Part shown: piece after piece, positions 1 through 58,237 of the stretch
Position numbering within the stretch: the stretch's first letter is position 1
How the letters are laid out: each line of letters opens with the position of its first letter
Source of the DNA: Pseudomonadota bacterium
Lineage (GTDB): Bacteria > Pseudomonadota > Alphaproteobacteria > Reyranellales > Reyranellaceae
DNA length: 58,237 nucleotides
Assembly: GCA_020160955.1 (NCBI GenBank)
Contig: JAIUOX010000012.1
Coordinates: forward strand, 1-58,237
Direction of reading: 5' to 3'
Position numbers and translations under genes: made by a program
Notes under the pieces: model-generated
Databases searched by the model: none
The model's input: only the letters and a program-made list of their open reading frames with translations
What the model was told of the DNA's origin: nothing

Positions 1-108
1 TTCCTGCTGTTCGTCGCGGTGCTGACCGTCATCGGCATGCTGATCTCGGACCTGGCGCTCGCCGCGCTCGATCCGCGCATCCGCTTCGGCGCGACGTCGG
101 AAAAGTGA
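1..108 (+). CDS. ABC transporter permease, C-terminal end (partial)
   Basis: The window opens inside a reading frame that ends with TGA at 106-108. The 35 residues visible contain a final membrane helix and the sequence SDLALAALDPRIRFG, which is the usual C-terminus of DppB/OppB-type peptide permeases. The next gene starts eight bases later and encodes the DppC/OppC-type partner, so this is the first permease of a dipeptide/oligopeptide importer operon. The start and most of the protein lie outside the window. Confidence 0.8.
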   Translation, partial: FLLFVAVLTVIGMLISDLALAALDPRIRFGATSEK

Positions 109-115
109 GGGTGCC

Positions 116-1291
116 ATGAGCGACACGACACCCAATTCCCCGCGCCGCACGCCCCACTTCGTCTCGCAGGAGCCGTGGGACCCCTACGTCGCCGACAAGC
201 TGACCGCCGAGCAGGAACGCTACTACATGGCGGGCCAGTGGAAGCTGATGTGGTGGCGTTTCCGCCGCCACAAGCCGGCCGTCGTCTCCATGGCCTTCCT
301 GCTGCTGATGTACTTCTCGACGCTGATCAGCGAGTTCATCGCGCCCTACGACCTGCACACAAGGCATTCGCGCTACATCTTCGCCGCGCCGCAGGGCGTC
401 CATCTGTTCCACGAGGGCTCGTTCCTCGGGCCGTTCGTCTACGGCCTCAAGATGGAGCGCGATCCGGCGACGCTGCAGCGCATCTATTCGCCCGACAAGA
501 CCAAGCCGCAGAAGCTGCGCTTCTTCTGCCTGGGCGAAAGCTACGAGTTCTGGGGCCTGGTCGAGGGCCGCTTCCACTTCGTCTGCCCACCCGAGGACGG
601 GACCCTGTTCCTGCTCGGTACCGACCGATTGGGACGGGACATGTTCAGTCGCATCGTCTACGCGGCGCGCATCTCGCTCACCATCGGCATCATCGGTATC
701 GCCCTGTCGTTCGCGCTGGCCCTGATCCTGGGCGGCCTGGCGGGCTATTACGGCGGCTGGATCGACAGCGTCGTGCAGCGACTGACCGAAATCATCAAGA
801 GCTTCCCGCACCTGCCGCTGTGGCTGGCTCTGTCGGCCGCACTGCCCGTCACCTGGTCGCCGCTGCTGGTCTATTTCGGCATCACCATCATCCTGGCGCT
901 GCTCGACTGGCCGGGCCTGGGACGCGCCGTGCGCTCCAAGCTCCTCTCCTTGCGCGAGGAGGACTATGCCGCGGCGGCCCAGATGATGGGCGCCAAGCCC
1001 GCCCGCATCATCGGCCGCCACCTGCTGCCCGGCTTCATGAGCCACCTGATCGCCTCGGCGACGCTCTCGATCCCGTCGATGATCCTGGCCGAGACGGCGC
1101 TGTCGTTCCTCGGCCTGGGTCTTCGTCCCCCCATCACCTCGTGGGGCGTTCTCCTGAACGAGGCGACGGACATCAACGTCGTGGCGGTGAACTGGTGGCT
1201 GATGCTGCCGGTGGTGCCGGTGATTCTCGTGATCCTCGCCTATCAGTTCATGGGCGACGGTATGAGAGATGCGGCGGATCCTTACGCTTAA
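116..1291 (+). CDS. ABC transporter permease, DppC/OppC family
   Basis: This 391-residue inner-membrane protein is the second permease of a peptide-type ABC importer. The N-terminus has the OppC_N-like segment before the first helix (about residue 55). A large periplasmic insert of about 100 residues follows, and then the binding-protein-dependent transport domain. The EAA-type coupling loop is visible as DYAAAAQMMGAKPARIIGRH near residues 282-301, followed by ETALSFLGLG, typical of the family. The insert makes it longer than the usual 280-300-residue DppC and resembles the enlarged OppC subgroup. The ATG at 116 lies just after the previous stop, indicating cotranscription. No ATPase gene follows; the rest of the system must be upstream. 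The substrate cannot be read from the sequence. Confidence 0.88.
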   Translation: MSDTTPNSPRRTPHFVSQEPWDPYVADKLTAEQERYYMAGQWKLMWWRFRRHKPAVVSMAFLLLMYFSTLISEFIAPYDLHTRHSRYIFAAPQGVHLFHEGSFLGPFVYGLKMERDPATLQRIYSPDKTKPQKLRFFCLGESYEFWGLVEGRFHFVCPPEDGTLFLLGTDRLGRDMFSRIVYAARISLTIGIIGIALSFALALILGGLAGYYGGWIDSVVQRLTEIIKSFPHLPLWLALSAALPVTWSPLLVYFGITIILALLDWPGLGRAVRSKLLSLREEDYAAAAQMMGAKPARIIGRHLLPGFMSHLIASATLSIPSMILAETALSFLGLGLRPPITSWGVLLNEATDINVVAVNWWLMLPVVPVILVILAYQFMGDGMRDAADPYA

Positions 1292-1315
1292 GCGCTTAGC
1301 CGAAGGCTAAGCGCT
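1291..1315 (+). terminator. Perfect 11-bp hairpin at end of permease operon
   Basis: The stem 1291-1301 pairs perfectly with 1305-1315 around a GAA loop, starting on the last base of the permease stop codon. No T-run follows, so it may stabilise the 3' end rather than terminate intrinsically. A second small hairpin (1327-1333 with 1338-1344, TAAT loop) lies just downstream. Confidence 0.6.
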
Positions 1316-1439
1316 GGCGGGCGTCAGGGCCTGTAATCAGGCCCGGGAGCCCGCGCCGTGCAGAACGGACACGGGTGCTGCAACACACCCTCAAGTCCTT
1401 GAAATCTTTATCTGTTCTGCACTTGGCAGTGTCTGTGCG

Positions 1440-1610
1440 ACTGTTGCCGAGAAATCACACTAATGCCCCATTTAGGTCTGGCAGTGGCCACCCGGGACTT
1501 CCATTTAGGTTTGGTATCTCCCCCGAACGTGGTCCCCCCAAAGCCACGTTCTAGCCTCCTCGGAGGCGCTCAGGCCGTCATCTCACCTCCCCCGAGATGA
1601 CGGCCTTTTT
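1440..1610 (+). ncRNA. Candidate small RNA ending in a strong intrinsic terminator
   Basis: The gap 1292-1644 has no convincing gene. Its 3' part forms consecutive hairpins on the plus strand: GAACGTGG (1525-1532) with 1544-1551 around a C-rich loop, GCCTCC (1554-1559) with 1562-1567, and the terminator 1573-1605. The unpaired segments TCCCCCC, CCTCCTC and ACCTCCCCC resemble the anti-Shine-Dalgarno loops of alphaproteobacterial trans-acting sRNAs. CCATTTAGGT occurs twice (1468-1477 and 1501-1510). No gene on this strand otherwise explains the terminator. The 5' end is a guess, because I could not identify a convincing promoter. A long 3' UTR of the permease operon is the alternative. Confidence 0.4.
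1573..1610 (+). terminator. Rho-independent terminator
   Basis: A perfect 12-bp stem (1573-1584 with 1594-1605), a 9-base loop and five T residues (1606-1610) make a textbook intrinsic terminator for plus-strand transcription entering from 1292-1572. It ends 34 bases before the ccmA start, so ccm transcription must begin after it or read through it. Confidence 0.85.
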
Positions 1611-1644
1611 CTTTGCCTGCGGCCGTTATGGTACGACGGCGGCC

Positions 1645-2304
1645 ATGGAGCCCCCGCTTCTCGAGGTGAAAGACCTGTCGTGCCGCCGCGGCGGCCGGCC
1701 GGTGTTCGACCGCCTGTCCTTCCGGCTGGGCGCGGGCGAGCTGCTGGCGCTGACGGGCCGCAACGGCAGCGGCAAGACCAGCCTGCTGCGGGCGCTGGCC
1801 GGGCTGACGCCGCCGGCGGCCGGCACCGTCGCCTGGCAGGGCGTGAATGTCGCCGAGGATCCCGAGACCTGGCGCGGGCGCCTCGCCTGGCTCGGCCATC
1901 TCGAAGGGCTGAAGGGCGATCTCACGGTGGCGGAGAATCTGCTGGTGGCCGAGCGCCTGCGCGGCGGCGAGGCCGGCGACCGGCTCGACGGCGCCCTGGT
2001 CGCCTTCGATCTTTCCGCACTGGCCGCACGGGAGGTGCGCACGCTTTCGGCCGGCCAGCGTCGCCGCACGGCGCTGGCGCGCGTCGCGCTGTCCCGGGCG
2101 CCGCTCTGGCTGCTCGACGAGCCGCTGAACGCCCTCGACGCGCCGGCCCAGGCGGCGTTCCGCACGGCTCTACAGACCCATCTCGCGGCCGGCGGCCTGG
2201 CCATCGCCGCGACCCACGCCGAACTGGGCATCGAGGGCCGCTCGCTCGAACTCAATCCGGCAAGATCAAACACCTCTCGCCCGCCAGGGGGAGAGGCAGG
2301 GTGA
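1645..2304 (+). CDS. ccmA: Haem exporter ATP-binding protein CcmA
   Basis: This is the ATPase of the CcmABCD complex that releases haem-loaded CcmE during System I cytochrome c maturation. Over 219 residues it shows Walker A GRNGSGKT (38-45), the signature LSAGQ (134-138), Walker B LWLLDEP (154-160) and the switch histidine H191. The ATG at 1645 fits the family N-terminus (LLEVKDLSC). An in-frame ATG at 1597 lies inside the terminator stem and is rejected. The last ten or so residues (TSRPPGGEAG) and the stop are encoded by a palindromic repeat that begins at 2273, so the native C-terminus has probably been replaced by repeat insertion. It is the first gene of the ccm operon. Confidence 0.93.
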   Translation: MEPPLLEVKDLSCRRGGRPVFDRLSFRLGAGELLALTGRNGSGKTSLLRALAGLTPPAAGTVAWQGVNVAEDPETWRGRLAWLGHLEGLKGDLTVAENLLVAERLRGGEAGDRLDGALVAFDLSALAAREVRTLSAGQRRRTALARVALSRAPLWLLDEPLNALDAPAQAAFRTALQTHLAAGGLAIAATHAELGIEGRSLELNPARSNTSRPPGGEAG

Positions 2305-2548
2305 GGGGGATGCGCACCGTGTTACCCCATCACTTAGGGTCTTTCCGTCTCGAATGGACCCACCGACCTCATCCTGAGGAGGCCACGAAGTGGCCGTCTC
2401 GAAGGATGGGCAATGGATGCGGTGCTCGTGCCCACCCTTCGAGACGCTCACTGCGTTCGCTCCTCAGGGTGAGGTGCTTGTTGAGTGCCTGCCGTGACTC
2501 GATCTCGGTCGGAAAGACCCTTACCTCGCCCCCTGGCGGGGGCGAGGA
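2273..2548. repeat. Nested palindromic repeat cluster between ccmA and ccmB
   Basis: Several inverted repeats are stacked here. CCTCTCGCCCGCC...GGAGAGG (2273-2296) overlaps the end of ccmA. GGGTCTTTCCG near 2337 is the reverse complement of CGGAAAGACCC near 2510-2520. Inside that lies a 107-base palindrome-like unit (2368-2474) with arms beginning CCTCATCCTGAGGA and ending TCCTCAGGGTGAGG. The last element is a 24-base GC-rich palindrome at 2525-2548. The nesting looks like successive insertions of REP/MITE-like units. No coding sequence is supported in this gap. Confidence 0.75.
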
Positions 2549-2566
2549 ACATGAAGGGCGAGCCGC

Positions 2567-3232
2567 ATGAGCGGCTTCGCGACGCTTCTCGCGCGCGACC
2601 TGCGGCTGGTGCTGCGGCGGCCCGGCGATGTCGGCGTGGTGCTGGCCTTCTTCGTGGTCGCGACGGTGCTGTTCCCGCTGGGCATCGGGCCGGAGACCAA
2701 CGTGCTGGCGCGCATCGCCGCGGGCGTGCTGTGGTGCGCCGCCCTGTTCGCCGCGCTGCTGTCGCTGGAGCGGTTGTTCGCCGCCGACTACGAGGACGGC
2801 TCGCTCGACCTGCTGCTGCTGGCGCCGTGGCCGCTCGAGCTGGCGGCGCTCGCCAAATGCCTCGCTCACTGGATCGTGACCGGCCTGCCGCTCAGCCTGC
2901 TGGCGCCGCTGCTGGGCGTCGCCTTCGGGCTCGACGGTGAGAGCCTGCTGGCGCTGGGCGCGACCCTGCTGGTGGGCACGCCGACTTTGTCGCTGATCGG
3001 CGGGCTCGCGGCGGCCCTCACATTGGGCGCGCGCAAGTCAGGCGCGCTGCTGGCGCTGCTCGCCCTCCCGCTCTGCGTGCCGACGCTGATCTTCGGTGCC
3101 GGCGCGATCGAGACTCTTGCCGCGGGTGACGGCATCGTGACACATGTTGCGATCCTCGCCGCTCTAGCATTGGTCACCCTGGCCACGACGCCTTGGGCGA
3201 TTGCTGCGGCCTTGCGGCAAGCCGGCGAATAG
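2567..3232 (+). CDS. ccmB: Haem exporter permease CcmB
   Basis: This 221-residue integral membrane protein has six predicted helices and is the membrane partner of the CcmA ATPase in the CcmABCD complex. It has the family opening (LLARDLRLVLRRPGD), the conserved LERLFAADYEDGSLD stretch after helix 2, and the usual length of about 220 residues. It lies between ccmA and ccmC in the canonical order, although 262 bases of repeats separate it from ccmA. A GGGCGAG stretch lies about five bases before the ATG. Confidence 0.93.
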   Translation: MSGFATLLARDLRLVLRRPGDVGVVLAFFVVATVLFPLGIGPETNVLARIAAGVLWCAALFAALLSLERLFAADYEDGSLDLLLLAPWPLELAALAKCLAHWIVTGLPLSLLAPLLGVAFGLDGESLLALGATLLVGTPTLSLIGGLAAALTLGARKSGALLALLALPLCVPTLIFGAGAIETLAAGDGIVTHVAILAALALVTLATTPWAIAAALRQAGE

Positions 3233-3246
3233 GGAGGATGGGGCCG

Positions 3247-3966
3247 ATGGCCGACCTGCATTTTCTCGCCAATCCTGCACGCTTCCGCCGCTTCAGCCAG
3301 CGCGTGCTGCCGGGCCTCGGCTTCGCCACCGTGCTGATGCTGGCGGTCGGCGTCTACCTGGCGTTCTTCGTGGCGCCGGAGGACTACCAGCAGGGCCAGA
3401 CCGTGCGGATCATGTTCGTGCACGTGCCGTCGGCGTGGCTGTCGATGGGTGGCTACGCGATGCTGGCGGCCCTCGGCGCCTCGCTGCTGGTGTGGCGTCA
3501 TCCGCTGGCGGCTCTGATGGCGCGCGCGGCCGCCCCCGTCGGCGCGAGCTTCGCGGCGGTGTGCCTGCTGACGGGATCGCTGTGGGGCCGGCCGATGTGG
3601 GGCACCTACTGGGTGTGGGACGCGCGGCTCACCTCGATGCTGCTGCTGTTCTTCCTCTATCTCGGCCACATCGCGCTCAGCCGCGCCTACGATTCACCCG
3701 AGCGCGGCGATCGCGCGGCGGCGATCCTGGCGCTGATCGGCGTGATCAACCTGCCGATCATCAAGTTCTCGGTCGACTGGTGGAACACGCTGCACCAGCC
3801 CGCCTCTATCACGCGGCTCGATGCGCCGGCGATCCACAATTCGATCCTGGTGCCGCTGCTCTGGATGGCGGTCTCGCTGCTGTTCCTCTTCGTGTACCTC
3901 GTGCTGCTGCGCACCGAGACCGAGATCGACCGGCGCCGGCTCGAGAATGCCGAGGCCGCGGCATGA
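3247..3966 (+). CDS. ccmC: Haem exporter protein CcmC
   Basis: CcmC (239 residues, six helices) delivers haem to CcmE on the periplasmic face of the inner membrane. It carries the tryptophan-rich WWD signature [12 protein letters not shown] (118-129) and the two axial haem histidine positions, H59 (FVHVP) and H183 (TLHQP). The ATG at 3247 is chosen because GGAGG at 3233-3237 sits nine bases upstream. The ATG at 3238 is in frame but lies too close to that ribosome site. The stop overlaps the ccmD start (ATGA). Confidence 0.95.
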
Positions 3967-4103
3967 GCCATCACGCGGCCTATATCCTCGCTTCGTATCT
4001 CGCCGCCGCGGTCATCCTGGGCGGGCTGGTGATCGCCTCGCTCGGCGCGCGCCGCAAGGTACGGCGCGAGCTGGCCGCGCGCGGTCTGGACAAGCGCCGA
4101 TGA
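3963..4103 (+). CDS. ccmD: Haem exporter protein CcmD
   Basis: This 46-residue protein has one transmembrane helix (about residues 8-27) followed by a basic tail rich in Arg and Lys. That is the hallmark of CcmD, the small subunit needed for release of haem-bound CcmE from CcmABC. It overlaps ccmC and ccmE by ATGA at both ends, implying translational coupling. Recognition rests on size, topology and position because CcmD sequences are poorly conserved. Confidence 0.88.
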
Positions 4104-4534
4104 CCCCGAAGCGCCGCCGCCTCTGGATGCTGCTGGGCTCGCTGGCCACGCTCGGCTTTGCGGCCACGCTCGTGCTGACGGCACTGAACGACAATCTCGT
4201 CTTCTTCTATTCGCCGACGCAGGTGGCGGAGAAGAACCTCGGCCCGGACCGCCGCTTCCGTCTGGGCGGGTTGGTGGAGCAGGGCAGCGTCGAGAAGGAC
4301 GGGCAGGTCGTGCGCTTCACCGTCACCGACACGAACAAGACGGTGAAGGTCTCCTATCGCGGCATCCTTCCCGATCTCTTTCGCGAAGGTCAGGGCGTGA
4401 TCGCCGAGGGTTCGATCGGCCCGGACGGCGTGTTTACGGCGCGCGAGATCCTGGCGAAGCATGATGAGAACTACATGCCGCCGGAAGTCGCGAAGGCTTT
4501 GAAGGAAAGCGGGCAGTGGAAAGACAAGAAGTGA
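4100..4534 (+). CDS. ccmE: Cytochrome c maturation haem chaperone CcmE
   Basis: CcmE is a membrane-anchored periplasmic haem chaperone that binds haem covalently through a histidine and passes it to CcmF. The 144-residue protein has an N-terminal anchor (residues 8-28), the OB-fold core ([29 protein letters not shown]) and the haem-binding motif HDENYMP with H121. Its start overlaps the ccmD stop. A 50-base perfect palindrome directly follows the gene. Confidence 0.95.
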
Positions 4535-4541
4535 CCCTCAA

Positions 4542-4591
4542 TTGTCATCCTGAGCGCAGCGAAGGATCCTTCGCTGCGCTCAGGATGACAA
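4542..4591. repeat. 50-bp perfect palindrome between ccmE and ccmF
   Basis: Bases 4542-4566 are the exact reverse complement of 4567-4591, with no loop. The arm has the form TTGTCATCCTGAGCGCAGCG and continues AAGGA. It belongs to the dispersed family described at 7105, 25953, 40456, 46472 and 57753. Here it separates two co-directional genes and may act as an RNA-stability or attenuating hairpin within the ccm transcript. Confidence 0.9.
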
Positions 4592-4610
4592 AGGTGGTGG
4601 AGGTCCGGCT

Positions 4611-6560
4611 TTGATTCCGGAACTGGGTCATTTTGCGCTGATCCTCGCGCTGGCGGTCGCGCTCGTGCAGGGGACGCTGCCGCTCATTGGTGCGAGCAGG
4701 GGCGACCTGCGGCTCATGACGCTCGGCCGCACCGCGGCGCTGACGCAGGCCTTTCTCGTGCTGCTGGCGTTCGGCGCGCTGACGCAGGCCTATGTCACGT
4801 CCGACTTCTCCGTCCTCAACGTCGTCGACAATTCGCACTCGGCCAAGCCGCTGCTCTACAAGATCAGCGGCGTGTGGGGGAACCACGAGGGCTCGATGCT
4901 GCTGTGGGCGCTGATCCTCGCGCTGTTCGGCGCGGCGGTGGCGATCTTCGGCGCCAACCTGCCCGACACGCTGCGCAGCCGCGTGCTGGCGATCCAGGCG
5001 CTGATCGGCGTCGGGTTCCTCGCCTTCCTGCTCTTCACCTCGAACCCGTTCCAGCGCGTGTTCCCGGCGCCACCGGACGGCAACGGGCTGAACCCGCTGT
5101 TGCAGGATCCCGGCCTCGCCTTCCATCCGCCGCTGCTCTACCTCGGCTATGTCGGCTTCTCGGTGACCTATGCTTTCGCCGTCGCCGCTCTGCTCGAAGG
5201 CCGGGTCGATGCCGCCTGGGCGCGCTGGGTGCGGCCGTGGGCGCTGGCGGCCTGGTGCTTCCTGACGCTGGGCATCGCGCTGGGTTCATGGTGGGCCTAC
5301 TACATCCTCGGCTGGGGCGGCTTCTGGTTCTGGGATCCCGTCGAGAACGCGTCGCTGATGCCGTGGCTCGCCGGCACCGCGCTGTTGCACTCGGCCATCG
5401 TCGTGGAGAAGCGCGACGCGCTGAAGAGCTGGACGGTGCTGCTGGCGCTGCTGGCCTTCTCGCTGTCGCTGCTCGGCACCTTCCTGGTGCGCTCGGGCGT
5501 CCTGACCTCGGTGCATGCCTTCGCACAGGATCCGGCGCGCGGCATGTTCATCCTGGCGTTCCTGCTGCTGGTCACCGGCGGCGGGCTTGCGCTCTATGCC
5601 TGGCGCGCGCCGCAGCTGCAGGGCGGCGGCCTGTTCCAGCCGGTCAGCCGCGAGGGCGCGCTGATCCTGAACAACCTGCTGCTGTGCACGCTGGCCGCCA
5701 CGGTGCTGCTGGGCACGCTCTATCCGCTGTTCCTCGACCTGCTGACCGGCAACAAGGTCTCGGTCGGACCGCCCTTCTTCAACGCGACCTTCGTGCCGCT
5801 CTGCGCGCCGCTGTTCGCTGCGCTCTGCGTCGGCCCGTTCCTCGGCTGGAAGCGCGCCGAACTCTGGCCCGCGCTGATGCGCCTGCGCATCGCGCTGGTC
5901 GTCTCGCTGGCCGCCATCGTCGTCGCCATGACCATGATCGACAGCCGCTCGACGCTGGCGGCGCTGGCCTTCGGTTTCGGCGTCTGGCTGATCGTCGGCA
6001 GCCTCGTGTCGCTCTCCGACCGCATCCGCAGCGGCACGCTGCGCACCATCCCGCGCTCGACGCTCGGCATGGTGATCAGCCACGCCTCGCTGGGCGTCGT
6101 CGTGCTCGGCTCGGTCGCGACCTCGTCGTGGAACACCGAGCTGATGCAGACCATGAAGCCCGGCGACAAGGTCGCCTTCGCCGGCTACTCGGTGCTGCTC
6201 GAGCGCATCGAGCAGGTGCAGGGCCCCAACTACATTGCCGAGCGCGCGACGCTCAATGTCAGCGTCGACGGCAAGCCCTACACGGTGCTGCAGCCCGAGC
6301 GCCGGCTGTTCACCGTGCAGCGCCGCCAGATCGCCGAGACCGCGATCCAGACCAACCTGCTGCGCGACTTCTACGCCACCTTGGGCGAGGGCGATGCGAA
6401 GCAGGGCTGGGTGATCCGCCTCTATCTCAACCCGCTGGCACCGTGGATCTGGCTGGGCGCGGCGCTGTGCGCCTTCGGCGGCTTCGTCTCGCTGTCGGAT
6501 CGGCGGCTGCGCATCGGCGCGCCGTCGCGCCGCCCTTCATCGTTGCAGCCGGCGGAATAG
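4611..6560 (+). CDS. ccmF: Haem lyase CcmF
   Basis: CcmF (649 residues, about 15 helices) is the core of the haem-apocytochrome c ligase that works with CcmH and CcmI. The WWD signature WGGFWFWDPVENASLMPW is present near residues 235-252, and the pattern of histidines between helices follows the family. The start is TTG at 4611, preceded by GGTGGTGGAGG with about seven bases of spacing; no better ATG exists at the N-terminus. The C-terminal region (VLQPERRLF, ETAIQTNLLRDFYATLG) matches CcmF rather than the related NrfE or CcsA. ccmG starts on the base after its stop. Confidence 0.95.
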   Translation: MIPELGHFALILALAVALVQGTLPLIGASRGDLRLMTLGRTAALTQAFLVLLAFGALTQAYVTSDFSVLNVVDNSHSAKPLLYKISGVWGNHEGSMLLWALILALFGAAVAIFGANLPDTLRSRVLAIQALIGVGFLAFLLFTSNPFQRVFPAPPDGNGLNPLLQDPGLAFHPPLLYLGYVGFSVTYAFAVAALLEGRVDAAWARWVRPWALAAWCFLTLGIALGSWWAYYILGWGGFWFWDPVENASLMPWLAGTALLHSAIVVEKRDALKSWTVLLALLAFSLSLLGTFLVRSGVLTSVHAFAQDPARGMFILAFLLLVTGGGLALYAWRAPQLQGGGLFQPVSREGALILNNLLLCTLAATVLLGTLYPLFLDLLTGNKVSVGPPFFNATFVPLCAPLFAALCVGPFLGWKRAELWPALMRLRIALVVSLAAIVVAMTMIDSRSTLAALAFGFGVWLIVGSLVSLSDRIRSGTLRTIPRSTLGMVISHASLGVVVLGSVATSSWNTELMQTMKPGDKVAFAGYSVLLERIEQVQGPNYIAERATLNVSVDGKPYTVLQPERRLFTVQRRQIAETAIQTNLLRDFYATLGEGDAKQGWVIRLYLNPLAPWIWLGAALCAFGGFVSLSDRRLRIGAPSRRPSSLQPAE

Positions 6561-7097
6561 ATGCGCCGGCTCCTCTTCATCCTGCCGCTGCTGACGCTCG
6601 CGCTGATGGCGGGCTTCTTCGCCTGGTCGCTGACCAGCGGCCGCAACCCCGCCTCGATCGGCTCGGTGATGGTGGGCCGGCCGGCGCCCAGGATCGACCT
6701 GCCGGCGCTGCGGCCGGGCGAACCGCCGCTCACCGACGCGAGCTTGCGCACCGGCAAGCCGGTGATCGTCAATTTCTTCGCGAGCTGGTGCACGCCCTGC
6801 CTCGCCGAGCATCCGCTGTTCACGCGGCTGGCCGAGCGCGAGGGCGCGACCATCGTGGGCATCGCCTGGAAGAACAAGCGCGACGACGCGCTCGCCTGGC
6901 TGAAGAAGCTCGGCGACCCGTTCAGGCTCGCGGGCCTCGACCTCGAGGGCAAGACCGGCCTCGACTGGGGTCTGAGCGGCGTGCCCGAGACCTACCTGAT
7001 CGACGGCGACGGCATCGTCCGCCGCCATTATCGCGGCCCCATCACCGAGCGGGATCTGACGGGCGTGATCATCCCGTTTCTTCAGGGCAAGCCATGA
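6561..7097 (+). CDS. ccmG: Periplasmic thiol:disulfide oxidoreductase CcmG/DsbE
   Basis: This membrane-tethered thioredoxin-fold protein keeps the apocytochrome CXXCH cysteines reduced. The 178 residues comprise an N-terminal signal anchor (about 4-22), the active site WCTPC with C77 and C80, and the cis-proline loop GVPETYL (P142). The GVAWK-type insert (GIAWKNKRDDALAWL) is characteristic of CcmG. It begins directly after the ccmF stop. A 330-base repeat-rich gap follows before ccmH. Confidence 0.94.
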   Translation: MRRLLFILPLLTLALMAGFFAWSLTSGRNPASIGSVMVGRPAPRIDLPALRPGEPPLTDASLRTGKPVIVNFFASWCTPCLAEHPLFTRLAEREGATIVGIAWKNKRDDALAWLKKLGDPFRLAGLDLEGKTGLDWGLSGVPETYLIDGDGIVRRHYRGPITERDLTGVIIPFLQGKP

Positions 7098-7104
7098 TCA
7101 CGCC

Positions 7105-7395
7105 CGTCATCCCGAGCGAAGCGAAGCGCAGTCGAGGGATCTGTTTTCTCTTCGCACGCCTCGCCGCATGGAAAAGAGGCCTCTCCACTCCGCTTCGCTC
7201 CGGTCGAGGCGACGGACTTGTTGCCGTTCCTCAAGGGGGCGGTGAAGTGAGGAATCCGTGTCATCCCGAGCGCAGCGAGGGATCCTTCGCGTCGCCCCAA
7301 GGATCCCTCACTTCGTTCGGGACGACACTCTTGTTGGGGTTTACGCAGTGCGTTGATCCCAGAACAGGTGTCATCCTGAGCGTAGCGAAGGATCC
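7105..7395. repeat. Repeat cluster between ccmG and ccmH
   Basis: The gap 7098-7429 contains no supported gene. It holds at least four arms of the GTCATCCCGAGCG repeat family: a diverged copy at 7105-7142, an inverted pair at 7258-7285 and 7301-7328, and a single arm at 7368-7395. Between them (7180-7250) is GC-rich filler with another short inverted pair. The ccm operon probably reads through, but such hairpins could lower ccmHI expression or provide a place for a separate ccmHI promoter. Confidence 0.8.
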
Positions 7396-7429
7396 TTGGT
7401 TCATATGCGATAGCCTTGTCCGAGCGGGG

Positions 7430-7894
7430 GTGAGGAGCCTGAAGGGCCTGCTCTGCCTCCTCGCGCTGCTCTTCGCGTTCCCCGCCCTCGCCGTCGAGCC
7501 GTCCGAGATCCTGCCCGACCCGGCGCTCGAAGCGCGCGCGCGGGAGATCGGGCGGGCGTTGCGCTGCGTCGTCTGCCAGAACCAGGCGATCGACGATTCC
7601 AACGCCGAGGTGGCGCGCGACATGCGGCGCGCGGTGCGCGAGCGGCTGACCGCGGGCGACAGCAACGCCGACGTCATGGCCTACATGGTGGCGCGCTACG
7701 GCGACTACGTGCTGCTGAAGCCGCCCTTCAAGGCCGGCACGCTCGTCCTGTGGCTGGGCGCGCCGCTGCTGCTGCTGGTCGCCGGCGGGGCGCTCCTGCT
7801 CGCCGCCCGCCGCCGCCGCAACCAGCCGATCGCAGCGCCCAAACCGCTCGACGAGGAGGAGCGCCGCCGCCTCGATGCGCTCCTGAAGGGCTGA
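7430..7894 (+). CDS. ccmH: Cytochrome c maturation protein CcmH
   Basis: CcmH is a membrane-bound periplasmic thiol protein that reduces or presents apocytochrome c to CcmF. From the GTG at 7430 it has a signal peptide ending in ALA, the redox motif LRCVVCQNQ (C46 and C49), the three-helix domain DDSNAEVARDMRRAVRERL, and a C-terminal membrane helix (FKAGTLVLWLGAPLLLLVAG). GTG is the only good start in frame. An upstream ATG at 7405 is out of frame. At 154 residues it is the short form; the TPR part is carried by the separate CcmI downstream. Confidence 0.9.
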   Translation: MRSLKGLLCLLALLFAFPALAVEPSEILPDPALEARAREIGRALRCVVCQNQAIDDSNAEVARDMRRAVRERLTAGDSNADVMAYMVARYGDYVLLKPPFKAGTLVLWLGAPLLLLVAGGALLLAARRRRNQPIAAPKPLDEEERRRLDALLKG

Positions 7895-7902
7895 CCCGGG
7901 CC

Positions 7903-9228
7903 ATGCTCGAATTCCTGCTGGCGCTGCTCACCACCGCGACCGTCGCGGCGCTGCTCTGGCCGCTCCTGCGGATGCGGCTGCCGGCGCGCGACCGGCTCTC
8001 GGGCGAACTCGCGATCTACCGCGACCAGCTGGCCGAGCTGGAGCGCGAGCGCGAAGCCGGCACGCTCACGCCCGCCGAGGCCGCCGCCGCCCGCACCGAG
8101 ATCGAGCGCCGCATGCTGGCCGCCGGCGACGCCGCCACGGCAGCCGCCAGGGCAAAGACCTCCTCCGACGCGGTGCAGAAGTGGCTGCCGCCGGCGCTCT
8201 CGCTGTTCGTGCCGCTGCTGGCGCTCGGCCTCTATCTCCAGACCGGCCGCCCCGGCCTGCCCGCCGCACCGTTTGCGGAGAGGGGTGCAGACCGCGGCCC
8301 CGAGCATGCCGGCGCGCCGCGCCCGTTCGACATCGCCGGCCTGCTGGCCGACGCGCGCTCGCGCCTCGCACAGGACCCCAACGACGCCGACGCGCTGGCC
8401 GCGCTGGGCGAGGGCCTAACCCTGGAGGCCGGCGGCACCGTCACGCAGCCGGCGCTCGAGGCGCTGCGGCGGGCGTACGCGACCCGGCCCGACGATGTGC
8501 GCATCCTCTACTATCTCGGCCTGCACGAGGCGCAGAGCGGCGATTCGAAGGCCGCGCTGGCCCGCTGGCGCGAGGTCGAGGCCGGCAGCCCGCCCGACGC
8601 GCCGTGGCTGCCGATGCTGCGCGCCGAGATCGCGCGCGTGGCCAAGGCCGCCGGCATCGAGCTCCCGCCGCCGCCAAAGCCCCCGAGCCCGATGCGGCAA
8701 TCCCAATCGCAGGCGCCGCAATCCACCATGCCGCAGCCCAGCCGCGAGCAGCAGGAGGCGATGGCCCAGCTCTCGCCGGACCAGCAGCAGCAGGCGATCC
8801 GCACCATGGTCGAGGGGCTGGCCGCGCGCCTCGCCGCCGCGCCGCAGGACCGCGCCGGCTGGCTGCGCCTGGCCAATGCCTGGAAGGTGCTGGGCGAGAA
8901 CGCCAACGCGGTCGACGCCTTTGCCCGCGCCGACGCGCTGGGGCCGGTCGACGCCCGGGTGCTGGCCGACTGGGCGGAGAGCCACGTCCGCGGCCTCAAG
9001 CCCGGTGAGCCGCCGCCCGCCGCCGCCGTGGCGGTGCTGAAGCGCCTCGAGCAGGCCGACCCGAAGAACGGGCTGGCGCTGTTCTACCTCGGCGCCGCCG
9101 ACTTCGCGGCGGGCGACCGCAAGGCCGCGGCGCAGCGCTGGAAGACGCTGCTGTCGATGCTGCCGCCGGACGCACCGATCCGGCCGTTGCTGGAACAGCG
9201 GGTCAGGGAAGCCGAGGCCACGCCCTGA
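7903..9228 (+). CDS. ccmI: Cytochrome c biogenesis TPR protein CcmI/CycH
   Basis: CcmI is the apocytochrome c chaperone of the CcmFHI ligase complex. The 441-residue protein has an N-terminal helix, a cytoplasmic coiled stretch (LAIYRDQLAELEREREAGTL) typical of CcmI, a second helix near residues 92-108, and a periplasmic tetratricopeptide region (NDADALAALGEGL, DDVRILYYLGLHEAQSGD, NGLALFYLGAADFAAGD). A low-complexity Pro/Gln linker sits between the TPR blocks. It starts eight bases after ccmH and is the last gene of the operon. Confidence 0.9.
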   Translation: MLEFLLALLTTATVAALLWPLLRMRLPARDRLSGELAIYRDQLAELEREREAGTLTPAEAAAARTEIERRMLAAGDAATAAARAKTSSDAVQKWLPPALSLFVPLLALGLYLQTGRPGLPAAPFAERGADRGPEHAGAPRPFDIAGLLADARSRLAQDPNDADALAALGEGLTLEAGGTVTQPALEALRRAYATRPDDVRILYYLGLHEAQSGDSKAALARWREVEAGSPPDAPWLPMLRAEIARVAKAAGIELPPPPKPPSPMRQSQSQAPQSTMPQPSREQQEAMAQLSPDQQQQAIRTMVEGLAARLAAAPQDRAGWLRLANAWKVLGENANAVDAFARADALGPVDARVLADWAESHVRGLKPGEPPPAAAVAVLKRLEQADPKNGLALFYLGAADFAAGDRKAAAQRWKTLLSMLPPDAPIRPLLEQRVREAEATP

Positions 9229-9252
9229 CCCTCGAGGGTGGGGGACCTGGTT

Positions 9253-9504
9253 TCAGTGCCAGTGAGGTTGCGACTGAGGGTGCGGCCGGGGTTGCGGCGG
9301 CACCGCGCCGGCAACCGGGCGCGCCGGCATTTCCTGCGCGAGCAGGCGGCCGGTCATCGGGTTGACGATGTGAAGCCCTCCGCACGCCGGGCAGCGCTCG
9401 GCGACGAACACCAAGTGCGGTCCGGAGACCGCCGCCGGCGTATCGCGTTGCCAGCCGGTGACGACCATGCCGGTCGTTGGGCAGCGGAACTGGAAGCTGA
9501 ACAT
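9253..9504 (-). CDS. Small zinc-ribbon-like protein, unknown function
   Basis: This 83-residue protein opens MFSFQFRCPTTGMVVTGW and has a second knuckle, CPACGGLHIVNPMTGRLL. The CP-x-x-G and CPACG pairs suggest a minimal zinc-ribbon or rubredoxin-like knuckle, although the first one has only one cysteine. The C-terminus is rich in Pro, Gln and His. The ATG at 9504 is chosen because the conserved-looking part starts there; an upstream extension to 9570 adds unstructured residues. I cannot assign a function. It points toward the end of ccmI and stands alone. Confidence 0.6.
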   Translation of the reverse strand: MFSFQFRCPTTGMVVTGWQRDTPAAVSGPHLVFVAERCPACGGLHIVNPMTGRLLAQEMPARPVAGAVPPQPRPHPQSQPHWH

Positions 9505-9603
9505 GACTGAAACATAAACGCCGGGAAGCGCGGCCTCCTTGATCCGGATCAACCCTGCGACGGGTTGCAATCCAGCTTTGCATGCCGCGCTGCCCCGCTT
9601 CCC

Positions 9604-9632
9604 TTGGACGACGAATCGCCCGCGTGCTAGGA
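9604..9632 (+). promoter_or_regulatory. Putative sigma-70 promoter of a short RNA
   Basis: TTGGAC (9604-9609) and CTAGGA (9627-9632) are separated by exactly 17 bases, close to the alphaproteobacterial consensus. Predicted transcription would start near 9639 and meet a strong terminator within about 55 bases, with no reading frame between them. Confidence 0.45.
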
Positions 9633-9638
9633 ATCGGT

Positions 9639-9695
9639 TGAGACATCAAAAGGCCTTCAGGCCCGACCACGTCCCTCGTGGCCGGGCCTTTTTTT
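9639..9695 (+). ncRNA. Candidate very short RNA: orphan promoter plus terminator
   Basis: The unit downstream of the 9604-9632 promoter is only about 57 bases. It contains AAAAGGCC (9648-9655), which can pair with GGCCTTTT at 9685-9692. It also contains GGCCCGACCACG (9660-9671), which pairs with the same right arm, so two mutually exclusive folds are possible. No plus-strand gene exists downstream until 16024. It could be a tiny regulatory RNA or a relic leader. Confidence 0.35.
9660..9695 (+). terminator. Strong rho-independent terminator
   Basis: The stem 9660-9671 with 9677-9688 forms 11 of 12 pairs around a TCCCT loop and is followed by seven T residues (9689-9695). It faces plus-strand transcription. 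It could close the short RNA described here or catch read-through from ccmI. Confidence 0.85.
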
Positions 9696-9721
9696 GTGGC
9701 CGTTTCTCTCGTGCCCGTGTC

Positions 9722-9922
9722 CTAGCGGGCCGGCGTGGTCGGGACCGGCAGACGCGCCTGCTCGACGCGGTCGCCCGACGGGCTGGCGAAGAACATCACC
9801 CCCGCCGCGATCGCGATCGCCACGAGGATGCCGGCGATCAACGTCAGGCCGCGGCCCCGGCGGTCGTCGTCCAGGTAGCGGTGGTAGGTGCGCGGATCGC
9901 GCTCCGGATCGTGGTCGCTCAT
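9722..9922 (-). CDS. Small single-pass membrane protein, unknown function
   Basis: The 66-residue product has a charged N-terminus (MSDHDPERDPRTYHRYLDDD), one hydrophobic helix (about residues 25-45) and a short periplasmic tail. AGGAGG lies about six bases before the ATG at 9922, a strong ribosome site that supports real expression. It lies downstream of the histidine kinase/receiver/cyclase genes on the same strand, 104 bases after the cyclase stop, and may be cotranscribed. The function is unknown. Confidence 0.6.
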   Translation of the reverse strand: MSDHDPERDPRTYHRYLDDDRRGRGLTLIAGILVAIAIAAGVMFFASPSGDRVEQARLPVPTTPAR

Positions 9923-10026
9923 GTCGCTCCTCCTCGGTTGGTCTCGGGGGCCGGTGACGGCTTGCGGACATGGCGGAGGAACGCGCCCGCGCGGCCGGTG
10001 TTCCCGGCCCGAATGCGCGAAAATGC

Positions 10027-11133
10027 TCAGGAGGTCGCGGTGTCCTTCAGGCTGCGCAGGCAGGAAATCGACACCGGCCGCGACATGCCCTTCAGCTCGC
10101 GCTCGCCGAGATCCTCGACCACGGCCACCGCCTCGGCGGCGGCGGCCAGCCGGCCGCTGACCAGGATCTCGCCGTCGGCCGCCTCGCCGCACAGCCGGGC
10201 GGCGAGGTTGATGACCGCGCCGATCGCCGTGTAGTCGAAGCGATCCTCGAAGCCGATGCGGCCCAGCGTGGCGTAGCCCTGCGCCATGCCGATGCCGAAG
10301 CCCAGGCGGTGGCCGCGCTTGCGCCACGTCGTGTTGAGCGCGTTGACCGCGTCGCGCATGGCGAGCGCCAGCTTGCTCGCCCGCTCCGGCCCGTCGGGAC
10401 AGGGCAGCGGGTCGTTGAAGAACACCAGCATGCCGTCGCCGGTGAAGCGGTCGAGCGTGCCCTCGGCTTCGCGGATCAGCGGGCCGACCGCGCCGTGGTA
10501 CTCGGCCAGCACCTGCATGATGTCCTCGGGCTCCGAGGTCTCGGAGAAGGCGGTGAAGCCGCGCAGGTCGGTGAACATCGCGACGATCTCGCGGCGGTGG
10601 TTGCCGAGCAGCGACTCGTCGCCGGCCGAGACGATCGCCTGCGCCAGCTGCGGCGCGAGGAAGCGGCGCAGCCGGCCGACCCGCTCGAGTTCGCCGACCT
10701 GGGCCGCCACCTTGGCCTCGAGGTCCTTGTTCAGCGCGTGGACCTCGTCGTGCAGCGCCTTGATGCGCAGCATGGCGCGCACCCGGGCGACCAGCGCGCC
10801 GTGGTCGATCGGCTTGGTCAGGTAGTCGTCGCCGCCGGCGTCGAGGCCGGCGACCACGTCCTTGGGCGTCGCCTTGGCGGTCACCAGGATCACCGGGATG
10901 AACGGCAGCGTGGCGTCGGCCTTCATGCGGCGCACCACCTCGAGCCCGTCGATCTTGGGCATCATGATGTCGAGCAGCACGAGGTCGGGCAGTTCGCTGG
11001 CCACCGCGGCCAGTGCTTCCTCGCCGTCGCTCGCCACGACCACCTCGTAGCCGAGCGAGGTCAGGCGCATGCGCAGGATCTCGACGTTGTCGGCGACGTC
11101 GTCGACGACGAGGATGCGGGCCGGGTCACGCAT
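10027..11133 (-). CDS. Receiver domain fused to class III adenylate/guanylate cyclase
   Basis: The 368-residue protein has an N-terminal receiver domain (RILVVDDVADN, phospho-acceptor in LLDIMMPKIDG, switch Thr/Lys in VTAKATPKD and TKPID), a coiled-coil linker (ALHDEVHALNKDLEAKVAAQ), and a CHD cyclase domain. The metal aspartates are in MFTDLRGFT and FTGDGMLVFF, and the catalytic Asn/Arg in VINLAARL. The aspartate of the adenine-selecting pair is present in FDYTAIG, but the usual lysine before the second metal site is arginine (DRFTGDG), so activity and base choice are uncertain. It follows a kinase and a stand-alone receiver in one overlapping group, so phosphorylation probably controls cyclic nucleotide synthesis. 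Confidence 0.85.
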   Translation of the reverse strand: MRDPARILVVDDVADNVEILRMRLTSLGYEVVVASDGEEALAAVASELPDLVLLDIMMPKIDGLEVVRRMKADATLPFIPVILVTAKATPKDVVAGLDAGGDDYLTKPIDHGALVARVRAMLRIKALHDEVHALNKDLEAKVAAQVGELERVGRLRRFLAPQLAQAIVSAGDESLLGNHRREIVAMFTDLRGFTAFSETSEPEDIMQVLAEYHGAVGPLIREAEGTLDRFTGDGMLVFFNDPLPCPDGPERASKLALAMRDAVNALNTTWRKRGHRLGFGIGMAQGYATLGRIGFEDRFDYTAIGAVINLAARLCGEAADGEILVSGRLAAAAEAVAVVEDLGERELKGMSRPVSISCLRSLKDTATS

Positions 11134-11141
11134 GGCAGGGT

Positions 11142-11503
11142 TCAGCCGATCACCGAGCGGACCTTCGCCAGCATCTGGCGCGGGCTGTAGGGCTTGGCGA
11201 TGTAGTCGTTGCAGCCGGCGGCGCGCGCCTTCTCCTCGTCGCCCGACAGCGCGTAGGAGGTCACGGCGATCACCGGGATCGCGGCCAGCGCCGGGTCGGC
11301 CTTGATGCGGCGGGTCGCCTCGTAGCCGTCCATCACCGGCATCTGGATATCCATCAGGATCAGGTCGGGCTTGTGCTCGGCCGCCTTGGCGACGCCCTCG
11401 GCGCCGTCGTGCGCCTCGACCATCTCGTAGCCCGCCATGCCGAGCAGGTCGCGCAGGATCTGGCGATTGTCCTCGGTGTCCTCGACGACCAGTACCTTCT
11501 TGC

Positions 11504-11507
<4 letters not shown>
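11142..11507 (-). CDS. Single-domain response regulator
   Basis: This 121-residue CheY-like receiver has the acidic pair in VVEDTEDN, the acceptor aspartate in LILMDIQMPVMDG, Ser/Thr in AVTSYALSGD and lysine in IAKPYSP. There is no output domain. Its start overlaps the histidine kinase stop by ATGA and it ends eight bases before the receiver-cyclase gene. It resembles the DivK-type receivers that relay phosphate or regulate a kinase allosterically. Cognate pairing with the upstream kinase is inferred from the operon. Confidence 0.9.
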
Positions 11508-13852
<2,345 letters not shown>

Positions 13853-14001
13853 TCCCGGCCGTCCCGTCGTGTCCCGGAGGTGTGCCGCCGCATCGCCGCG
13901 CACACTAGGCCAGCGCCGCGCGCGAGGCGAGGGGCTGGCGGCGCCGTGTGAGCGGCATCACGTGGCCGGGCGTTTCAGCAGGTCTGCGAGGCATCGCGCC
14001 G

Positions 14002-14949
14002 TCAGTCCAGGACCTCGTCGGCACGCGCGACGAACAGCGGCGGCAGCGCCAGCCCGATCGCGCGCGCGGTCCTCTGGTTGATCACCAGCTCGACCTTGGT
14101 CGCCTGCTGGACCGGCAGGTCGGCCGGCCGGGCGCCCTTCAGGAGCCGGCTGACCTGGCTGGCGACCGCCCGGTTGATCTCGGCCTGGTCGGCACCGTAC
14201 GAGAACAGGCCGCCCGACTCGGCGTACTCGCGCCGGAACGAGTACGACGGCAGCCGCAGCCGCAGCGCCCGGTCGGCGATGCCGCGCAGGCCGAGGCTGG
14301 GCTGGACCATCGCGCCGCCGACGCCGCGCGCCGCCAGGGTCTCGAACGCCGCCGCCACCTCGTCGGCCGACTTCAGCGGCAGCGCCACCATCTCGAGCTT
14401 CTCGGCGCGGACCACCGGCGCGACGTCGCGCAGCAGCGGCACGTGGAACGGGTCGTTGGCGTTGAGCAGCAGGCCGACCGAGGCGAGGCGCGGCACCAGC
14501 TCGTGCAGCAGCTGGATGCCCTTGCCGGCCAGGGTCGAGCTGGGCGCGAAGGCGCCGGTGATGTTGCCCTCGGGCCGCGCCACGTTGGCGACGGCGCCGG
14601 TGATCGGCGCGCCGCCGTTGAACACGATCGGCAGGGTCGTCGTGGCCTTCATGGCGGCCGCCGTGGCCGGCGACAGGACGGCCACGATGACGTCGACCTT
14701 CAGGGCGACCAGCTCGCGGGCATAGGCGTCGAGCCGGCCGCTGGCCGAATCGGCGGCGCGGTACTCGTAGGTCACCGTCTTGCCCTCGACCAGGCCGAGG
14801 TCGGCCATGGCCTTGCGGAACAGGCTCCAGGTCGGCTCCGGGTCGCCCGACACCAGCACGCCGACCCGCGGCAGGCGCTGCGCCAGGGCGGGCGCCGCCA
14901 GCGTCAGGCCGGCGGCCGTGCCGCCGGCCAGCAGGGACCGCCGCCTCAT
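14002..14949 (-). CDS. ABC_sub_bind-type solute-binding protein
   Basis: This 315-residue periplasmic protein has a twin-arginine-like signal (MRRRSLLAGG, cleavage near ALAQ) and the type 1 periplasmic fold of the ABC_sub_bind family (LPRVGVLVSGDPEPTW, NITGAFAPSSTLAGKGIQLL, LVINQRTARAIGL). Its ATG overlaps the stop of a paralogous gene upstream. There is no permease or ATPase gene nearby, so it may serve a distant transporter. The ligand is unknown; members of the family near transporters often bind aromatic or tryptophan-like molecules. Confidence 0.85.
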   Translation of the reverse strand: MRRRSLLAGGTAAGLTLAAPALAQRLPRVGVLVSGDPEPTWSLFRKAMADLGLVEGKTVTYEYRAADSASGRLDAYARELVALKVDVIVAVLSPATAAAMKATTTLPIVFNGGAPITGAVANVARPEGNITGAFAPSSTLAGKGIQLLHELVPRLASVGLLLNANDPFHVPLLRDVAPVVRAEKLEMVALPLKSADEVAAAFETLAARGVGGAMVQPSLGLRGIADRALRLRLPSYSFRREYAESGGLFSYGADQAEINRAVASQVSRLLKGARPADLPVQQATKVELVINQRTARAIGLALPPLFVARADEVLD

Positions 14950-15923
14950 TCGATGAGCTCGTCGGCGCGCGCCAGGATCAGCGGCGGGATCTGCACGCCG
15001 AGCGTCCGCGCGGTCCGCATGTTGATCACCAGCTCGTAGGTCGCCGGCCGCTGCACCGGCAGCTCGATCGGCCGGGCGCCCTTGAGCATCCGGCCGGCGT
15101 AGGTGCCGAGGATGCGGTACATGTCCGACCAGCGCGTGCCGTAGCTCAGCAGCCCGCCATCGACGGCGAACTCGCGCGCCGGGAAGATGCCGGGCAGGCG
15201 CCGCTCGGCGGCCAGCTGCAGGATCAGGTCGCGGCGATTGATCAGGAACGCGTCGGCGCCGACCGACAGCGCGTCGGCGCCCTTCTCGCCGATCCGGGCG
15301 AAGCCGTCGCGAATCTGCGCGCTGGTCGCCGCGTCGATCAGCCGGAGCTCGAGGCCGAGCGCCCCGGCCGCCTCGCGGGCGCGCGGCAGCTGCTCGCTGT
15401 AGCCGGGGTTCTCGGGATTGAGCATCAGCGCGACCCGGCGCGTGCCGGGCAGCAGGTCGTGCAGGAGGTCGAGCCGCTTGGCGTCGAGCTCGTTGGCCAG
15501 CAGCGTGATGCCGGTGACGTTGCCTTCGGGCCGGTTGAGGTTGGCGACCAGGCCGATCGACACCGGGTCGGCGCCGGCGGCGAACAGCACCGGGATCGTC
15601 GTGGTGGCGGCCTTGGCGGCGAGGCCGACCGGGTTGCCGCCGACCGCGACGAACAGGTCGGGCTTCGTCGCCGCCACCCGGCGGGCGATCTCGGGCACCT
15701 CCTGGTAACGGCCGTCGGCCCAGCGCACGTCGAAGGTGACGTTGCGGCCATCGACGTAGCCCAGCGTCTGCAGCCCCTCCTTGAAGGCCTCCAGCAGGTG
15801 GGCGTCGGTCGCCTGCGAGCGGCCGCTCAGGTAGGCGATGCGCGGCAGGCCGGCCTGCGCCCGCGCCGCGGCGGCCGCGAGCGCCGTCCCGCCAAGGCCG
15901 GTCAGCAATGTGCGACGAATCAT
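14946..15923 (-). CDS. ABC_sub_bind-type solute-binding protein (paralogue)
   Basis: The 325-residue product is a second ABC_sub_bind protein with signal peptide MIRRTLLTGLGGTALAAA and family blocks LPRIAYLSGRSQATDAHLL, EGNVTGITLLANELDAKRLD and LVINMRTARTLGVQIPPL. The ATG at 15923 is preferred. A GTG at 15935 would add only four residues in front of the signal and has no ribosome site. It overlaps its neighbour by ATGA, and the shared C-terminal pattern points to an old tandem duplication. It is divergent from the desaturase gene at 16024. Confidence 0.86.
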   Translation of the reverse strand: MIRRTLLTGLGGTALAAAAARAQAGLPRIAYLSGRSQATDAHLLEAFKEGLQTLGYVDGRNVTFDVRWADGRYQEVPEIARRVAATKPDLFVAVGGNPVGLAAKAATTTIPVLFAAGADPVSIGLVANLNRPEGNVTGITLLANELDAKRLDLLHDLLPGTRRVALMLNPENPGYSEQLPRAREAAGALGLELRLIDAATSAQIRDGFARIGEKGADALSVGADAFLINRRDLILQLAAERRLPGIFPAREFAVDGGLLSYGTRWSDMYRILGTYAGRMLKGARPIELPVQRPATYELVINMRTARTLGVQIPPLILARADELIE

Positions 15924-16023
15924 GAAGGCAATCACCCCGCGACGACTCTAAGCGCAATGCAGCGCGCCCCGCAATGACGGGCCGGCGGCCCGATTCATGC
16001 TAAGTGTCGAGCCGGAGGTCCTC

Positions 16024-17007
16024 ATGTCCGACGCCGCTCTCGCCGCGCCCACTTCGTCGTCCGCCGCGTCGTCCGCTGCAACGCCGCGCTTCGTCGTCAC
16101 CGGCCAGCGCGCGCGCCAGATGCGCGTGATCCCGGCGGACGTGCTGAAGCGCCTCTACGCCCGCTCCGACCTGCACGGCTTCGCGCAGACCGTGGCCCAC
16201 CTCGCGGTCCTGGTGGCCGGCGGCTGGCTGATCCTCGAGACCCGCGGCAGCTGGTGGGTGGTGCCGGCGCTGGTCTGGCAGGGGCTGGTGATCAACGCGC
16301 TGTTCGGCGCGATGCACGAGTCGGTGCATTACGGGTCGTTCCGCACGCGCTGGCTGGCCGACCTGCTGGCCTTCTTCTCGGGCGCGGCGATCCTGCAGAA
16401 CGCCGCGTTCTACCGGCACTACCACATGGCGCATCACCGCTACACGCAGGACCCCGACCGCGATCCCGAGCTGATCACCTCGGTGACGCCGCGCACCTGG
16501 CGCCAGTACCTGTGGCGGGTCAGCGCGATCCCCTTCGTGAAGCTCAGGATCCGCGACATCTTCCTGTTCCCGTTCGGCTTCCGCGGCCAGACCTCGTACA
16601 TCCACCCCTCGGCGTGGCCCGAGATTCGGCGCTGGGGCCGCTGGCTGCTGGCCTTCTATGCCCTGCTGATCGCCGGGTCGCTGTGGTTCCAGACCACGGT
16701 CGTGCTGTGGGTCTGGGTGCTGCCGCTGCTGTGCGGCCTGCCGTTCCTGCGCCTGTACCTGCTGTGCGAACACACGCTGTGCCCGCATTCCGACGACGGC
16801 TTCGCCAACACGCGCACGACGCTCAGCAACCCGCTGGTCCGCTTCCTGATGTGGAACCTGCCGTACCACGCCGAGCATCACCTGTTCCCCAACATCGCCT
16901 TCCACCACCTGCCCGAGGCGCACCGCCACCTGCGGCCGCACCTCAAGTACGTGTCGTCGGGCTACATCGAGGTCCAGCGCGCCATCGTCGGGACGCTCGG
17001 CCGATGA
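16024..17007 (+). CDS. Membrane fatty-acid desaturase family protein
   Basis: This 327-residue di-iron membrane enzyme has three histidine boxes: HESVHYG, HYHMAHHRYTQDPDRDPE and YHAEHHLFPNIAFHHLPEAH. Hydrophobic pairs of helices lie before box 1 and between boxes 2 and 3, as in the FA_desaturase superfamily. Start ATG 16024 has GGAGG at 16014-16018 with five bases of spacing, which rules out the earlier in-frame start at 15997. Its stop overlaps the next gene (ATGA). The substrate could be a fatty acyl chain, a carotenoid-like lipid or an alkane; the sequence alone does not decide. Confidence 0.85.
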   Translation: MSDAALAAPTSSSAASSAATPRFVVTGQRARQMRVIPADVLKRLYARSDLHGFAQTVAHLAVLVAGGWLILETRGSWWVVPALVWQGLVINALFGAMHESVHYGSFRTRWLADLLAFFSGAAILQNAAFYRHYHMAHHRYTQDPDRDPELITSVTPRTWRQYLWRVSAIPFVKLRIRDIFLFPFGFRGQTSYIHPSAWPEIRRWGRWLLAFYALLIAGSLWFQTTVVLWVWVLPLLCGLPFLRLYLLCEHTLCPHSDDGFANTRTTLSNPLVRFLMWNLPYHAEHHLFPNIAFHHLPEAHRHLRPHLKYVSSGYIEVQRAIVGTLGR

Positions 17008-17978
17008 GGACCGAGCAAGGCGACTTTTCCTGCGGCGACCTCGCGCTGCAGCGCGGCGGCACGCTGCGCGACGCGCGCATCGCGTGGAAGAGCTACGGCA
17101 CGCTGTCGCCCAAGCGCGACAACGTCATCGTCTACCCGACGTCGTACGGCGCGCAGCACACCGACATCGAGTGGCTGGTCGCGGTCGAGCACTGCCTCGA
17201 CCCGAGCCGCTACTTCGTCGTCATCCCCAACATGTTCACCAACGGCCTGAGCTCGTCGCCGTCGAACACGCCGGGCCCGTTCCCCGAGGTCACGACCTAC
17301 GACAATGTCATGCAGCAGCGCCGCCTGCTGGCCGAGCAGTTCGGCGTCGACCGCGTGAAGATGGTCTACGGCTGGTCGATGGGCGCGCAGCAGGCCTATC
17401 ACTGGGCGGCGCTGTTCGGCGACGCGGTCGAGCGCATCGTCGTGAACTGCGGCTCGGCACGCACCGCGCCGCACAACTTCGTGTTCCTCGAGGGCGTGCG
17501 CTCCGCCGTCCAGAACGCCCGCACGCCGGAGGAGGGCCTGCGCGCGATGGGCCGCATCTACGCCGGCTGGGCGCTCAGCCAGACCTTCTACCGGCGCGAG
17601 ATGTGGCGCGGCCTGGGCTTCGCCAGCCTCGAGGACTTCCTGGTGCGGTCGTGGGAGGCCAACTTCCTGCGCCGCGACGCGCGCGACCTGATGGCCCAGC
17701 TGTGGACCTGGCAGAACGGCGACATCTCGGCCAATGACCTCTACCGCGGCGATCTCCGGATGGCGCTGGCCGGCATCTCCGCGAAGGTGCTGCTGATGCC
17801 GTCGGCCACCGACCTCTACTTCCAGACCGACGACAACCGCGAGGAGCTGCCGCACCTGCGCCGCGGCCGCCTGGTCGAGATCCCCTCGGTCTGGGGCCAC
17901 CGCGCCGGCAACCCGTGGTCCAATCCCGAGGACGCGGCGTTCATCGACCGCCAGGTGGAAGCGCTGCTGGCGGAGTAG
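17004..17978 (+). CDS. MetX-like alpha/beta-hydrolase fold protein
   Basis: The 324-residue protein resembles homoserine O-acetyltransferases in layout: YGTLSPKRDNVIVYPTSYGA at the start, nucleophile elbow GWSMGAQQAYHW, acid in PSATDLYF, and catalytic histidine in WGHRAGNPW. True MetX enzymes usually carry GGSMGG, so this is a divergent member whose acyl acceptor cannot be named. It is translationally coupled to the desaturase gene, which suggests that the two act on related lipids or acyl compounds. The next gene begins 58 bases downstream. Confidence 0.75.
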   Translation: MRTEQGDFSCGDLALQRGGTLRDARIAWKSYGTLSPKRDNVIVYPTSYGAQHTDIEWLVAVEHCLDPSRYFVVIPNMFTNGLSSSPSNTPGPFPEVTTYDNVMQQRRLLAEQFGVDRVKMVYGWSMGAQQAYHWAALFGDAVERIVVNCGSARTAPHNFVFLEGVRSAVQNARTPEEGLRAMGRIYAGWALSQTFYRREMWRGLGFASLEDFLVRSWEANFLRRDARDLMAQLWTWQNGDISANDLYRGDLRMALAGISAKVLLMPSATDLYFQTDDNREELPHLRRGRLVEIPSVWGHRAGNPWSNPEDAAFIDRQVEALLAE

Positions 17979-18036
17979 CGGAGCGCGGGACCCTTCTCTT
18001 CTTGACCGCCGTCGTCCGCCGGTCTTCGCTTCGGTC

Positions 18037-19488
18037 ATGGCTCCCGACACGCTCCTGCCGCGCGACGGTCTCGTGATCGTCGCCAAGCGCGACTGCCCGA
18101 CCTGCACGCTGATCGAGCCGGTGATGCAGAGCCTCGATCGCGCCGGGCCGCTCGCCGTGATCGTCCAGGACGACCCGGCCTTCCCGTCCGGCGTGCGCGC
18201 CGTGATCGACGATCGCGCGCTGGAACGCTCGTTCCGCCTCGACGTCGAGGCGGTGCCGACCCTGATCCGCTTCGAGGGCGGCCGCGAGGTCGCGCGCTGC
18301 GTCGGCTGGCAGCGCGGCGAGTGGCGGCGCGTCGCCGGCGAGGCCGCGGCGGGCGACGGCCTGCCCGAATGGCAGCCGGGCTGCGGCTCGCGCAGCGTCG
18401 AGCCCGGCGTGCACGAGACGCTGGTGGCGCGCTACGGCGATCCCAAGCTGGCGTCGCGGGCGATCGCGGTCGGCGAATGGGACGACCCGATCGAGGCCTG
18501 CTTCGAGCGCGGCTGGAGCGACGGCCTGCCGGTCGTGCCGCCGACCGACGACCGCATCCTGCGCATGCTGGGCGGCACCGACCGCAGGCCCGACGAGGTG
18601 GTCGGGCTGGTGCCGCCGAACCTCGCGCCCTGCACGGTCGAGAAGGTGGCGATCAACGCGGTGATGGCCGGCTGCAAGCCGGAATACATGCCGGTCGTGC
18701 TGGGCGTGCTGGAAGCCGCGCTCGACCCGCTGTTCACGCTGCACGGGCTGCTCTGCACGACGCACTTCTCGGGACCGCTGGTCATCATCAACGGCCCGGT
18801 GGCGCGCGCCATCGGCATGAACAGCGGCGTCAACGCGCTGGGCCAGGGCAACCGCGCCAACGCCACGATCGGCCGCGCCCTGCAGCTGATCGTGCGCAAC
18901 GTCGGCGGCGGCCTGCCCGGCGCGATCGATCGCGCGACGCTGGGCAATCCCGGCAAGTACACCTTCTGCTTCGCCGAGGACGAGTCCGACCCGGCGTGGG
19001 AGCCGCTGTCGGTGCGCCGCGGCATCGCGCCCGGCAAGAGCGCCGTCACGCTGTTCCACGGCGAGGGCGTGCACGGCTTCATCGACCAGAAGTCGCGCAC
19101 GCCGGAGGACCTCGTGCGCTCGCTGGCGATGGCGCTGTTCGGCGTCGGCCATCCCAAGCTCTGCGACTCGGGCAACGCCGTGCTGGTGCTGTCGCCCGAG
19201 CACTGGGCGATCTTCCGCGACGCCGGCTGGGAGCGCCGCCGGCTGGAGGACGCGCTGTACCAGGCGCTGAAGCGGCCGGGCCGCGACCTCGTGTACGGCG
19301 CGCAGGGCGTCGGCGAGGGCCTGCCGCCGTCGCTGGCGGACAAGGTCGTCGACAAGTTCCAGCCCGACGGGCTGCTGATCGTTCGCGCCGGCGGCGACGC
19401 CGGCCTGTTCTCGGCCATCATCGGCGGCTGGCCCGGCCAGCGCGTTCGCACCGAATGCCAGGCCGTCACGAGGGAGATCCAGACATGA
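18037..19488 (+). CDS. Thioredoxin-like domain fused to a large unassigned domain; partner of the UGSC selenoprotein
   Basis: The first 105 residues look like a thioredoxin fold: redox pair CPTC at 20-23 after a hydrophobic strand (GLVIVAKRD), a cis-proline loop at VEAVPTLIRFEGG (P74), and a glycine turn. Residues about 115-483 form a second domain that I do not recognise by family name. It contains conserved-looking blocks (GLPVVPPTDDRILRMLGG, PPNLAPCTVEKVAINAVMAG, GPVARAIGMNSGVNALGQG, SPEHWAIFRDAGW) and several cysteines (C88, C116, C155 and others). The gene overlaps the selenoprotein gene by ATGA. A role as electron donor or assembly partner for the Sec protein is inferred. Confidence 0.75.
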   Translation: MAPDTLLPRDGLVIVAKRDCPTCTLIEPVMQSLDRAGPLAVIVQDDPAFPSGVRAVIDDRALERSFRLDVEAVPTLIRFEGGREVARCVGWQRGEWRRVAGEAAAGDGLPEWQPGCGSRSVEPGVHETLVARYGDPKLASRAIAVGEWDDPIEACFERGWSDGLPVVPPTDDRILRMLGGTDRRPDEVVGLVPPNLAPCTVEKVAINAVMAGCKPEYMPVVLGVLEAALDPLFTLHGLLCTTHFSGPLVIINGPVARAIGMNSGVNALGQGNRANATIGRALQLIVRNVGGGLPGAIDRATLGNPGKYTFCFAEDESDPAWEPLSVRRGIAPGKSAVTLFHGEGVHGFIDQKSRTPEDLVRSLAMALFGVGHPKLCDSGNAVLVLSPEHWAIFRDAGWERRRLEDALYQALKRPGRDLVYGAQGVGEGLPPSLADKVVDKFQPDGLLIVRAGGDAGLFSAIIGGWPGQRVRTECQAVTREIQT

Positions 19489-20006
19489 CCGCATCGCTTT
19501 CCCTGCGCGATCCCACCGCCGAGCAGAGCCCGACCCGGCGCGCCCGCCTCGCGCCGCCGCCGTCGCTCGACGGCCGGACCGTGGCGCTGATGGACATCGG
19601 CAAGTCGCGTGGCAAGGAATTCATCGACCGTCTGGAAGGTCACTTCCGCGCCGCCGGCATCGCCACGAAGCGCTACGCCAAGCCGACCAACACCAAGGTC
19701 GCGCCGACCGCGTTGCTGCAGCAGATCGCGGCCGAGGCGCAACTCGCGGTGATCGCCTTAAGCGATTGAGGCTCCTGCACATCGTGCAGTCTGCACGACC
19801 TTGCGAACCTCGACAGCCGCGGCCTTCCGGGCGTCAACATCGTCACCACCGGCTTCGTCGATGGCGTCGCCGCCCAGAGCGACGCGCTGGGCTTCGAGCC
19901 GGCCGTCGTCTACGTGCCGCATCCCATCCAGAACCGCACCACCGCCGAGATCGAGGCGATCGCCGACGCGGCGTTCGCGAAGGTGGTGGCGTTGCTGAAG
20001 GCGTGA
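19485..20006 (+). CDS. UGSC-motif selenoprotein (in-frame UGA = Sec95)
   Basis: The frame starting at ATG 19485 meets TGA at 19767-19769 and continues without interruption for 78 further codons to TGA 20004-20006, giving 173 residues. Reading the first TGA as selenocysteine gives LSD-U-GSCTSCSLHDLANL, the motif of UGSC-type (seleno)proteins, in which homologues have U or C at this point. Coding character continues past the TGA (AVVYVPHPIQNRTTAEIEA). Directly after the UGA, 19782-19788 pairs with 19792-19798 around a GTC loop. The loop G and U are at positions 23 and 24 from the UGA, as in the E. coli fdhF SECIS. The upstream gene encodes a CPTC thioredoxin-like protein. A Cys-to-stop mutation is the alternative but would not explain the hairpin. 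Confidence 0.88.
19767..19800 (+). promoter_or_regulatory. Bacterial SECIS-like element
   Basis: Counting the U of UGA (19767) as 1, the apical loop G and U fall at positions 23 and 24 (19789-19790). The bases at positions 24-30 (UCUGCAC) are the same as I recall for the E. coli fdhF SECIS. The seven-pair stem is 19782-19788 with 19792-19798. An alternative six-pair hairpin (19775-19780 with 19784-19789) competes with it. It would recruit SelB to decode UGA 19767-19769. Confidence 0.8.
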
Positions 20007-20008
20007 CT

Positions 20009-20061
20009 GGGACCGCGCGCGTCCCGCGCGCCTCATGAGCGCGCGGGACGCGCGCGGTCCC
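20009..20061. repeat. 22-bp stem hairpin repeat, likely bidirectional terminator
   Basis: Bases 20009-20030 are the exact reverse complement of 20040-20061, with a 9-base loop (CCTCATGAG). It lies between the convergent selenoprotein gene and the hydrolase gene at 20071. A second copy with the same right arm is at 52721-52772, also between convergent genes. GC-rich arms read GGGACCGCGCGCG. Confidence 0.9.
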
Positions 20062-20070
20062 GACAGCTCC

Positions 20071-21129
20071 TCAATCCTTCTCCGGCACCACGGCCGGCTG
20101 GACCGTCGTGTCGGTCGGGTCGGCGGGCGGCGGTGGGGGCGGCGGCGGGGCCGGCGCCTGGTTGGGGATCGGCTGCAGGAAGGCGGCGACCGCCGCGGCG
20201 GTGGCCGCGGGGTCCTCTTCCATCGGGTTGTGGCCCAGCTTCTCGAAGATCTCGAGCTTCGACCCGCGGATGTCCTCCTGGAAGCGGAAGGCGTCGGCCG
20301 GCGGCACCCAGCGGTCCTTAGCCCCCCACAGGATCAGCGTCGGGATGTCGAGCCGCCGCAGTACCGACGGGTCGAGCGGCTCCTGGGTGCGGGCGCGCTG
20401 CACCGTGGCCTCGCGGTTGCCGGGAAAGCGCTGCAGCTCGGCGGTGCGGCGCACCCGCTCGGGCGTCACCATCGCCGGGTCGGCATAGACCTCGGCCAGC
20501 GACCGTTGCACCAGCCGGTCCGGCTTGAAGTAGATGCCGATGTCGCCGATCACCGGCAGTCGGGCCAGCCGGGTCGGCAGCGGCACGTCGCCGGCGGCGC
20601 GCGGGTAGCCGGACGAATCGACCAGGATCAGCTGGCTGACCCGGTCGGGCCGGGTCGCGGCGAAGGTCCAGGCGACGGCGCCGCCCATCGAGTGGCCGGC
20701 CAGCGCGAAGCGCTCGAGGCCCAGCGTGTCGACCAGCACCTCGACGAAGTCGGCATAGGCCTCGATCGTGTACTCGTCGCGCGGCCACGTGCCGGTCAGG
20801 CCGTGGCCCGGCAGGTCGACGGTGTACAGCCGCGCCTTGTCCTGCAGCGCGCGGACCCAGCCGTCCCACTGGTGCAGCGAGCCCATCGCGCCGTGGATCA
20901 GCACCAGCGGGATGCCGTCGGGATTGCCCTGCTCGCGGACGTGGGCGCGCACGCCGCCGACATCGACGAACCGCGAGCGGTCGTTGGCGTAGCGGGCGAT
21001 CAGCGTCTCGGGCGGCAGGCTGGGCGCGTAGGCCCACAGCGCCACGCCGGCCAGCACGGCCAGCGCGAACAGCACGGCGAGCGGCCAGCGGCGCCGCGGC
21101 GCCTCCTCGCTACGACGCCGCGCCGGCAT
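20071..21129 (-). CDS. Alpha/beta hydrolase with N-terminal membrane anchor
   Basis: The 352-residue protein has a basic N-terminus and one helix (about 15-34), then a canonical hydrolase: oxyanion HGAMG, nucleophile elbow GHSMGG, acid in LWGAKDRWVP and histidine in KLGHNPMEEDP. The C-terminus is a proline-rich tail with about nine consecutive prolines followed by DPTDTTVQP. It probably acts in the periplasm or at the membrane surface on an ester or a similar substrate; the substrate is unknown. Its start overlaps the end of the upstream mscS-type gene by 20 bases, so the two are likely cotranscribed. Confidence 0.85.
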   Translation of the reverse strand: MPARRRSEEAPRRRWPLAVLFALAVLAGVALWAYAPSLPPETLIARYANDRSRFVDVGGVRAHVREQGNPDGIPLVLIHGAMGSLHQWDGWVRALQDKARLYTVDLPGHGLTGTWPRDEYTIEAYADFVEVLVDTLGLERFALAGHSMGGAVAWTFAATRPDRVSQLILVDSSGYPRAAGDVPLPTRLARLPVIGDIGIYFKPDRLVQRSLAEVYADPAMVTPERVRRTAELQRFPGNREATVQRARTQEPLDPSVLRRLDIPTLILWGAKDRWVPPADAFRFQEDIRGSKLEIFEKLGHNPMEEDPAATAAAVAAFLQPIPNQAPAPPPPPPPPADPTDTTVQPAVVPEKD

Positions 21130-23608
21130 CGTCGGCGGCCGCGCCGGTCGACGTCCCGGGCGACGTCCCGGACGGCGGGTTGGGGGCTTCCGGGCTGCGG
21201 TCGGGGCTGCCGCCCGGCCGCGGCTTGCCGGCGGCGGCCAGCGGCAGGTCCTCGAGGCCGCGCAGCCGCAGCTGCGGCACCGGCGCGGGATCGACGATCT
21301 TGCGGGCGACCAGCCGCTCCAGGATGGCGCGGTTGAGGTCGTTGTTGACGACCAGCCGGTCTTCCAGCCGGGCGACGAAGACGAACAGCTCGAAGTCGAG
21401 GCCGGTGGTGCCGATCTGCACGAAGCGCACGATCGGCGCCGGCACGCGCAGCACGCGCGGATGGTCGAGCGCGGCCTCGCGCAGCACGGTCTCGAGCACC
21501 TCGACGTCGGTCGACAGCGGCACGGTGAGCTTGAGCTCGACGCGGCTCGAGGTGTCAGCGTAGGTCCGGTTCACCACCGGGTTCTGCAGGAAGATGCTGT
21601 TCGGCACGAGGACGTGGGTGCGCTGGAAGGTCTCGACCTCGGTGGCGCGGATGTTGATGCGGCGCACGAAGCCCTCGTGGCCGCTGACCGACACCCAGTC
21701 GCCCGCCTTGATCGGCCGCTCGACCAGCAGGAACACGCCGGAGATGACGTTGTTGGCGATGTTCTGAAGGCCGAGGCCGATACCGACCGACAGCGCGCCC
21801 AGCACGATCGCCAGGTTGGTGAAGTCGATGCCCAGCGCGCCGACGCCGATCAGGATGGCGACGATGACGCCGACGTAGTTGAGGCCGGCGTCGATCGACT
21901 GGCGCAGCGGCAACGGCGCGTCGACCGTCGGCATCACGCGGTCGCGCACCACGCGGCGCACCAGCCGGGCCAGCAGGATGCAGACGCCGAAGGCGACGAT
22001 CGCCATGCCGATGTTGCCGAGCGAGATCGTGACGCCGCCGATCTTGACGCCGCGCACGAGGTGGCCGGCGGCGGTCAGGATGGCGTCGGTGTCGAAGTTC
22101 CAGGCCGCCGGGATCAGCAGGCCGAGCAGCAGCACCAGGACGATGTCGACCAGCAGCAGCACGATGTGCTGGCCGCGCAGCGTCGCGTCCTCCGGCAGGC
22201 CGAGCCGCTGGCGCACCCAGCGCCCGGGCGGCGTGTCGGGCGCGGCGGCTTCCTCGAGCAGGTCGCCGAACAGGCGGTGCAGCAGGTAGGCGCCGGCGAT
22301 CAGCAGGCCGGTCGTGTAAAGCGCGTTGTTGAGGTGCGCCGCCAGCGTGGCGTAGCCCAGCAGCGCGAACACGATCGACGACAGCACGGCGAGGCTGAGC
22401 AGCAGCCGGGTCACCGACCACCAGGTGCCGCCGATCATCGAGGAGTGCTCGCTGCCCTCCGGCTGGGTGGCCTGCCACGACCGGTTGGCGAGGATCGGCA
22501 GGGTCAGCAGCGACACGATCACCGCCATGACCAGCGCGCCCATCGCCGACACCGCGGTGGTCTCGACGCCGCTGTGGGTCAGCGACACGTAGACGAAGTC
22601 GACCGACAGGCTGACGATCATCAGGCGGCGGACCGCGCCGGACAGGGCGCGCGCGCTCTCGTCGGTGAAGGGCAGGATGCGCCATGCCGGGCGGTTCGGC
22701 GCCAGCGCCGTCGCGGTGACGCCGACGATCAGCAGGAAGGCGACCAGCCGCGCGGTCAGCTGCGGCAGCAGGGTGTCGATCGGCGGCGGCGGCGTGGTCG
22801 CCTCCAGCAGCTTGCCGATCAGCAGCACGGCGAGGATCGGCAGCAGCACCAGGCCGATGCCGTCGACCACGGCGGCCACGGTGCGGTCGCGATGGCCCGG
22901 CTCGGCGGCCTCGCCGCGGCCCAGCCGGCGGCGCAGCATGCGCACGCCGACCCACAGCACGATGGTGACGACCGCCCAGATGCCGAGCGAGGCGAGGTCA
23001 CGGTTCTCGAAGCGCGGCCCCTCCTTCACCCAGGTGGCGAGCGCGCCCGACAGCGCCTGCGCGGCGGCCGAGAGCTGCGGCCCGAGGTTGTTCCAGACCG
23101 GGCGCGACAGCGGCGGCGAATCGCGCCGCAGCAGGGTCTGCAGCATGACCTCGCCGCGCAGCTTGGTCAGGCGCTCGTTCAGCTGGTCGGCGCGGGCGAT
23201 CACCACCTCGGCCTGCTTGACGCGGCCCTCGCTGACCGCGGCCTGCTCGGTCAGGCGCTCGCGCTCGGCCTTGACGCCGTCGGACTCGGGCACCGAGTCG
23301 GCGCCGGTCTTGACCTCGAGCGGCGCCAGCAGGCGGCGCGTGTCGGCGAGGTCGTTGCGGGCCAGGCTGGCGGCGGCGACCGCGGCGGCACGCACGTCGG
23401 CCACCTGCTCGCGCAGCCCGTCGATCTCGACCGGCAGAAGGTCGCGCTGGTCGATCCGCGCCACGACGCGGTCGAGCTGGCGGGTCCACAGGTCGACCAG
23501 CTGCGAGAACGGCCGTTGCGGCGGCTGGTTCGCGGTCTGGGCCAGCGCCGGGCCGACGCACGACAGCGTCAGCAGCAGCAGCCACGACAGGCGGAGGAAA
23601 AAGCGCAC
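21110..23608 (-). CDS. Large MscS-family mechanosensitive channel with periplasmic DUF3772-like domain
   Basis: The protein is 832 residues from GTG 23608, which has AAGAGG about six bases upstream and opens a signal peptide (RFFLRLSWLLLLTLSCVGPA). A periplasmic helical domain follows (about 30-230, DUF3772-like), then around ten membrane helices. The pore helix and MscS core are visible as ALSVGIGLGLQNIANNVISG and LLVERPIKAGDWV. The cytosolic vestibule contains LVPNSIFLQNPVVNRTY. A longer upstream frame is rejected because it runs antisense through the next gene's leader. A Pro/Ser/Gly-rich tail ends the protein. It should gate during osmotic downshock. Confidence 0.9.
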   Translation of the reverse strand: MRFFLRLSWLLLLTLSCVGPALAQTANQPPQRPFSQLVDLWTRQLDRVVARIDQRDLLPVEIDGLREQVADVRAAAVAAASLARNDLADTRRLLAPLEVKTGADSVPESDGVKAERERLTEQAAVSEGRVKQAEVVIARADQLNERLTKLRGEVMLQTLLRRDSPPLSRPVWNNLGPQLSAAAQALSGALATWVKEGPRFENRDLASLGIWAVVTIVLWVGVRMLRRRLGRGEAAEPGHRDRTVAAVVDGIGLVLLPILAVLLIGKLLEATTPPPPIDTLLPQLTARLVAFLLIVGVTATALAPNRPAWRILPFTDESARALSGAVRRLMIVSLSVDFVYVSLTHSGVETTAVSAMGALVMAVIVSLLTLPILANRSWQATQPEGSEHSSMIGGTWWSVTRLLLSLAVLSSIVFALLGYATLAAHLNNALYTTGLLIAGAYLLHRLFGDLLEEAAAPDTPPGRWVRQRLGLPEDATLRGQHIVLLLVDIVLVLLLGLLIPAAWNFDTDAILTAAGHLVRGVKIGGVTISLGNIGMAIVAFGVCILLARLVRRVVRDRVMPTVDAPLPLRQSIDAGLNYVGVIVAILIGVGALGIDFTNLAIVLGALSVGIGLGLQNIANNVISGVFLLVERPIKAGDWVSVSGHEGFVRRINIRATEVETFQRTHVLVPNSIFLQNPVVNRTYADTSSRVELKLTVPLSTDVEVLETVLREAALDHPRVLRVPAPIVRFVQIGTTGLDFELFVFVARLEDRLVVNNDLNRAILERLVARKIVDPAPVPQLRLRGLEDLPLAAAGKPRPGGSPDRSPEAPNPPSGTSPGTSTGAAADDAGAAS

Positions 23609-23771
23609 GCAGGCCTCTTGTCTCTTCGGCAGGCATAGCACGCGCCGCCGGACCCGTCTTGCCGCCTCGGGAGGGCCGAATTGCGGCGGTGTTTCAGGGA
23701 CTTGGCCGGTTCGGTTGACAGGACCCCGCCGACGCGGAACGGTGGCGCCAAACCACGGAGGAATGACGGGT

Positions 23772-24875
23772 ATGGCCGAGGCCAAGAGTTCAGTCGGCGA
23801 GGTCAGGATCGCGCCGGATCGGCTGCATGCGTTCGTCACGGCGATCTGCCGGGCCGACGGCAGCGCGGCGGACGAGGCGAAGCTGATCGCCGACCACCTC
23901 GTGCTGGCCAACCTGTTCGGCCACGACAGCCACGGCGTCGGCATGATCCCGCACTACATCCAGAACACCGGCAACGGCGCCTGCGTCCGTAACCACCATG
24001 CAAAGATCGAGCGCGACAATGGCGCGGTGATCGTGGTCGACGGCGGCGCCGGCTACGGCCAGGTGATCGCCAAGGAGGCCATGGACATCGGCATCGAGCG
24101 GGCCCGCAAGCACGGCGTCTGCGTCGTCGGCCTCAAGAACTCGCACCACATCGGCCGGATCGGCCACTGGGGCGAGCAGTGCGCGCGCGCCGGCCTGGTC
24201 AGCATCCACTGGGTCAACGTGCACGGCCACAAGCCGCTGGTCGCGCCGTTCGGCGGCGCCGAGGCGCGCTTCACCACCAACCCCTACTGCACCGCCATCC
24301 CGCGCAAGGGCCGCGAGCCGATCGTGCTCGACTTCGCGACCAGCCAGGTGGCGATGGGCAAGGTCCGCGTCGCCAACAACAAGAAGGTCCAGATGGACGA
24401 GGGCCTGCTGATCGACGTCAACGGCTTCCCGACCACCCACCCGGGCGTCATGTACAACCCGCCCTACGGCGCGATCCTGCCGTTCGGCCTGCACAAGGGC
24501 GGCGGCCTGGCGGTGATCTGCGACCTGCTGGCCGGCGCGCTGACCGGCGGCCGCACCCACAGCCCGCGCACGATCAAGCAGAACAGCACCGACATCATCA
24601 ACAACATGCTGTCGATCATCATCGATCCCGACTCGATGGGCGGCACGGCGTTCTTCGAGGACGAGGTCGACACCTTCATCGACTGGGTCAAGTCGGCCCG
24701 CCCGGCGCCCGGCGTCGACGAGGTGCTGACGCCCGGCGAGCCGGAGCGGATGCGCCGCGCCGACCGCGAGAAGAACGGCGTGCCGATCGACGGCACGACC
24801 TGGCAGCAGCTGCTCGACACGGCGCAGAAGGTGCGCCTCAACGACACCGAGATCCCGCACGCCGTCATCGCCTGA
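23772..24875 (+). CDS. Ldh/malate dehydrogenase-2 family oxidoreductase
   Basis: The 367-residue NAD(P)-dependent enzyme belongs to the Ldh_2 family (malate, L-lactate, ureidoglycolate and related dehydrogenases). Seen blocks are NLFGHDSHGVGMIPHY (substrate and catalytic His region), GVCVVGLKNSHHIGRIGHW, FTTNPYCTAIPRKGREP and LPFGLHKGGGLAVICDLLAG. GGAGG at 23757-23761 is ten bases from ATG 23772 but only one from ATG 23763, so 23772 is chosen. It lies 27 bases before a GST gene. The exact 2-hydroxyacid substrate is not assignable. Confidence 0.88.
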   Translation: MAEAKSSVGEVRIAPDRLHAFVTAICRADGSAADEAKLIADHLVLANLFGHDSHGVGMIPHYIQNTGNGACVRNHHAKIERDNGAVIVVDGGAGYGQVIAKEAMDIGIERARKHGVCVVGLKNSHHIGRIGHWGEQCARAGLVSIHWVNVHGHKPLVAPFGGAEARFTTNPYCTAIPRKGREPIVLDFATSQVAMGKVRVANNKKVQMDEGLLIDVNGFPTTHPGVMYNPPYGAILPFGLHKGGGLAVICDLLAGALTGGRTHSPRTIKQNSTDIINNMLSIIIDPDSMGGTAFFEDEVDTFIDWVKSARPAPGVDEVLTPGEPERMRRADREKNGVPIDGTTWQQLLDTAQKVRLNDTEIPHAVIA

Positions 24876-24902
24876 AGACACCGCCGAGAGAGGACCGATT
24901 CC

Positions 24903-25523
24903 ATGGCCAAGATGAGACTGTTCTACTCGCCCTCCTCGCCCTACGCGCGCAAGGTGCGCGTGCTGGCGCTCGAGGCCGGCCTCGACAAGAAGCTCGAGAT
25001 GATCAACGTCGCGCTGACCCCGATCGCGCCCAACGCCGACGTCGACAAGCACAACCCGATCGGCAAGATCCCGGTCCTGTCGGTCAAGGGCATGGACCTG
25101 TTCGACTCGCCGGTGATCTGCGAGTACCTCGACCACCAGCACAAGGGCCGCAAGCTGCTGCCGCGCAAGGGCCGCGGCCGCTGGGTGGCGCTGCGCCAGC
25201 AGGCGATGGGCGACGGCCTGCTCGATGCCGCGCTGCTGGCCCGCTACGAGACCTTCCTGCGCCCCGAGAACCGGCGCTGGCCGGAATGGAGCCAGGGCCA
25301 GGTCAAGAAGATCGAGGGCGTGCTCGACACGCTGGAGGCCGAGGCCAAGGTGCTGAAGGGCAAGCCGACGCTCGGCACCATCACCATCGCCTGCGCGCTG
25401 GGCTACCTCGACTTCCGGTTCGGCGACCACGACTGGCGGGCCAAGCGGCCGAAGCTCACCAAGTGGTTCGCGGCCTTCTCCAAGCTGCCGTCGATGAAGG
25501 CGACGGTGCCGCCGCCGGCCTGA
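24903..25523 (+). CDS. Glutathione S-transferase family protein
   Basis: This 206-residue soluble protein has a thioredoxin-fold N-terminal domain (LFYSPSSPYARKVRVLALEAG; cis-Pro in IGKIPVL; DSPVICEYLD for the glutathione gamma-glutamyl contact) and a helical C-terminal domain (about 85-206). SPYARKVR places a Ser in the active-site turn, as in many bacterial GSTs. GAGAGG lies about nine bases before the ATG. It is preceded by a dehydrogenase and followed eight bases later by a cupin gene, so the three may form an operon. Confidence 0.9.
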   Translation: MAKMRLFYSPSSPYARKVRVLALEAGLDKKLEMINVALTPIAPNADVDKHNPIGKIPVLSVKGMDLFDSPVICEYLDHQHKGRKLLPRKGRGRWVALRQQAMGDGLLDAALLARYETFLRPENRRWPEWSQGQVKKIEGVLDTLEAEAKVLKGKPTLGTITIACALGYLDFRFGDHDWRAKRPKLTKWFAAFSKLPSMKATVPPPA

Positions 25524-25531
25524 GGACGCGC

Positions 25532-25948
25532 ATGACGGCCGAGGAGATCATCCGCCGGCTCGGGATGAAGCCGCATCCCGAGGGCGGCCACTACGTCGAG
25601 ACCTTTCGCGCGCCCGGCGAGGGCCGCTCGAGCGGCACGGCGATCTACTTCCTGCTGCGCGCCGGCGAGCGCTCGCACTGGCACCGCGTCGATGCCGACG
25701 AGACCTGGCACCACTACGCCGGGGCACCGCTCGAACTGTCGATGAGCGCCGACGGCCGGACGGTGCGGCATCACCGGCTGGGCATCGACTTCGGGATCGG
25801 CGAGCAGCCGCAGATCGTGGTGCCGCGCACCGTGTGGCAGGCGGCGCGCTCGCTCGGCGCCTGGACGCTGGTCGGCTGCACCGTGGCGCCGGGCTTCGAC
25901 TTCGCCGGCTTCGAGCTGGCGCCGCCCGGCTGGTCGCCGGGCCAATAA
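25532..25948 (+). CDS. DUF985 cupin family protein
   Basis: The 138-residue protein matches the DUF985 cupin group: EEIIRRLGMKPHPEGGHYVE at the start, AIYFLLRAGERSHWHRVDADE with the cupin metal-binding histidines, and VPRTVWQAARSLGAWTLVGC with the second barrel motif. GAGGA lies six bases before the ATG. The enzymatic role is unknown; a sugar-nucleotide or small-metabolite isomerase-like activity is only speculative. The gene ends immediately before a dispersed repeat arm. Confidence 0.88.
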   Translation: MTAEEIIRRLGMKPHPEGGHYVETFRAPGEGRSSGTAIYFLLRAGERSHWHRVDADETWHHYAGAPLELSMSADGRTVRHHRLGIDFGIGEQPQIVVPRTVWQAARSLGAWTLVGCTVAPGFDFAGFELAPPGWSPGQ

Positions 25949-25952
25949 GCCT

Positions 25953-25980
25953 GTCATCCCGAGCGTAGCGAGGGACCTTT
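25953..25980. repeat. Single-arm copy of the dispersed GTCATCCCGAG repeat
   Basis: One 28-base arm, ending in GGGACCTTT, lies between convergent genes (the DUF985 cupin and the EamA exporter) and touches the exporter stop codon. Paired versions of the same unit are at 40456, 46472 and 57753. Confidence 0.85.
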
Positions 25981-26866
25981 ACCGCCTCTTCCACAAATCC
26001 CGCGACGCCAGCACCGCGCCGGCGGTGACCAGCAGCGCGGCGGCCAGCAGGGCCGCCGTCGGCTGGGCCAGCCCGCAGGCGATCAGCAGCGCCGTCGACA
26101 GGATCGGCGTGGCGTAGGACAGCGCCCCCAGCGCGCGGATGTCGCCGCGCTTCACCGCGTGGTCCCACAGGTAGAAGGCGGCGCCGGCCGGCCCGAGACC
26201 CAGCGCCACGACCGACAGCCACGCCCCGCCCGTCGCCGGCCACACGGTGCGCTCGAACACGACGTGGCAGCCCAGCGACAGCAGCGCGGCGGCGGCGCAG
26301 AAGGCGGCGATGGCGTCGGTCGGCGTCTCGCCGAAGCGGCGCGACAGGACGGAATAGAGCGACCACGCGAAGGCGCAGCCCAGCGCCAGCAGGTAGCCCA
26401 GCGCGTGGCTGCCTTCGAAGCTGAGGCCGCGGGCCAGCGCCAGCAGCACGATGCCGCCGAAGCCCAGCAGCGCGCCCACGAGGTGCGGCCAGCCCAGCTT
26501 CTCGCCGGCCAGCGGCGCCGACAGCAGCACGATCAGCAACGGCCACAGATAGTTCACGAGGTTGGCCTCGGCCGGCGGGGCAAGCTGCAGGGCGGCGAAG
26601 TAGAGGGCGTGGTAGCCGAACAGACCGCCGACCCCGAGCAGCCAGACCGGGCCGGGCCAGCCGACCAGGGCCCGCCAGCCGACGCCGCGGGCGCGCGCCC
26701 GCGCGATGCCGATAGCGGCGCCGATGGCGAAGGTCATCGCGACCATCTGGAACGGCGGGATCGGCCCGGCCGAGACCGAGAGCGCGGCCAGGGCGCCCCA
26801 CAGTGCGATGGCGCCGAAGCCCGCCGCCATGGCGCGCCGCTGGCTGCCGTCGTTTCGGGTGGTCAT
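25979..26866 (-). CDS. EamA/DMT-family inner-membrane exporter
   Basis: The 295-residue protein has ten hydrophobic helices arranged as two EamA repeats, with the usual signature positions (AALQLAPPAEANLVNYLWPLL in the first repeat; ALGALSYATPILSTALLIA in the second). DMT transporters of this kind export amino acids or metabolites, but the substrate is not visible. The TAA stop (25979-25981) overlaps the final T residues of a repeat arm. It is transcribed away from the DUF1499 gene at 26951. Confidence 0.88.
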   Translation of the reverse strand: MTTRNDGSQRRAMAAGFGAIALWGALAALSVSAGPIPPFQMVAMTFAIGAAIGIARARARGVGWRALVGWPGPVWLLGVGGLFGYHALYFAALQLAPPAEANLVNYLWPLLIVLLSAPLAGEKLGWPHLVGALLGFGGIVLLALARGLSFEGSHALGYLLALGCAFAWSLYSVLSRRFGETPTDAIAAFCAAAALLSLGCHVVFERTVWPATGGAWLSVVALGLGPAGAAFYLWDHAVKRGDIRALGALSYATPILSTALLIACGLAQPTAALLAAALLVTAGAVLASRDLWKRR

Positions 26867-26950
26867 CCCGGCCGCATAAAGAATGAACTCCAGCCTGTCG
26901 AGCCGAACGTGCGTCCCAGGTCATTCGAGATTACGATACGTCCCGACGCC

Positions 26951-27703
26951 ATGTTCGCCCGCTCGGGAAACCCGGTCAGCCATCGCCTCGCGCGCATGGC
27001 TTTCATCATGGCCTGCGTCGCTGCGCTGATCGTTGCCGCCGCCGGGCCGCTGCACCGTTTCGCCGGCCTGCCGTTCGAGGCGACCTTCGCGCTGTTCCGC
27101 TACGGCCTCTACGTCGCCGTCGCGGGCGTGGCGCTGGGCGTCGCCACCATCCTGCCGACCCGGCCGGGCGACCGCCGCCGCGGCTTCGTCGCCGCCGTGC
27201 TGGCGGTGGCGATCGGCGTCGCCGCCGCCTGGATGCCGCTCACCCTGTTCGTGCGCGCCCAGCAGTCGCCCGAGCTCAACGACATCTCGACCGACACCGC
27301 CAACCCGCCGCCGCTGGTCGCCACCGTGCCGCTGCGCCGCGGCGCCACCAACCCGCCGGCCTGGCCGGGCGGCCACGCGCCGGTGCTGCAGCGCGACGCC
27401 TACCCCGACATCGGGCCGGTGGTGCTGGCGGTGCCGCCGGCCGAGGCCTTCAAGCGGGTCGAGGCGGTGGCGCGGTCGATGGGTTGGGACATCGTGGCCA
27501 GCGTGCCGGCCGAGGGACGGCTGGAGGGCGTGGCGACCACCGACTGGTTCGGCTTCCGCGACGACGTCGTGGTGCGGGTGAAGGCCGACGGCAGCGGCAG
27601 CCGGGTCGACATCCGCTCCAAGAGCCGCGACGGCCAGACCGACCTCGGCGTCAATGCCCGGCGGATCCGCGAATTCATGATGCGCCTGCGCGCGCCGGCC
27701 TGA
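26951..27703 (+). CDS. DUF1499 family membrane protein
   Basis: This 250-residue protein has three N-terminal helices (about 17-38, 53-72 and 80-105), then a soluble DUF1499 domain. The domain starts LNDISTDTANPPPL and includes TTDWFGFRDDVVVRV and SRVDIRSKSRDGQTDLGVNARRI. The function of DUF1499 proteins is not established. Only 24 bases separate its stop from the convergent histidine kinase gene, and no terminator is evident there. Confidence 0.87.
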   Translation: MFARSGNPVSHRLARMAFIMACVAALIVAAAGPLHRFAGLPFEATFALFRYGLYVAVAGVALGVATILPTRPGDRRRGFVAAVLAVAIGVAAAWMPLTLFVRAQQSPELNDISTDTANPPPLVATVPLRRGATNPPAWPGGHAPVLQRDAYPDIGPVVLAVPPAEAFKRVEAVARSMGWDIVASVPAEGRLEGVATTDWFGFRDDVVVRVKADGSGSRVDIRSKSRDGQTDLGVNARRIREFMMRLRAPA

Positions 27704-27727
27704 GGCGCGCTCAGGCTGGGGGCGGGA

Positions 27728-29173
27728 TCAGGTCGGCAAGTCGATGCGGAAGGTCGTGCCCTGCGGCCCGGTGGCGGCCAGCGCGATCTCGCCGCCATGC
27801 ACCGCGACCAGCTCGTGCGCGATGGCGAGGCCGAGGCCGGCATTGCCGGCGCGGCGGCCGCCGACGAACGGCCGGAAGATGTCGTGCACCATGTCGTCCG
27901 GCACGCCCGGCCCGTTGTCGACGACGTCGACGAACACGCGCCGGCCGTCGCGGGCGCAGCGCACCGTCACGCTCGACGCCCCGGCCTCGTAGGCATTGCG
28001 CCCGAGGTTGACGAACACCCGGTAGAGCAGGTCGCGGTCGCCGTGCAGCGTCTCGCCGGCCGCGACCTCGTTCACCCAGGTGCGCAGCAGGTTGGGATCG
28101 TTCTCCTCGCCCTGCTCCTGCAGCGCGATGCCGACCTCGTCGACCAGGTCGGCGAGGTCGATCGCGGCCAGCCGCGGCGTCGGCTTGTCGCGCACGTACT
28201 CGATGGCGTCGCTGGCCAGCCGGGCGGCGCGGTCGATGGTGTTGAGGATGGTCGGCGCCAGCACGCGGGTGCGCTCGTCCTGGCTGCGCGCCAGCCGGTC
28301 GGACAGCAGGCGCGCCGTCGACAGCATGTTGCGCAGGTCGTGGTTGATCTTGTTGGTCGCCGCGCCGATCTCGGCCAGCCGCGACTTCTGGCGCAGTGAC
28401 GCGCGCAGCTCGCGCTGCAGGTTGCGGAACTCGCGGTCGACCACGCCGATCTCGTCGCGCCGCCGGCTGGGCGGCGGATCGAGCGCCGGGCCCTCGGGGG
28501 CGCGGCGGAAGGCGACCATGTCGGCCGACAGGCCCTGCAGCGGCAGGATCACCAGCCAGCGCAGCGCGAGGTAGAGCAGCGAGGCGGTGAACAGCGCGAT
28601 GATGATCGACAGCACCAGCACGCGGCCGGCGTACTGGTACATCGCGATGCGCATCGGCAGCTCGTCGACCACGATCCAGATCATCGCCTTGGGCAGGCGC
28701 AGCGACTGACCGCCGACGCGGATGTAGAGCGCCCCGTCGTTGGTCATCGCCTTCAGCGCGTCCCAGATCAGCATCAGCGCGCCTTCCTCCTTGAGGTTGA
28801 AGGCCGGCATCTCGGGGGTCGGCTCGATGTTGAGCAGGGCGCGCTTGGGCTTGTCGGGCTCGACCAGCACGACGGCGTCGACGCGGGCATGGTCGAGCAG
28901 CGTCCGCTTGACCTGGTCGGTGACCATGTTGTCGGGCGTCGCGTCGAGCGCCAGCGCGGCCAGCGTGCCGCTCTCGATCAGCTGGTTCAGGTAGACGTAG
29001 CGGAAGCGCGCGATCGACGGCAGGAAGACCGCGACCTCGGCGGTCATCAGCGCGACGACGACGAGGCCGAGGATGCGCCACGACAGGCCGAACGACCAGC
29101 GGCGCCGACGGGCGGCCGCGGCGGCCTGGGCCTGAGCCTGGGCCTGGGCGTGGAGGGTGACGTCGGCAGCCAT
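27728..29173 (-). CDS. Orphan sensor histidine kinase
   Basis: The 481-residue kinase has a low-complexity Gln/Ala N-terminus (four QA repeats), a membrane helix (about 30-52), a periplasmic sensor, and a second helix (about 178-202). The HisKA-like dimerisation helix has the histidine in NKINHDLRNMLS (near residue 275). The ATPase domain shows FVNLGRNAYEAG (N box), DNGPGVPDD (G1) and GNAGLGLAIAHELV (G2). INHDLRN differs from the classical SHELRTP, as in the HPK subgroup with HDLRN. No response regulator gene adjoins it. Confidence 0.88.
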   Translation of the reverse strand: MAADVTLHAQAQAQAQAAAAARRRRWSFGLSWRILGLVVVALMTAEVAVFLPSIARFRYVYLNQLIESGTLAALALDATPDNMVTDQVKRTLLDHARVDAVVLVEPDKPKRALLNIEPTPEMPAFNLKEEGALMLIWDALKAMTNDGALYIRVGGQSLRLPKAMIWIVVDELPMRIAMYQYAGRVLVLSIIIALFTASLLYLALRWLVILPLQGLSADMVAFRRAPEGPALDPPPSRRRDEIGVVDREFRNLQRELRASLRQKSRLAEIGAATNKINHDLRNMLSTARLLSDRLARSQDERTRVLAPTILNTIDRAARLASDAIEYVRDKPTPRLAAIDLADLVDEVGIALQEQGEENDPNLLRTWVNEVAAGETLHGDRDLLYRVFVNLGRNAYEAGASSVTVRCARDGRRVFVDVVDNGPGVPDDMVHDIFRPFVGGRRAGNAGLGLAIAHELVAVHGGEIALAATGPQGTTFRIDLPT

Positions 29174-29228
29174 CGCGCAGACTTTAGCCGACCGTCCCGC
29201 CCCCTCCTAGGCGCCCGTCCTTCAACTC

Positions 29229-29897
29229 TTAGGGGGCGGGCACCACGCGGTAGTAGACGCCGTTGGCGCCGTAGGCCGGCTGCATCCAGGCCCCGGTCGA
29301 GCAGGCGTAGTAGGGCTGGCCGTTGACCGGCTGGTAATTGCAGCCCGACGGCAGGACGCCGTAGATCGTGCCCGGCGGGTTGGCGCTGGCCTGCGCCTGG
29401 CCGGCCGCGACACCGGCATTGTAGGCGTTGCTGCTGGCGGCGCCGGCCGCCACCGCGCCGACCGCCGCGCCCGCCACCAGGCCGGCCGCGGCCGCGCCGC
29501 CGGTGTTCCAGCCGCCGCAGTTCCAGCAGGTCGCGCCGTAGTGGTTGACCACGGTGGGCGAGTTGTACGCGCCGTAGTAGCCGCCGTGATAGTAGTCCGG
29601 CCCGCCGTAGTAGTGGCCGCCGTCGGCGCCGGTGGCGTTCCACGATCCGCCGCCGCCGCTCGCGGTGCCGCCGCGGTAGCCAGTCGCGTTCCACGATCCG
29701 CCGCCGCCGCTGGCCGTGCCGCCGCGGTAGCCGGTGGCGCTCCACGATCCATCACCGCCGCTGGCCGTGCCGCCGCGCCACGAGTGCGCCGACCACGACG
29801 AGCGGTCGCCGCTCCAGCCGCCGGCATGGAAGTAGGCGAAGGCCGGGACCGGCGCGGCCATCGCGAGCGCGCCGAGGACGAACAGGGTCTTCTTCAT
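29229..29897 (-). CDS. Secreted glycine-rich tandem-repeat protein
   Basis: The 222-residue protein has a clear signal peptide (MKKTLFVLGALAMAAPVPAFA). A repeat region of 17-residue units of the form SWNATGYRGGTASGGGG occupies residues 39-90 (two full and two partial copies). A Tyr/Gly-rich stretch (GGHYYGGPDYYHGGYYGAY), a CWNCGGW pair and a glycine-zipper-like hydrophobic segment (LVAGAAVGAVAAGAA) follow. GGGAGAG lies before the ATG. It directly follows a DUF2092 gene and is probably cotranscribed. A surface or envelope role is plausible, but the function is unknown. Confidence 0.8.
   Translation of the reverse strand: MKKTLFVLGALAMAAPVPAFAYFHAGGWSGDRSSWSAHSWRGGTASGGDGSWSATGYRGGTASGGGGSWNATGYRGGTASGGGGSWNATGADGGHYYGGPDYYHGGYYGAYNSPTVVNHYGATCWNCGGWNTGGAAAAGLVAGAAVGAVAAGAASSNAYNAGVAAGQAQASANPPGTIYGVLPSGCNYQPVNGQPYYACSTGAWMQPAYGANGVYYRVVPAP
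29628..29783 (-). repeat. 51-bp tandem coding repeat
   Basis: Two complete and two partial copies of a 51-base unit encode 17 residues (SWxATGYRGGTASGGGG). Copies differ mainly at synonymous or single positions. The length of this array is likely to vary between strains. Confidence 0.8.
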
Positions 29898-29923
29898 CGG
29901 GCTCTCCCTCACTTGGCGGCCCC

Positions 29924-30709
29924 TCACTTGGCGGCCGGGGCGCTGGCGCCCGGCGGGGCAAACGGAATGCGGTTGGTGCCGGCCGGCGGCGTGAACGTGA
30001 AGGCGTCGGCCGCCAGCGGCGGATCGAGCTTCCAGTTCGACAGCACGACGGTGTGGCGCAGCTTGGCCGGGTCCTCGGGGAAGATCGCCGTCATCATGCG
30101 CGGCAGCTTGTCGTCGCGGCCGATCCACAGCTGCACGTGGGCCAGCTCGGTCACCAGCACCACGATGTCGGTGGCGACGCCGCCGACGATCGCCGACTGG
30201 CCGACCACGAAGGCGATCTTCAGCTTCTCGCTGATCGCCGCCAGCGGGTCGCTGACCACCAGGTCGGTGAAGGGAAAGTAGATCGCGGCGTGCTGGAAGG
30301 CGGCGCGCAGCATGGCGTCGATGGTGTCCGGCGCGTTGACCACGGCGACCAGCTTCGCCGCCGGGTCGTAGGCCTGCACCGTCTTGCCGTCGTACCAGAA
30401 CTCGGTGCGCGGCCCGTCGCCCGGCGAGATCACCTTGAGCTTGTTCGGCCGCTGCATCGTCACGTCGGACGTCGTCAGGTAGAGCAGTGGCAGGCCGGTG
30501 CGGTCGGGGCTTTCGTAGGTCGCGACGGCGGTGAAGCTCATCGACTTCGCGGCGGCCAGCTTGTCGGCCATCGCCTTGACGATCGCCATCGCCTTCGGCT
30601 CGATCTCGACCTTGAGGCCGAGGTCGGGCGCCGCCGCCGGCTGGGCCATCGCCGCCGACAGGGGCGACAGCGCGATCGCCGCCGCGACCAGGACGCGCGC
30701 AAACTTCAT
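29924..30709 (-). CDS. DUF2092 family secreted protein
   Basis: This 261-residue protein has a signal peptide ending AMAQ and the DUF2092 pattern (KAMADKLAAAKSMSFTAVAT, LPLLYLTTSDVTMQRPNKLK, EFWYDGKTVQAYDP, AIFPEDPAKLRHTVVLSNW), which resembles LolA/RseB-like lipid-binding folds. It ends 27 bases before the glycine-rich repeat protein, so the two form a likely secreted pair. The 3' end carries a 15-base tandem duplication that copies the last codons and stop. The biochemical role is unknown. Confidence 0.87.
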   Translation of the reverse strand: MKFARVLVAAAIALSPLSAAMAQPAAAPDLGLKVEIEPKAMAIVKAMADKLAAAKSMSFTAVATYESPDRTGLPLLYLTTSDVTMQRPNKLKVISPGDGPRTEFWYDGKTVQAYDPAAKLVAVVNAPDTIDAMLRAAFQHAAIYFPFTDLVVSDPLAAISEKLKIAFVVGQSAIVGGVATDIVVLVTELAHVQLWIGRDDKLPRMMTAIFPEDPAKLRHTVVLSNWKLDPPLAADAFTFTPPAGTNRIPFAPPGASAPAAK

Positions 30710-30757
30710 CGATCACTCTCCTTCAGGGCGCGCCGATGATACACGACGCGCGCTTCG

Positions 30758-32197
30758 TCACCACACCGGCAGGCGCGCGAGAAGCCGCACCAGCCGGCGC
30801 GTGCGCGGCCCGAACAGGGTGGCCGCGTAGTAGCTGCCGGCGGCGCGCTTGCCGGCTTCGCCCAGCGTCGGGTACGGCGGCACGAAGCCGGCCAGCGCCG
30901 AGATCTTCAGGCCGCGTTGCACGGCGAGGCACCACGGCTGGATCAGCTCGCCGGCCTGCGGCCCGGCGATCGCGGCGCCGAGCACGCGGCCGCCCCGGCC
31001 GGTCACCACCTTGATCGCGCCCGCGTCGAGCCGCTGGGTGCGGCCGCGATCGTTGTCGGCGAGGTCGGCGCGCAGCACGCGCACCGCGTCGCCGTGCCGC
31101 TCGCGCGCCGCCGCCTCGCCCAGGCCGACCTGCGCCAGCTCGGGGTCGGTGTAGGTGCACCACGGCACGTGGTCGGGCTGCAGCCGCGCCGGCAGCCGGA
31201 ACAGCGCGCCGCGTACGAACAGCGACGCCTCGTGTCCCGCCATGTGGGTGAAGGCGTATCGCCCGTTGACGTCGCCGATCGCCCAGACCCGGCGGTTGGA
31301 GGTGCGCAGCCGGTCGTCGACGGTGATGCCGCGGGCGGTATGGGCGATGCCGGCGACGTCGAGCGCCAGCCCGTCGACGGTCGGGGTGCGCCCGGTCGCG
31401 ACCAGCAGGTGCGAGGCCTCGAGGCGCTCGCCGTCCGCCAGCACGACCGTGCTGCCGGTGCCGCTGCGCTCGACCCGCGCGATCCGCGCCTGCTCGCGCA
31501 CCGCGACGCCGTCGCGGGCCAGCCGCCGCGCGACGATGGCGGCCAGCTCGCGGTCGTCGCGGGCGAGGATCCTGTCGGCTTCGAGCACGGTGACGCGCGC
31601 GCCCAGCCGGCGATGGGCCTGCGCCATCTCGAGCCCGACCGGGCCGCCGCCGATCACCACGAAGTGGGCCGGCAGCACGCGGTTGGCGAACAGCGTCTCG
31701 TTGGTCAGGAAGGGCGCGTCGGCGAGGCCGGGGATCGCCGGGATCGCCGGCCGCGACCCGGTCGCCAGCACGATGCGCCGGGCGGCGATGCGGTGCGGCC
31801 CGGCCTGCAGTTCGGTGCGGCCGACGAAGCGCGCCTCGGCCCGGATCACGCGCACGCCCAGGCCCTCGAAGCGCTCGACCGAATCGTGCGGCGCGATCGC
31901 GGCGATGGTCTCGGCGACATGGTCCATGACGCGCGCGAAGTCGACGCGCGGCTCGACCGCGGCGATGCCGAACGGCGCGCCGTCGCGCTGGGCCTGGGCA
32001 TAGTGCGCCGCGGCAATCAGTGCCTTCGACGGCACGCAGCCGTGGTTGAGGCAGTCGCCGCCCATCGTGCCGCGCTCGACCAGCACGACGTCGAGCCCGA
32101 GCTGCGCCGCCGCGGCCGCGACCACGAGGCCGGCGGCGCCGGCGCCGACGATGCAGACGTCGGGCGACAGGGGCGCGCTCACGGTGCTCCCGCTCAC
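30758..32197 (-). CDS. Dihydrolipoamide dehydrogenase/mercuric reductase-like flavoprotein
   Basis: The 479-residue pyridine nucleotide-disulfide oxidoreductase has an FAD motif GAGAAGL (18-24), the redox disulfide GGDCLNHGCVPSK (C49 and C54), the NAD motif VIGGGPVGLEMAQ and the FAD-binding GDVNGRYAFTHMAGHEA. In the dimerisation domain the usual catalytic HPT...E triad region reads PYPTLGE, so the histidine is Tyr. That argues against a genuine lipoamide dehydrogenase. GTG 32197 overlaps the upstream stop; GTG 32182 is an alternative. It is coupled to a TVP38-type membrane protein. Confidence 0.85.
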   Translation of the reverse strand: MSGSTVSAPLSPDVCIVGAGAAGLVVAAAAAQLGLDVVLVERGTMGGDCLNHGCVPSKALIAAAHYAQAQRDGAPFGIAAVEPRVDFARVMDHVAETIAAIAPHDSVERFEGLGVRVIRAEARFVGRTELQAGPHRIAARRIVLATGSRPAIPAIPGLADAPFLTNETLFANRVLPAHFVVIGGGPVGLEMAQAHRRLGARVTVLEADRILARDDRELAAIVARRLARDGVAVREQARIARVERSGTGSTVVLADGERLEASHLLVATGRTPTVDGLALDVAGIAHTARGITVDDRLRTSNRRVWAIGDVNGRYAFTHMAGHEASLFVRGALFRLPARLQPDHVPWCTYTDPELAQVGLGEAAARERHGDAVRVLRADLADNDRGRTQRLDAGAIKVVTGRGGRVLGAAIAGPQAGELIQPWCLAVQRGLKISALAGFVPPYPTLGEAGKRAAGSYYAATLFGPRTRRLVRLLARLPVW

Positions 32198-32904
32198 GGT
32201 GCCCCCCGGCGGCCGCGCAGGCGGCCGACCAGCACCGGCAGCAGCGACAGCGCGCTCAGCCCGAGCAGCGGCAGCAGGACCGGCCATTGCAGCAGCAGCC
32301 CGAGGTCGGGCGTCTCGCCGCGCGCGAACACCGCGCCGAAGCCGGCGCCGGCGCCGGCATAGACCAGCGCCGCCGGCACGATGCCAACCAGGGTCGCCAG
32401 CGTGTAGGGCAGCAGCCTCATGCCGAGCAGGGCGGGCACGATGTTGACCAGCCAGAACGGGAAGACCGGGACCAGCCGCAGGAACAGCAGGTAGCTGATG
32501 CCGTCGCGGCGGAACCCGTCCTCGAAGCGGTGGAGCCACGGCGCGGCGCGGCGCTGCAGCACGTCGCCCAGCGCGCTGCGCGCCGCCACGAACACCGCGA
32601 CCGAGCCGGCCGTGGCGCCGATCACCGACAGCAGCGCGCCCAGCCACAGGCCGAACAGGAAGCCGCCCAGCGGCGTCACCAGGATGGCCACCGGCAGCGA
32701 GAAGGCGACGGCCAGCGCGTAGACCGCCACGAAAACGACGATCGCCGCCGCGCGGTGCCCCGCCACCCAGCCGACCAGCTCGGCATGGTGCCGGGCCAGC
32801 ATCTCGAACGAGAGGGAGCGGTCGGGGCCGAAAACCAGGAACAGCGCCAGGCCCGCCAGCAGGACGAGCGCGGGCAGGAACCGGCGCCACAGCGGAGAGG
32901 TCAT
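32194..32904 (-). CDS. TVP38/TMEM64 (VTT domain) membrane protein
   Basis: The 236-residue protein has about five or six helices and a VTT/SNARE-associated domain: PVAILVTPLGGFLFGLWLGA, GSVAVFVAARSALGD and YLLFLRLVPVFPFWLVNIVPAL. Proteins of this family are lipid scramblase-like or transport undecaprenyl-type lipids; this member's role is not known. It is translationally coupled (GTGA) to the downstream disulfide reductase, a pairing seen in other bacteria where the two parts can also be fused. Confidence 0.87.
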   Translation of the reverse strand: MTSPLWRRFLPALVLLAGLALFLVFGPDRSLSFEMLARHHAELVGWVAGHRAAAIVVFVAVYALAVAFSLPVAILVTPLGGFLFGLWLGALLSVIGATAGSVAVFVAARSALGDVLQRRAAPWLHRFEDGFRRDGISYLLFLRLVPVFPFWLVNIVPALLGMRLLPYTLATLVGIVPAALVYAGAGAGFGAVFARGETPDLGLLLQWPVLLPLLGLSALSLLPVLVGRLRGRRGAP

Positions 32905-33005
32905 GCTACCTACGGGTGGCCGGGACCCGATATTGGCCGGTCGGGGGCCGCCCTCAAGGCAAATGCGCGCGAGGACAAGTCGGGCCGGACCCCTGTGGGC
33001 AACCG

Positions 33006-33034
33006 TTGACTCCGGCTCCCGGCCCGCTTATTAC
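33006..33034 (+). promoter_or_regulatory. rpmH promoter
   Basis: TTGACT (33006-33011) and TATTAC (33029-33034) are separated by exactly 17 bases. They lie 65 bases before the rpmH start, a typical housekeeping promoter for the L34-RNase P-YidC cluster. No other promoter-like pair was found in 32905-33098. Confidence 0.7.
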
Positions 33035-33098
33035 CCTCGGCCTCAGTTTTCGCCCCCGCCCTGACTGCGCGGGGGCTTGTCTTTAAAGGAGTTGCGTG

Positions 33099-33233
33099 AT
33101 GAAACGCACCTATCAGCCGAGCAAGCTGGTTCGCAAGCGCCGTCACGGCTTCCGGTCCCGCATGGCTACGGTGGGCGGCCGCAAGGTCATCGCCAACCGT
33201 CGCGCGTCGGGCCGCAAGCGTCTCTCGGCCTAG
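33099..33233 (+). CDS. rpmH: 50S ribosomal protein L34
   Basis: The 44-residue basic protein [20 protein letters not shown]... ends ASGRKRLSA, the standard L34 pattern and length. AAAGGAG at 33085-33091 lies seven bases before the ATG, the strongest ribosome site in the window. It heads the conserved rpmH-rnpA-yidD-yidC cluster. It is too short for simple ORF cut-offs and is easy to miss. Confidence 0.98.
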
Positions 33234-33249
33234 CCGGGGCTTCAGGCCC

Positions 33250-33630
33250 TTGGCCTCGGCACGCCTCGGGCGACTGCCGAACCGCCGCGACTTCCTGCGC
33301 GTCCAGGCCGGGCGCCGCTGCGCCATGCCCGGCTTCGTCCTCCAGATCGCCCCCGCCCCGGCCGACCTCGCCGTGCCGCTCGTGCGGGTCGGCTTCACGG
33401 TCAGCCGCAAGGTCGGCAACGCCGTGGTGCGCAACCGCGTGCGCCGCCGGCTGCGCGAGATCGCCCGCGCCATCATCCCGGCCCAGGCCCGGCCCGACCT
33501 CGACTACGTGCTGGTCGGCCGCCAGGGCGCGATCTCCCGCGACTTCGCCGCGATGCAGGGCGAGCTGGTCGACGCGCTGAAGCGGCTCAAGGCGCTGTCC
33601 GCGACACTGCCGTCCGCAGCGACCTCATGA
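33250..33630 (+). CDS. rnpA: Ribonuclease P protein component
   Basis: The 126-residue basic protein has the RNase P protein signatures [16 protein letters not shown] (5' leader contact) and the RNR box [17 protein letters not shown]. It assists the RNase P RNA in maturing tRNA 5' ends. The start is TTG at 33250, 16 bases after rpmH. No ATG precedes the conserved region. The stop overlaps the yidD start by ATGA. Confidence 0.94.
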
Positions 33631-33944
33631 CCCCCAACGCACGGCTTGCGCTGTCGCCGGCAAATCGCCAGTTTCCGGGCCGCATGCTTTCCCGCCTCGC
33701 CTCCGGGGCCCTGCGCGCAGCGATACGTTTCTATCAGCTCACGCTGGCCTACTTCTTCGTCGGCGCCTGCCGCTACGAGCCGTCGTGCTCGGCCTACGCG
33801 GCCGAGGCGGTGTCGCGTCACGGCGCGCTGCGCGGCAGCTGGCTGGCGGCCCATCGCCTGTGCCGCTGCGGCCCGTGGGGCGCCGCCGGTTACGACCCGG
33901 TCCCGCCGAGCCGCCTTTCCTGTCAACCCGCCGAGCGCACCTGA
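33627..33944 (+). CDS. yidD: Membrane protein insertion efficiency factor YidD
   Basis: YidD is a small amphipathic membrane-associated protein that supports YidC-dependent insertion. The family core [24 protein letters not shown] and [18 protein letters not shown] carries the conserved cysteines. The ATG at 33627 overlaps rnpA; ATG 33684 (MLSRLASG) would remove 19 poorly conserved residues and is possible. The gap to yidC is 10 bases. Confidence 0.92.
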
Positions 33945-33954
33945 AGCCAGAGAC

Positions 33955-35799
33955 ATGGACCAGAAGAACTTCGTCGTCGCCATCGTGCTCTCGGTGCTGA
34001 TCATCGTGGGCTGGCAATACGCCTTCCCGCCGGCCAAGACGCCGCCCGCCCCGACCACGCAGCAGCAGCAGCAGGCCACCGCGCCGGGCGGCACGGCCGG
34101 CACCCCGGCGACGCCGCAGCCGGGCGGCGCCCCGGGCACCGTGCCGGGTGCCCCCGCCCAGGCCGCGCAGGTCGTCAGCCGCCCCGAGGCGCTGGCCCTC
34201 ACCCCGCGCGTCACCTTCAACACGCCCGAGCTGCTCGGCTCGATCTCGCTGAAGGGCGCGCGCATCGACGACGTGCGCCTCGTGAAGTACCGCGAGACGG
34301 TCGATCCCAAGAGCGACCCGGTGGCGGTGCTGTCGCCGGTCGGCAGCGCCCATCCCTACTACGCCGAGTTCGGCTGGTCGGCCGCCGACCCGACGGTGAA
34401 GGTGCCCGGTCCCGACACGCTGTGGACCGCCAGCGCGCCGAGCGTGGCGCCGGGCAAGCCGGTGCGGCTGACCTGGGACAACGGCCAGGGCCTGCTGTTC
34501 GCGCTCGACGTCGCGCTCGACGACTTCTTCATGTTCACCGTGAAGCAGAGCGTCGAGAACAAGTCGGACAAGCCGGTGACGCTGTACCCGTGGAGCCTCG
34601 CGGTGCGCTACGGCGAGCCCAAGGCCGACGGCACCTACATCCTGCACGAGGGCCCCTACGGCGTCTTCAACGGCAGCCTCAAGGAGTTCAGCTACTCGGA
34701 CTTCAAGGACAAGCCGAAGCAGAACTTCACGACGACCGGCGGCTGGGTCGGCATCACCGACAAGTACTGGATGGCGACGCTGGTCCCCGACCAGAAGCAG
34801 AAGGTCGACGTCACGCTGCAGCGGACCGGCAACGCGCCGGACCAGAAGTACCAGATCGACTTCGTGACGCCGCAGAAGGTGGTCCCGCCGGGCGCCACCG
34901 AGTCGTCGCAGTCGATGCTGTTCGCCGGCGCCAAGATCGTGCGCGTGATCTCGGACTACGAGAGCCGCTACAGCATCGAGAAGTTCGACCTGACGATCGA
35001 CTGGGGCTGGTTCTCGTTCTTCACGCGGCCGCTGTTCTGGCTGCTCGACTGGCTGTACCTGCACCTCGGCAACTTCGGTCTGTCGATCCTCGTGCTGACC
35101 GTCATCGTCAAGGCGCTGTTCTTCCCGCTCGCCAACAAGTCCTACAAGGCGATGAGCAAGATGAAGGCGCTGCAGCCGGAGATGGAGAAGCTGAAGGAGC
35201 GCTTCGGCGAGGACCGCCAGCGGCTCAACCAGGAGATGATGCAGCTGTACCGCCGCGAGAAGGTCAACCCGGCGGCGGGCTGCCTTCCCATCATGGTGCA
35301 GATCCCGGTGTTCTTCGCGCTCTACAAGGTGCTCTACACCACCATCGAGATGCGCCACGCGCCGTTCTACGGCTGGATCAAGGACCTCAGCGCGCCCGAC
35401 CCGCTGACCATCCTGACCGGCTTCGGCCTGTTCAACTGGCAGGTCCCGGAGTTCCTGCACTTCTTCAACATCGGCATCTGGCCGCTCATCATGGGCGTCA
35501 CGATGTTCCTGCAGCAGAAGCTGAACCCGCAGCCGACCGACCCGGTGCAGGCGCGCGTGTTCCAGTTCCTGCCGATCATGTTCACCTTCATGCTGGCGCC
35601 GTTCGCCGCCGGCCTGGTGATCTACTGGGCGTGGAGCAACATCCTGTCGATCGGCCAGCAATGGACGATCATGCGCCAGCACGGCAAGCCGACCGCCGCG
35701 GTCGCGGTCGCGACGCCGGCCGACGGTGGCGGCAAGAAGGGCGGCGGCCCGGGCGGCAACCCGGGCGGCAGCGGCGGCGGCGGCAAGAAGAAGCGCTGA
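33955..35799 (+). CDS. yidC: Membrane protein insertase YidC
   Basis: The 614-residue Oxa1-family insertase has an N-terminal helix (about 6-24), a Gln/Pro/Gly-rich linker, and a large periplasmic domain (about 60-350). The insertase core has five helices: FGLSILVLTVIVKALFFPL with the conserved Arg/Lys groove region, a cytosolic coiled hairpin MKALQPEMEKLKERFGEDRQ, and AAGCLPIMVQIPVFFALYKVL. The lysine-rich Gly tail (GGGGKKKR) is typical for ribosome contact. It overlaps the start of yihA (TGATG). Confidence 0.97.
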   Translation: MDQKNFVVAIVLSVLIIVGWQYAFPPAKTPPAPTTQQQQQATAPGGTAGTPATPQPGGAPGTVPGAPAQAAQVVSRPEALALTPRVTFNTPELLGSISLKGARIDDVRLVKYRETVDPKSDPVAVLSPVGSAHPYYAEFGWSAADPTVKVPGPDTLWTASAPSVAPGKPVRLTWDNGQGLLFALDVALDDFFMFTVKQSVENKSDKPVTLYPWSLAVRYGEPKADGTYILHEGPYGVFNGSLKEFSYSDFKDKPKQNFTTTGGWVGITDKYWMATLVPDQKQKVDVTLQRTGNAPDQKYQIDFVTPQKVVPPGATESSQSMLFAGAKIVRVISDYESRYSIEKFDLTIDWGWFSFFTRPLFWLLDWLYLHLGNFGLSILVLTVIVKALFFPLANKSYKAMSKMKALQPEMEKLKERFGEDRQRLNQEMMQLYRREKVNPAAGCLPIMVQIPVFFALYKVLYTTIEMRHAPFYGWIKDLSAPDPLTILTGFGLFNWQVPEFLHFFNIGIWPLIMGVTMFLQQKLNPQPTDPVQARVFQFLPIMFTFMLAPFAAGLVIYWAWSNILSIGQQWTIMRQHGKPTAAVAVATPADGGGKKGGGPGGNPGGSGGGGKKKR

Positions 35800-36449
35800 T
35801 GCCGTCGGACACGCCGGACGGCCTGTCGCCGGCCGAGCTCGAGGCCGGCCGCAAGCTGTTCGCCGGTCCCTGCGAGTTCGTGGCCGGCGCGGCGACCTTC
35901 GAGTCGATGCCGGGCATCTCGCTGCCCGAGGTCGCCTTCGCCGGCCGCTCCAACGTCGGCAAGTCGAGCCTGGTCAACGCCCTGACCGGCCGGCGCACGC
36001 TGGCCCGCACCTCGTCCAAGCCCGGCCACACGCGGCAGATCAACTTCTTCGACCTCGCCGGGCAGGTCTTCCTGGTCGACCTGCCGGGCTATGGTTTCGC
36101 CAAGGTGTCGCGTTCGATGAAGGAGGCGTGGCAGGACCTCGCCTCCGCCTACCTGCGCGGCCGGCCGACGCTCAAGCGGGTGTGCCTGCTGATCGACTCG
36201 CGGCATGGCGTCAAGGAGAGCGACCGCGAGACCATGAAGAACCTCGATAGCGCGGCGGTGTCCTACCAGATCGTGCTGACCAAGGCCGACCAGCTGCGGG
36301 CCAAGGACATCCCGGCGGCGATCGCCGCCGCCGAGGCGGTGGCGCGCAAGCACGGCGCCGCCCACCCGGTGGTGGTGGCGACCAGCAGCGAGACCGGTTT
36401 CGGCATTCCCGAACTGCGGGCCGAGTTGAGGGCGGTGGCGGCGGCCTGA
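35799..36449 (+). CDS. yihA: Ribosome biogenesis GTPase YihA/EngB
   Basis: This 216-residue GTPase is needed for 50S subunit assembly. It has G1 GRSNVGKSSL, G2 KPGHTRQINF, G3 DLPGYGFAKV, G4 TKADQL and G5 TSSETG in order. The ATG at 35799 overlaps the yidC stop. The pre-G1 segment FVAGAATFESMPGISLPEVAF is family-typical. In many alphaproteobacteria argB follows directly; here three other genes intervene. Confidence 0.96.
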   Translation: MPSDTPDGLSPAELEAGRKLFAGPCEFVAGAATFESMPGISLPEVAFAGRSNVGKSSLVNALTGRRTLARTSSKPGHTRQINFFDLAGQVFLVDLPGYGFAKVSRSMKEAWQDLASAYLRGRPTLKRVCLLIDSRHGVKESDRETMKNLDSAAVSYQIVLTKADQLRAKDIPAAIAAAEAVARKHGAAHPVVVATSSETGFGIPELRAELRAVAAA

Positions 36450-36493
36450 GCCGCCGCCTGCCGTCGCGATGTGAGCCCTCTGGGGCGAGCCCT

Positions 36494-37453
36494 CTAGCGC
36501 GTACCCTGCGGCAGGCCGCCCGGCGGCCCGGCGGGCGCCGGGGCGCGCTGCTGCGCCGGCGGGGTCGCCGGCCGTGCCGGCTGGGCGGGGGCGGCCGGCG
36601 CCAGCTTCTTCACCAGCTCCTGTGTCCGCGCCGCCTCGGCTTCCTGGAACTTCTTGATCTCGTCGGGATCGAGGAAGCGGTCCTTGTTGGTGTCGGTGTC
36701 GAAGAACTCCTTCACCGAGTAGGCCGTCAGCTCGGGCCGGTCGATGATGCCGTCCTTGTTGGTGTCGATCGACTGGAACTTCTGCAGCACCAGCTGCTTG
36801 CGGATCTCGAACGGCAGCAGGCCCTGGGCCTGCTGCCCGTCGGCCGGGCCGGCCATCACGAGGTATTCCTGCTGGGTGACGCGGCCGTCGCCGTTCTTGT
36901 CGAGCTTGTCGGCGTCGCGCATCTGCATGTCGATCAGGTCGTTCAGCGTCACCATGCCCTTGCGCCTCTCGGCCTCGGCGCGCATGCGCTCGGCGTCCTG
37001 GCGCTGCTGCATGCGCTGCATGATCAGCCGGATTTCGGGCTCGGTGATCTTGTTGTCGCGATCGGTGTCGAGCTGGTTGAACTCGGCCTGGATCGGCGCC
37101 TCGGCCTCGCTGCGCTCGATGAAGCCGCTGCCATTGGTGTCGAGGCTGGTGAAGGCCGAGCGCAGCATCTTGCGCCGCTCCTCGGCGTTCGGACCGCCCG
37201 GCTGGTCGGTGGCGTAGGGCGCGTCGGCGAGCTTGAGGAACTCGTCGATCGACAGCTTGTTGTCCTTGTTGGTGTCGAGTTCCTCGAACGACTTCAGCCG
37301 GTACTTGAGGAAGTCGACGCGGGTCACCTCGCCCTTCTTGTTGACGTCGATCTCGACGAACCATTGCGGCAGGGGCGGCGGCGCCGGGGGCGCCTGGGCC
37401 AGGGCCAGTGACGGCAGGGCCAACAGGCACAACGACAGGACGGTCTTCTTCAT
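36494..37453 (-). CDS. Secreted seven-EF-hand calcium-binding protein
   Basis: The 319-residue protein has a signal peptide (cleavage after LALAQ) and seven EF-hand-like loops starting at D36, D60, D105, D129, D185, D230 and D254. DTNKDNKLSIDEF, DKNGDGRVTQQEY and DTNKDGIIDRPEL are the best examples. A charged helix (QQRQDAERMRAEAERR) divides loops 4 and 5, and a Pro/Ala-rich tail ends the protein. Loop 1 (DVNKKGEV) is degenerate. The periplasmic role is unknown; calcium buffering or sensing is inferred from the motifs. It lies between yihA and argB but on the opposite strand. Confidence 0.9.
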   Translation of the reverse strand: MKKTVLSLCLLALPSLALAQAPPAPPPLPQWFVEIDVNKKGEVTRVDFLKYRLKSFEELDTNKDNKLSIDEFLKLADAPYATDQPGGPNAEERRKMLRSAFTSLDTNGSGFIERSEAEAPIQAEFNQLDTDRDNKITEPEIRLIMQRMQQRQDAERMRAEAERRKGMVTLNDLIDMQMRDADKLDKNGDGRVTQQEYLVMAGPADGQQAQGLLPFEIRKQLVLQKFQSIDTNKDGIIDRPELTAYSVKEFFDTDTNKDRFLDPDEIKKFQEAEAARTQELVKKLAPAAPAQPARPATPPAQQRAPAPAGPPGGLPQGTR

Positions 37454-37654
37454 CGCACTCTCATTTTTCCCCGGTCCTGCAAGATAAAGGCCGGCAGGCG
37501 GTCGCACCATGGGCGAATGGTCCCGGATGGCCCCCGGAATGCTGCACGAACAAGGCAAGAGGATGGCGTCCCGGACGGCGAGCTATGCGCCATCGTGCTG
37601 CCACGGAGTAACGGTGCCATGCGATAGTTCGTGAGACCGTCCCGGAGGCCAAGC

Positions 37655-38134
37655 GTGCCGATCTACCTTGAGATCTCGCCCCTGCATCGCCTCGTCACCA
37701 TCGTGGCGCGCGGCACCGTGAACGGTCCCGAGGTCCGCGCCAGCGCCCAGAAGCTGGCCGATGCCAAGGTCCGCCGGTTCGCCAAGATCGTCGAGATCGC
37801 CAGCGCCGCCTTCGATTTCACGCCCGAGGACATCGCCAGCCTGGCCACCCTGCTGCGCGGCTCCGACAACGACCCGCGCGGCCCGGTCGCCTTCGTGGTC
37901 GGCACCCGCGAGTCGCCGTTCGCCAAGCGCTTCGCCGAGCACACCGCGGCGGAGGGGCCGGTCGAGCTGTTCCGCTCGCTGCACGAGGCCCGGGCGTGGA
38001 TCGCCCGCCAGCTGGCGGCCCCCGCCCGCAAGCCGATGCCCGCCGCGACCACCTGGGCCGATCCCGACCGCCATGGCACGGTGATCGTGGGCGAGCGCCA
38101 GCGCGACTACACGACCCGCGAACTGATCAGCTAG
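37655..38134 (+). CDS. STAS/SpoIIAA-like small protein, unknown function
   Basis: The 159-residue protein begins MPIYLEISPLHRLVTIVARGTV and shows an alternating strand-helix pattern (ASAQKLADAKVRRFAKIVEIA, PVAFVVGTRESPFAKRFAEHT, VELFRSLHEARAWIARQL) reminiscent of STAS-like domains seen in Bradyrhizobium-type proteins. The start is GTG 37655 because GGAGG at 37644-37648 is six bases upstream. The C-terminal 35 residues look disordered. No function can be assigned. The gap 37454-37654 before it presumably holds divergent promoters, but I saw no clear boxes. Confidence 0.7.
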   Translation: MPIYLEISPLHRLVTIVARGTVNGPEVRASAQKLADAKVRRFAKIVEIASAAFDFTPEDIASLATLLRGSDNDPRGPVAFVVGTRESPFAKRFAEHTAAEGPVELFRSLHEARAWIARQLAAPARKPMPAATTWADPDRHGTVIVGERQRDYTTRELIS

Positions 38135-38169
38135 GCCGCGCCGCTGTCAGGCGGCATCGTGCGCCGCCA

Positions 38170-38841
38170 TCAGGCGGCATCGTGGAAGATCAGGCCCAGG
38201 GTGAAGCGTTCACCGCGGCGGATCGTCGACACGCCGTGGCGCATCGCCGTGCGATGGACGCCGCGGGTTCCCTGCGCCGGCCGCTGGTTGACCGCGAAGG
38301 CGACGGCATCGCCGCGGCCGAGCGGCACGACCGTGCCGCGCGACTGCTTGCGCGGCCGCTGCTCGACCAGCATGAACTCGCCACCCTCGAAGTCCTGCCC
38401 GGGCTCGCTCAGCAGCACGGCGACCTGCAGCGGGAAGACCAGCGGGCCGTAGAGGTCGCGGTGCAGGCAGTTGTAGTCGCCGGCGCCGTAGCGCAGCAGC
38501 AGCGGGGTCGGGCGCGGCTGGCCGTTCGCGTGGCAATGGGCCAGCCAGTCCGACAGGCGGTCCGGGTAGCGCGCCGCGACGCCCAGCGCCGCGTTCCAGC
38601 GGTTGGCGACGACGGCCAGCGCCGGGTAGAGCGCCTGGCGCAGCGCCTCGACCGGCCCGGGCAGCGGGTAGGCGAAGTAGCGGTAGTCGCCCTGGCCGTA
38701 GCCGTGGCGCTGCATCACGACATGGCTGCGGAACCGCTCGGGGGCCTGCCACGACGCGGCGAGGTCCCGGCAGGCGGCCGCGTCGAGCAGGCGGGGAAGG
38801 ACGCAGAAGCCGTCGCGCGCCAGGGTGTCGTCGTCGATCAT
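38170..38841 (-). CDS. 2-oxoglutarate/Fe(II)-dependent oxygenase
   Basis: The 223-residue enzyme has the facial triad HRDLYG (H127 and D129) and distal histidine H202 in RHGVSTIRRGERFTLGL, with R212 to bind 2-oxoglutarate, as in prolyl-4-hydroxylase-type proteins. LLRYGAGDYNCLHRD and GGEFMLVEQRPR are typical surrounding strands. The start ATG 38841 precedes LARDGFCVLPRLLD, the usual N-terminal helix. The substrate is unknown. The 3' end including the stop is duplicated (TCAGGCGGCATCGTG at 38147-38161 and 38170-38184). Confidence 0.85.
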   Translation of the reverse strand: MIDDDTLARDGFCVLPRLLDAAACRDLAASWQAPERFRSHVVMQRHGYGQGDYRYFAYPLPGPVEALRQALYPALAVVANRWNAALGVAARYPDRLSDWLAHCHANGQPRPTPLLLRYGAGDYNCLHRDLYGPLVFPLQVAVLLSEPGQDFEGGEFMLVEQRPRKQSRGTVVPLGRGDAVAFAVNQRPAQGTRGVHRTAMRHGVSTIRRGERFTLGLIFHDAA

Positions 38842-38908
38842 CCGGACATCCTGCCGCGGCTGGCCGGCTTCTTCTATCCGCGGCCCGCCTGTATTAGAAT
38901 GCCGCTTG

Positions 38909-38935
38909 GCCCTCTCCCGCCCGGAGAGGGCTTTT
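38909..38935 (+). terminator. Terminator-like hairpin in the argB leader
   Basis: A 9-bp stem (38909-38917 with 38923-38931), a CGCCC loop and TTTT (38932-38935) lie only 22 bases before the argB ATG and point along its strand. It either ends a short upstream transcript or acts as an attenuator or repeat-derived hairpin in the argB 5' UTR. Confidence 0.5.
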
Positions 38936-38957
38936 GCCAACGTGGGGACGCGCTGAG

Positions 38958-39878
38958 ATGGCCGAGCCGGTCCAGACTGACAAGGAGCAGAAGCGGCTCA
39001 TCCGCATGGCGGAGACCATCTCCAAGGCCCTGCCCTACATGCGCCGGCACAACGACGCGACCTTCGTGGTGAAGTACGGCGGCCACGCCATGACCGATCC
39101 GAAGCTGGGCGACCTCGTGGCGCGCGACATCGTGCTGATGAAGCAGGTCGGCATGAACCCGGTGGTGGTCCACGGCGGCGGCCCGCAGATCAACAAGATG
39201 CTGGAGCGCGTCGGCATCAAGAGCACCTTCGTCAACGGCCTGCGCGTCACCGACGCGGCGACGATGGAGATCGTCGAGATGGTGCTGGCCGGCTCGATCA
39301 ACAAGGCGATCGTCGCCGACATCAACGAGTGCGGCGGCATCGCCGTCGGCATCTGCGGCAAGGACGGCAACCTGATCCTGGCGCGCAAGGTCACCGAGAT
39401 GCGCGACCCCAAGAGCGGCGAACTGCTGAAGGTCGACCTCAAGCAGGTCGGCGAGCCGGCCAAGATCAACGTCATGGTGCTCGAGCAGCTGCGCCGCGCC
39501 GACGTCATCCCGGTGGTGGCGCCGATCGGCTTCGGCGTCGACGACGAGCTGACCTACAACATCAACGCCGACACCTCGGCCGGCGCGATCGCCGGCGCGA
39601 TGAAGGCCAAGCGGCTCTTGTTCCTGACCGACGTGCCGGGCGTGCTCGACAAGAACGGCCAGCTGATCCCCGAGATGACGGTCGACCAGGCGCGCGCCCT
39701 GATCGCCGACGGCACGATCTCGGGCGGCATGATCCCGAAGGTCGAGAACTGCATCGACGCGGTGAACTCCGGCGTCGAGGCGGCGGTCATCATGGACGGC
39801 CGGGTGCCGCACTGCCTGCTGCTCGAGGTGTTCACCGAGAGCGGCATCGGCACGATGGTCCGCCGGAACCGGGCCTAG
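38958..39878 (+). CDS. argB: Acetylglutamate kinase
   Basis: ArgB (306 residues) phosphorylates N-acetylglutamate, the second step of arginine synthesis. It has the amino-acid kinase blocks [69 protein letters not shown] and [14 protein letters not shown]. The N-terminal helix ([20 protein letters not shown]) corresponds to the arginine-sensitive type, so feedback inhibition is likely. The ATG at 38958 fits the family. A weak purine run is the only ribosome site. Confidence 0.97.
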
Positions 39879-39926
39879 GCCGGAACCGGGCTTGAAACGC
39901 CCCATTTCGGCGCATATCTAGCCCCG

Positions 39927-40457
39927 ATGGCCCTGCTGCCCATCCTCACGGCGCCCGACCCGCGCCTCAAGAAGAAGTCCGATGCCGTGGCGTCGGTCGA
40001 CGACGAGACGCGCCAGCTGATGGACGACATGCTGGAGACCATGTACGCCGCGCCCGGCATCGGCCTGGCGGCGCCGCAGGTCGGCGTCCTGAAGCGGGTG
40101 ATCGTGCTCGACATCGACCGCGAGGACACCAAGACCGGCCCGCTGTTCATGGCCAACCCCGAGATCGTCGAGGCGTCCGACGAGGACGCGGTCTACGAGG
40201 AGGGCTGCCTGTCGGTGCCGGAGCACTATTCCGACGTGGTCCGCCCGGCCCGCGTCACGGTGCGCTACCTCGACCGCGACGGGAAGCGCCAGGAGCTGGC
40301 CTGCGAGGGCCTGCTGGCGACCTGCGTGCAGCACGAGATCGACCACCTCGACGGCATCCTGTTCATCGACCACATCTCCGCGCTGAAGCGGAACATGATC
40401 CTGCGCAAGCTGCTCAAGGCGCGGAAGGAAAAGGAACGCGAGGAAGCGGACGCTTAA
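39927..40457 (+). CDS. def: Peptide deformylase
   Basis: This 176-residue metalloenzyme removes the N-formyl group from nascent proteins. It has motif 1 GIGLAAPQ (44-51), motif 2 EGCLSVPE with metal ligand C94, and motif 3 QHEIDHLDG with H136, E137 and H140. The C-terminal basic helix (ALKRNMILRKLLKARKEKERE) is long, as in alphaproteobacterial type 1 enzymes. The stop codon TAA abuts a palindromic repeat. Confidence 0.97.
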   Translation: MALLPILTAPDPRLKKKSDAVASVDDETRQLMDDMLETMYAAPGIGLAAPQVGVLKRVIVLDIDREDTKTGPLFMANPEIVEASDEDAVYEEGCLSVPEHYSDVVRPARVTVRYLDRDGKRQELACEGLLATCVQHEIDHLDGILFIDHISALKRNMILRKLLKARKEKEREEADA

Positions 40458-40520
40458 AGGTCCCTCGCTGCGCTCGGGATGACAGCATTCTTGTCATCCC
40501 GAGCGCAGCGAGGGACCTTT
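40456..40520. repeat. 29-bp stem palindrome between convergent def and SAF-oxidoreductase genes
   Basis: Bases 40456-40484 are the reverse complement of 40492-40520 with a 7-base loop. Each arm ends in AAAGGTCCC/GGGACCTTT, so a short T-run follows the stem in both directions. It overlaps the def stop codon and lies four bases from the opposing stop, acting plausibly as a bidirectional terminator. Confidence 0.9.
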
Positions 40521-40524
40521 CGCG

Positions 40525-41886
40525 TTACTGCGCGGCGATCTTCGCCTCGGGCGCGAAGGCGGCTTCCATCTCGCGGCGGATCTTCACCGCGGTCAGGCTC
40601 TCGTCCATCGCCACGTCGGCATAGGTCAGCGACTGGCCGGCCTTGATCGGCTTCAGGAGCTTCACGTTGTGCGCCAGCCCGAGCGGCAGGCTGCCGAGCG
40701 AGGTCGACTTCCCGGCCGGGAACAGCTTGCCGTAGACCGTGTAGCCGCCCTCGCCGTCGAGCATCTCGCCGGGCTTGAGGTCGCGCTTGGCGGTCGCGAT
40801 GACGTCGGCGTGGAAGCCGATGGCGCAGCCGGTCGGCTCCTTGCGCAGGCCGATCGAGGCGACCGACATGCCGACCTCGAGGCCGATCAGGTGCCAGCGC
40901 TTGTACATCACCGAGTAGCGACCCGACGGGTCGGTCTGCAGCATGTACTCCTCGAAGCAGTTCTTCTGGTACTCGGTCGAGGCCTCGAACACGACCCAGA
41001 CGCCCTTGCGGATCTCGTAGGGAATGGCGCGGCCGTCGCGCTCCAGCGAGCTCGCGACCTCGACCTGGCCCTTGTGGTGCAACTGGCCGCCCTCGGACAC
41101 CGGGCGCATCACGAACGGCAGGTCCTCGACCGAGCAGGGTGGGAAGGCGAGCCCGTCCGGCGCCGGCGTCAGGCCGGTGGCATTGGCGACCGCGGTGCTC
41201 TCGATCGCCGGCTTCGAGCCGTCGAGGAACGAGTTGAACATCTTCGGGTTGAGGCCGCCGCGCTTGGCCTGCTCCTCGTTGAGGCCCCAGTACTTCCACA
41301 CCGTCTCGGGCGTCGACTGCGCGAAGTGCGGCAGCCACTTGTGGCCGCGGCCGGCCGCCGTGACGGTGAAGCCCGAGGTCCGCGCCCAGTCGACCAGCTC
41401 GCAGATCAGCGCCGGCTGGTCGCCGTAGGCGAGGCTGTAGATCACGCCGGCCTCGGCGGCGCGCTTGGCCAGCAGCGGGCCGCAGAAGGCGTCGGCCTCG
41501 ACCGTCACCATGACCACGCTCTTGCCGTGGCGGAAGGCCTCCAGGGCGTGCTCGACCGCGGCGATCGGGTCGCCCGTCGACTCGACGATGATGTCGATCT
41601 CGGGATGGCTGACCAGGGCGCGCCAGTCGTCGGTCAGGAAGGTGTTGCCGTGCTTGCGCGCCTCGGCGAACGACGCGGCGGCCGTGACGTCGGGCGACCA
41701 GCCGAGCCGCGCCAGGTTCTCCCGCGCGCGCGGCGGCGACAGGTCGGCGATGCCCAGCAGGTGGATGCCCGGCGTGGTCGGGATCTGCGACAGGTACATG
41801 GCGCCGAACTTGCCGGCGCCGATCACGCCGATGCGCAGCGGACGGTTCTCGGCGGCGCGCGCCAGCAGCATGCGATGGAGGCTCAT
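40525..41886 (-). CDS. NAD(P)-binding oxidoreductase with C-terminal SAF domain
   Basis: The 453-residue protein has an N-terminal Rossmann fold (RIGVIGAGKFGAMYL) and homoserine-dehydrogenase-like middle blocks (IDIIVESTGDPIAAVEHALEA, VVMVTVEADAFCGPLLAKRA). The C-terminal SAF domain (GYTVYGKLFPAGKSTSLGSL to IKAGQSLTYADV) is related to the antifreeze/FlgA/altronate dehydratase fold. Proteins of this architecture act on small sugar acids or related hydroxyacids, but the substrate is not determined here. GGGAGAG lies before the ATG at 41886. It is the last gene of the GntR-PhyH operon. Confidence 0.82.
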   Translation of the reverse strand: MSLHRMLLARAAENRPLRIGVIGAGKFGAMYLSQIPTTPGIHLLGIADLSPPRARENLARLGWSPDVTAAASFAEARKHGNTFLTDDWRALVSHPEIDIIVESTGDPIAAVEHALEAFRHGKSVVMVTVEADAFCGPLLAKRAAEAGVIYSLAYGDQPALICELVDWARTSGFTVTAAGRGHKWLPHFAQSTPETVWKYWGLNEEQAKRGGLNPKMFNSFLDGSKPAIESTAVANATGLTPAPDGLAFPPCSVEDLPFVMRPVSEGGQLHHKGQVEVASSLERDGRAIPYEIRKGVWVVFEASTEYQKNCFEEYMLQTDPSGRYSVMYKRWHLIGLEVGMSVASIGLRKEPTGCAIGFHADVIATAKRDLKPGEMLDGEGGYTVYGKLFPAGKSTSLGSLPLGLAHNVKLLKPIKAGQSLTYADVAMDESLTAVKIRREMEAAFAPEAKIAAQ

Positions 41887-41915
41887 GGTTTCTCTCCCGG
41901 GTCCGGTTCGTTCGG

Positions 41916-42716
41916 TTATTCCGCCGCGGCCTTGTGGCGGGCGGCGCGCACCACGCAGTCGTCGTCCCACGCGTCGATCGGCGTGAAGTCGCGGTGGGCG
42001 ATGTACTCGGGCCGCTTGAAGCGGCGGATGGCGTTGGAGACGGCGTTGTAGGTCACGTAGATGATCTGGCGGTCCCACGGCGACATGTTCGGCGGGCTGC
42101 CATGCACCAGCGTGCCGTGGAAGAAGATCGCCGAGCCCGGCCCGCCCTTCGGGCAGACGATGCCGCCCTGCTCGACCAGGCGGGAGATCGTGTCGTTGTC
42201 GATCACCCACAGCGGGTACGATGTCGTGGTGAGGTCGTGCTTGGCGTCGATCGCGCCCCTCTTGTGGCTCTTCGGGATGAACCACAGCGGGCCGTTGAAC
42301 TCGTTGACCTCGTCGATGAACACCGCGAGGTTCATGGCGCGGGCCTCGGGCATGTCGTCGTCGGCCTTCCAGGTGCCGTAGTCCTGGTGCCACTGCCAGA
42401 CGTCGCCGTCGAACGCCGCCTTCCCGTTGATCTTGAACTGGTGGATGTAGGTCTTGTCGCGCAGCATCTGCTCGGCCGGCTCGACGAAGCGCGGGTGGTG
42501 GACCAGCGCCTCGAACACCGGGTGGTAGGTGTGCACGGCGAAGGCGGTGCGCACGACGTCGCCGGTGCGCTCGCGCACGTTCTCGGGGCGGCGCTGGGCG
42601 AACACCTCGGGGACCGCGCTCTTCAGCAGCTTCGTCTCCTCGGCGGAGAAGTAGTTGGGGAAGAACAGGTAGCCCTGCTCGTCGAACTCGGCGAGCTGTT
42701 GCGGCGTCAGCTTCAT
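41916..42716 (-). CDS. Phytanoyl-CoA dioxygenase (PhyH/EctD-like) family protein
   Basis: The 266-residue Fe(II)/2-oxoglutarate oxygenase has facial triad H110 and D112 (WHQDYGTW) and distal H205 (LVHGSPPNMS) with R216 for 2-oxoglutarate. NEFNGPLWFIPKSHKRG is close to the ectoine-hydroxylase-type signature. Because no ectABC genes are present and EctD-specific residues cannot be checked here, it is called only as PhyH family. It is the middle gene of an operon led by a GntR regulator. The two enzymes suggest hydroxylation followed by NAD-dependent oxidation or cleavage of an unknown metabolite. Confidence 0.88.
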   Translation of the reverse strand: MKLTPQQLAEFDEQGYLFFPNYFSAEETKLLKSAVPEVFAQRRPENVRERTGDVVRTAFAVHTYHPVFEALVHHPRFVEPAEQMLRDKTYIHQFKINGKAAFDGDVWQWHQDYGTWKADDDMPEARAMNLAVFIDEVNEFNGPLWFIPKSHKRGAIDAKHDLTTTSYPLWVIDNDTISRLVEQGGIVCPKGGPGSAIFFHGTLVHGSPPNMSPWDRQIIYVTYNAVSNAIRRFKRPEYIAHRDFTPIDAWDDDCVVRAARHKAAAE

Positions 42717-42767
42717 GGCATTCCTCCGGGAGTCTTGTTGGTTCGTTATTGGCGCGCGTCCGCCGCG

Positions 42768-43439
42768 TCAGGCGGCGCGCGAAATCACGGCCTTCAGCCG
42801 GCCGGTCAGGATATCGGACATCTGCTCGGTGTGGCCACGCGCCAGCGCCTCGGCCTCGGCGACCTGGCCGGCCTCGAGGGCGCGCAGGATGCCCTCGTGC
42901 TCGTCCCAGACGCTGACCCTGAGGTCCTCGGCGCCGAGCGCGGCGGCCATGACGCGACGCAGGTGCTGCCAGTGCGGCTGCGCGGTCTCGCCGATCACCG
43001 GGTTGCCCGACGCCTCGTAGACGAACAGGTGGAAGTCGATGTCGGCCTCGATGACCGAGGGGATGTTGCCGCTGGCGACCGCGCGGCGGCCGACCTCGAG
43101 CAGCTGGCGGCCGCGCTGGGCGAGGTGCGGCGTGTAGTGGCCGGCGGCCAGCCGGGCGGCCGCGCCGTCGAGCGCGCCGCGCACGACGTAGAGGTGGCGG
43201 GCCTGCTGGACGTCCAGCGGCGCGACGCAGACGCCCTTGCGGCCGGCATCGACCAGGAAGCCCTCGCGGCGCAGCAGCATCATGGCCTGCAGCACCGGCT
43301 GGCGGGAGACGCCGAATTTCTGGGCCAGCTCTTCCTGGGTGATCCGGGTGCCGGATTTCAGTTCGCCGGAGCAGATCGCATCGAGGACGGCGTCGTGGAT
43401 ACGCTCGCTGAGGTCGGGTTCGGGCAACAAGGGACGCAT
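42768..43439 (-). CDS. GntR-family transcriptional regulator (FCD/FadR subgroup)
   Basis: The 223-residue protein has an N-terminal winged helix (LSERIHDAVLDAICSGELKS, ITQEELAQKFGVSRQPVLQA) and a helical FCD ligand domain with the metal-site residues (EADIDFHLFVYEASGN, HWQHLRR, HTEQMSDIL). The ATG at 43439 is used because the promoter and operator lie immediately upstream. No ribosome site precedes it, which agrees with a predicted leaderless mRNA. It leads the operon with the PhyH and SAF genes and probably represses it in the absence of the substrate. Confidence 0.9.
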   Translation of the reverse strand: MRPLLPEPDLSERIHDAVLDAICSGELKSGTRITQEELAQKFGVSRQPVLQAMMLLRREGFLVDAGRKGVCVAPLDVQQARHLYVVRGALDGAAARLAAGHYTPHLAQRGRQLLEVGRRAVASGNIPSVIEADIDFHLFVYEASGNPVIGETAQPHWQHLRRVMAAALGAEDLRVSVWDEHEGILRALEAGQVAEAEALARGHTEQMSDILTGRLKAVISRAA

Positions 43440-43442
43440 GGC

Positions 43443-43475
43443 TCTGTATACAGAACACCGAACGCCGGGAGTCAA
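43443..43475 (-). promoter_or_regulatory. GntR promoter with operator overlapping -10
   Basis: Read on the minus strand, TTGACT (43470-43475) and TGTATA (43447-43452) are separated by 17 bases. The -10 lies inside the perfect 12-base palindrome TCTGTATACAGA (43443-43454), a TGTATACA-type site like those bound by FCD-type GntR regulators. Expected transcription start is at or next to the A of the ATG (43439), giving a leaderless, autoregulated transcript. Confidence 0.7.
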
Positions 43476-43488
43476 TCGCAGAGCGGTC

Positions 43489-44532
43489 TCAGCGCCGGCC
43501 TTTCGTCGCCAAGACCTTGTTCGCCCGGTCGGGGTAGTCGGTGATCAGCCCGTCGACCCCCAGGTCGACCAGCCGGGCCATCTCGTCCGGCGCGTTGACC
43601 GTCCAGGGCACCACCTTGAGGCCGGCGGCGTGCGCCTCCGCCACCGCCTCGGCCGAGACGTTGCGCCAGAACGGCGACCACACCGTGCAGCCCGCCGCCC
43701 GGGCCAGCTTGGGAACAGAGCCGCCGTGGGACGCGAGGTCGAGCCCGCCCAGCCACGGCGAGGGGCCGGGGCCGGCGCGCCGCACCGTGTCCATGCCGTT
43801 GCTCTCGATCGACAGGCACGACGTGGCGATCTCCGGCGCCAGCCGTTTGGCCGCGACCAGGCCGCGCCAGTCGAACGACTGCAGGGTGGTCCGGCCGGCC
43901 ATGCCGGCGCCGCGGATCGCCGCCACCGCGACCTCGGCGAAGCGGTCGGGCGGCAGGGTCAGGCCGGGCTGGCCGGGGTCGGTCTTGATCTCGACGTTGA
44001 AGCGCACCCTGCCTTCGGCGGCCGGCCCGGCCATCGCGAATAGCTCGGCCAGGGTCGGGATGCGCTGGCCGTCGGCCGGCACCTGCTCCGGGAACTGCCG
44101 GGCGTACTTCGAGGCCGGGTCGATGCGGCCGACGTCGTAGCGTTTCACCTCGGCCAGGCTCAGCGTGCGGATCGCCGGGCCCGGCGCGGCGATCCAGCTG
44201 CCGTCGAGCCGCGCGAGGTCGGGATTGAGCGCCGGGTCGTGGCTCAGCACGACGATGCCGTCGCGCGTCACCGCGAGGTCGGTCTCGAGCGTGTCGACCT
44301 TCAGCGCCAGCCCCCTGGAAAAGGCCGCCAGCGTGTTCTCCGGGGCGAGGCCGCGGGCGCCGCGATGGCCCTGCAGGTCGAAGCCCTGCGCGCCGGCGGC
44401 GGCGACGCTAAGCGCCCAGGTTGCGCAGGCGAGCGATGCGATCCTCGATATCGGGATGCGTCGCCATGAGGGCCGAGGACTTCTTGGTGAAGGTCTGCAC
44501 CGGGTTGACGATGAAGAGGTGCTGCGTGGCAC
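43489..44532 (-). CDS. Glycerophosphodiester phosphodiesterase family protein
   Basis: The domain shows GHRGARGLAPENTLAAF (catalytic HR and E), ETDLAVTRDGIVVLSHDP (metal Glu/Asp and second His), RVRFNVEIKTDP and GLKVVPWTVN, all typical of GDPD enzymes that hydrolyse glycerophosphodiesters to glycerol 3-phosphate. A signal-like segment precedes it (ISRIASLACATWALSVAAAGAQ). The only in-frame start is GTG 44532, preceded by GGAG, which makes the first 125 bases overlap htpX in another frame. At 347 residues the N-terminus is therefore uncertain. Confidence 0.8.
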   Translation of the reverse strand: MPRSTSSSSTRCRPSPRSPRPSWRRIPISRIASLACATWALSVAAAGAQGFDLQGHRGARGLAPENTLAAFSRGLALKVDTLETDLAVTRDGIVVLSHDPALNPDLARLDGSWIAAPGPAIRTLSLAEVKRYDVGRIDPASKYARQFPEQVPADGQRIPTLAELFAMAGPAAEGRVRFNVEIKTDPGQPGLTLPPDRFAEVAVAAIRGAGMAGRTTLQSFDWRGLVAAKRLAPEIATSCLSIESNGMDTVRRAGPGPSPWLGGLDLASHGGSVPKLARAAGCTVWSPFWRNVSAEAVAEAHAAGLKVVPWTVNAPDEMARLVDLGVDGLITDYPDRANKVLATKGRR

Positions 44533-45364
44533 GGCTCACTCCGGGAAAGGGCGCCGCCTTGGCGGCCAGCTTGCGCAGCGCCGAGATCAGACCGTCGGGA
44601 TTGCGCGTGAACTGGACCGACGTGGCGTCGGCAAGGTACTCGCGCTGGCGCGACACCGCCATCTGCACGAACTTGGCGGCGAGCGGCGCGAGGACCAGCA
44701 CGATGACCAGCAGGATGCCGAGCAGGGCGGCGACGCCGCCGCCCTTGCTGTCGCCTTTGCTGCTCGAGGAGCTGCTGCTCCAGCTGCGGCCGCGCAGGAT
44801 GGCGTCGCAGACCAGCGCGATCAGGCCGACCGTGACGCCGACGATCACGGCGTAGCGCGTGTCGAGGTTGGCGAGGTGGGCCATCTCGTGCCCGACCACG
44901 CCCTGCAACTCGTCACGGCTCAGCGTGTCGAGCAGGCCGCGGGTCACCGCGATGGTGCCATTGGCCGTGCTGGTGCCGGTGGCGAAGGCATTGAGCGCGT
45001 CGACCTCGACCACCATGATCCGCGGCATCGGCACGCCGGCGGCGATCGCCATCTCCTCGACCACGTTGTAGAGCTGCGGCGCGTCGGCCTTCTGGATCTC
45101 CCGGGCATGCGCCATGGCCAGCACCATGCTGTCGCCAAAGGCCAGCGAGACGCCGCTCCAGCAGACGCTGGCGATCGCCATCAGGCCGGCCAGCACGACG
45201 CCGAAGCGGCTCCACAGCGGCACGCCGTCGGACAGCTCGGCCTCCACCGTCCAGCCGAGCATGTAGCCGACCAGCGTGGCGATGCCGGTCAGCGCGACCA
45301 GCAGCAGCACGGTCTGGCGCCGGTTCTCGCGCTGCGCGGCGACGAAGTCGGTGACGGCGGCCAT
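44408..45364 (-). CDS. M48-family membrane metalloprotease, HtpX-like
   Basis: The 318-residue protease has two N-terminal helices (about 18-40 and 53-75), the zinc motif VVGHEMAHL (H159, E160 and H163), a pair of central helices, and the third ligand Glu in SRQREYLADA. A Ser-rich loop (SWSSSSSSSKGD) lies between helices. The conserved DALNAFATG strand is typical of HtpX. It degrades damaged membrane proteins on the cytosolic side. It lies 21 bases after lemA, the common lemA-htpX pair. Its 3' end overlaps the GDPD start. Confidence 0.9.
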   Translation of the reverse strand: MAAVTDFVAAQRENRRQTVLLLVALTGIATLVGYMLGWTVEAELSDGVPLWSRFGVVLAGLMAIASVCWSGVSLAFGDSMVLAMAHAREIQKADAPQLYNVVEEMAIAAGVPMPRIMVVEVDALNAFATGTSTANGTIAVTRGLLDTLSRDELQGVVGHEMAHLANLDTRYAVIVGVTVGLIALVCDAILRGRSWSSSSSSSKGDSKGGGVAALLGILLVIVLVLAPLAAKFVQMAVSRQREYLADATSVQFTRNPDGLISALRKLAAKAAPFPGVSRATQHLFIVNPVQTFTKKSSALMATHPDIEDRIARLRNLGA

Positions 45365-45385
45365 CGGCCTGACCGCGGGCCGGCG

Positions 45386-45940
45386 CTAGCGCAGCGCGAC
45401 CTTCGGGACCTCGCGCTCGGCCTCGGGCATGTTGAACAGGTCGATCGGGCCGAAGCCCAGCGACGCCGCGGCCAGCACCGCCGGGAAGCTCTGGCGCTTG
45501 TTGTTATAGGCGTTGACCGAGTCGTTGTAGAACTGGCGCGCGAACGCGATCTTGTTCTCGGTGGTCGTCAGCTCTTCCTGCAGCTGCTTGACGTTGTCGT
45601 TGGCCTTGAGGTTCGGGTAGCTCTCGACCAAGCCGAGCAGGCCGCGCGTCGCCTGCGTCAGCGCCGCCTCGGCGGGACCGGCGGCGGCCGGGTTGCCGCT
45701 GGCCGCGACGGCGGCATTGCGCGCCTGCACCACCTTGGTCAGCGTCTCCTGCTCGTAGCCCATGGCGTCCTTCACCACCTGCACGAGGTTGGGGATCAGG
45801 TCGTGCCGGCGCTTCAGCTGGACGTCGATCTGGCTCCACGCGGTGTGCGCCTGGTTCCGGCCGGCGACGAGGCCGTTGTAGACGGCGATCGCCCAGAACG
45901 CGACGACAGCCAGGATGGCGATGACGATCCAGAAACTCAT
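45386..45940 (-). CDS. lemA: LemA family protein
   Basis: The 184-residue protein has an N-terminal membrane anchor (FWIVIAILAVVAFWAIAVYN), then the LemA helical domain (LVAGRNQAHTAWSQIDVQLK, RRHDLIPNLVQVVKDAMGYE, LVESYPNLKANDNVKQLQEE, IAFARQFYNDSVNAYN). Its function in bacteria is poorly defined, but lemA next to an M48 protease is a frequent arrangement. GGAGG lies a few bases before the ATG. Confidence 0.93.
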   Translation of the reverse strand: MSFWIVIAILAVVAFWAIAVYNGLVAGRNQAHTAWSQIDVQLKRRHDLIPNLVQVVKDAMGYEQETLTKVVQARNAAVAASGNPAAAGPAEAALTQATRGLLGLVESYPNLKANDNVKQLQEELTTTENKIAFARQFYNDSVNAYNNKRQSFPAVLAAASLGFGPIDLFNMPEAEREVPKVALR

Positions 45941-46006
45941 GGGCGGGGCCTCCTTGCCGGGACCGCCAGTTTAGCCATGATTGCCGCCTGACCGGGAGGA
46001 ACAATC

Positions 46007-46471
46007 ATGGACGTGACAGAGCTTCTGAAACGATTCTGCTCGGCCGTCGAACGCCGCGACGGCCGCGCCTTCGCCGCCCTGTTCGCCGAGGACGGCGTCT
46101 ACCACGACGTGTTCTACGGCGATTTCCGCGGCCGCGAGAAGATCGCCGAAATGATCGACGACTGGTTCTACCGCACCGCGAAGGACTTCCGCTGGGACAT
46201 GCACCGGCCGCTGAGCGACGGCCGCACGCTCTACGCCTACTACACGTTCAGCTACGTCTCGACCCTGCCCGAGGCGCAGGGGCGGCGGGTCGGCTTCGAG
46301 GGCGTGTCGATGATGGGGCTGCGCGACGGGCTGATCACGGAATACCGCGAGGTCGCCAATGTCGGCCCGGCGTTCGTCGCGCTGGGCTTCGCGCCCGAGC
46401 GCACCGCGAAGATCCTCGCCAAGGAGGGCGCCCACCTGCGCGAGCGCCCCGAGTTCGTTCGTCACAAATGA
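46007..46471 (+). CDS. NTF2/SnoaL-like protein
   Basis: The 154-residue protein has the SnoaL/NTF2 alpha+beta barrel pattern: VTELLKRFCSAVERRDGRAF, LFAEDGVYHDVFYGDFRGRE, MIDDWFYRTAKDFRWDMHRP and GLRDGLITEYREVANVGP. It could be a small-molecule isomerase, hydrolase or binding protein; nothing in the context decides. GGGAGG lies seven bases before ATG 46007. It ends one base before a palindromic repeat and converges with dapD. Confidence 0.82.
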   Translation: MDVTELLKRFCSAVERRDGRAFAALFAEDGVYHDVFYGDFRGREKIAEMIDDWFYRTAKDFRWDMHRPLSDGRTLYAYYTFSYVSTLPEAQGRRVGFEGVSMMGLRDGLITEYREVANVGPAFVALGFAPERTAKILAKEGAHLRERPEFVRHK

Positions 46472-46537
46472 AGGGTCCCTCGCTGGCGCTCGGGATGACA
46501 GGCATTCTTGTCATCCCGAGCGCAGCGAGGGACCTTT
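46472..46537. repeat. Palindromic repeat between convergent NTF2-like gene and dapD
   Basis: The left arm (46472-46500) and right arm (46509-46537) are near-perfect inverted copies of the family unit, with one extra base (CGCTGGCGCTCGG) in the left arm and an 8-base loop. It abuts the stop codon of the plus-strand gene and lies four bases before the dapD stop. Confidence 0.88.
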
Positions 46538-46540
46538 CAC

Positions 46541-47380
<840 letters not shown>

Positions 47381-47454
47381 CGATTCCCCGGAAAAATGGC
47401 CGGCCGGACCATAGCCGGGGCGGGCGGGGAGTCAATTCCGGCTATGCTGGGGCC

Positions 47455-47910
47455 ATGGCGTTCAAGATCCCCGAATCGGTGCTGGTCGTGGTCCATACCC
47501 CGGCGCTGGAGGTGCTGGTGCTGCAGCGCACCGGCCGCGAGGGGCTGTGGCAATCGGTGACCGGCTCGCGCGAGCCCGACGACCCCGACTTCGCCGCCAC
47601 CGCCCGCCGCGAGGTCCGGGAGGAAACCGGCCTCGTGGCCGGCACGCTGGAGGACTGGGGCCGGGTCAACCGCTACGAGATCTGGCCGACCTGGCGGCAC
47701 CGCTACGCCCCGGGCGTCACCCACAACACCGAGCACGTCTTCGGCTTCCGGGTCGCCGCCGTGACCGTGGCCACCCTCGACCCCGCCGAGCACGTCGCCC
47801 AGCTCTGGCTGCCGTGGCGCGAGGCCATGGCGAAGGTCTTTTCCGCCACCAATCGTGAAGCGATCGCCGACCTGCCGCGGCGTGTTCTCGGGCATACTGG
47901 AACGGCATGA
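47455..47910 (+). CDS. nudB: Nudix hydrolase, NudB-like (dihydroneopterin triphosphate diphosphatase)
   Basis: The 151-residue protein has the NudB pattern: ESVLVVVHTPALEVLVLQRT, WQSVTGS, a Nudix box (GSREPDDPDFAATARREVREETG) and WRHRYAPGVTHNTEHVFGF. The Nudix box is one residue longer than canonical and has Asp where the first Glu is expected, but the REVREETG core is intact. NudB acts in folate synthesis by removing pyrophosphate from dihydroneopterin triphosphate. The stop overlaps the next ATG (ATGA). Confidence 0.82.
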   Translation: MAFKIPESVLVVVHTPALEVLVLQRTGREGLWQSVTGSREPDDPDFAATARREVREETGLVAGTLEDWGRVNRYEIWPTWRHRYAPGVTHNTEHVFGFRVAAVTVATLDPAEHVAQLWLPWREAMAKVFSATNREAIADLPRRVLGHTGTA

Positions 47911-49286
47911 CCGCTCCCTCCCGCGAAGCCTCCCGGCTCGGCCAGTTCAGCTGGGCGCTGTTCGACTGGGCCAACCAGCCGTTCTTCACCGTCGTCACGA
48001 CCTTCATCTTCGGCCAGTACTTCGCCAACGTGATGGTCGGCGACCCGGTCACCGGCCAGGCCGAGTGGGCGTTCACGCAGTCGACCTCGGGCATCATCAT
48101 CGCGCTGCTCAGCCCGTTCCTCGGCGCGATGGCCGACGCCGGCGGGCGGCGCAAGCCGTACATCCTGGTCTTCCAGCTGCTGGTGGTGCTGGGCTGCAGC
48201 GGCCTGTGGTTCGCGTACCCGAACCGCCCGGACCTCGTGGCGCCGATCGCCTGGGCGGTGGTGATGGCGACGGTCGGCGCCGAGATGTCGATCGTGTTCA
48301 ACAACGCGCTGCTGCCGTCGATCGTGTCGCCGCAGCGCATGGGCCGGCTCAGCGGCTATGGCTGGGGGCTGGGCTACTGCGGCGGCCTGGTGGCGCTGTT
48401 CGCGGTGCTGATCGTCAGCCGCCCCTCGATGTTCGGCCTGTCCGACGGCGACGCGCCGCTGTTCGGTCTCGACCCCAAGACCTACACGGTGGAGCGGCTG
48501 GTCGGCCCCGCCTCGGCGGCGTGGCTGGTCGTGTTCGTGCTGCCGATGTTCCTGTTCACGCCCGACGGACGCGAACCGCGCCGCGTGCCGCTGTTCACCG
48601 CGGCGCGCGAGGGCGGGCGGGCGCTGTTCCACACGGTGCGCAAGCTCGGCCACTACCGCAACGTGCTGCTCTACCTCGTGGCCTTCATGCTCTACAACGA
48701 CGGCCTCGCCGCGGTGATCGCGTTCGGCGGCGTCTATGCCGCCGCGACCTTCGGCTGGAGCACCGTCACCATCGGCATCTTCGGCATCATCGTCACGGTC
48801 TTCGCCATTCCCGGCGCCTTCCTCGGCGGCCGGCTCGACGACCTGATGGGCAGCAAGCGCACGGTGCAGATGGCCGTGCTGGGCGTCATCGTGGCGACGC
48901 TGGGCATCGTCAGCATCAGCGCCACCGGTGTGCTGTTCGTGTTCGACGCGCCCGACCTCGATCCCGGGCGCGGCCTGTTCGGCTCGCTGCAGGAGCGGGT
49001 GTTCATGGTCTTCGCCCTGCTGCTCGGCTTCTGCATGGGGCCGATGCAGGCGGCCAGCCGCACCATGATCGGCCGCCTCGCGCCGCCCGAGATGGTCGGC
49101 GAGTTCTTCGGCCTGTTCGCCCTGTCGGGTCGCGCCACCGCGTGGATGGCGCCGCTGGCCATCGGCATCATCACCACCACGACCCAGTCCAACCGGCTGG
49201 GCGTCGCCTGCGTGCTGTTCTTCCTGGTGCTGGGCTTCGTCCTGCTGCTCGGCGTGCGCGAAGAGCGGCCAGCCGGCCGCGCCTAG
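47907..49286 (+). CDS. UMF1/Atg22-like MFS transporter
   Basis: The 459-residue membrane protein has about twelve helices and begins WALFDWANQPFFTVVTTFIF, the signature of the UMF1 (Atg22-like) branch of the major facilitator superfamily. The loop GAMADAGGRRKPYI corresponds to the MFS A motif, and a second copy reads GGRLDDLMGSKRTVQM. The substrate is unknown. It is coupled to nudB by ATGA. Its TAG stop overlaps the opposing stop of the DUF2254 gene (shared CTAG). Confidence 0.88.
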   Translation: MTAPSREASRLGQFSWALFDWANQPFFTVVTTFIFGQYFANVMVGDPVTGQAEWAFTQSTSGIIIALLSPFLGAMADAGGRRKPYILVFQLLVVLGCSGLWFAYPNRPDLVAPIAWAVVMATVGAEMSIVFNNALLPSIVSPQRMGRLSGYGWGLGYCGGLVALFAVLIVSRPSMFGLSDGDAPLFGLDPKTYTVERLVGPASAAWLVVFVLPMFLFTPDGREPRRVPLFTAAREGGRALFHTVRKLGHYRNVLLYLVAFMLYNDGLAAVIAFGGVYAAATFGWSTVTIGIFGIIVTVFAIPGAFLGGRLDDLMGSKRTVQMAVLGVIVATLGIVSISATGVLFVFDAPDLDPGRGLFGSLQERVFMVFALLLGFCMGPMQAASRTMIGRLAPPEMVGEFFGLFALSGRATAWMAPLAIGIITTTTQSNRLGVACVLFFLVLGFVLLLGVREERPAGRA

Positions 49287-50575
49287 AGGTCCGACCGGGT
49301 CGAAGACCCGCCCAGCCCCTGCAGGTCGCCGATGCCGGCGCGGCGGCGATCCTCGTCCTCGACGAAGCTGCGCGCGACGGTGCGCTCCAGCAATCCGAGC
49401 TCGCGGCGGAGCGTCGGCGCGCGCTCGGCCGGCAGGCGTTCGACCAGGTGTTCCAGCATCGCCCGCAGTCGGCGGGCGACCTGGATCGACGAGGCGCCGT
49501 ACTGGCGGACCTCGGTCACCGCCAGTTCGACGATGTCGGCCCAGTTGGGCGTCGGGAAGGCCAGCCTCAGCGTCCCGGTCTCGTCGCGCACCCGCGCGTT
49601 GTCGAGGTTCTTGGCGCCGGCGTACCGCAGCAGGCGGTGGACCTGGTCGAGCGCCAGCACCGCCGTCGTGGGATCGTTGACGGCCGGCGACAGCGCCCGC
49701 GACGCCACGTCGACCATGATGCGGAAGGCGAACATCGGGTCCTGCCGCATGGTCCGCTCGGGTCCGAGGACGACCAGCGCGTTGATCGCCGCGTCGTCGA
49801 CGGCCGCCTCGGGCGGGTAGAGACGGGCCAGCACGTCGTCGGTCGAGACGAAGTCGCCGACCTGCGGGATCAGCTCGATGGTGCACCCGGCCTGCCGGGC
49901 CAGCGCCACCAGCTCGCGCGCGCCGAACGCCAGGAACGTGCCCGATCCGCCGCCACGGCGGACCAGCCGGAAGTCGCGGCCCACCAGCTCGTCGGCGGTG
50001 CCGGTGTCCTCCTTGCGGTCGGCCTCGAAGGGACCGGCGTAGACGCCGTCCATGGCGTCCTTGCCGTCGGCGAATACCTTCTGCAGCACGCTGACCGGCC
50101 GCAGCCCCAATCCCACTTCCTCGACGAACCAGAAGAAGACGCCGATCGCCGCGACGTTCGCCGCGATCGACAGGGCGATCAGCACCGCGTGGCGCGTGCT
50201 CTCGGTGGTATTGGCCAGCGCCACCAGCGTGATCCCGAAGGCGAACACGAAGGCGCTGGCGCTGGCCTTCATCTCCCAGCGGCCGAACGTCAGCCGGATC
50301 AGCCGCGGCGAGGTCTGGCCGCTGGCCAGCTGGACGGCCAGCAGGAGCGCCGACACCGCGTAGACCATGAAGGTCAGCATCGACGACGCGAAGGCGGCCA
50401 GCGATACCCGCATGCCCTCGACCTCGGCGGCATCGAAGCGCGGCCACCGCAGGTCGGGCACCAGCCACAGCACGGACTTGCCGACCAGCCAGGCCAGCAG
50501 GAGCGCGAGCGCCGGGAACAGCCAGAACGAGGAGGCCACGAATTCGCGCAGTCGGTAGCGTGTCTGCCAGGACAT
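49283..50575 (-). CDS. DUF2254 family membrane protein
   Basis: The 430-residue protein has four N-terminal helices (to about residue 155) and a large soluble domain: LVPDLRWPRFDAAEVEGM, MLTFMVYAVSALLLAVQLAS, DVASRALSPAVNDPTTAVLA and the C-terminal helical block RRLRAMLEHLVERLPAERAP. This is DUF2254, function unknown. Nine bases separate its ATG from the stop of the SBF-like gene, so they are probably one operon. Confidence 0.87.
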   Translation of the reverse strand: MSWQTRYRLREFVASSFWLFPALALLLAWLVGKSVLWLVPDLRWPRFDAAEVEGMRVSLAAFASSMLTFMVYAVSALLLAVQLASGQTSPRLIRLTFGRWEMKASASAFVFAFGITLVALANTTESTRHAVLIALSIAANVAAIGVFFWFVEEVGLGLRPVSVLQKVFADGKDAMDGVYAGPFEADRKEDTGTADELVGRDFRLVRRGGGSGTFLAFGARELVALARQAGCTIELIPQVGDFVSTDDVLARLYPPEAAVDDAAINALVVLGPERTMRQDPMFAFRIMVDVASRALSPAVNDPTTAVLALDQVHRLLRYAGAKNLDNARVRDETGTLRLAFPTPNWADIVELAVTEVRQYGASSIQVARRLRAMLEHLVERLPAERAPTLRRELGLLERTVARSFVEDEDRRRAGIGDLQGLGGSSTRSDL

Positions 50576-50584
50576 GGCTTTCCT

Positions 50585-51439
50585 TCAGGCGCCGGAACGC
50601 GGGCGCATCAGCGGCGCGGCCACCGCGGTCACCGCGAGGGTGATTGGCACGCCCAGCGCCACCATGACAATGGTACGCGGATCGGGGTCGGCGATCAGCA
50701 GCGGCGCCAGCGCCGCGCCGAGGTTGCGGGTGCAGGCGCCCAGCGCGACGACGCTGCGCTGCGGGCGCGGCAGCCATCCGGCGACGAGCCAGCCCGCGAC
50801 CACGAGGCCGACCGCGTAGAGAAGCTGGCCGGCGATCGCGAAGCTGCCGACCGCATTGGCGAAGCCCTGGAAGTGGCGGACCGCGACGGCCACGAGCAGC
50901 GCCAGCGTCGCCAGCGAGGCGACCGGACGGACCGCCTTCAGCAGGCGCCCGGCAAGGGGGGCGGACAGGGTCCGCAGCAGCACGCCGGCGGCCATCGGCA
51001 GGAACAGCAGCACCACCAGCGGTCGTGCCACCGCCCAGGGCTCGACAGACAGGCCGGGCACGATGCGCGGCACCCCCAGCGGCATCAACAGGATGGTGCC
51101 GATGGCAGCGATCAGCATGAAGGCCGCGGTGCAGGCGATGTCGCCACCCGCCCGCCGCACCATCATCGGCAGGAACGGCGCGGCCGGCGCCAGCGAGATC
51201 AGCAGAAGCCCGACCGCATAGGGCTCGGCCATCGGCAGCAGGCGGACCACCGCCACCGCGAGGGCGGGACCGACCAGCCAGTCGACGACCATCACCACGA
51301 CCAGGAAGCGGCCGTCGCGCAACGGCACGGCCGCCGCCCGCGCGTCGGTTTCCAGGCCGATCGCCAGCAGGTTGCCGACCATGAACGCCACGACGCTGAT
51401 GCGAATGCCCAGGTCGGCCCAGCGCATCACCTCGTCCAT
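50585..51439 (-). CDS. Bile acid:sodium symporter (SBF)-like membrane protein
   Basis: The 284-residue protein has nine or ten helices with SBF-like features: LVVVMVVDWLVGPALA, LLLISLAPAAPF (first crossover region), and QRSVVALGACTRNLGAALAP (second crossover region with the conserved Arg-Asn). It is shorter than eukaryotic SBF carriers and falls among bacterial NhaP/ArsB-unrelated BASS-type proteins. The solute is unknown. It forms a likely operon with the DUF2254 gene. Confidence 0.75.
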   Translation of the reverse strand: MDEVMRWADLGIRISVVAFMVGNLLAIGLETDARAAAVPLRDGRFLVVVMVVDWLVGPALAVAVVRLLPMAEPYAVGLLLISLAPAAPFLPMMVRRAGGDIACTAAFMLIAAIGTILLMPLGVPRIVPGLSVEPWAVARPLVVLLFLPMAAGVLLRTLSAPLAGRLLKAVRPVASLATLALLVAVAVRHFQGFANAVGSFAIAGQLLYAVGLVVAGWLVAGWLPRPQRSVVALGACTRNLGAALAPLLIADPDPRTIVMVALGVPITLAVTAVAAPLMRPRSGA

Positions 51440-51544
51440 GCGCGCTCCCGTAGGTTGATCCGTTCCGCCCGCCCTACAGATGCCACGTCCGGCGAGGCCG
51501 GGACTTGACCAGCATCAATGGGCCGGCCCTGTCCTTGCGCGGTC

Positions 51545-52192
51545 TCAAGCCGCCGTCGTCTTGCCCTTGAAGGTGCAGAGGTCGTTGACGATGCAGCGCG
51601 GGCACTCCGGCTTGCGCGCCTTGCAGGTGTAGCGGCCGTGCAGGATCAGCCAGTGGTGCGCGTGCAGGCGGTACTCGGCCGGCACGCGCTTCAGGAGCTT
51701 CAGCTCGACTTCCAGCGGGTTCTTGCCGGGCGCGAGGCCGGTGCGGTTGCCGACCCGGAAGATGTGGGTGTCGACGGCGATGGTCGGCTCGCCGAAGGCG
51801 ACGTTCATCACCACGTTGGCGGTCTTGCGGCCGACCCCCGGCAGGTCCTGCAGCGCGGCGTGGTCGCGCGGCACCTCGCCGCCGTGGCGCTCGATCAGCA
51901 GCTGGCTGAGCGCGATCGTGTTCTTCGCCTTGTTGCGGAACAGCCCGATCGTCTTGATGTGCTCGACCAGGCCCTTCTCGCCCAGCGCCACCATCTGGGC
52001 CGGCGTCTTGACCTTCTTGAACAGGGGCCCGGTGGCCCGGTTGACCCCGGCGTCGGTCGCCTGGGCCGACAGCACGACCGCGACCAGCAGCTGGTAGACG
52101 TTCTCGTACTCGAGCTCGGTCTCCGGCTCGGGCATCGATTTCGCGAGGCGTGCAAAGAATTCCGGGATGACGGCTGGTTTCATCAGGGCCAT
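51545..52192 (-). CDS. nth: Endonuclease III
   Basis: Nth removes oxidised pyrimidines and cleaves abasic sites. The 215 residues contain the helix-hairpin-helix LPGVGRKTANVV with catalytic K123, D141 in VDTHIFRVGNR, and the [4Fe-4S] cluster cysteines C190, C197, C200 and C206. The ATG at 52192 avoids overlap with the divergent DUF2244 gene; in-frame ATGs at 52207 and 52183 are alternatives. The divergent starts lie only 13 bases apart, so the promoters must overlap the opposing genes. Confidence 0.95.
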   Translation of the reverse strand: MALMKPAVIPEFFARLAKSMPEPETELEYENVYQLLVAVVLSAQATDAGVNRATGPLFKKVKTPAQMVALGEKGLVEHIKTIGLFRNKAKNTIALSQLLIERHGGEVPRDHAALQDLPGVGRKTANVVMNVAFGEPTIAVDTHIFRVGNRTGLAPGKNPLEVELKLLKRVPAEYRLHAHHWLILHGRYTCKARKPECPRCIVNDLCTFKGKTTAA

Positions 52193-52205
52193 ATAGCTTT
52201 CTAGC

Positions 52206-52718
52206 ATGACCGAGCCCCCCGTCCCGGCCATCGATGGCCCGGCCATCCACTACACGGCCACCCTGAGGCCCTACCGCAGCCTGTCGCCCCGGGGATTCCG
52301 GTGGGTCATCGCCGCGGCGATCGCCGGCAACCTGGTGATCGGCCTGCCGCTCCTGGTCCTCGGCGCCTGGCCGGTGCTGGGCTTCATGGGGCTGGACGTC
52401 TGGCTGCTGTGGTTCCTGTTCCAGCGCAACTACGTCGACGCCCGCCGGCGCGAAACGCTGGTGCTCGACGACCACGACCTGGTGATCCGCCGCGTCTCGC
52501 CCGAGGGCGAGGAGGAGCAGATCCGGCTCGAGGCCTACTGGCTGAAGGTCCACTGGGACGAGGCCGACGAGCGGCTGATCGTGTCGTCGCGCCGCAGCCG
52601 CGCCGTGATCGGGCGTTTCCTGCCGCCGGTGGAGCGCCGCCGCGTCGCCGACCAGCTCAAGGCCGCGCTGGCCGCGATGCGCGCCCCGCGCTACCGGCAT
52701 TCGTGGGATGACGCGTAG
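52206..52718 (+). CDS. DUF2244 family membrane protein
   Basis: The 170-residue protein has two adjacent helices (about 33-50 and 52-72) between a Pro-rich N-terminus and a soluble C-terminal domain (NYVDARRRETLVLDDHDLVI, LEAYWLKVHWDEADERLIVS, GRFLPPVERRRVADQLKAAL), matching DUF2244. The function is unknown. It is commonly found next to nth in alphaproteobacteria, as here, which supports the call. Confidence 0.88.
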   Translation: MTEPPVPAIDGPAIHYTATLRPYRSLSPRGFRWVIAAAIAGNLVIGLPLLVLGAWPVLGFMGLDVWLLWFLFQRNYVDARRRETLVLDDHDLVIRRVSPEGEEEQIRLEAYWLKVHWDEADERLIVSSRRSRAVIGRFLPPVERRRVADQLKAALAAMRAPRYRHSWDDA

Positions 52719-52720
52719 TT

Positions 52721-52772
52721 GGGACCGCGGGCCTCCGGCCCGCTCATGAGCGCGCGGGACGCGCGCGGTCCC
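52721..52772. repeat. Second copy of the GGGACCGCG hairpin repeat
   Basis: The right part (CTCATGAGCGCGCGGGACGC, continuing to the final GGTCCC) is identical to the copy at 20009-20061. The left arm differs internally (GGGCCTCCGGCCC). The outer GGGACCGCG and CGCGGTCCC pair. It lies between convergent DUF2244 and dapB and may terminate both. Confidence 0.88.
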
Positions 52773-52773
52773 G

Positions 52774-53571
52774 TCAGAGACCGAGCACGTCCTTCATGCC
52801 GTACAGCCCGGGCTTCCTGCCCTCGAGCCACTGCGCGGCGCGCACCGCGCCCGCGGCATAGGTCTCGCGGCTGAACGAGCGGTGGCTGAGTTCCAGCCGC
52901 TCGCCGGCCGCCGCGAACATCACGGTATGGACGCCGACCTCCTCGCCGCCGCGCAGCGTGGCGAAGCCGATCTCGCCGGCCGGGCGGGCCCCGGTGTGGC
53001 CGTCGCGGCTCTTGCGCCAGACCTCCTCCAGCTTGACCTTGCGGCCATCCGCGGCGGCGCGGCCGAGCGCCAGCGCCGTGCCCGAAGGCGCGTCGATCTT
53101 GTGGCGATGGTGCATCTCCAGCACCTCGATGTCGTAGCTCGGGTCGAGCATCGACGCGGTCTTCTCGACCAGCGCCAGCAGGATGTTGACGCCGAGCGCC
53201 ATGTTGGCTGCCCACATGACCGGCACCTTCTGCGCCGCGGCGTGGATCGCCTGGGTCTGCGTCGGGTCGAGGCCGGTGGTGCCGATCACCATCGCCACGC
53301 CCCTGGCCGCCGCGATGGCGGCATGCGCCACGGTGGCGGCGGGCACGGTGAAGTCGATCACCGCGTTGGCGGCGGCGATGGCGGCGGCGCTGTCGCCCGA
53401 GATCTTCACGCCCAGCGCCTCGAGGCCCGCGACCTCGCCGGCGTCGCGGCCGATGGCGTTGCTGTTCGGCGACTCGCTCGCCCCGGCCAGCGTCACGCCC
53501 TCGGTGGCCGCGATGCGGCGCACCAGCATCTGACCCATGCGCCCGGCGGCGCCGACCACGGCGATCTTCAT
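52774..53571 (-). CDS. dapB: 4-hydroxy-tetrahydrodipicolinate reductase
   Basis: DapB (265 residues) is an NAD(P)H-dependent reductase in lysine/diaminopimelate synthesis. It has the Rossmann motif VVGAAGRMGQML, the central strand VIDFTVPAA and GTTGLDPTQ, and the substrate site EMHHRHKIDAPSGTALALG with the catalytic His-His and Lys. Length and order are canonical. Confidence 0.97.
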   Translation of the reverse strand: MKIAVVGAAGRMGQMLVRRIAATEGVTLAGASESPNSNAIGRDAGEVAGLEALGVKISGDSAAAIAAANAVIDFTVPAATVAHAAIAAARGVAMVIGTTGLDPTQTQAIHAAAQKVPVMWAANMALGVNILLALVEKTASMLDPSYDIEVLEMHHRHKIDAPSGTALALGRAAADGRKVKLEEVWRKSRDGHTGARPAGEIGFATLRGGEEVGVHTVMFAAAGERLELSHRSFSRETYAAGAVRAAQWLEGRKPGLYGMKDVLGL

Positions 53572-53625
53572 CTCGTTTCCCCTTTCATCGGTGCGCTACA
53601 CTAGCCGACCGCAAGGGGGTCGCGC

Positions 53626-53898
53626 ATGCTCTTCATGGTCGTCGAGAAGTTCCGCAACCAGGATGGCAAGGCGGTCTACCGCAAGCTGCGCGACGAGGGC
53701 CGCGCCCTGCCCGACGGGCTGAAGTTCGTCGCCAGCTACGTCTCGGCCGACCTCGGCCGCTGCTTCCAGCTGATGGAGACCGACGACGTCACGCTGTTCC
53801 AGCGCTGGATCGCCGACTGGCAGGCCGTCGTCGAGTTCGAGGTCGTGCCGGTGGTCGAGGGCAAGGACACCCGCGCGGCGCTACAACCCTTGCTGTAG
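53626..53898 (+). CDS. DUF3303 family small protein
   Basis: The 90-residue protein MLFMVVEKFRNQDGKAVYRK continues with GLKFVASYVSADLGRCFQLM and WIADWQAVVEFEVVPVV. This is the dimeric alpha-beta-barrel-like pattern of DUF3303 proteins; the function is unknown. Its TAG stop is immediately followed by the opposing gene's stop (TAGCTA), so there is no room for a terminator. Confidence 0.85.
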   Translation: MLFMVVEKFRNQDGKAVYRKLRDEGRALPDGLKFVASYVSADLGRCFQLMETDDVTLFQRWIADWQAVVEFEVVPVVEGKDTRAALQPLL

Positions 53899-55359
53899 CT
53901 ATTTCCAGGGGTCGGCCGTTTTCGGCCAGAACGGCGTCTTGCGCTTGGTGTAGGGCCAGCGCGTGACGTCGGGATCGGCGGCGCCCGGCGAGGCGACGTA
54001 GAGGATCTCCTTCGCCAGCCCGACGAAGCCGTTGTAGAAGTGCTGCGCCGACTTCACGATCACGACGCGGTAGTCGGCGGGCTCGGCGCCGACCGCGCGG
54101 AAGGCGTCGGCGTGGAAGGTCTGGTTGCGCAGCGTGCAGATCGCGATGTCGACGTGCTCCGACGACAGCAGCGCCATGTCGCCCAGCGGCGACATCACCG
54201 GCCCGTAGGGCTGCTTCACCCCGCGGGCGATCTTCTTCACCGTGACGTCGAGGTCGACCGGCGCGCCCGAGACCTCGCCCGACTTGCCGCCCAGCCGCAT
54301 GCGCAGCTTCGCGCCCTCGCCGGCTTCCTCGGCGACGCGGAAGGCCATCGGGTCCCACATCACGCCGAACAGCGCCGGGCCGATCTCGCGGTCGACCAGC
54401 GCGCGCAGCAGGAAGGTCGAATCGCCGGGCGCCCCCGAGCCGGGATTGTCGGCGCGGTCGGCCAGCACCAGCGGACCCTGGTTGTGCGAGGCGGCGCGGT
54501 CCATCGCCTCGTCGATCGTGAGGTACTTGGTGGCGTAGCGCTCGCGGTTGTCCCACAGCTCCTGGCCGAGCTGCTTCGCCAGCGCCTCGGCCTTGGCCTT
54601 GTCGCCGTCGGCCACGACCAGGGTGCGGGTGCCGACATCCTCGACGTCGGCGAACGAGAAGCCGTGGCTCAGCGACACCGACAGGATGCCGCCCTTGCCT
54701 TCCAGCCCCTTCATGCGCTTCACGAAGTCGCTGATCGGCGGCACCGAGGTGCGGTACTGGGCGATCATGCGGCAGTCGTGCCGCGCCATCACCGGCTTCA
54801 CCTTGCCCTCGACCGTGTCGGCGATGATCGCGAACAGCTCGGCCGCGCGCTCCATCGTGTCGGTGTGCGGGTATTCCTTGTAGCCGACCAGCACGTCGGC
54901 GCTGTCGAGCATCAGGGCGCTGAGGTGGCAGTGCAGGTCGAACTCGGCGCCGATCGCGACCTTCGGCCCGACAATCGCGCGAATCCTCGACAGCAGGTCG
55001 CCCTCGCAGTCGTCGTAGCCGTCGGCGACCATCGCGCCGTGGACGTTGATCAGCACGGCGTCGAGCGGCAGCGCCGCCTTGATGCCGGTCAGGATCTCGT
55101 CGCGGAAACCCTCGTAGACCGCCCGCACCGTGGTGCCCGACGGGCCGGCGAAGGTCGCCAGCCCCTCGATCACGGTCCAGCCCTTCTTCTCGGCTTCCTT
55201 CCGCCAGGTGTGCAGCGGCGCGGTGAAGTTGGTCGGCTCGGCCTTCGTCGCGTCGCCGCGCCAGATTCCGTGCTGCTCGTAGCCGCGCATCCCGGTCGGG
55301 AAGGGCACGAACTGGTTGGTCTCGGTGCCGAGGGCGGCGATGTAGAGGCGCTTGGTCAC
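53899..55359 (-). CDS. M81 family metallopeptidase (MlrC-like)
   Basis: The 486-residue protein matches the MlrC/DUF1485 family (microcystinase C-type, M81): YIAALGTETNQFVPFPTG, VLINVHGAMVADGYDDCEGD, GAEFDLHCHLSALMLDSADV (metal-binding His/Asp) and YRVVIVKSAQHFYNGF. It probably hydrolyses small peptides or amides; the substrate is unknown. The start is GTG 55359, preceded by GGGAACCGG. Upstream in-frame extensions would run into the tag gene. It lies 13 bases after tag. Confidence 0.87.
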   Translation of the reverse strand: MTKRLYIAALGTETNQFVPFPTGMRGYEQHGIWRGDATKAEPTNFTAPLHTWRKEAEKKGWTVIEGLATFAGPSGTTVRAVYEGFRDEILTGIKAALPLDAVLINVHGAMVADGYDDCEGDLLSRIRAIVGPKVAIGAEFDLHCHLSALMLDSADVLVGYKEYPHTDTMERAAELFAIIADTVEGKVKPVMARHDCRMIAQYRTSVPPISDFVKRMKGLEGKGGILSVSLSHGFSFADVEDVGTRTLVVADGDKAKAEALAKQLGQELWDNRERYATKYLTIDEAMDRAASHNQGPLVLADRADNPGSGAPGDSTFLLRALVDREIGPALFGVMWDPMAFRVAEEAGEGAKLRMRLGGKSGEVSGAPVDLDVTVKKIARGVKQPYGPVMSPLGDMALLSSEHVDIAICTLRNQTFHADAFRAVGAEPADYRVVIVKSAQHFYNGFVGLAKEILYVASPGAADPDVTRWPYTKRKTPFWPKTADPWK

Positions 55360-55372
55360 GATCCGGTTCCCG

Positions 55373-55966
55373 TCAGGTCTTGTGGCAGTGGCAGCCGGCG
55401 ACATGGTCGTCGACCATGCCGGAGGCCTGCATGAAGGCGTAGCAGATGGTCGAGCCGACGAACTTGAAGCCTTCCTTCTGCAACGCCTTCGACAGCGCGT
55501 CGCTCTCGGGCGTGCGGGCCGGCACGTGGGCCAGCGTCTTCGGCGCGTTGCGCCGCGGCTTGCCATCGACGAAGCGCCACAGGAAGCGCGCGAACGAGCC
55601 CTCGCGCTCGACCACCGAAAGGTAGGCCCGGGCGTTGCCGACGCTCGCCGCGATCTTGCCGCGGTGGCGGATGATGCCGGGATCGGCCAGCAGCTTCTCC
55701 AGCTTGGCCGGCGTGTAGCGCGCGATCTTCGCGGGGTCGAAGCCGTCGTAGACGCGGCGGTAGTGCTCGCGCTTGCGCAGCACGGTGATCCACGACAGGC
55801 CGGCCTGGCAGCCTTCCAGCGTCAGGAGCTCGAACAGCGCGCGGTCGTCGCGCAACGGACGACCCCACTCGCGGTCATGGTATTTCTCGTAGAGGGGATC
55901 GGCCGAGGTCCAGCCGCATCGCGGCTTGCCGTCCGTGCCGACCACGATGTCCTGTCGTCCCGCCAT
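55373..55966 (-). CDS. tag: DNA-3-methyladenine glycosylase I
   Basis: Tag (197 residues) excises 3-methyladenine from alkylated DNA. Conserved parts are RCGWTSADPLYEKYHDREWG with zinc ligands, FELLTLEGCQAGLSWITVL (catalytic Glu and base pocket), RKREHYRRVYDGFDP, GSTICYAFMQASGMVDDH, and the C-terminal CHCH zinc knuckle GCHCHKT. The ATG at 55966 fits the family N-terminus. An upstream in-frame ATG at 56029 overlaps the next gene's leader and is rejected. Confidence 0.95.
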   Translation of the reverse strand: MAGRQDIVVGTDGKPRCGWTSADPLYEKYHDREWGRPLRDDRALFELLTLEGCQAGLSWITVLRKREHYRRVYDGFDPAKIARYTPAKLEKLLADPGIIRHRGKIAASVGNARAYLSVVEREGSFARFLWRFVDGKPRRNAPKTLAHVPARTPESDALSKALQKEGFKFVGSTICYAFMQASGMVDDHVAGCHCHKT

Positions 55967-56027
55967 GCGCGGGACCCTACCCAAGCGCGCCGTCGGACGC
56001 CACACTGCCGGCGACGGAGGAAACATC

Positions 56028-56747
56028 ATGGCTCAAGTTCCCGCGGATCTCCGGGTCTGCATCTTCGACGTGTTCGGCACGGTGGTCGACTGGCGCGGCA
56101 GCCTCGCGCAGGACCTGCCCAAGCTGGGCGCCAAGTACGGGCTCGATACCGACTGGACCAGCTTCGCCGACGACTGGCGTGGCCTCTACCAGCCGCAGAT
56201 GAGCCGGGTGCGCAAGGGTGAGATCCCGTGGACCAACATCGACGAACTGCACAAGGAAGCCTTCGAGACGCTGCTGACGCGGCGCGGCCTCAAGCATCCG
56301 GGCGAGGACGGCGCGTGGGAGTTCACGCGGCTGTGGCACAAGCTCAGGCCGTGGCCCGACTCGGTCGAGGGCATCGGCCTGATGAAGAAGAAGTTCGTCG
56401 TGGCGACGCTCAGCAACGGCAACGTCGCGCTGCTGATCAACATGGCCAAGAACGGCGGCATCCCGTGGGACCACTGCTTCTCGGGCGAGACCTTCCGCCA
56501 CTACAAGCCCGATCCCGAGGCCTACCTGGGCGTCGTCCGGACGATGTACCTGCAGCCGCACCAGGTGATGCTGGTGGCGGCGCACAACAACGACCTGCGG
56601 GCCGCCCAGAAGTGCGGCCTGTCGACCGGCTTCGTGACGCGGCCGACCGAGCACGGCCCCGGCCAGAAGATCGACCTCGCCCCCGACGGCGACTGGAACG
56701 CCGTCGGCAGCAACATGATCGACCTCGCGAAGAAGCTGGGGTGCTGA
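56028..56747 (+). CDS. Haloacid dehalogenase type II-like HAD hydrolase
   Basis: The 239-residue HAD protein has nucleophile Asp in CIFDVFGTVVDW, motif II in TLSNGN, Lys in HYKPDPEAYLG and the acidic loop AAHNNDLRAA. The cap domain (QDLPKLGAKYGLDTDW to GLKHPGEDGAWEFTRLW) fits L-2-haloacid dehalogenases, but AAHNND differs from the SSNAWD of proven enzymes, so activity is uncertain. GGAGG at 56016-56020 is seven bases from the ATG. It overlaps the next gene. Confidence 0.88.
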   Translation: MAQVPADLRVCIFDVFGTVVDWRGSLAQDLPKLGAKYGLDTDWTSFADDWRGLYQPQMSRVRKGEIPWTNIDELHKEAFETLLTRRGLKHPGEDGAWEFTRLWHKLRPWPDSVEGIGLMKKKFVVATLSNGNVALLINMAKNGGIPWDHCFSGETFRHYKPDPEAYLGVVRTMYLQPHQVMLVAAHNNDLRAAQKCGLSTGFVTRPTEHGPGQKIDLAPDGDWNAVGSNMIDLAKKLGC

Positions 56748-57754
56748 GCGACCCGCTCGCTGTTATCGACGAAGGCGACCGCGAGCGGGCGCGGGTCGCC
56801 TTGGCGGCGGCGTTCGGCCGCGCGCCGGTGACCGGCCTCCAGCCGGTCGCCGTCGGCGCGTCGGCGCTGAATTTCCGGATCGAGGTCGCGGGGCGGCCCT
56901 ACATGCTGCGGCTGGAGAAGGCCCGCCGCGACGAGGTGCGCGACCCGCCGCGGGCCTATGCCTGCATGCAGGTCGCGGCCGCCGCCGGGATCGCGCCGGC
57001 CGTGCGCCATGCCGACGGCGCCGCGGGCGTCAGCATCACGGACTTCGTGCCGGCGCGCCCGCTCGACAGCTACGACGGCGGGGCCCCGGCCCTGCTGCGC
57101 GATCTCGGCCACCTGGCCGCGCGCCTGCAGGCCCTTCCGGTCTTCCCGGCGGTGCGCGCCTACCCCGATATCGTCGGCAGCCTGCTGGGGCTGCTGATCG
57201 ACTCGGGACGGTACGCGCCTGACCTGCTGGGCCCGCACCGCAACGGCCTCGCCCGCATCCGCGAGGCGTGGCCGCGCCATGCCCCGCCGCTCGTGTCGAG
57301 CCACAACGACCTCAATCCCCACAACATCCTGTTCGACGGCGAGCGGTTGTGGCTGGTCGATTGGGAGACCGCCTACGCCAACGACCCGCTGGTCGACGTC
57401 GCCACGCTCCTGCTGTTCTTTGCCCGCGCGCCCGGGCAGGAAGAGGTCCTGCTGGAGGCCTGGTACGGGCGGCCGCCGGACTCGCGGCTGGCGGACCGTC
57501 TCTTCCTGGCGCGGTTGCTGGTCCGGCTGTTCTTTGGCTGCGCGGCCACTCTCAACGCGGCGCGGATCGGCGGGCCGATGGCGGTCGAAACCGATCTCGA
57601 CGCCCCGACCCCCGAGGCGTTTCTCGTCCTGCTCCAGCGCAACGGCTGGGCGCCCGGCTCGGCCGAGGCCCAGCGGTTGGTCGGCAAGATGGCGCTGGCT
57701 GGCTTTCTCGCCAACCTTCAGTCGCCACGCTTCGAGGCGGCGCTCGCGGGATAG
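56741..57754 (+). CDS. Aminoglycoside phosphotransferase/choline kinase-like protein
   Basis: The 337-residue APH-fold protein has a glycine-rich loop region (VAVGASALNFRIEVAG), nucleotide Lys area (YMLRLEKARRDE), catalytic SSHNDLNPHNILFDG and metal motif LVDWETAYANDP. The start is GTG 56741, overlapping the upstream stop by seven bases. Choline/ethanolamine-kinase-like or other small-alcohol phosphorylation is plausible; antibiotic resistance is not implied. The stop TAG is shared with the beginning of a palindromic repeat. Confidence 0.85.
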   Translation: MLSDPLAVIDEGDRERARVALAAAFGRAPVTGLQPVAVGASALNFRIEVAGRPYMLRLEKARRDEVRDPPRAYACMQVAAAAGIAPAVRHADGAAGVSITDFVPARPLDSYDGGAPALLRDLGHLAARLQALPVFPAVRAYPDIVGSLLGLLIDSGRYAPDLLGPHRNGLARIREAWPRHAPPLVSSHNDLNPHNILFDGERLWLVDWETAYANDPLVDVATLLLFFARAPGQEEVLLEAWYGRPPDSRLADRLFLARLLVRLFFGCAATLNAARIGGPMAVETDLDAPTPEAFLVLLQRNGWAPGSAEAQRLVGKMALAGFLANLQSPRFEAALAG

Positions 57755-57818
57755 GTCCCTCGCTCACGCTCGGGATGACAAGTCGGAGCTGTCATCCCGA
57801 GCGCAGCGAGGGACCTTT
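57753..57818. repeat. Palindromic repeat between convergent kinase-like and peptide-binding genes
   Basis: The left arm 57753-57780 and right arm 57790-57818 are inverted copies of the family unit, with a 9-base loop and a few differences (CGCTCACGCTCGG on the left). It overlaps the TAG of the kinase-like gene and lies ten bases before the opposing stop. Confidence 0.88.
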
Positions 57819-57828
57819 CGCTGCGCCG

Positions 57829-58237
57829 CTACACCCCCAGCGTCGTCAGGTCCTGGAACCAGTGCTGGGCCTGGACGTACGACTTGATCTTGGGCGACAG
57901 GGCGTGCGGGTTGGTGTCGTGCACCACCCAGATCAGCACCGCGTCGTCGACCACCTTCTCGTGCACCTTGGCCATCAGCTGGTCCTGCTTGGTGGCGTCG
58001 AAGGTCTTCAGCGCCTCGTCGATCAGCGCGTCGACCTGCGGGCTCGCGTAGTAGCTCCAGTTGACGCCCGTCGGGGCGCCCTGGTTGGACGCGAAGAAGC
58101 GCGTGAAGGCGTAGACCGGGTCGGACGTCACGTAGGCGATGTTGTTGGCCGTGATGTCCTTGTTCAGGTCGGCCTTGGCGCCGGCGCGCCACGCCGTGTA
58201 CAGCGCCTCGAGCTCGACCACCTTGAACTCGAGGTCG
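57829..58237 (-). CDS. Peptide/nickel ABC transporter substrate-binding protein, C-terminal part (partial)
   Basis: The last 135 residues of a family 5 solute-binding protein are visible: SDPVYAFTRFFASNQGAPTG, WSYYASPQVDALIDEALKTF, KVHEKVVDDAVLIWVVHDTN and YVQAQHWFQDLTTLGV at the C-terminus, all typical of DppA/OppA-type proteins. The gene runs off the window at 58237. It could belong to the same class of importer as the permeases at 1-1291, but those are 56 kb away on the other strand, so no direct link is shown. Confidence 0.87.
   Translation of the reverse strand, partial: DLEFKVVELEALYTAWRAGAKADLNKDITANNIAYVTSDPVYAFTRFFASNQGAPTGVNWSYYASPQVDALIDEALKTFDATKQDQLMAKVHEKVVDDAVLIWVVHDTNPHALSPKIKSYVQAQHWFQDLTTLGV

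Follow-up and report, generated by a model that had tools for sequence, protein, structure and literature searches.

The UGSC family of selenoproteins, to which the gene described here belongs, is already known and not new. It was described in 2008 by Zhang and Gladyshev with 255 selenocysteine (Sec) and 21 Cys sequences, supposed to be thioredoxin (Trx)-like and found fused to a domain named 'Unknown_1'; with the 255 Sec sequences of that set, it ranks among the most frequent selenoproteins in ocean-sampling metagenomes (PMC2398784). The family has been counted again in the literature after 2008, and UGSC-motif selenoproteins are mentioned for Geodermatophilaceae, where the tRNA-Sec has the anticodon CUA (PMC5330540). 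Two further systems serve here for comparison, namely GrdB and PrdB of the glycine, betaine, sarcosine and D-proline reductases (PF07355, TIGR01917, TIGR04483), and the SECIS elements of the formate dehydrogenase genes fdhF and FdhG. The hosts of GrdB and PrdB are Clostridia-type anaerobes, whereas UGSC proteins occur in Alphaproteobacteria such as Reyranella, and D-proline reductase makes use of a pyruvoyl-type partner. Glycine reductase is an enzyme of several proteins with thioredoxin as electron source, and the GrdB motif is given as UxxCxxC (review PMC13188914). Moreover, it has been proposed that GrdB-like proteins cleave the C-F bond of fluoroacetate (PMC10838667), so the chemistry of a UGSC protein need not be a C-N cleavage. 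In the available portions of the literature covered (including PMC2398784, PMC13188914, PMC9312934, PMC5029168, PMC5330540 and PMC9402790), no function is given for UGSC proteins and, with PMC10838667 also included, no link between UGSC and GrdB was found. Likewise, those portions of the literature on UGSC yielded no mention of the clade of the present gene, of a thioredoxin-fused partner or of a similarity to GrdB.

The window, that is, the whole stretch of 58,237 nucleotides analyzed here, contains a UGSC gene next to a gene for a larger protein, referred to below as the partner (Table 1). We propose, with somewhat more confidence than doubt, that the 173-residue UGSC product receives Sec95 through SelA, SelB, SelC and SelD, and that, together with this partner, it would form a two-protein enzyme in which it is the reductase subunit that bears the selenol. 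The UGSC frame opens with the ATG at 19485, which overlaps the stop codon of the partner gene (ATGA), runs for 94 codons to the TGA and, 78 codons later, reaches the stop codon at 20004-20006. Counted as an open frame around 19767, it extends over 587 codons before and 78 after the TGA, and its motif reads SD-U-GSC-TSCSLHDL.

Table 1. Features of the window around the UGSC gene.
Feature	Position	Strand	Remarks
Fatty-acid-desaturase superfamily protein	15997..17007	+	PF00487; overlaps hydrolase gene by 4 bases
Alpha/beta hydrolase, MetX-like	17004..17978	+	NF005757, 440 bits (cut-off 332)
Partner protein, 483 aa	18037..19488	+	thioredoxin-like CPTC domain ~18037-18390; 'DGLPVVPPT' domain ~18391-19485
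UGSC-family (seleno)protein gene	19485..20006	+	173 residues with Sec95, then stop
Predicted Sec95 codon, in-frame TGA	19767..19769	+	codon shared by the 6 nearest orthologues found and by 4/4 same-genome copies
Apical stem-loop of bacterial SECIS-type element	19783..19797	+	stem 19783-19788 with 19792-19797, loop 19789-19791
Near-perfect GC-rich inverted repeat	20009..20061	.	53 bases, after the UGSC gene, between convergent genes

Membership of the window protein in the family is given by PF24696, which it matches with 119.6 bits (gathering cut-off 25; E=2e-34), residues 7-172 falling on positions 2-171 of a profile of 172. It shares with the family the UGSC motif and the existence of Sec and Cys forms. 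The NCBIfam equivalog model NF041046 (UGSC_fam), which is matched at E<=1 by all 58 proteins of our UGSC alignment, gives the window protein 117.2 bits, under the curated cut-off of 125. The protein also differs from the described family in its extended motif (UGSCTSC, which fits UxxCxxC), in having a partner with an N-terminal thioredoxin domain, and in its predicted fold, which is flavodoxin-like here and was supposed to be Trx-like in 2008 (PMC2398784). The structure model, computed for the C95 form with 58 sequences, has a pLDDT of 93.7 and consists of five strands alternating with helices, with residue 95 between strand 87-93 and helix 96-111. The structure matches listed are flavodoxin-like and similar folds, a common type that proves little.

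As for GrdB, the glycine reductase selenoprotein B model is matched at E<=1 by 43 of the 58 UGSC proteins (best 1.3e-6), a wider selenoprotein B model by 31 and the PrdB model by 12, all of these matches falling well short of the curated cut-offs noted with the window protein, which itself has E=3.6e-4 for glycine reductase selenoprotein B. In a profile-profile comparison, UGSC aligned with alphaproteobacterial GrdB/PrdB-like proteins with Sec on Sec and an E of 2.8e-4, at a probability of only 41%. This weak alignment has the UxxC(xxC) motif following a strand and preceding a helix, and UGSC, as one of the pair proposed here, would share with GrdB/PrdB a place in enzymes of several proteins. 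However, the UGSC protein has just 173 residues, and none of the 58 proteins matched PF07355 at E<=1 (16 families were matched). UGSC therefore falls outside that family, and what is proposed here is a similar way of working. PF07355 was also without a match in the genome from which the window comes (G000). In addition, no relation between the UGSC partner and the other reductase subunits was recognised. The partner is without a match over cut-off in Pfam or NCBIfam, its C-terminal domain included, and a pyruvoyl-type partner was not recognised. A second Sec family does occur in other genomes of the class, at the GrdB/PrdB-like loci L140-L158, which encode PrdB-like proteins of ~400 residues; there, TGA stands in PV-U-PxCTR in 11 of 13 aligned sequences and Cys codons in the other 2, and in several genomes these genes lie on the contig that carries selB.

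A relative of the partner's C-terminal domain (tblastn, E<=1e-3) occurs within the DNA fetched for 107 of the 109 loci L030-L138 (the misses are L043 and L132), many of these 107 being closely related and therefore not independent cases, and in all three UGSC paralogue loci of G000, so that each of the four UGSC genes of this genome lies beside a partner gene. The two genes usually adjoin, and are separated by more than 1 kb in L128 and L136. Moreover, UGSC and the partner domain form one chain in L127, L129, L133 and in database proteins, and such fusions occur in some actinobacteria; the natural fusion in L129 was modelled with a pLDDT of 86.1 and a pTM of 0.87. The conserved residues of the partner include DGLPVVPPT, NGP and RANATIGRA. 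The 'Unknown_1' domain of 2008 may be this same partner domain. Very probably, then, UGSC and its neighbour work as a two-protein enzyme, which would involve a physical complex between the two.

A possible electron source is suggested by the partner itself. Its N-terminal region is called thioredoxin-like on the CPTC motif and weak thioredoxin matches (15.1 bits, below the Pfam cut-off of 27), and this domain was found on the partner beside window-type UGSC only. A thioredoxin-reductase-like gene, with CxxC in every case, is present in 12 of 83 loci (L027-L029, L059-L138), and directly adjoins UGSC in L029, L109, L120, L126 and L135. For the five such genes scanned, the best match was a thioredoxin reductase model, over its cut-off for L104 and L109 and below it for L029, L120 and L126. 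We infer a thioredoxin-fed reductive enzyme from the conservation of the partner, its CPTC domain, the thioredoxin-reductase-like genes nearby and the weak GrdB match. In the mechanism that we propose, UGSC would be the selenol subunit and the partner the subunit that holds the substrate. Sec95, at the start of the helix that follows the third strand of the predicted flavodoxin-like domain, would attack an electrophilic centre of the partner-held substrate, and the resulting selenide or selenenyl-sulfide would be resolved by Cys98 (of UGSC) or Cys101. The CPTC thioredoxin domain of the partner, fed by thioredoxin reductase, would then restore the selenol, in a cycle following the logic of GrdB and PrdB in glycine and D-proline reductase. 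A reductive cleavage of this GrdB-like kind has, in our judgement, an even chance of being the reaction that UGSC and its partner carry out. We suggest still more tentatively, and as a possibility open to considerable doubt, that UGSC and the 'DGLPVVPPT' partner represent a further widespread class of Sec/Cys reductive C-X lyases, related to glycine and D-proline reductase but with a different partner, which would operate in aerobic-type bacteria on thioredoxin electrons and would have diversified over many substrates, a single genome encoding several paralogous pairs. With the partner gene, the fusions, the thioredoxin domain and the reductase neighbours, a 'redox, unknown' annotation becomes something that can be assayed, as two proteins with a proposed electron donor.

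Much of the same evidence could also be read as that of a general disulfide reductase, since the UxxC motif, the thioredoxin domain on the partner and the thioredoxin-reductase-like neighbours would all suit one, as would the Trx-like fold supposed in 2008 (PMC2398784). Nevertheless, we regard this explanation as rather unlikely: the model, with its alternating strands and helices, has flavodoxin-like and similar folds among its listed matches (unlisted families being possible), nearly all UGSC copies are accompanied by a large second protein, and the gene neighbours are varied and include catabolic genes (BKACE, CoA-transferase III, DctA). A role of the UGSCTSC motif in binding or moving a metal, metalloid or organometal, with no reductive catalysis, is improbable. 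It would agree with a motif rich in Cys and Sec, and the available portions of reviews (including PMC13188914) name other selenoproteins that might serve as metal ligands, as well as an organometallic operon assisted by Sec. On the other hand, judged by best matches, the 16 distinct neighbour proteins scanned include no member of a metal-handling family. Paralogue L025 has also lost the third Cys/Sec position of the motif, whereas the alignment of 58 proteins (57 rows of the Cys type and one of the Sec type) shows no variation in the four residues of UGSC itself; L047 reads UGAC.

The reductase reading presupposes that the TGA at codon 95 is decoded, and the alternative is a true stop, leaving a 94-residue protein or a decaying gene. 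Gene callers that do not decode Sec take it as such: as the sequence-only reading had predicted, the list of open reading frames ends this frame at 19769, and the window thus illustrates how UGA hides part of such genes from callers, although the 'active site' said to be lost in this way is a putative one. The comparison with the six close orthologues speaks differently, as dN and dS were each alike 5' and 3' of the TGA against all six (e.g., for L059, dN and dS of 0.092 and 0.361 before the TGA and of 0.080 and 0.324 after it). Similar dN and dS on both sides are not expected of a true stop and, as judged from these alignments, purifying selection is similar on the two sides of 19767-19769. 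This result and the codon count uphold the earlier claim of a coding frame of 78 codons past the TGA, and the translation contains U-G-S-C followed by TSCSLHDL as that reading had it. Moreover, 52 loci have the TGA with the hairpin loop behind it, and the genome encodes the Sec machinery, so that we consider a true stop highly improbable.

The hairpin behind the TGA resembles the SECIS of fdhF and FdhG, whose UGA likewise precedes a hairpin carrying G23U24 in its apical loop; what differs is the apical loop, which is smaller in the predicted fold of the window element. Counted from the U of UGA as position 1, G23 and U24 (19789-19790) lie in the loop where the earlier reading had placed them, and bases 23-30 are identical to those of E. 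coli K-12 fdhF, one base more than the 24-30 it had given; outside this block, 8 of the 37 other positions (45 compared) agree, which is scattered identity only. The 50-nt fold from the UGA has -18.1 kcal/mol and a z of -2.62, equalled by 4 of 200 shuffles, and Rfam returned no family at the hairpin up to E=1. The Ser codon within the loop is AGT, as the hairpin requires, a codon used for 2 of the 70 Ser residues of the four-gene run.

To pass as a candidate, a TGA had to be followed by GT at 23-24 and five stem pairs. On both strands of the window there are 1126 TGA triplets, 105 of them with GT at 23-24 and 4 with the five stem pairs as well; the three that pass besides the UGSC site lie in short open frames (10/25, 16/35 and 45/8 codons before/after). 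In four other stretches of the same genome (L027, L028, L029 and L011; 62.5 kb), 3 of 1212 TGAs pass, all three being UGSC paralogues. These counts refer to the window and the four stretches. The rule is a strict one, as the fdhG-type gene of this genome, in L011, has its own in-frame TGA with GT at 23-24 and fails it.

Across 113 loci including the window, the site is TGA in 52 and a Cys codon in 59 (L054 and L055 were unparsed by the pattern), and these Cys homologues, with TGC or TGT, align across position 95. Among distinct 45-mers, G23U24 was found in 44/44 of the TGA type vs 3/58 of the Cys type, and stem pair 21-27 was paired in 44/44 vs 30/58. Taking six stem pairs over the 44 sequences, 96.2% of cells are paired, three pairs being changed on both sides and two invariant, with pair 22-26 unpaired in 8 sequences. 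The covariation score was 0.186 vs a shuffled mean of 0.131 and was reached by 0 of 500 shuffles, with the caveat that kinship alone can lift related sequences above shuffles. Slid versions of the stem all gave lower covariation (0 to 0.084); in the version slid by -1, 11 cells show changes on both sides, vs 9 in the real stem. As descent can mimic covariation, the strongest single piece is paralogue L025, where C21-G27 became G21-C27 and the protein has Trp in place of Cys and Phe in place of Leu.

Regarding the machinery, the window genome (a draft of 210 contigs, 87.4% complete, with 5.9% contamination) contains all four genes that the sequence-only reading had asked for: selA (567 bits) and selB (461 bits) on contig C203 and selD (380 bits) on C106, each over its curated cut-off, and selC beside selA and selB (Rfam tRNA-Sec, 75.7 bits, over cut-off; anticodon UCA, given as tca by ARAGORN). 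A second match over the Rfam cut-off for tRNA-Sec is a tRNA-Ser according to ARAGORN. Upstream of the selA-selB-selC run, on the same strand, are open reading frames that read from their translations as formate dehydrogenase genes, the fdhG-type gene with its in-frame TGA among them. Contamination is unlikely as an explanation of the Sec pattern because in G066, a genome of the same genus in one contig, selB and two TGA-type UGSC genes share that contig. That the TGA might instead be a Cys codon misread in sequencing or assembly, which the sequence-only reading had named as its other refuting case and which the draft assembly and the existence of Cys homologues could suggest, is scarcely credible given that six orthologues from other records and the three paralogues have the same TGA and hairpin, that the loop has the AGT codon that the hairpin needs, and that G23U24 is absent from 55 of 58 Cys-type genes. 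Overall, Sec95 in the window protein is very well supported by these comparisons of sequences, and the TGA would almost certainly be decoded as Sec.

Within a class sample of 289 genomes, UGSC genes were found in 28, to a total of 74. Exactly one stop, a TGA, is contained in 73 of them (its placement was verified in the fetched loci) and none in the remaining gene, L054 (G246:C330:12739-13248), whose genome has selB. A selB gene over cut-off was present in 27 of the 28 genomes with UGSC vs 14 of the 261 without; in the exception, G011, which is 77% complete, four TGA-type UGSC genes were detected and selB was not found. The six nearest orthologues found are 84-87% identical to the window protein, and the next homologues are mixed TGA and Cys. 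The Sec:Cys ratio of the homologue scan is uninformative, as one of its two patterns needs a Cys codon. A quick tree (111 sequences, trait columns masked) requires at least 6 Sec/Cys changes, 3 of them forced by well-supported branches, and came with long-branch warnings.

With respect to the surroundings of the pair, a desaturase-family and a MetX-like gene precede it in 5 of 6 Reyranella-type loci, the sixth (L064) being cut short, and both genes likely belong to the same operon as the UGSC pair. The inverted repeat that follows is probably a transcription terminator, as a 63-nt stretch containing it folds at -60.8 kcal/mol (z -9.7); one 17-base arm of the repeat recurs once in the window, at 52756-52772. 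Further upstream, at 14002-15935 on the minus strand, lie two adjacent, similar-looking open reading frames with translations resembling ABC-type substrate-binding proteins. Of seven Bacteroidota loci, five (L066, L068, L071, L078 and L083; not L067 and L074) have a BKACE-type gene directly before the partner and a Cys-type UGSC gene. The same five have a 3-hydroxyacyl-CoA-dehydrogenase-like gene and, opposite, genes for an AraC regulator and for an amino-acid permease. Carnitine or betaine was considered as a substrate from such neighbours and rejected: in L066, the one locus scanned, the matches to carnitine dehydrogenase models stayed well short of the cut-offs, and for the BKACE gene all four models matched scored below cut-off. 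The neighbours in other clades differ.

Finally, all 120 listed of 552 protein database matches have C at the site, as is expected where databases lose TGA-type genes; since U is printed as C in the protein output, the DNA loci are the firmer evidence. A search of plasmids gave one distant haloarchaeal match, annotated as UGSC family. A set of database proteins of about 400-450 residues (P0256-P0288) includes many that begin within some tens of residues past the Sec site (20 of the 33 were aligned, and half of those 20 displayed), and many of them are probably Sec-containing UGSC-partner fusion genes cut by gene callers, to judge from where these proteins start.
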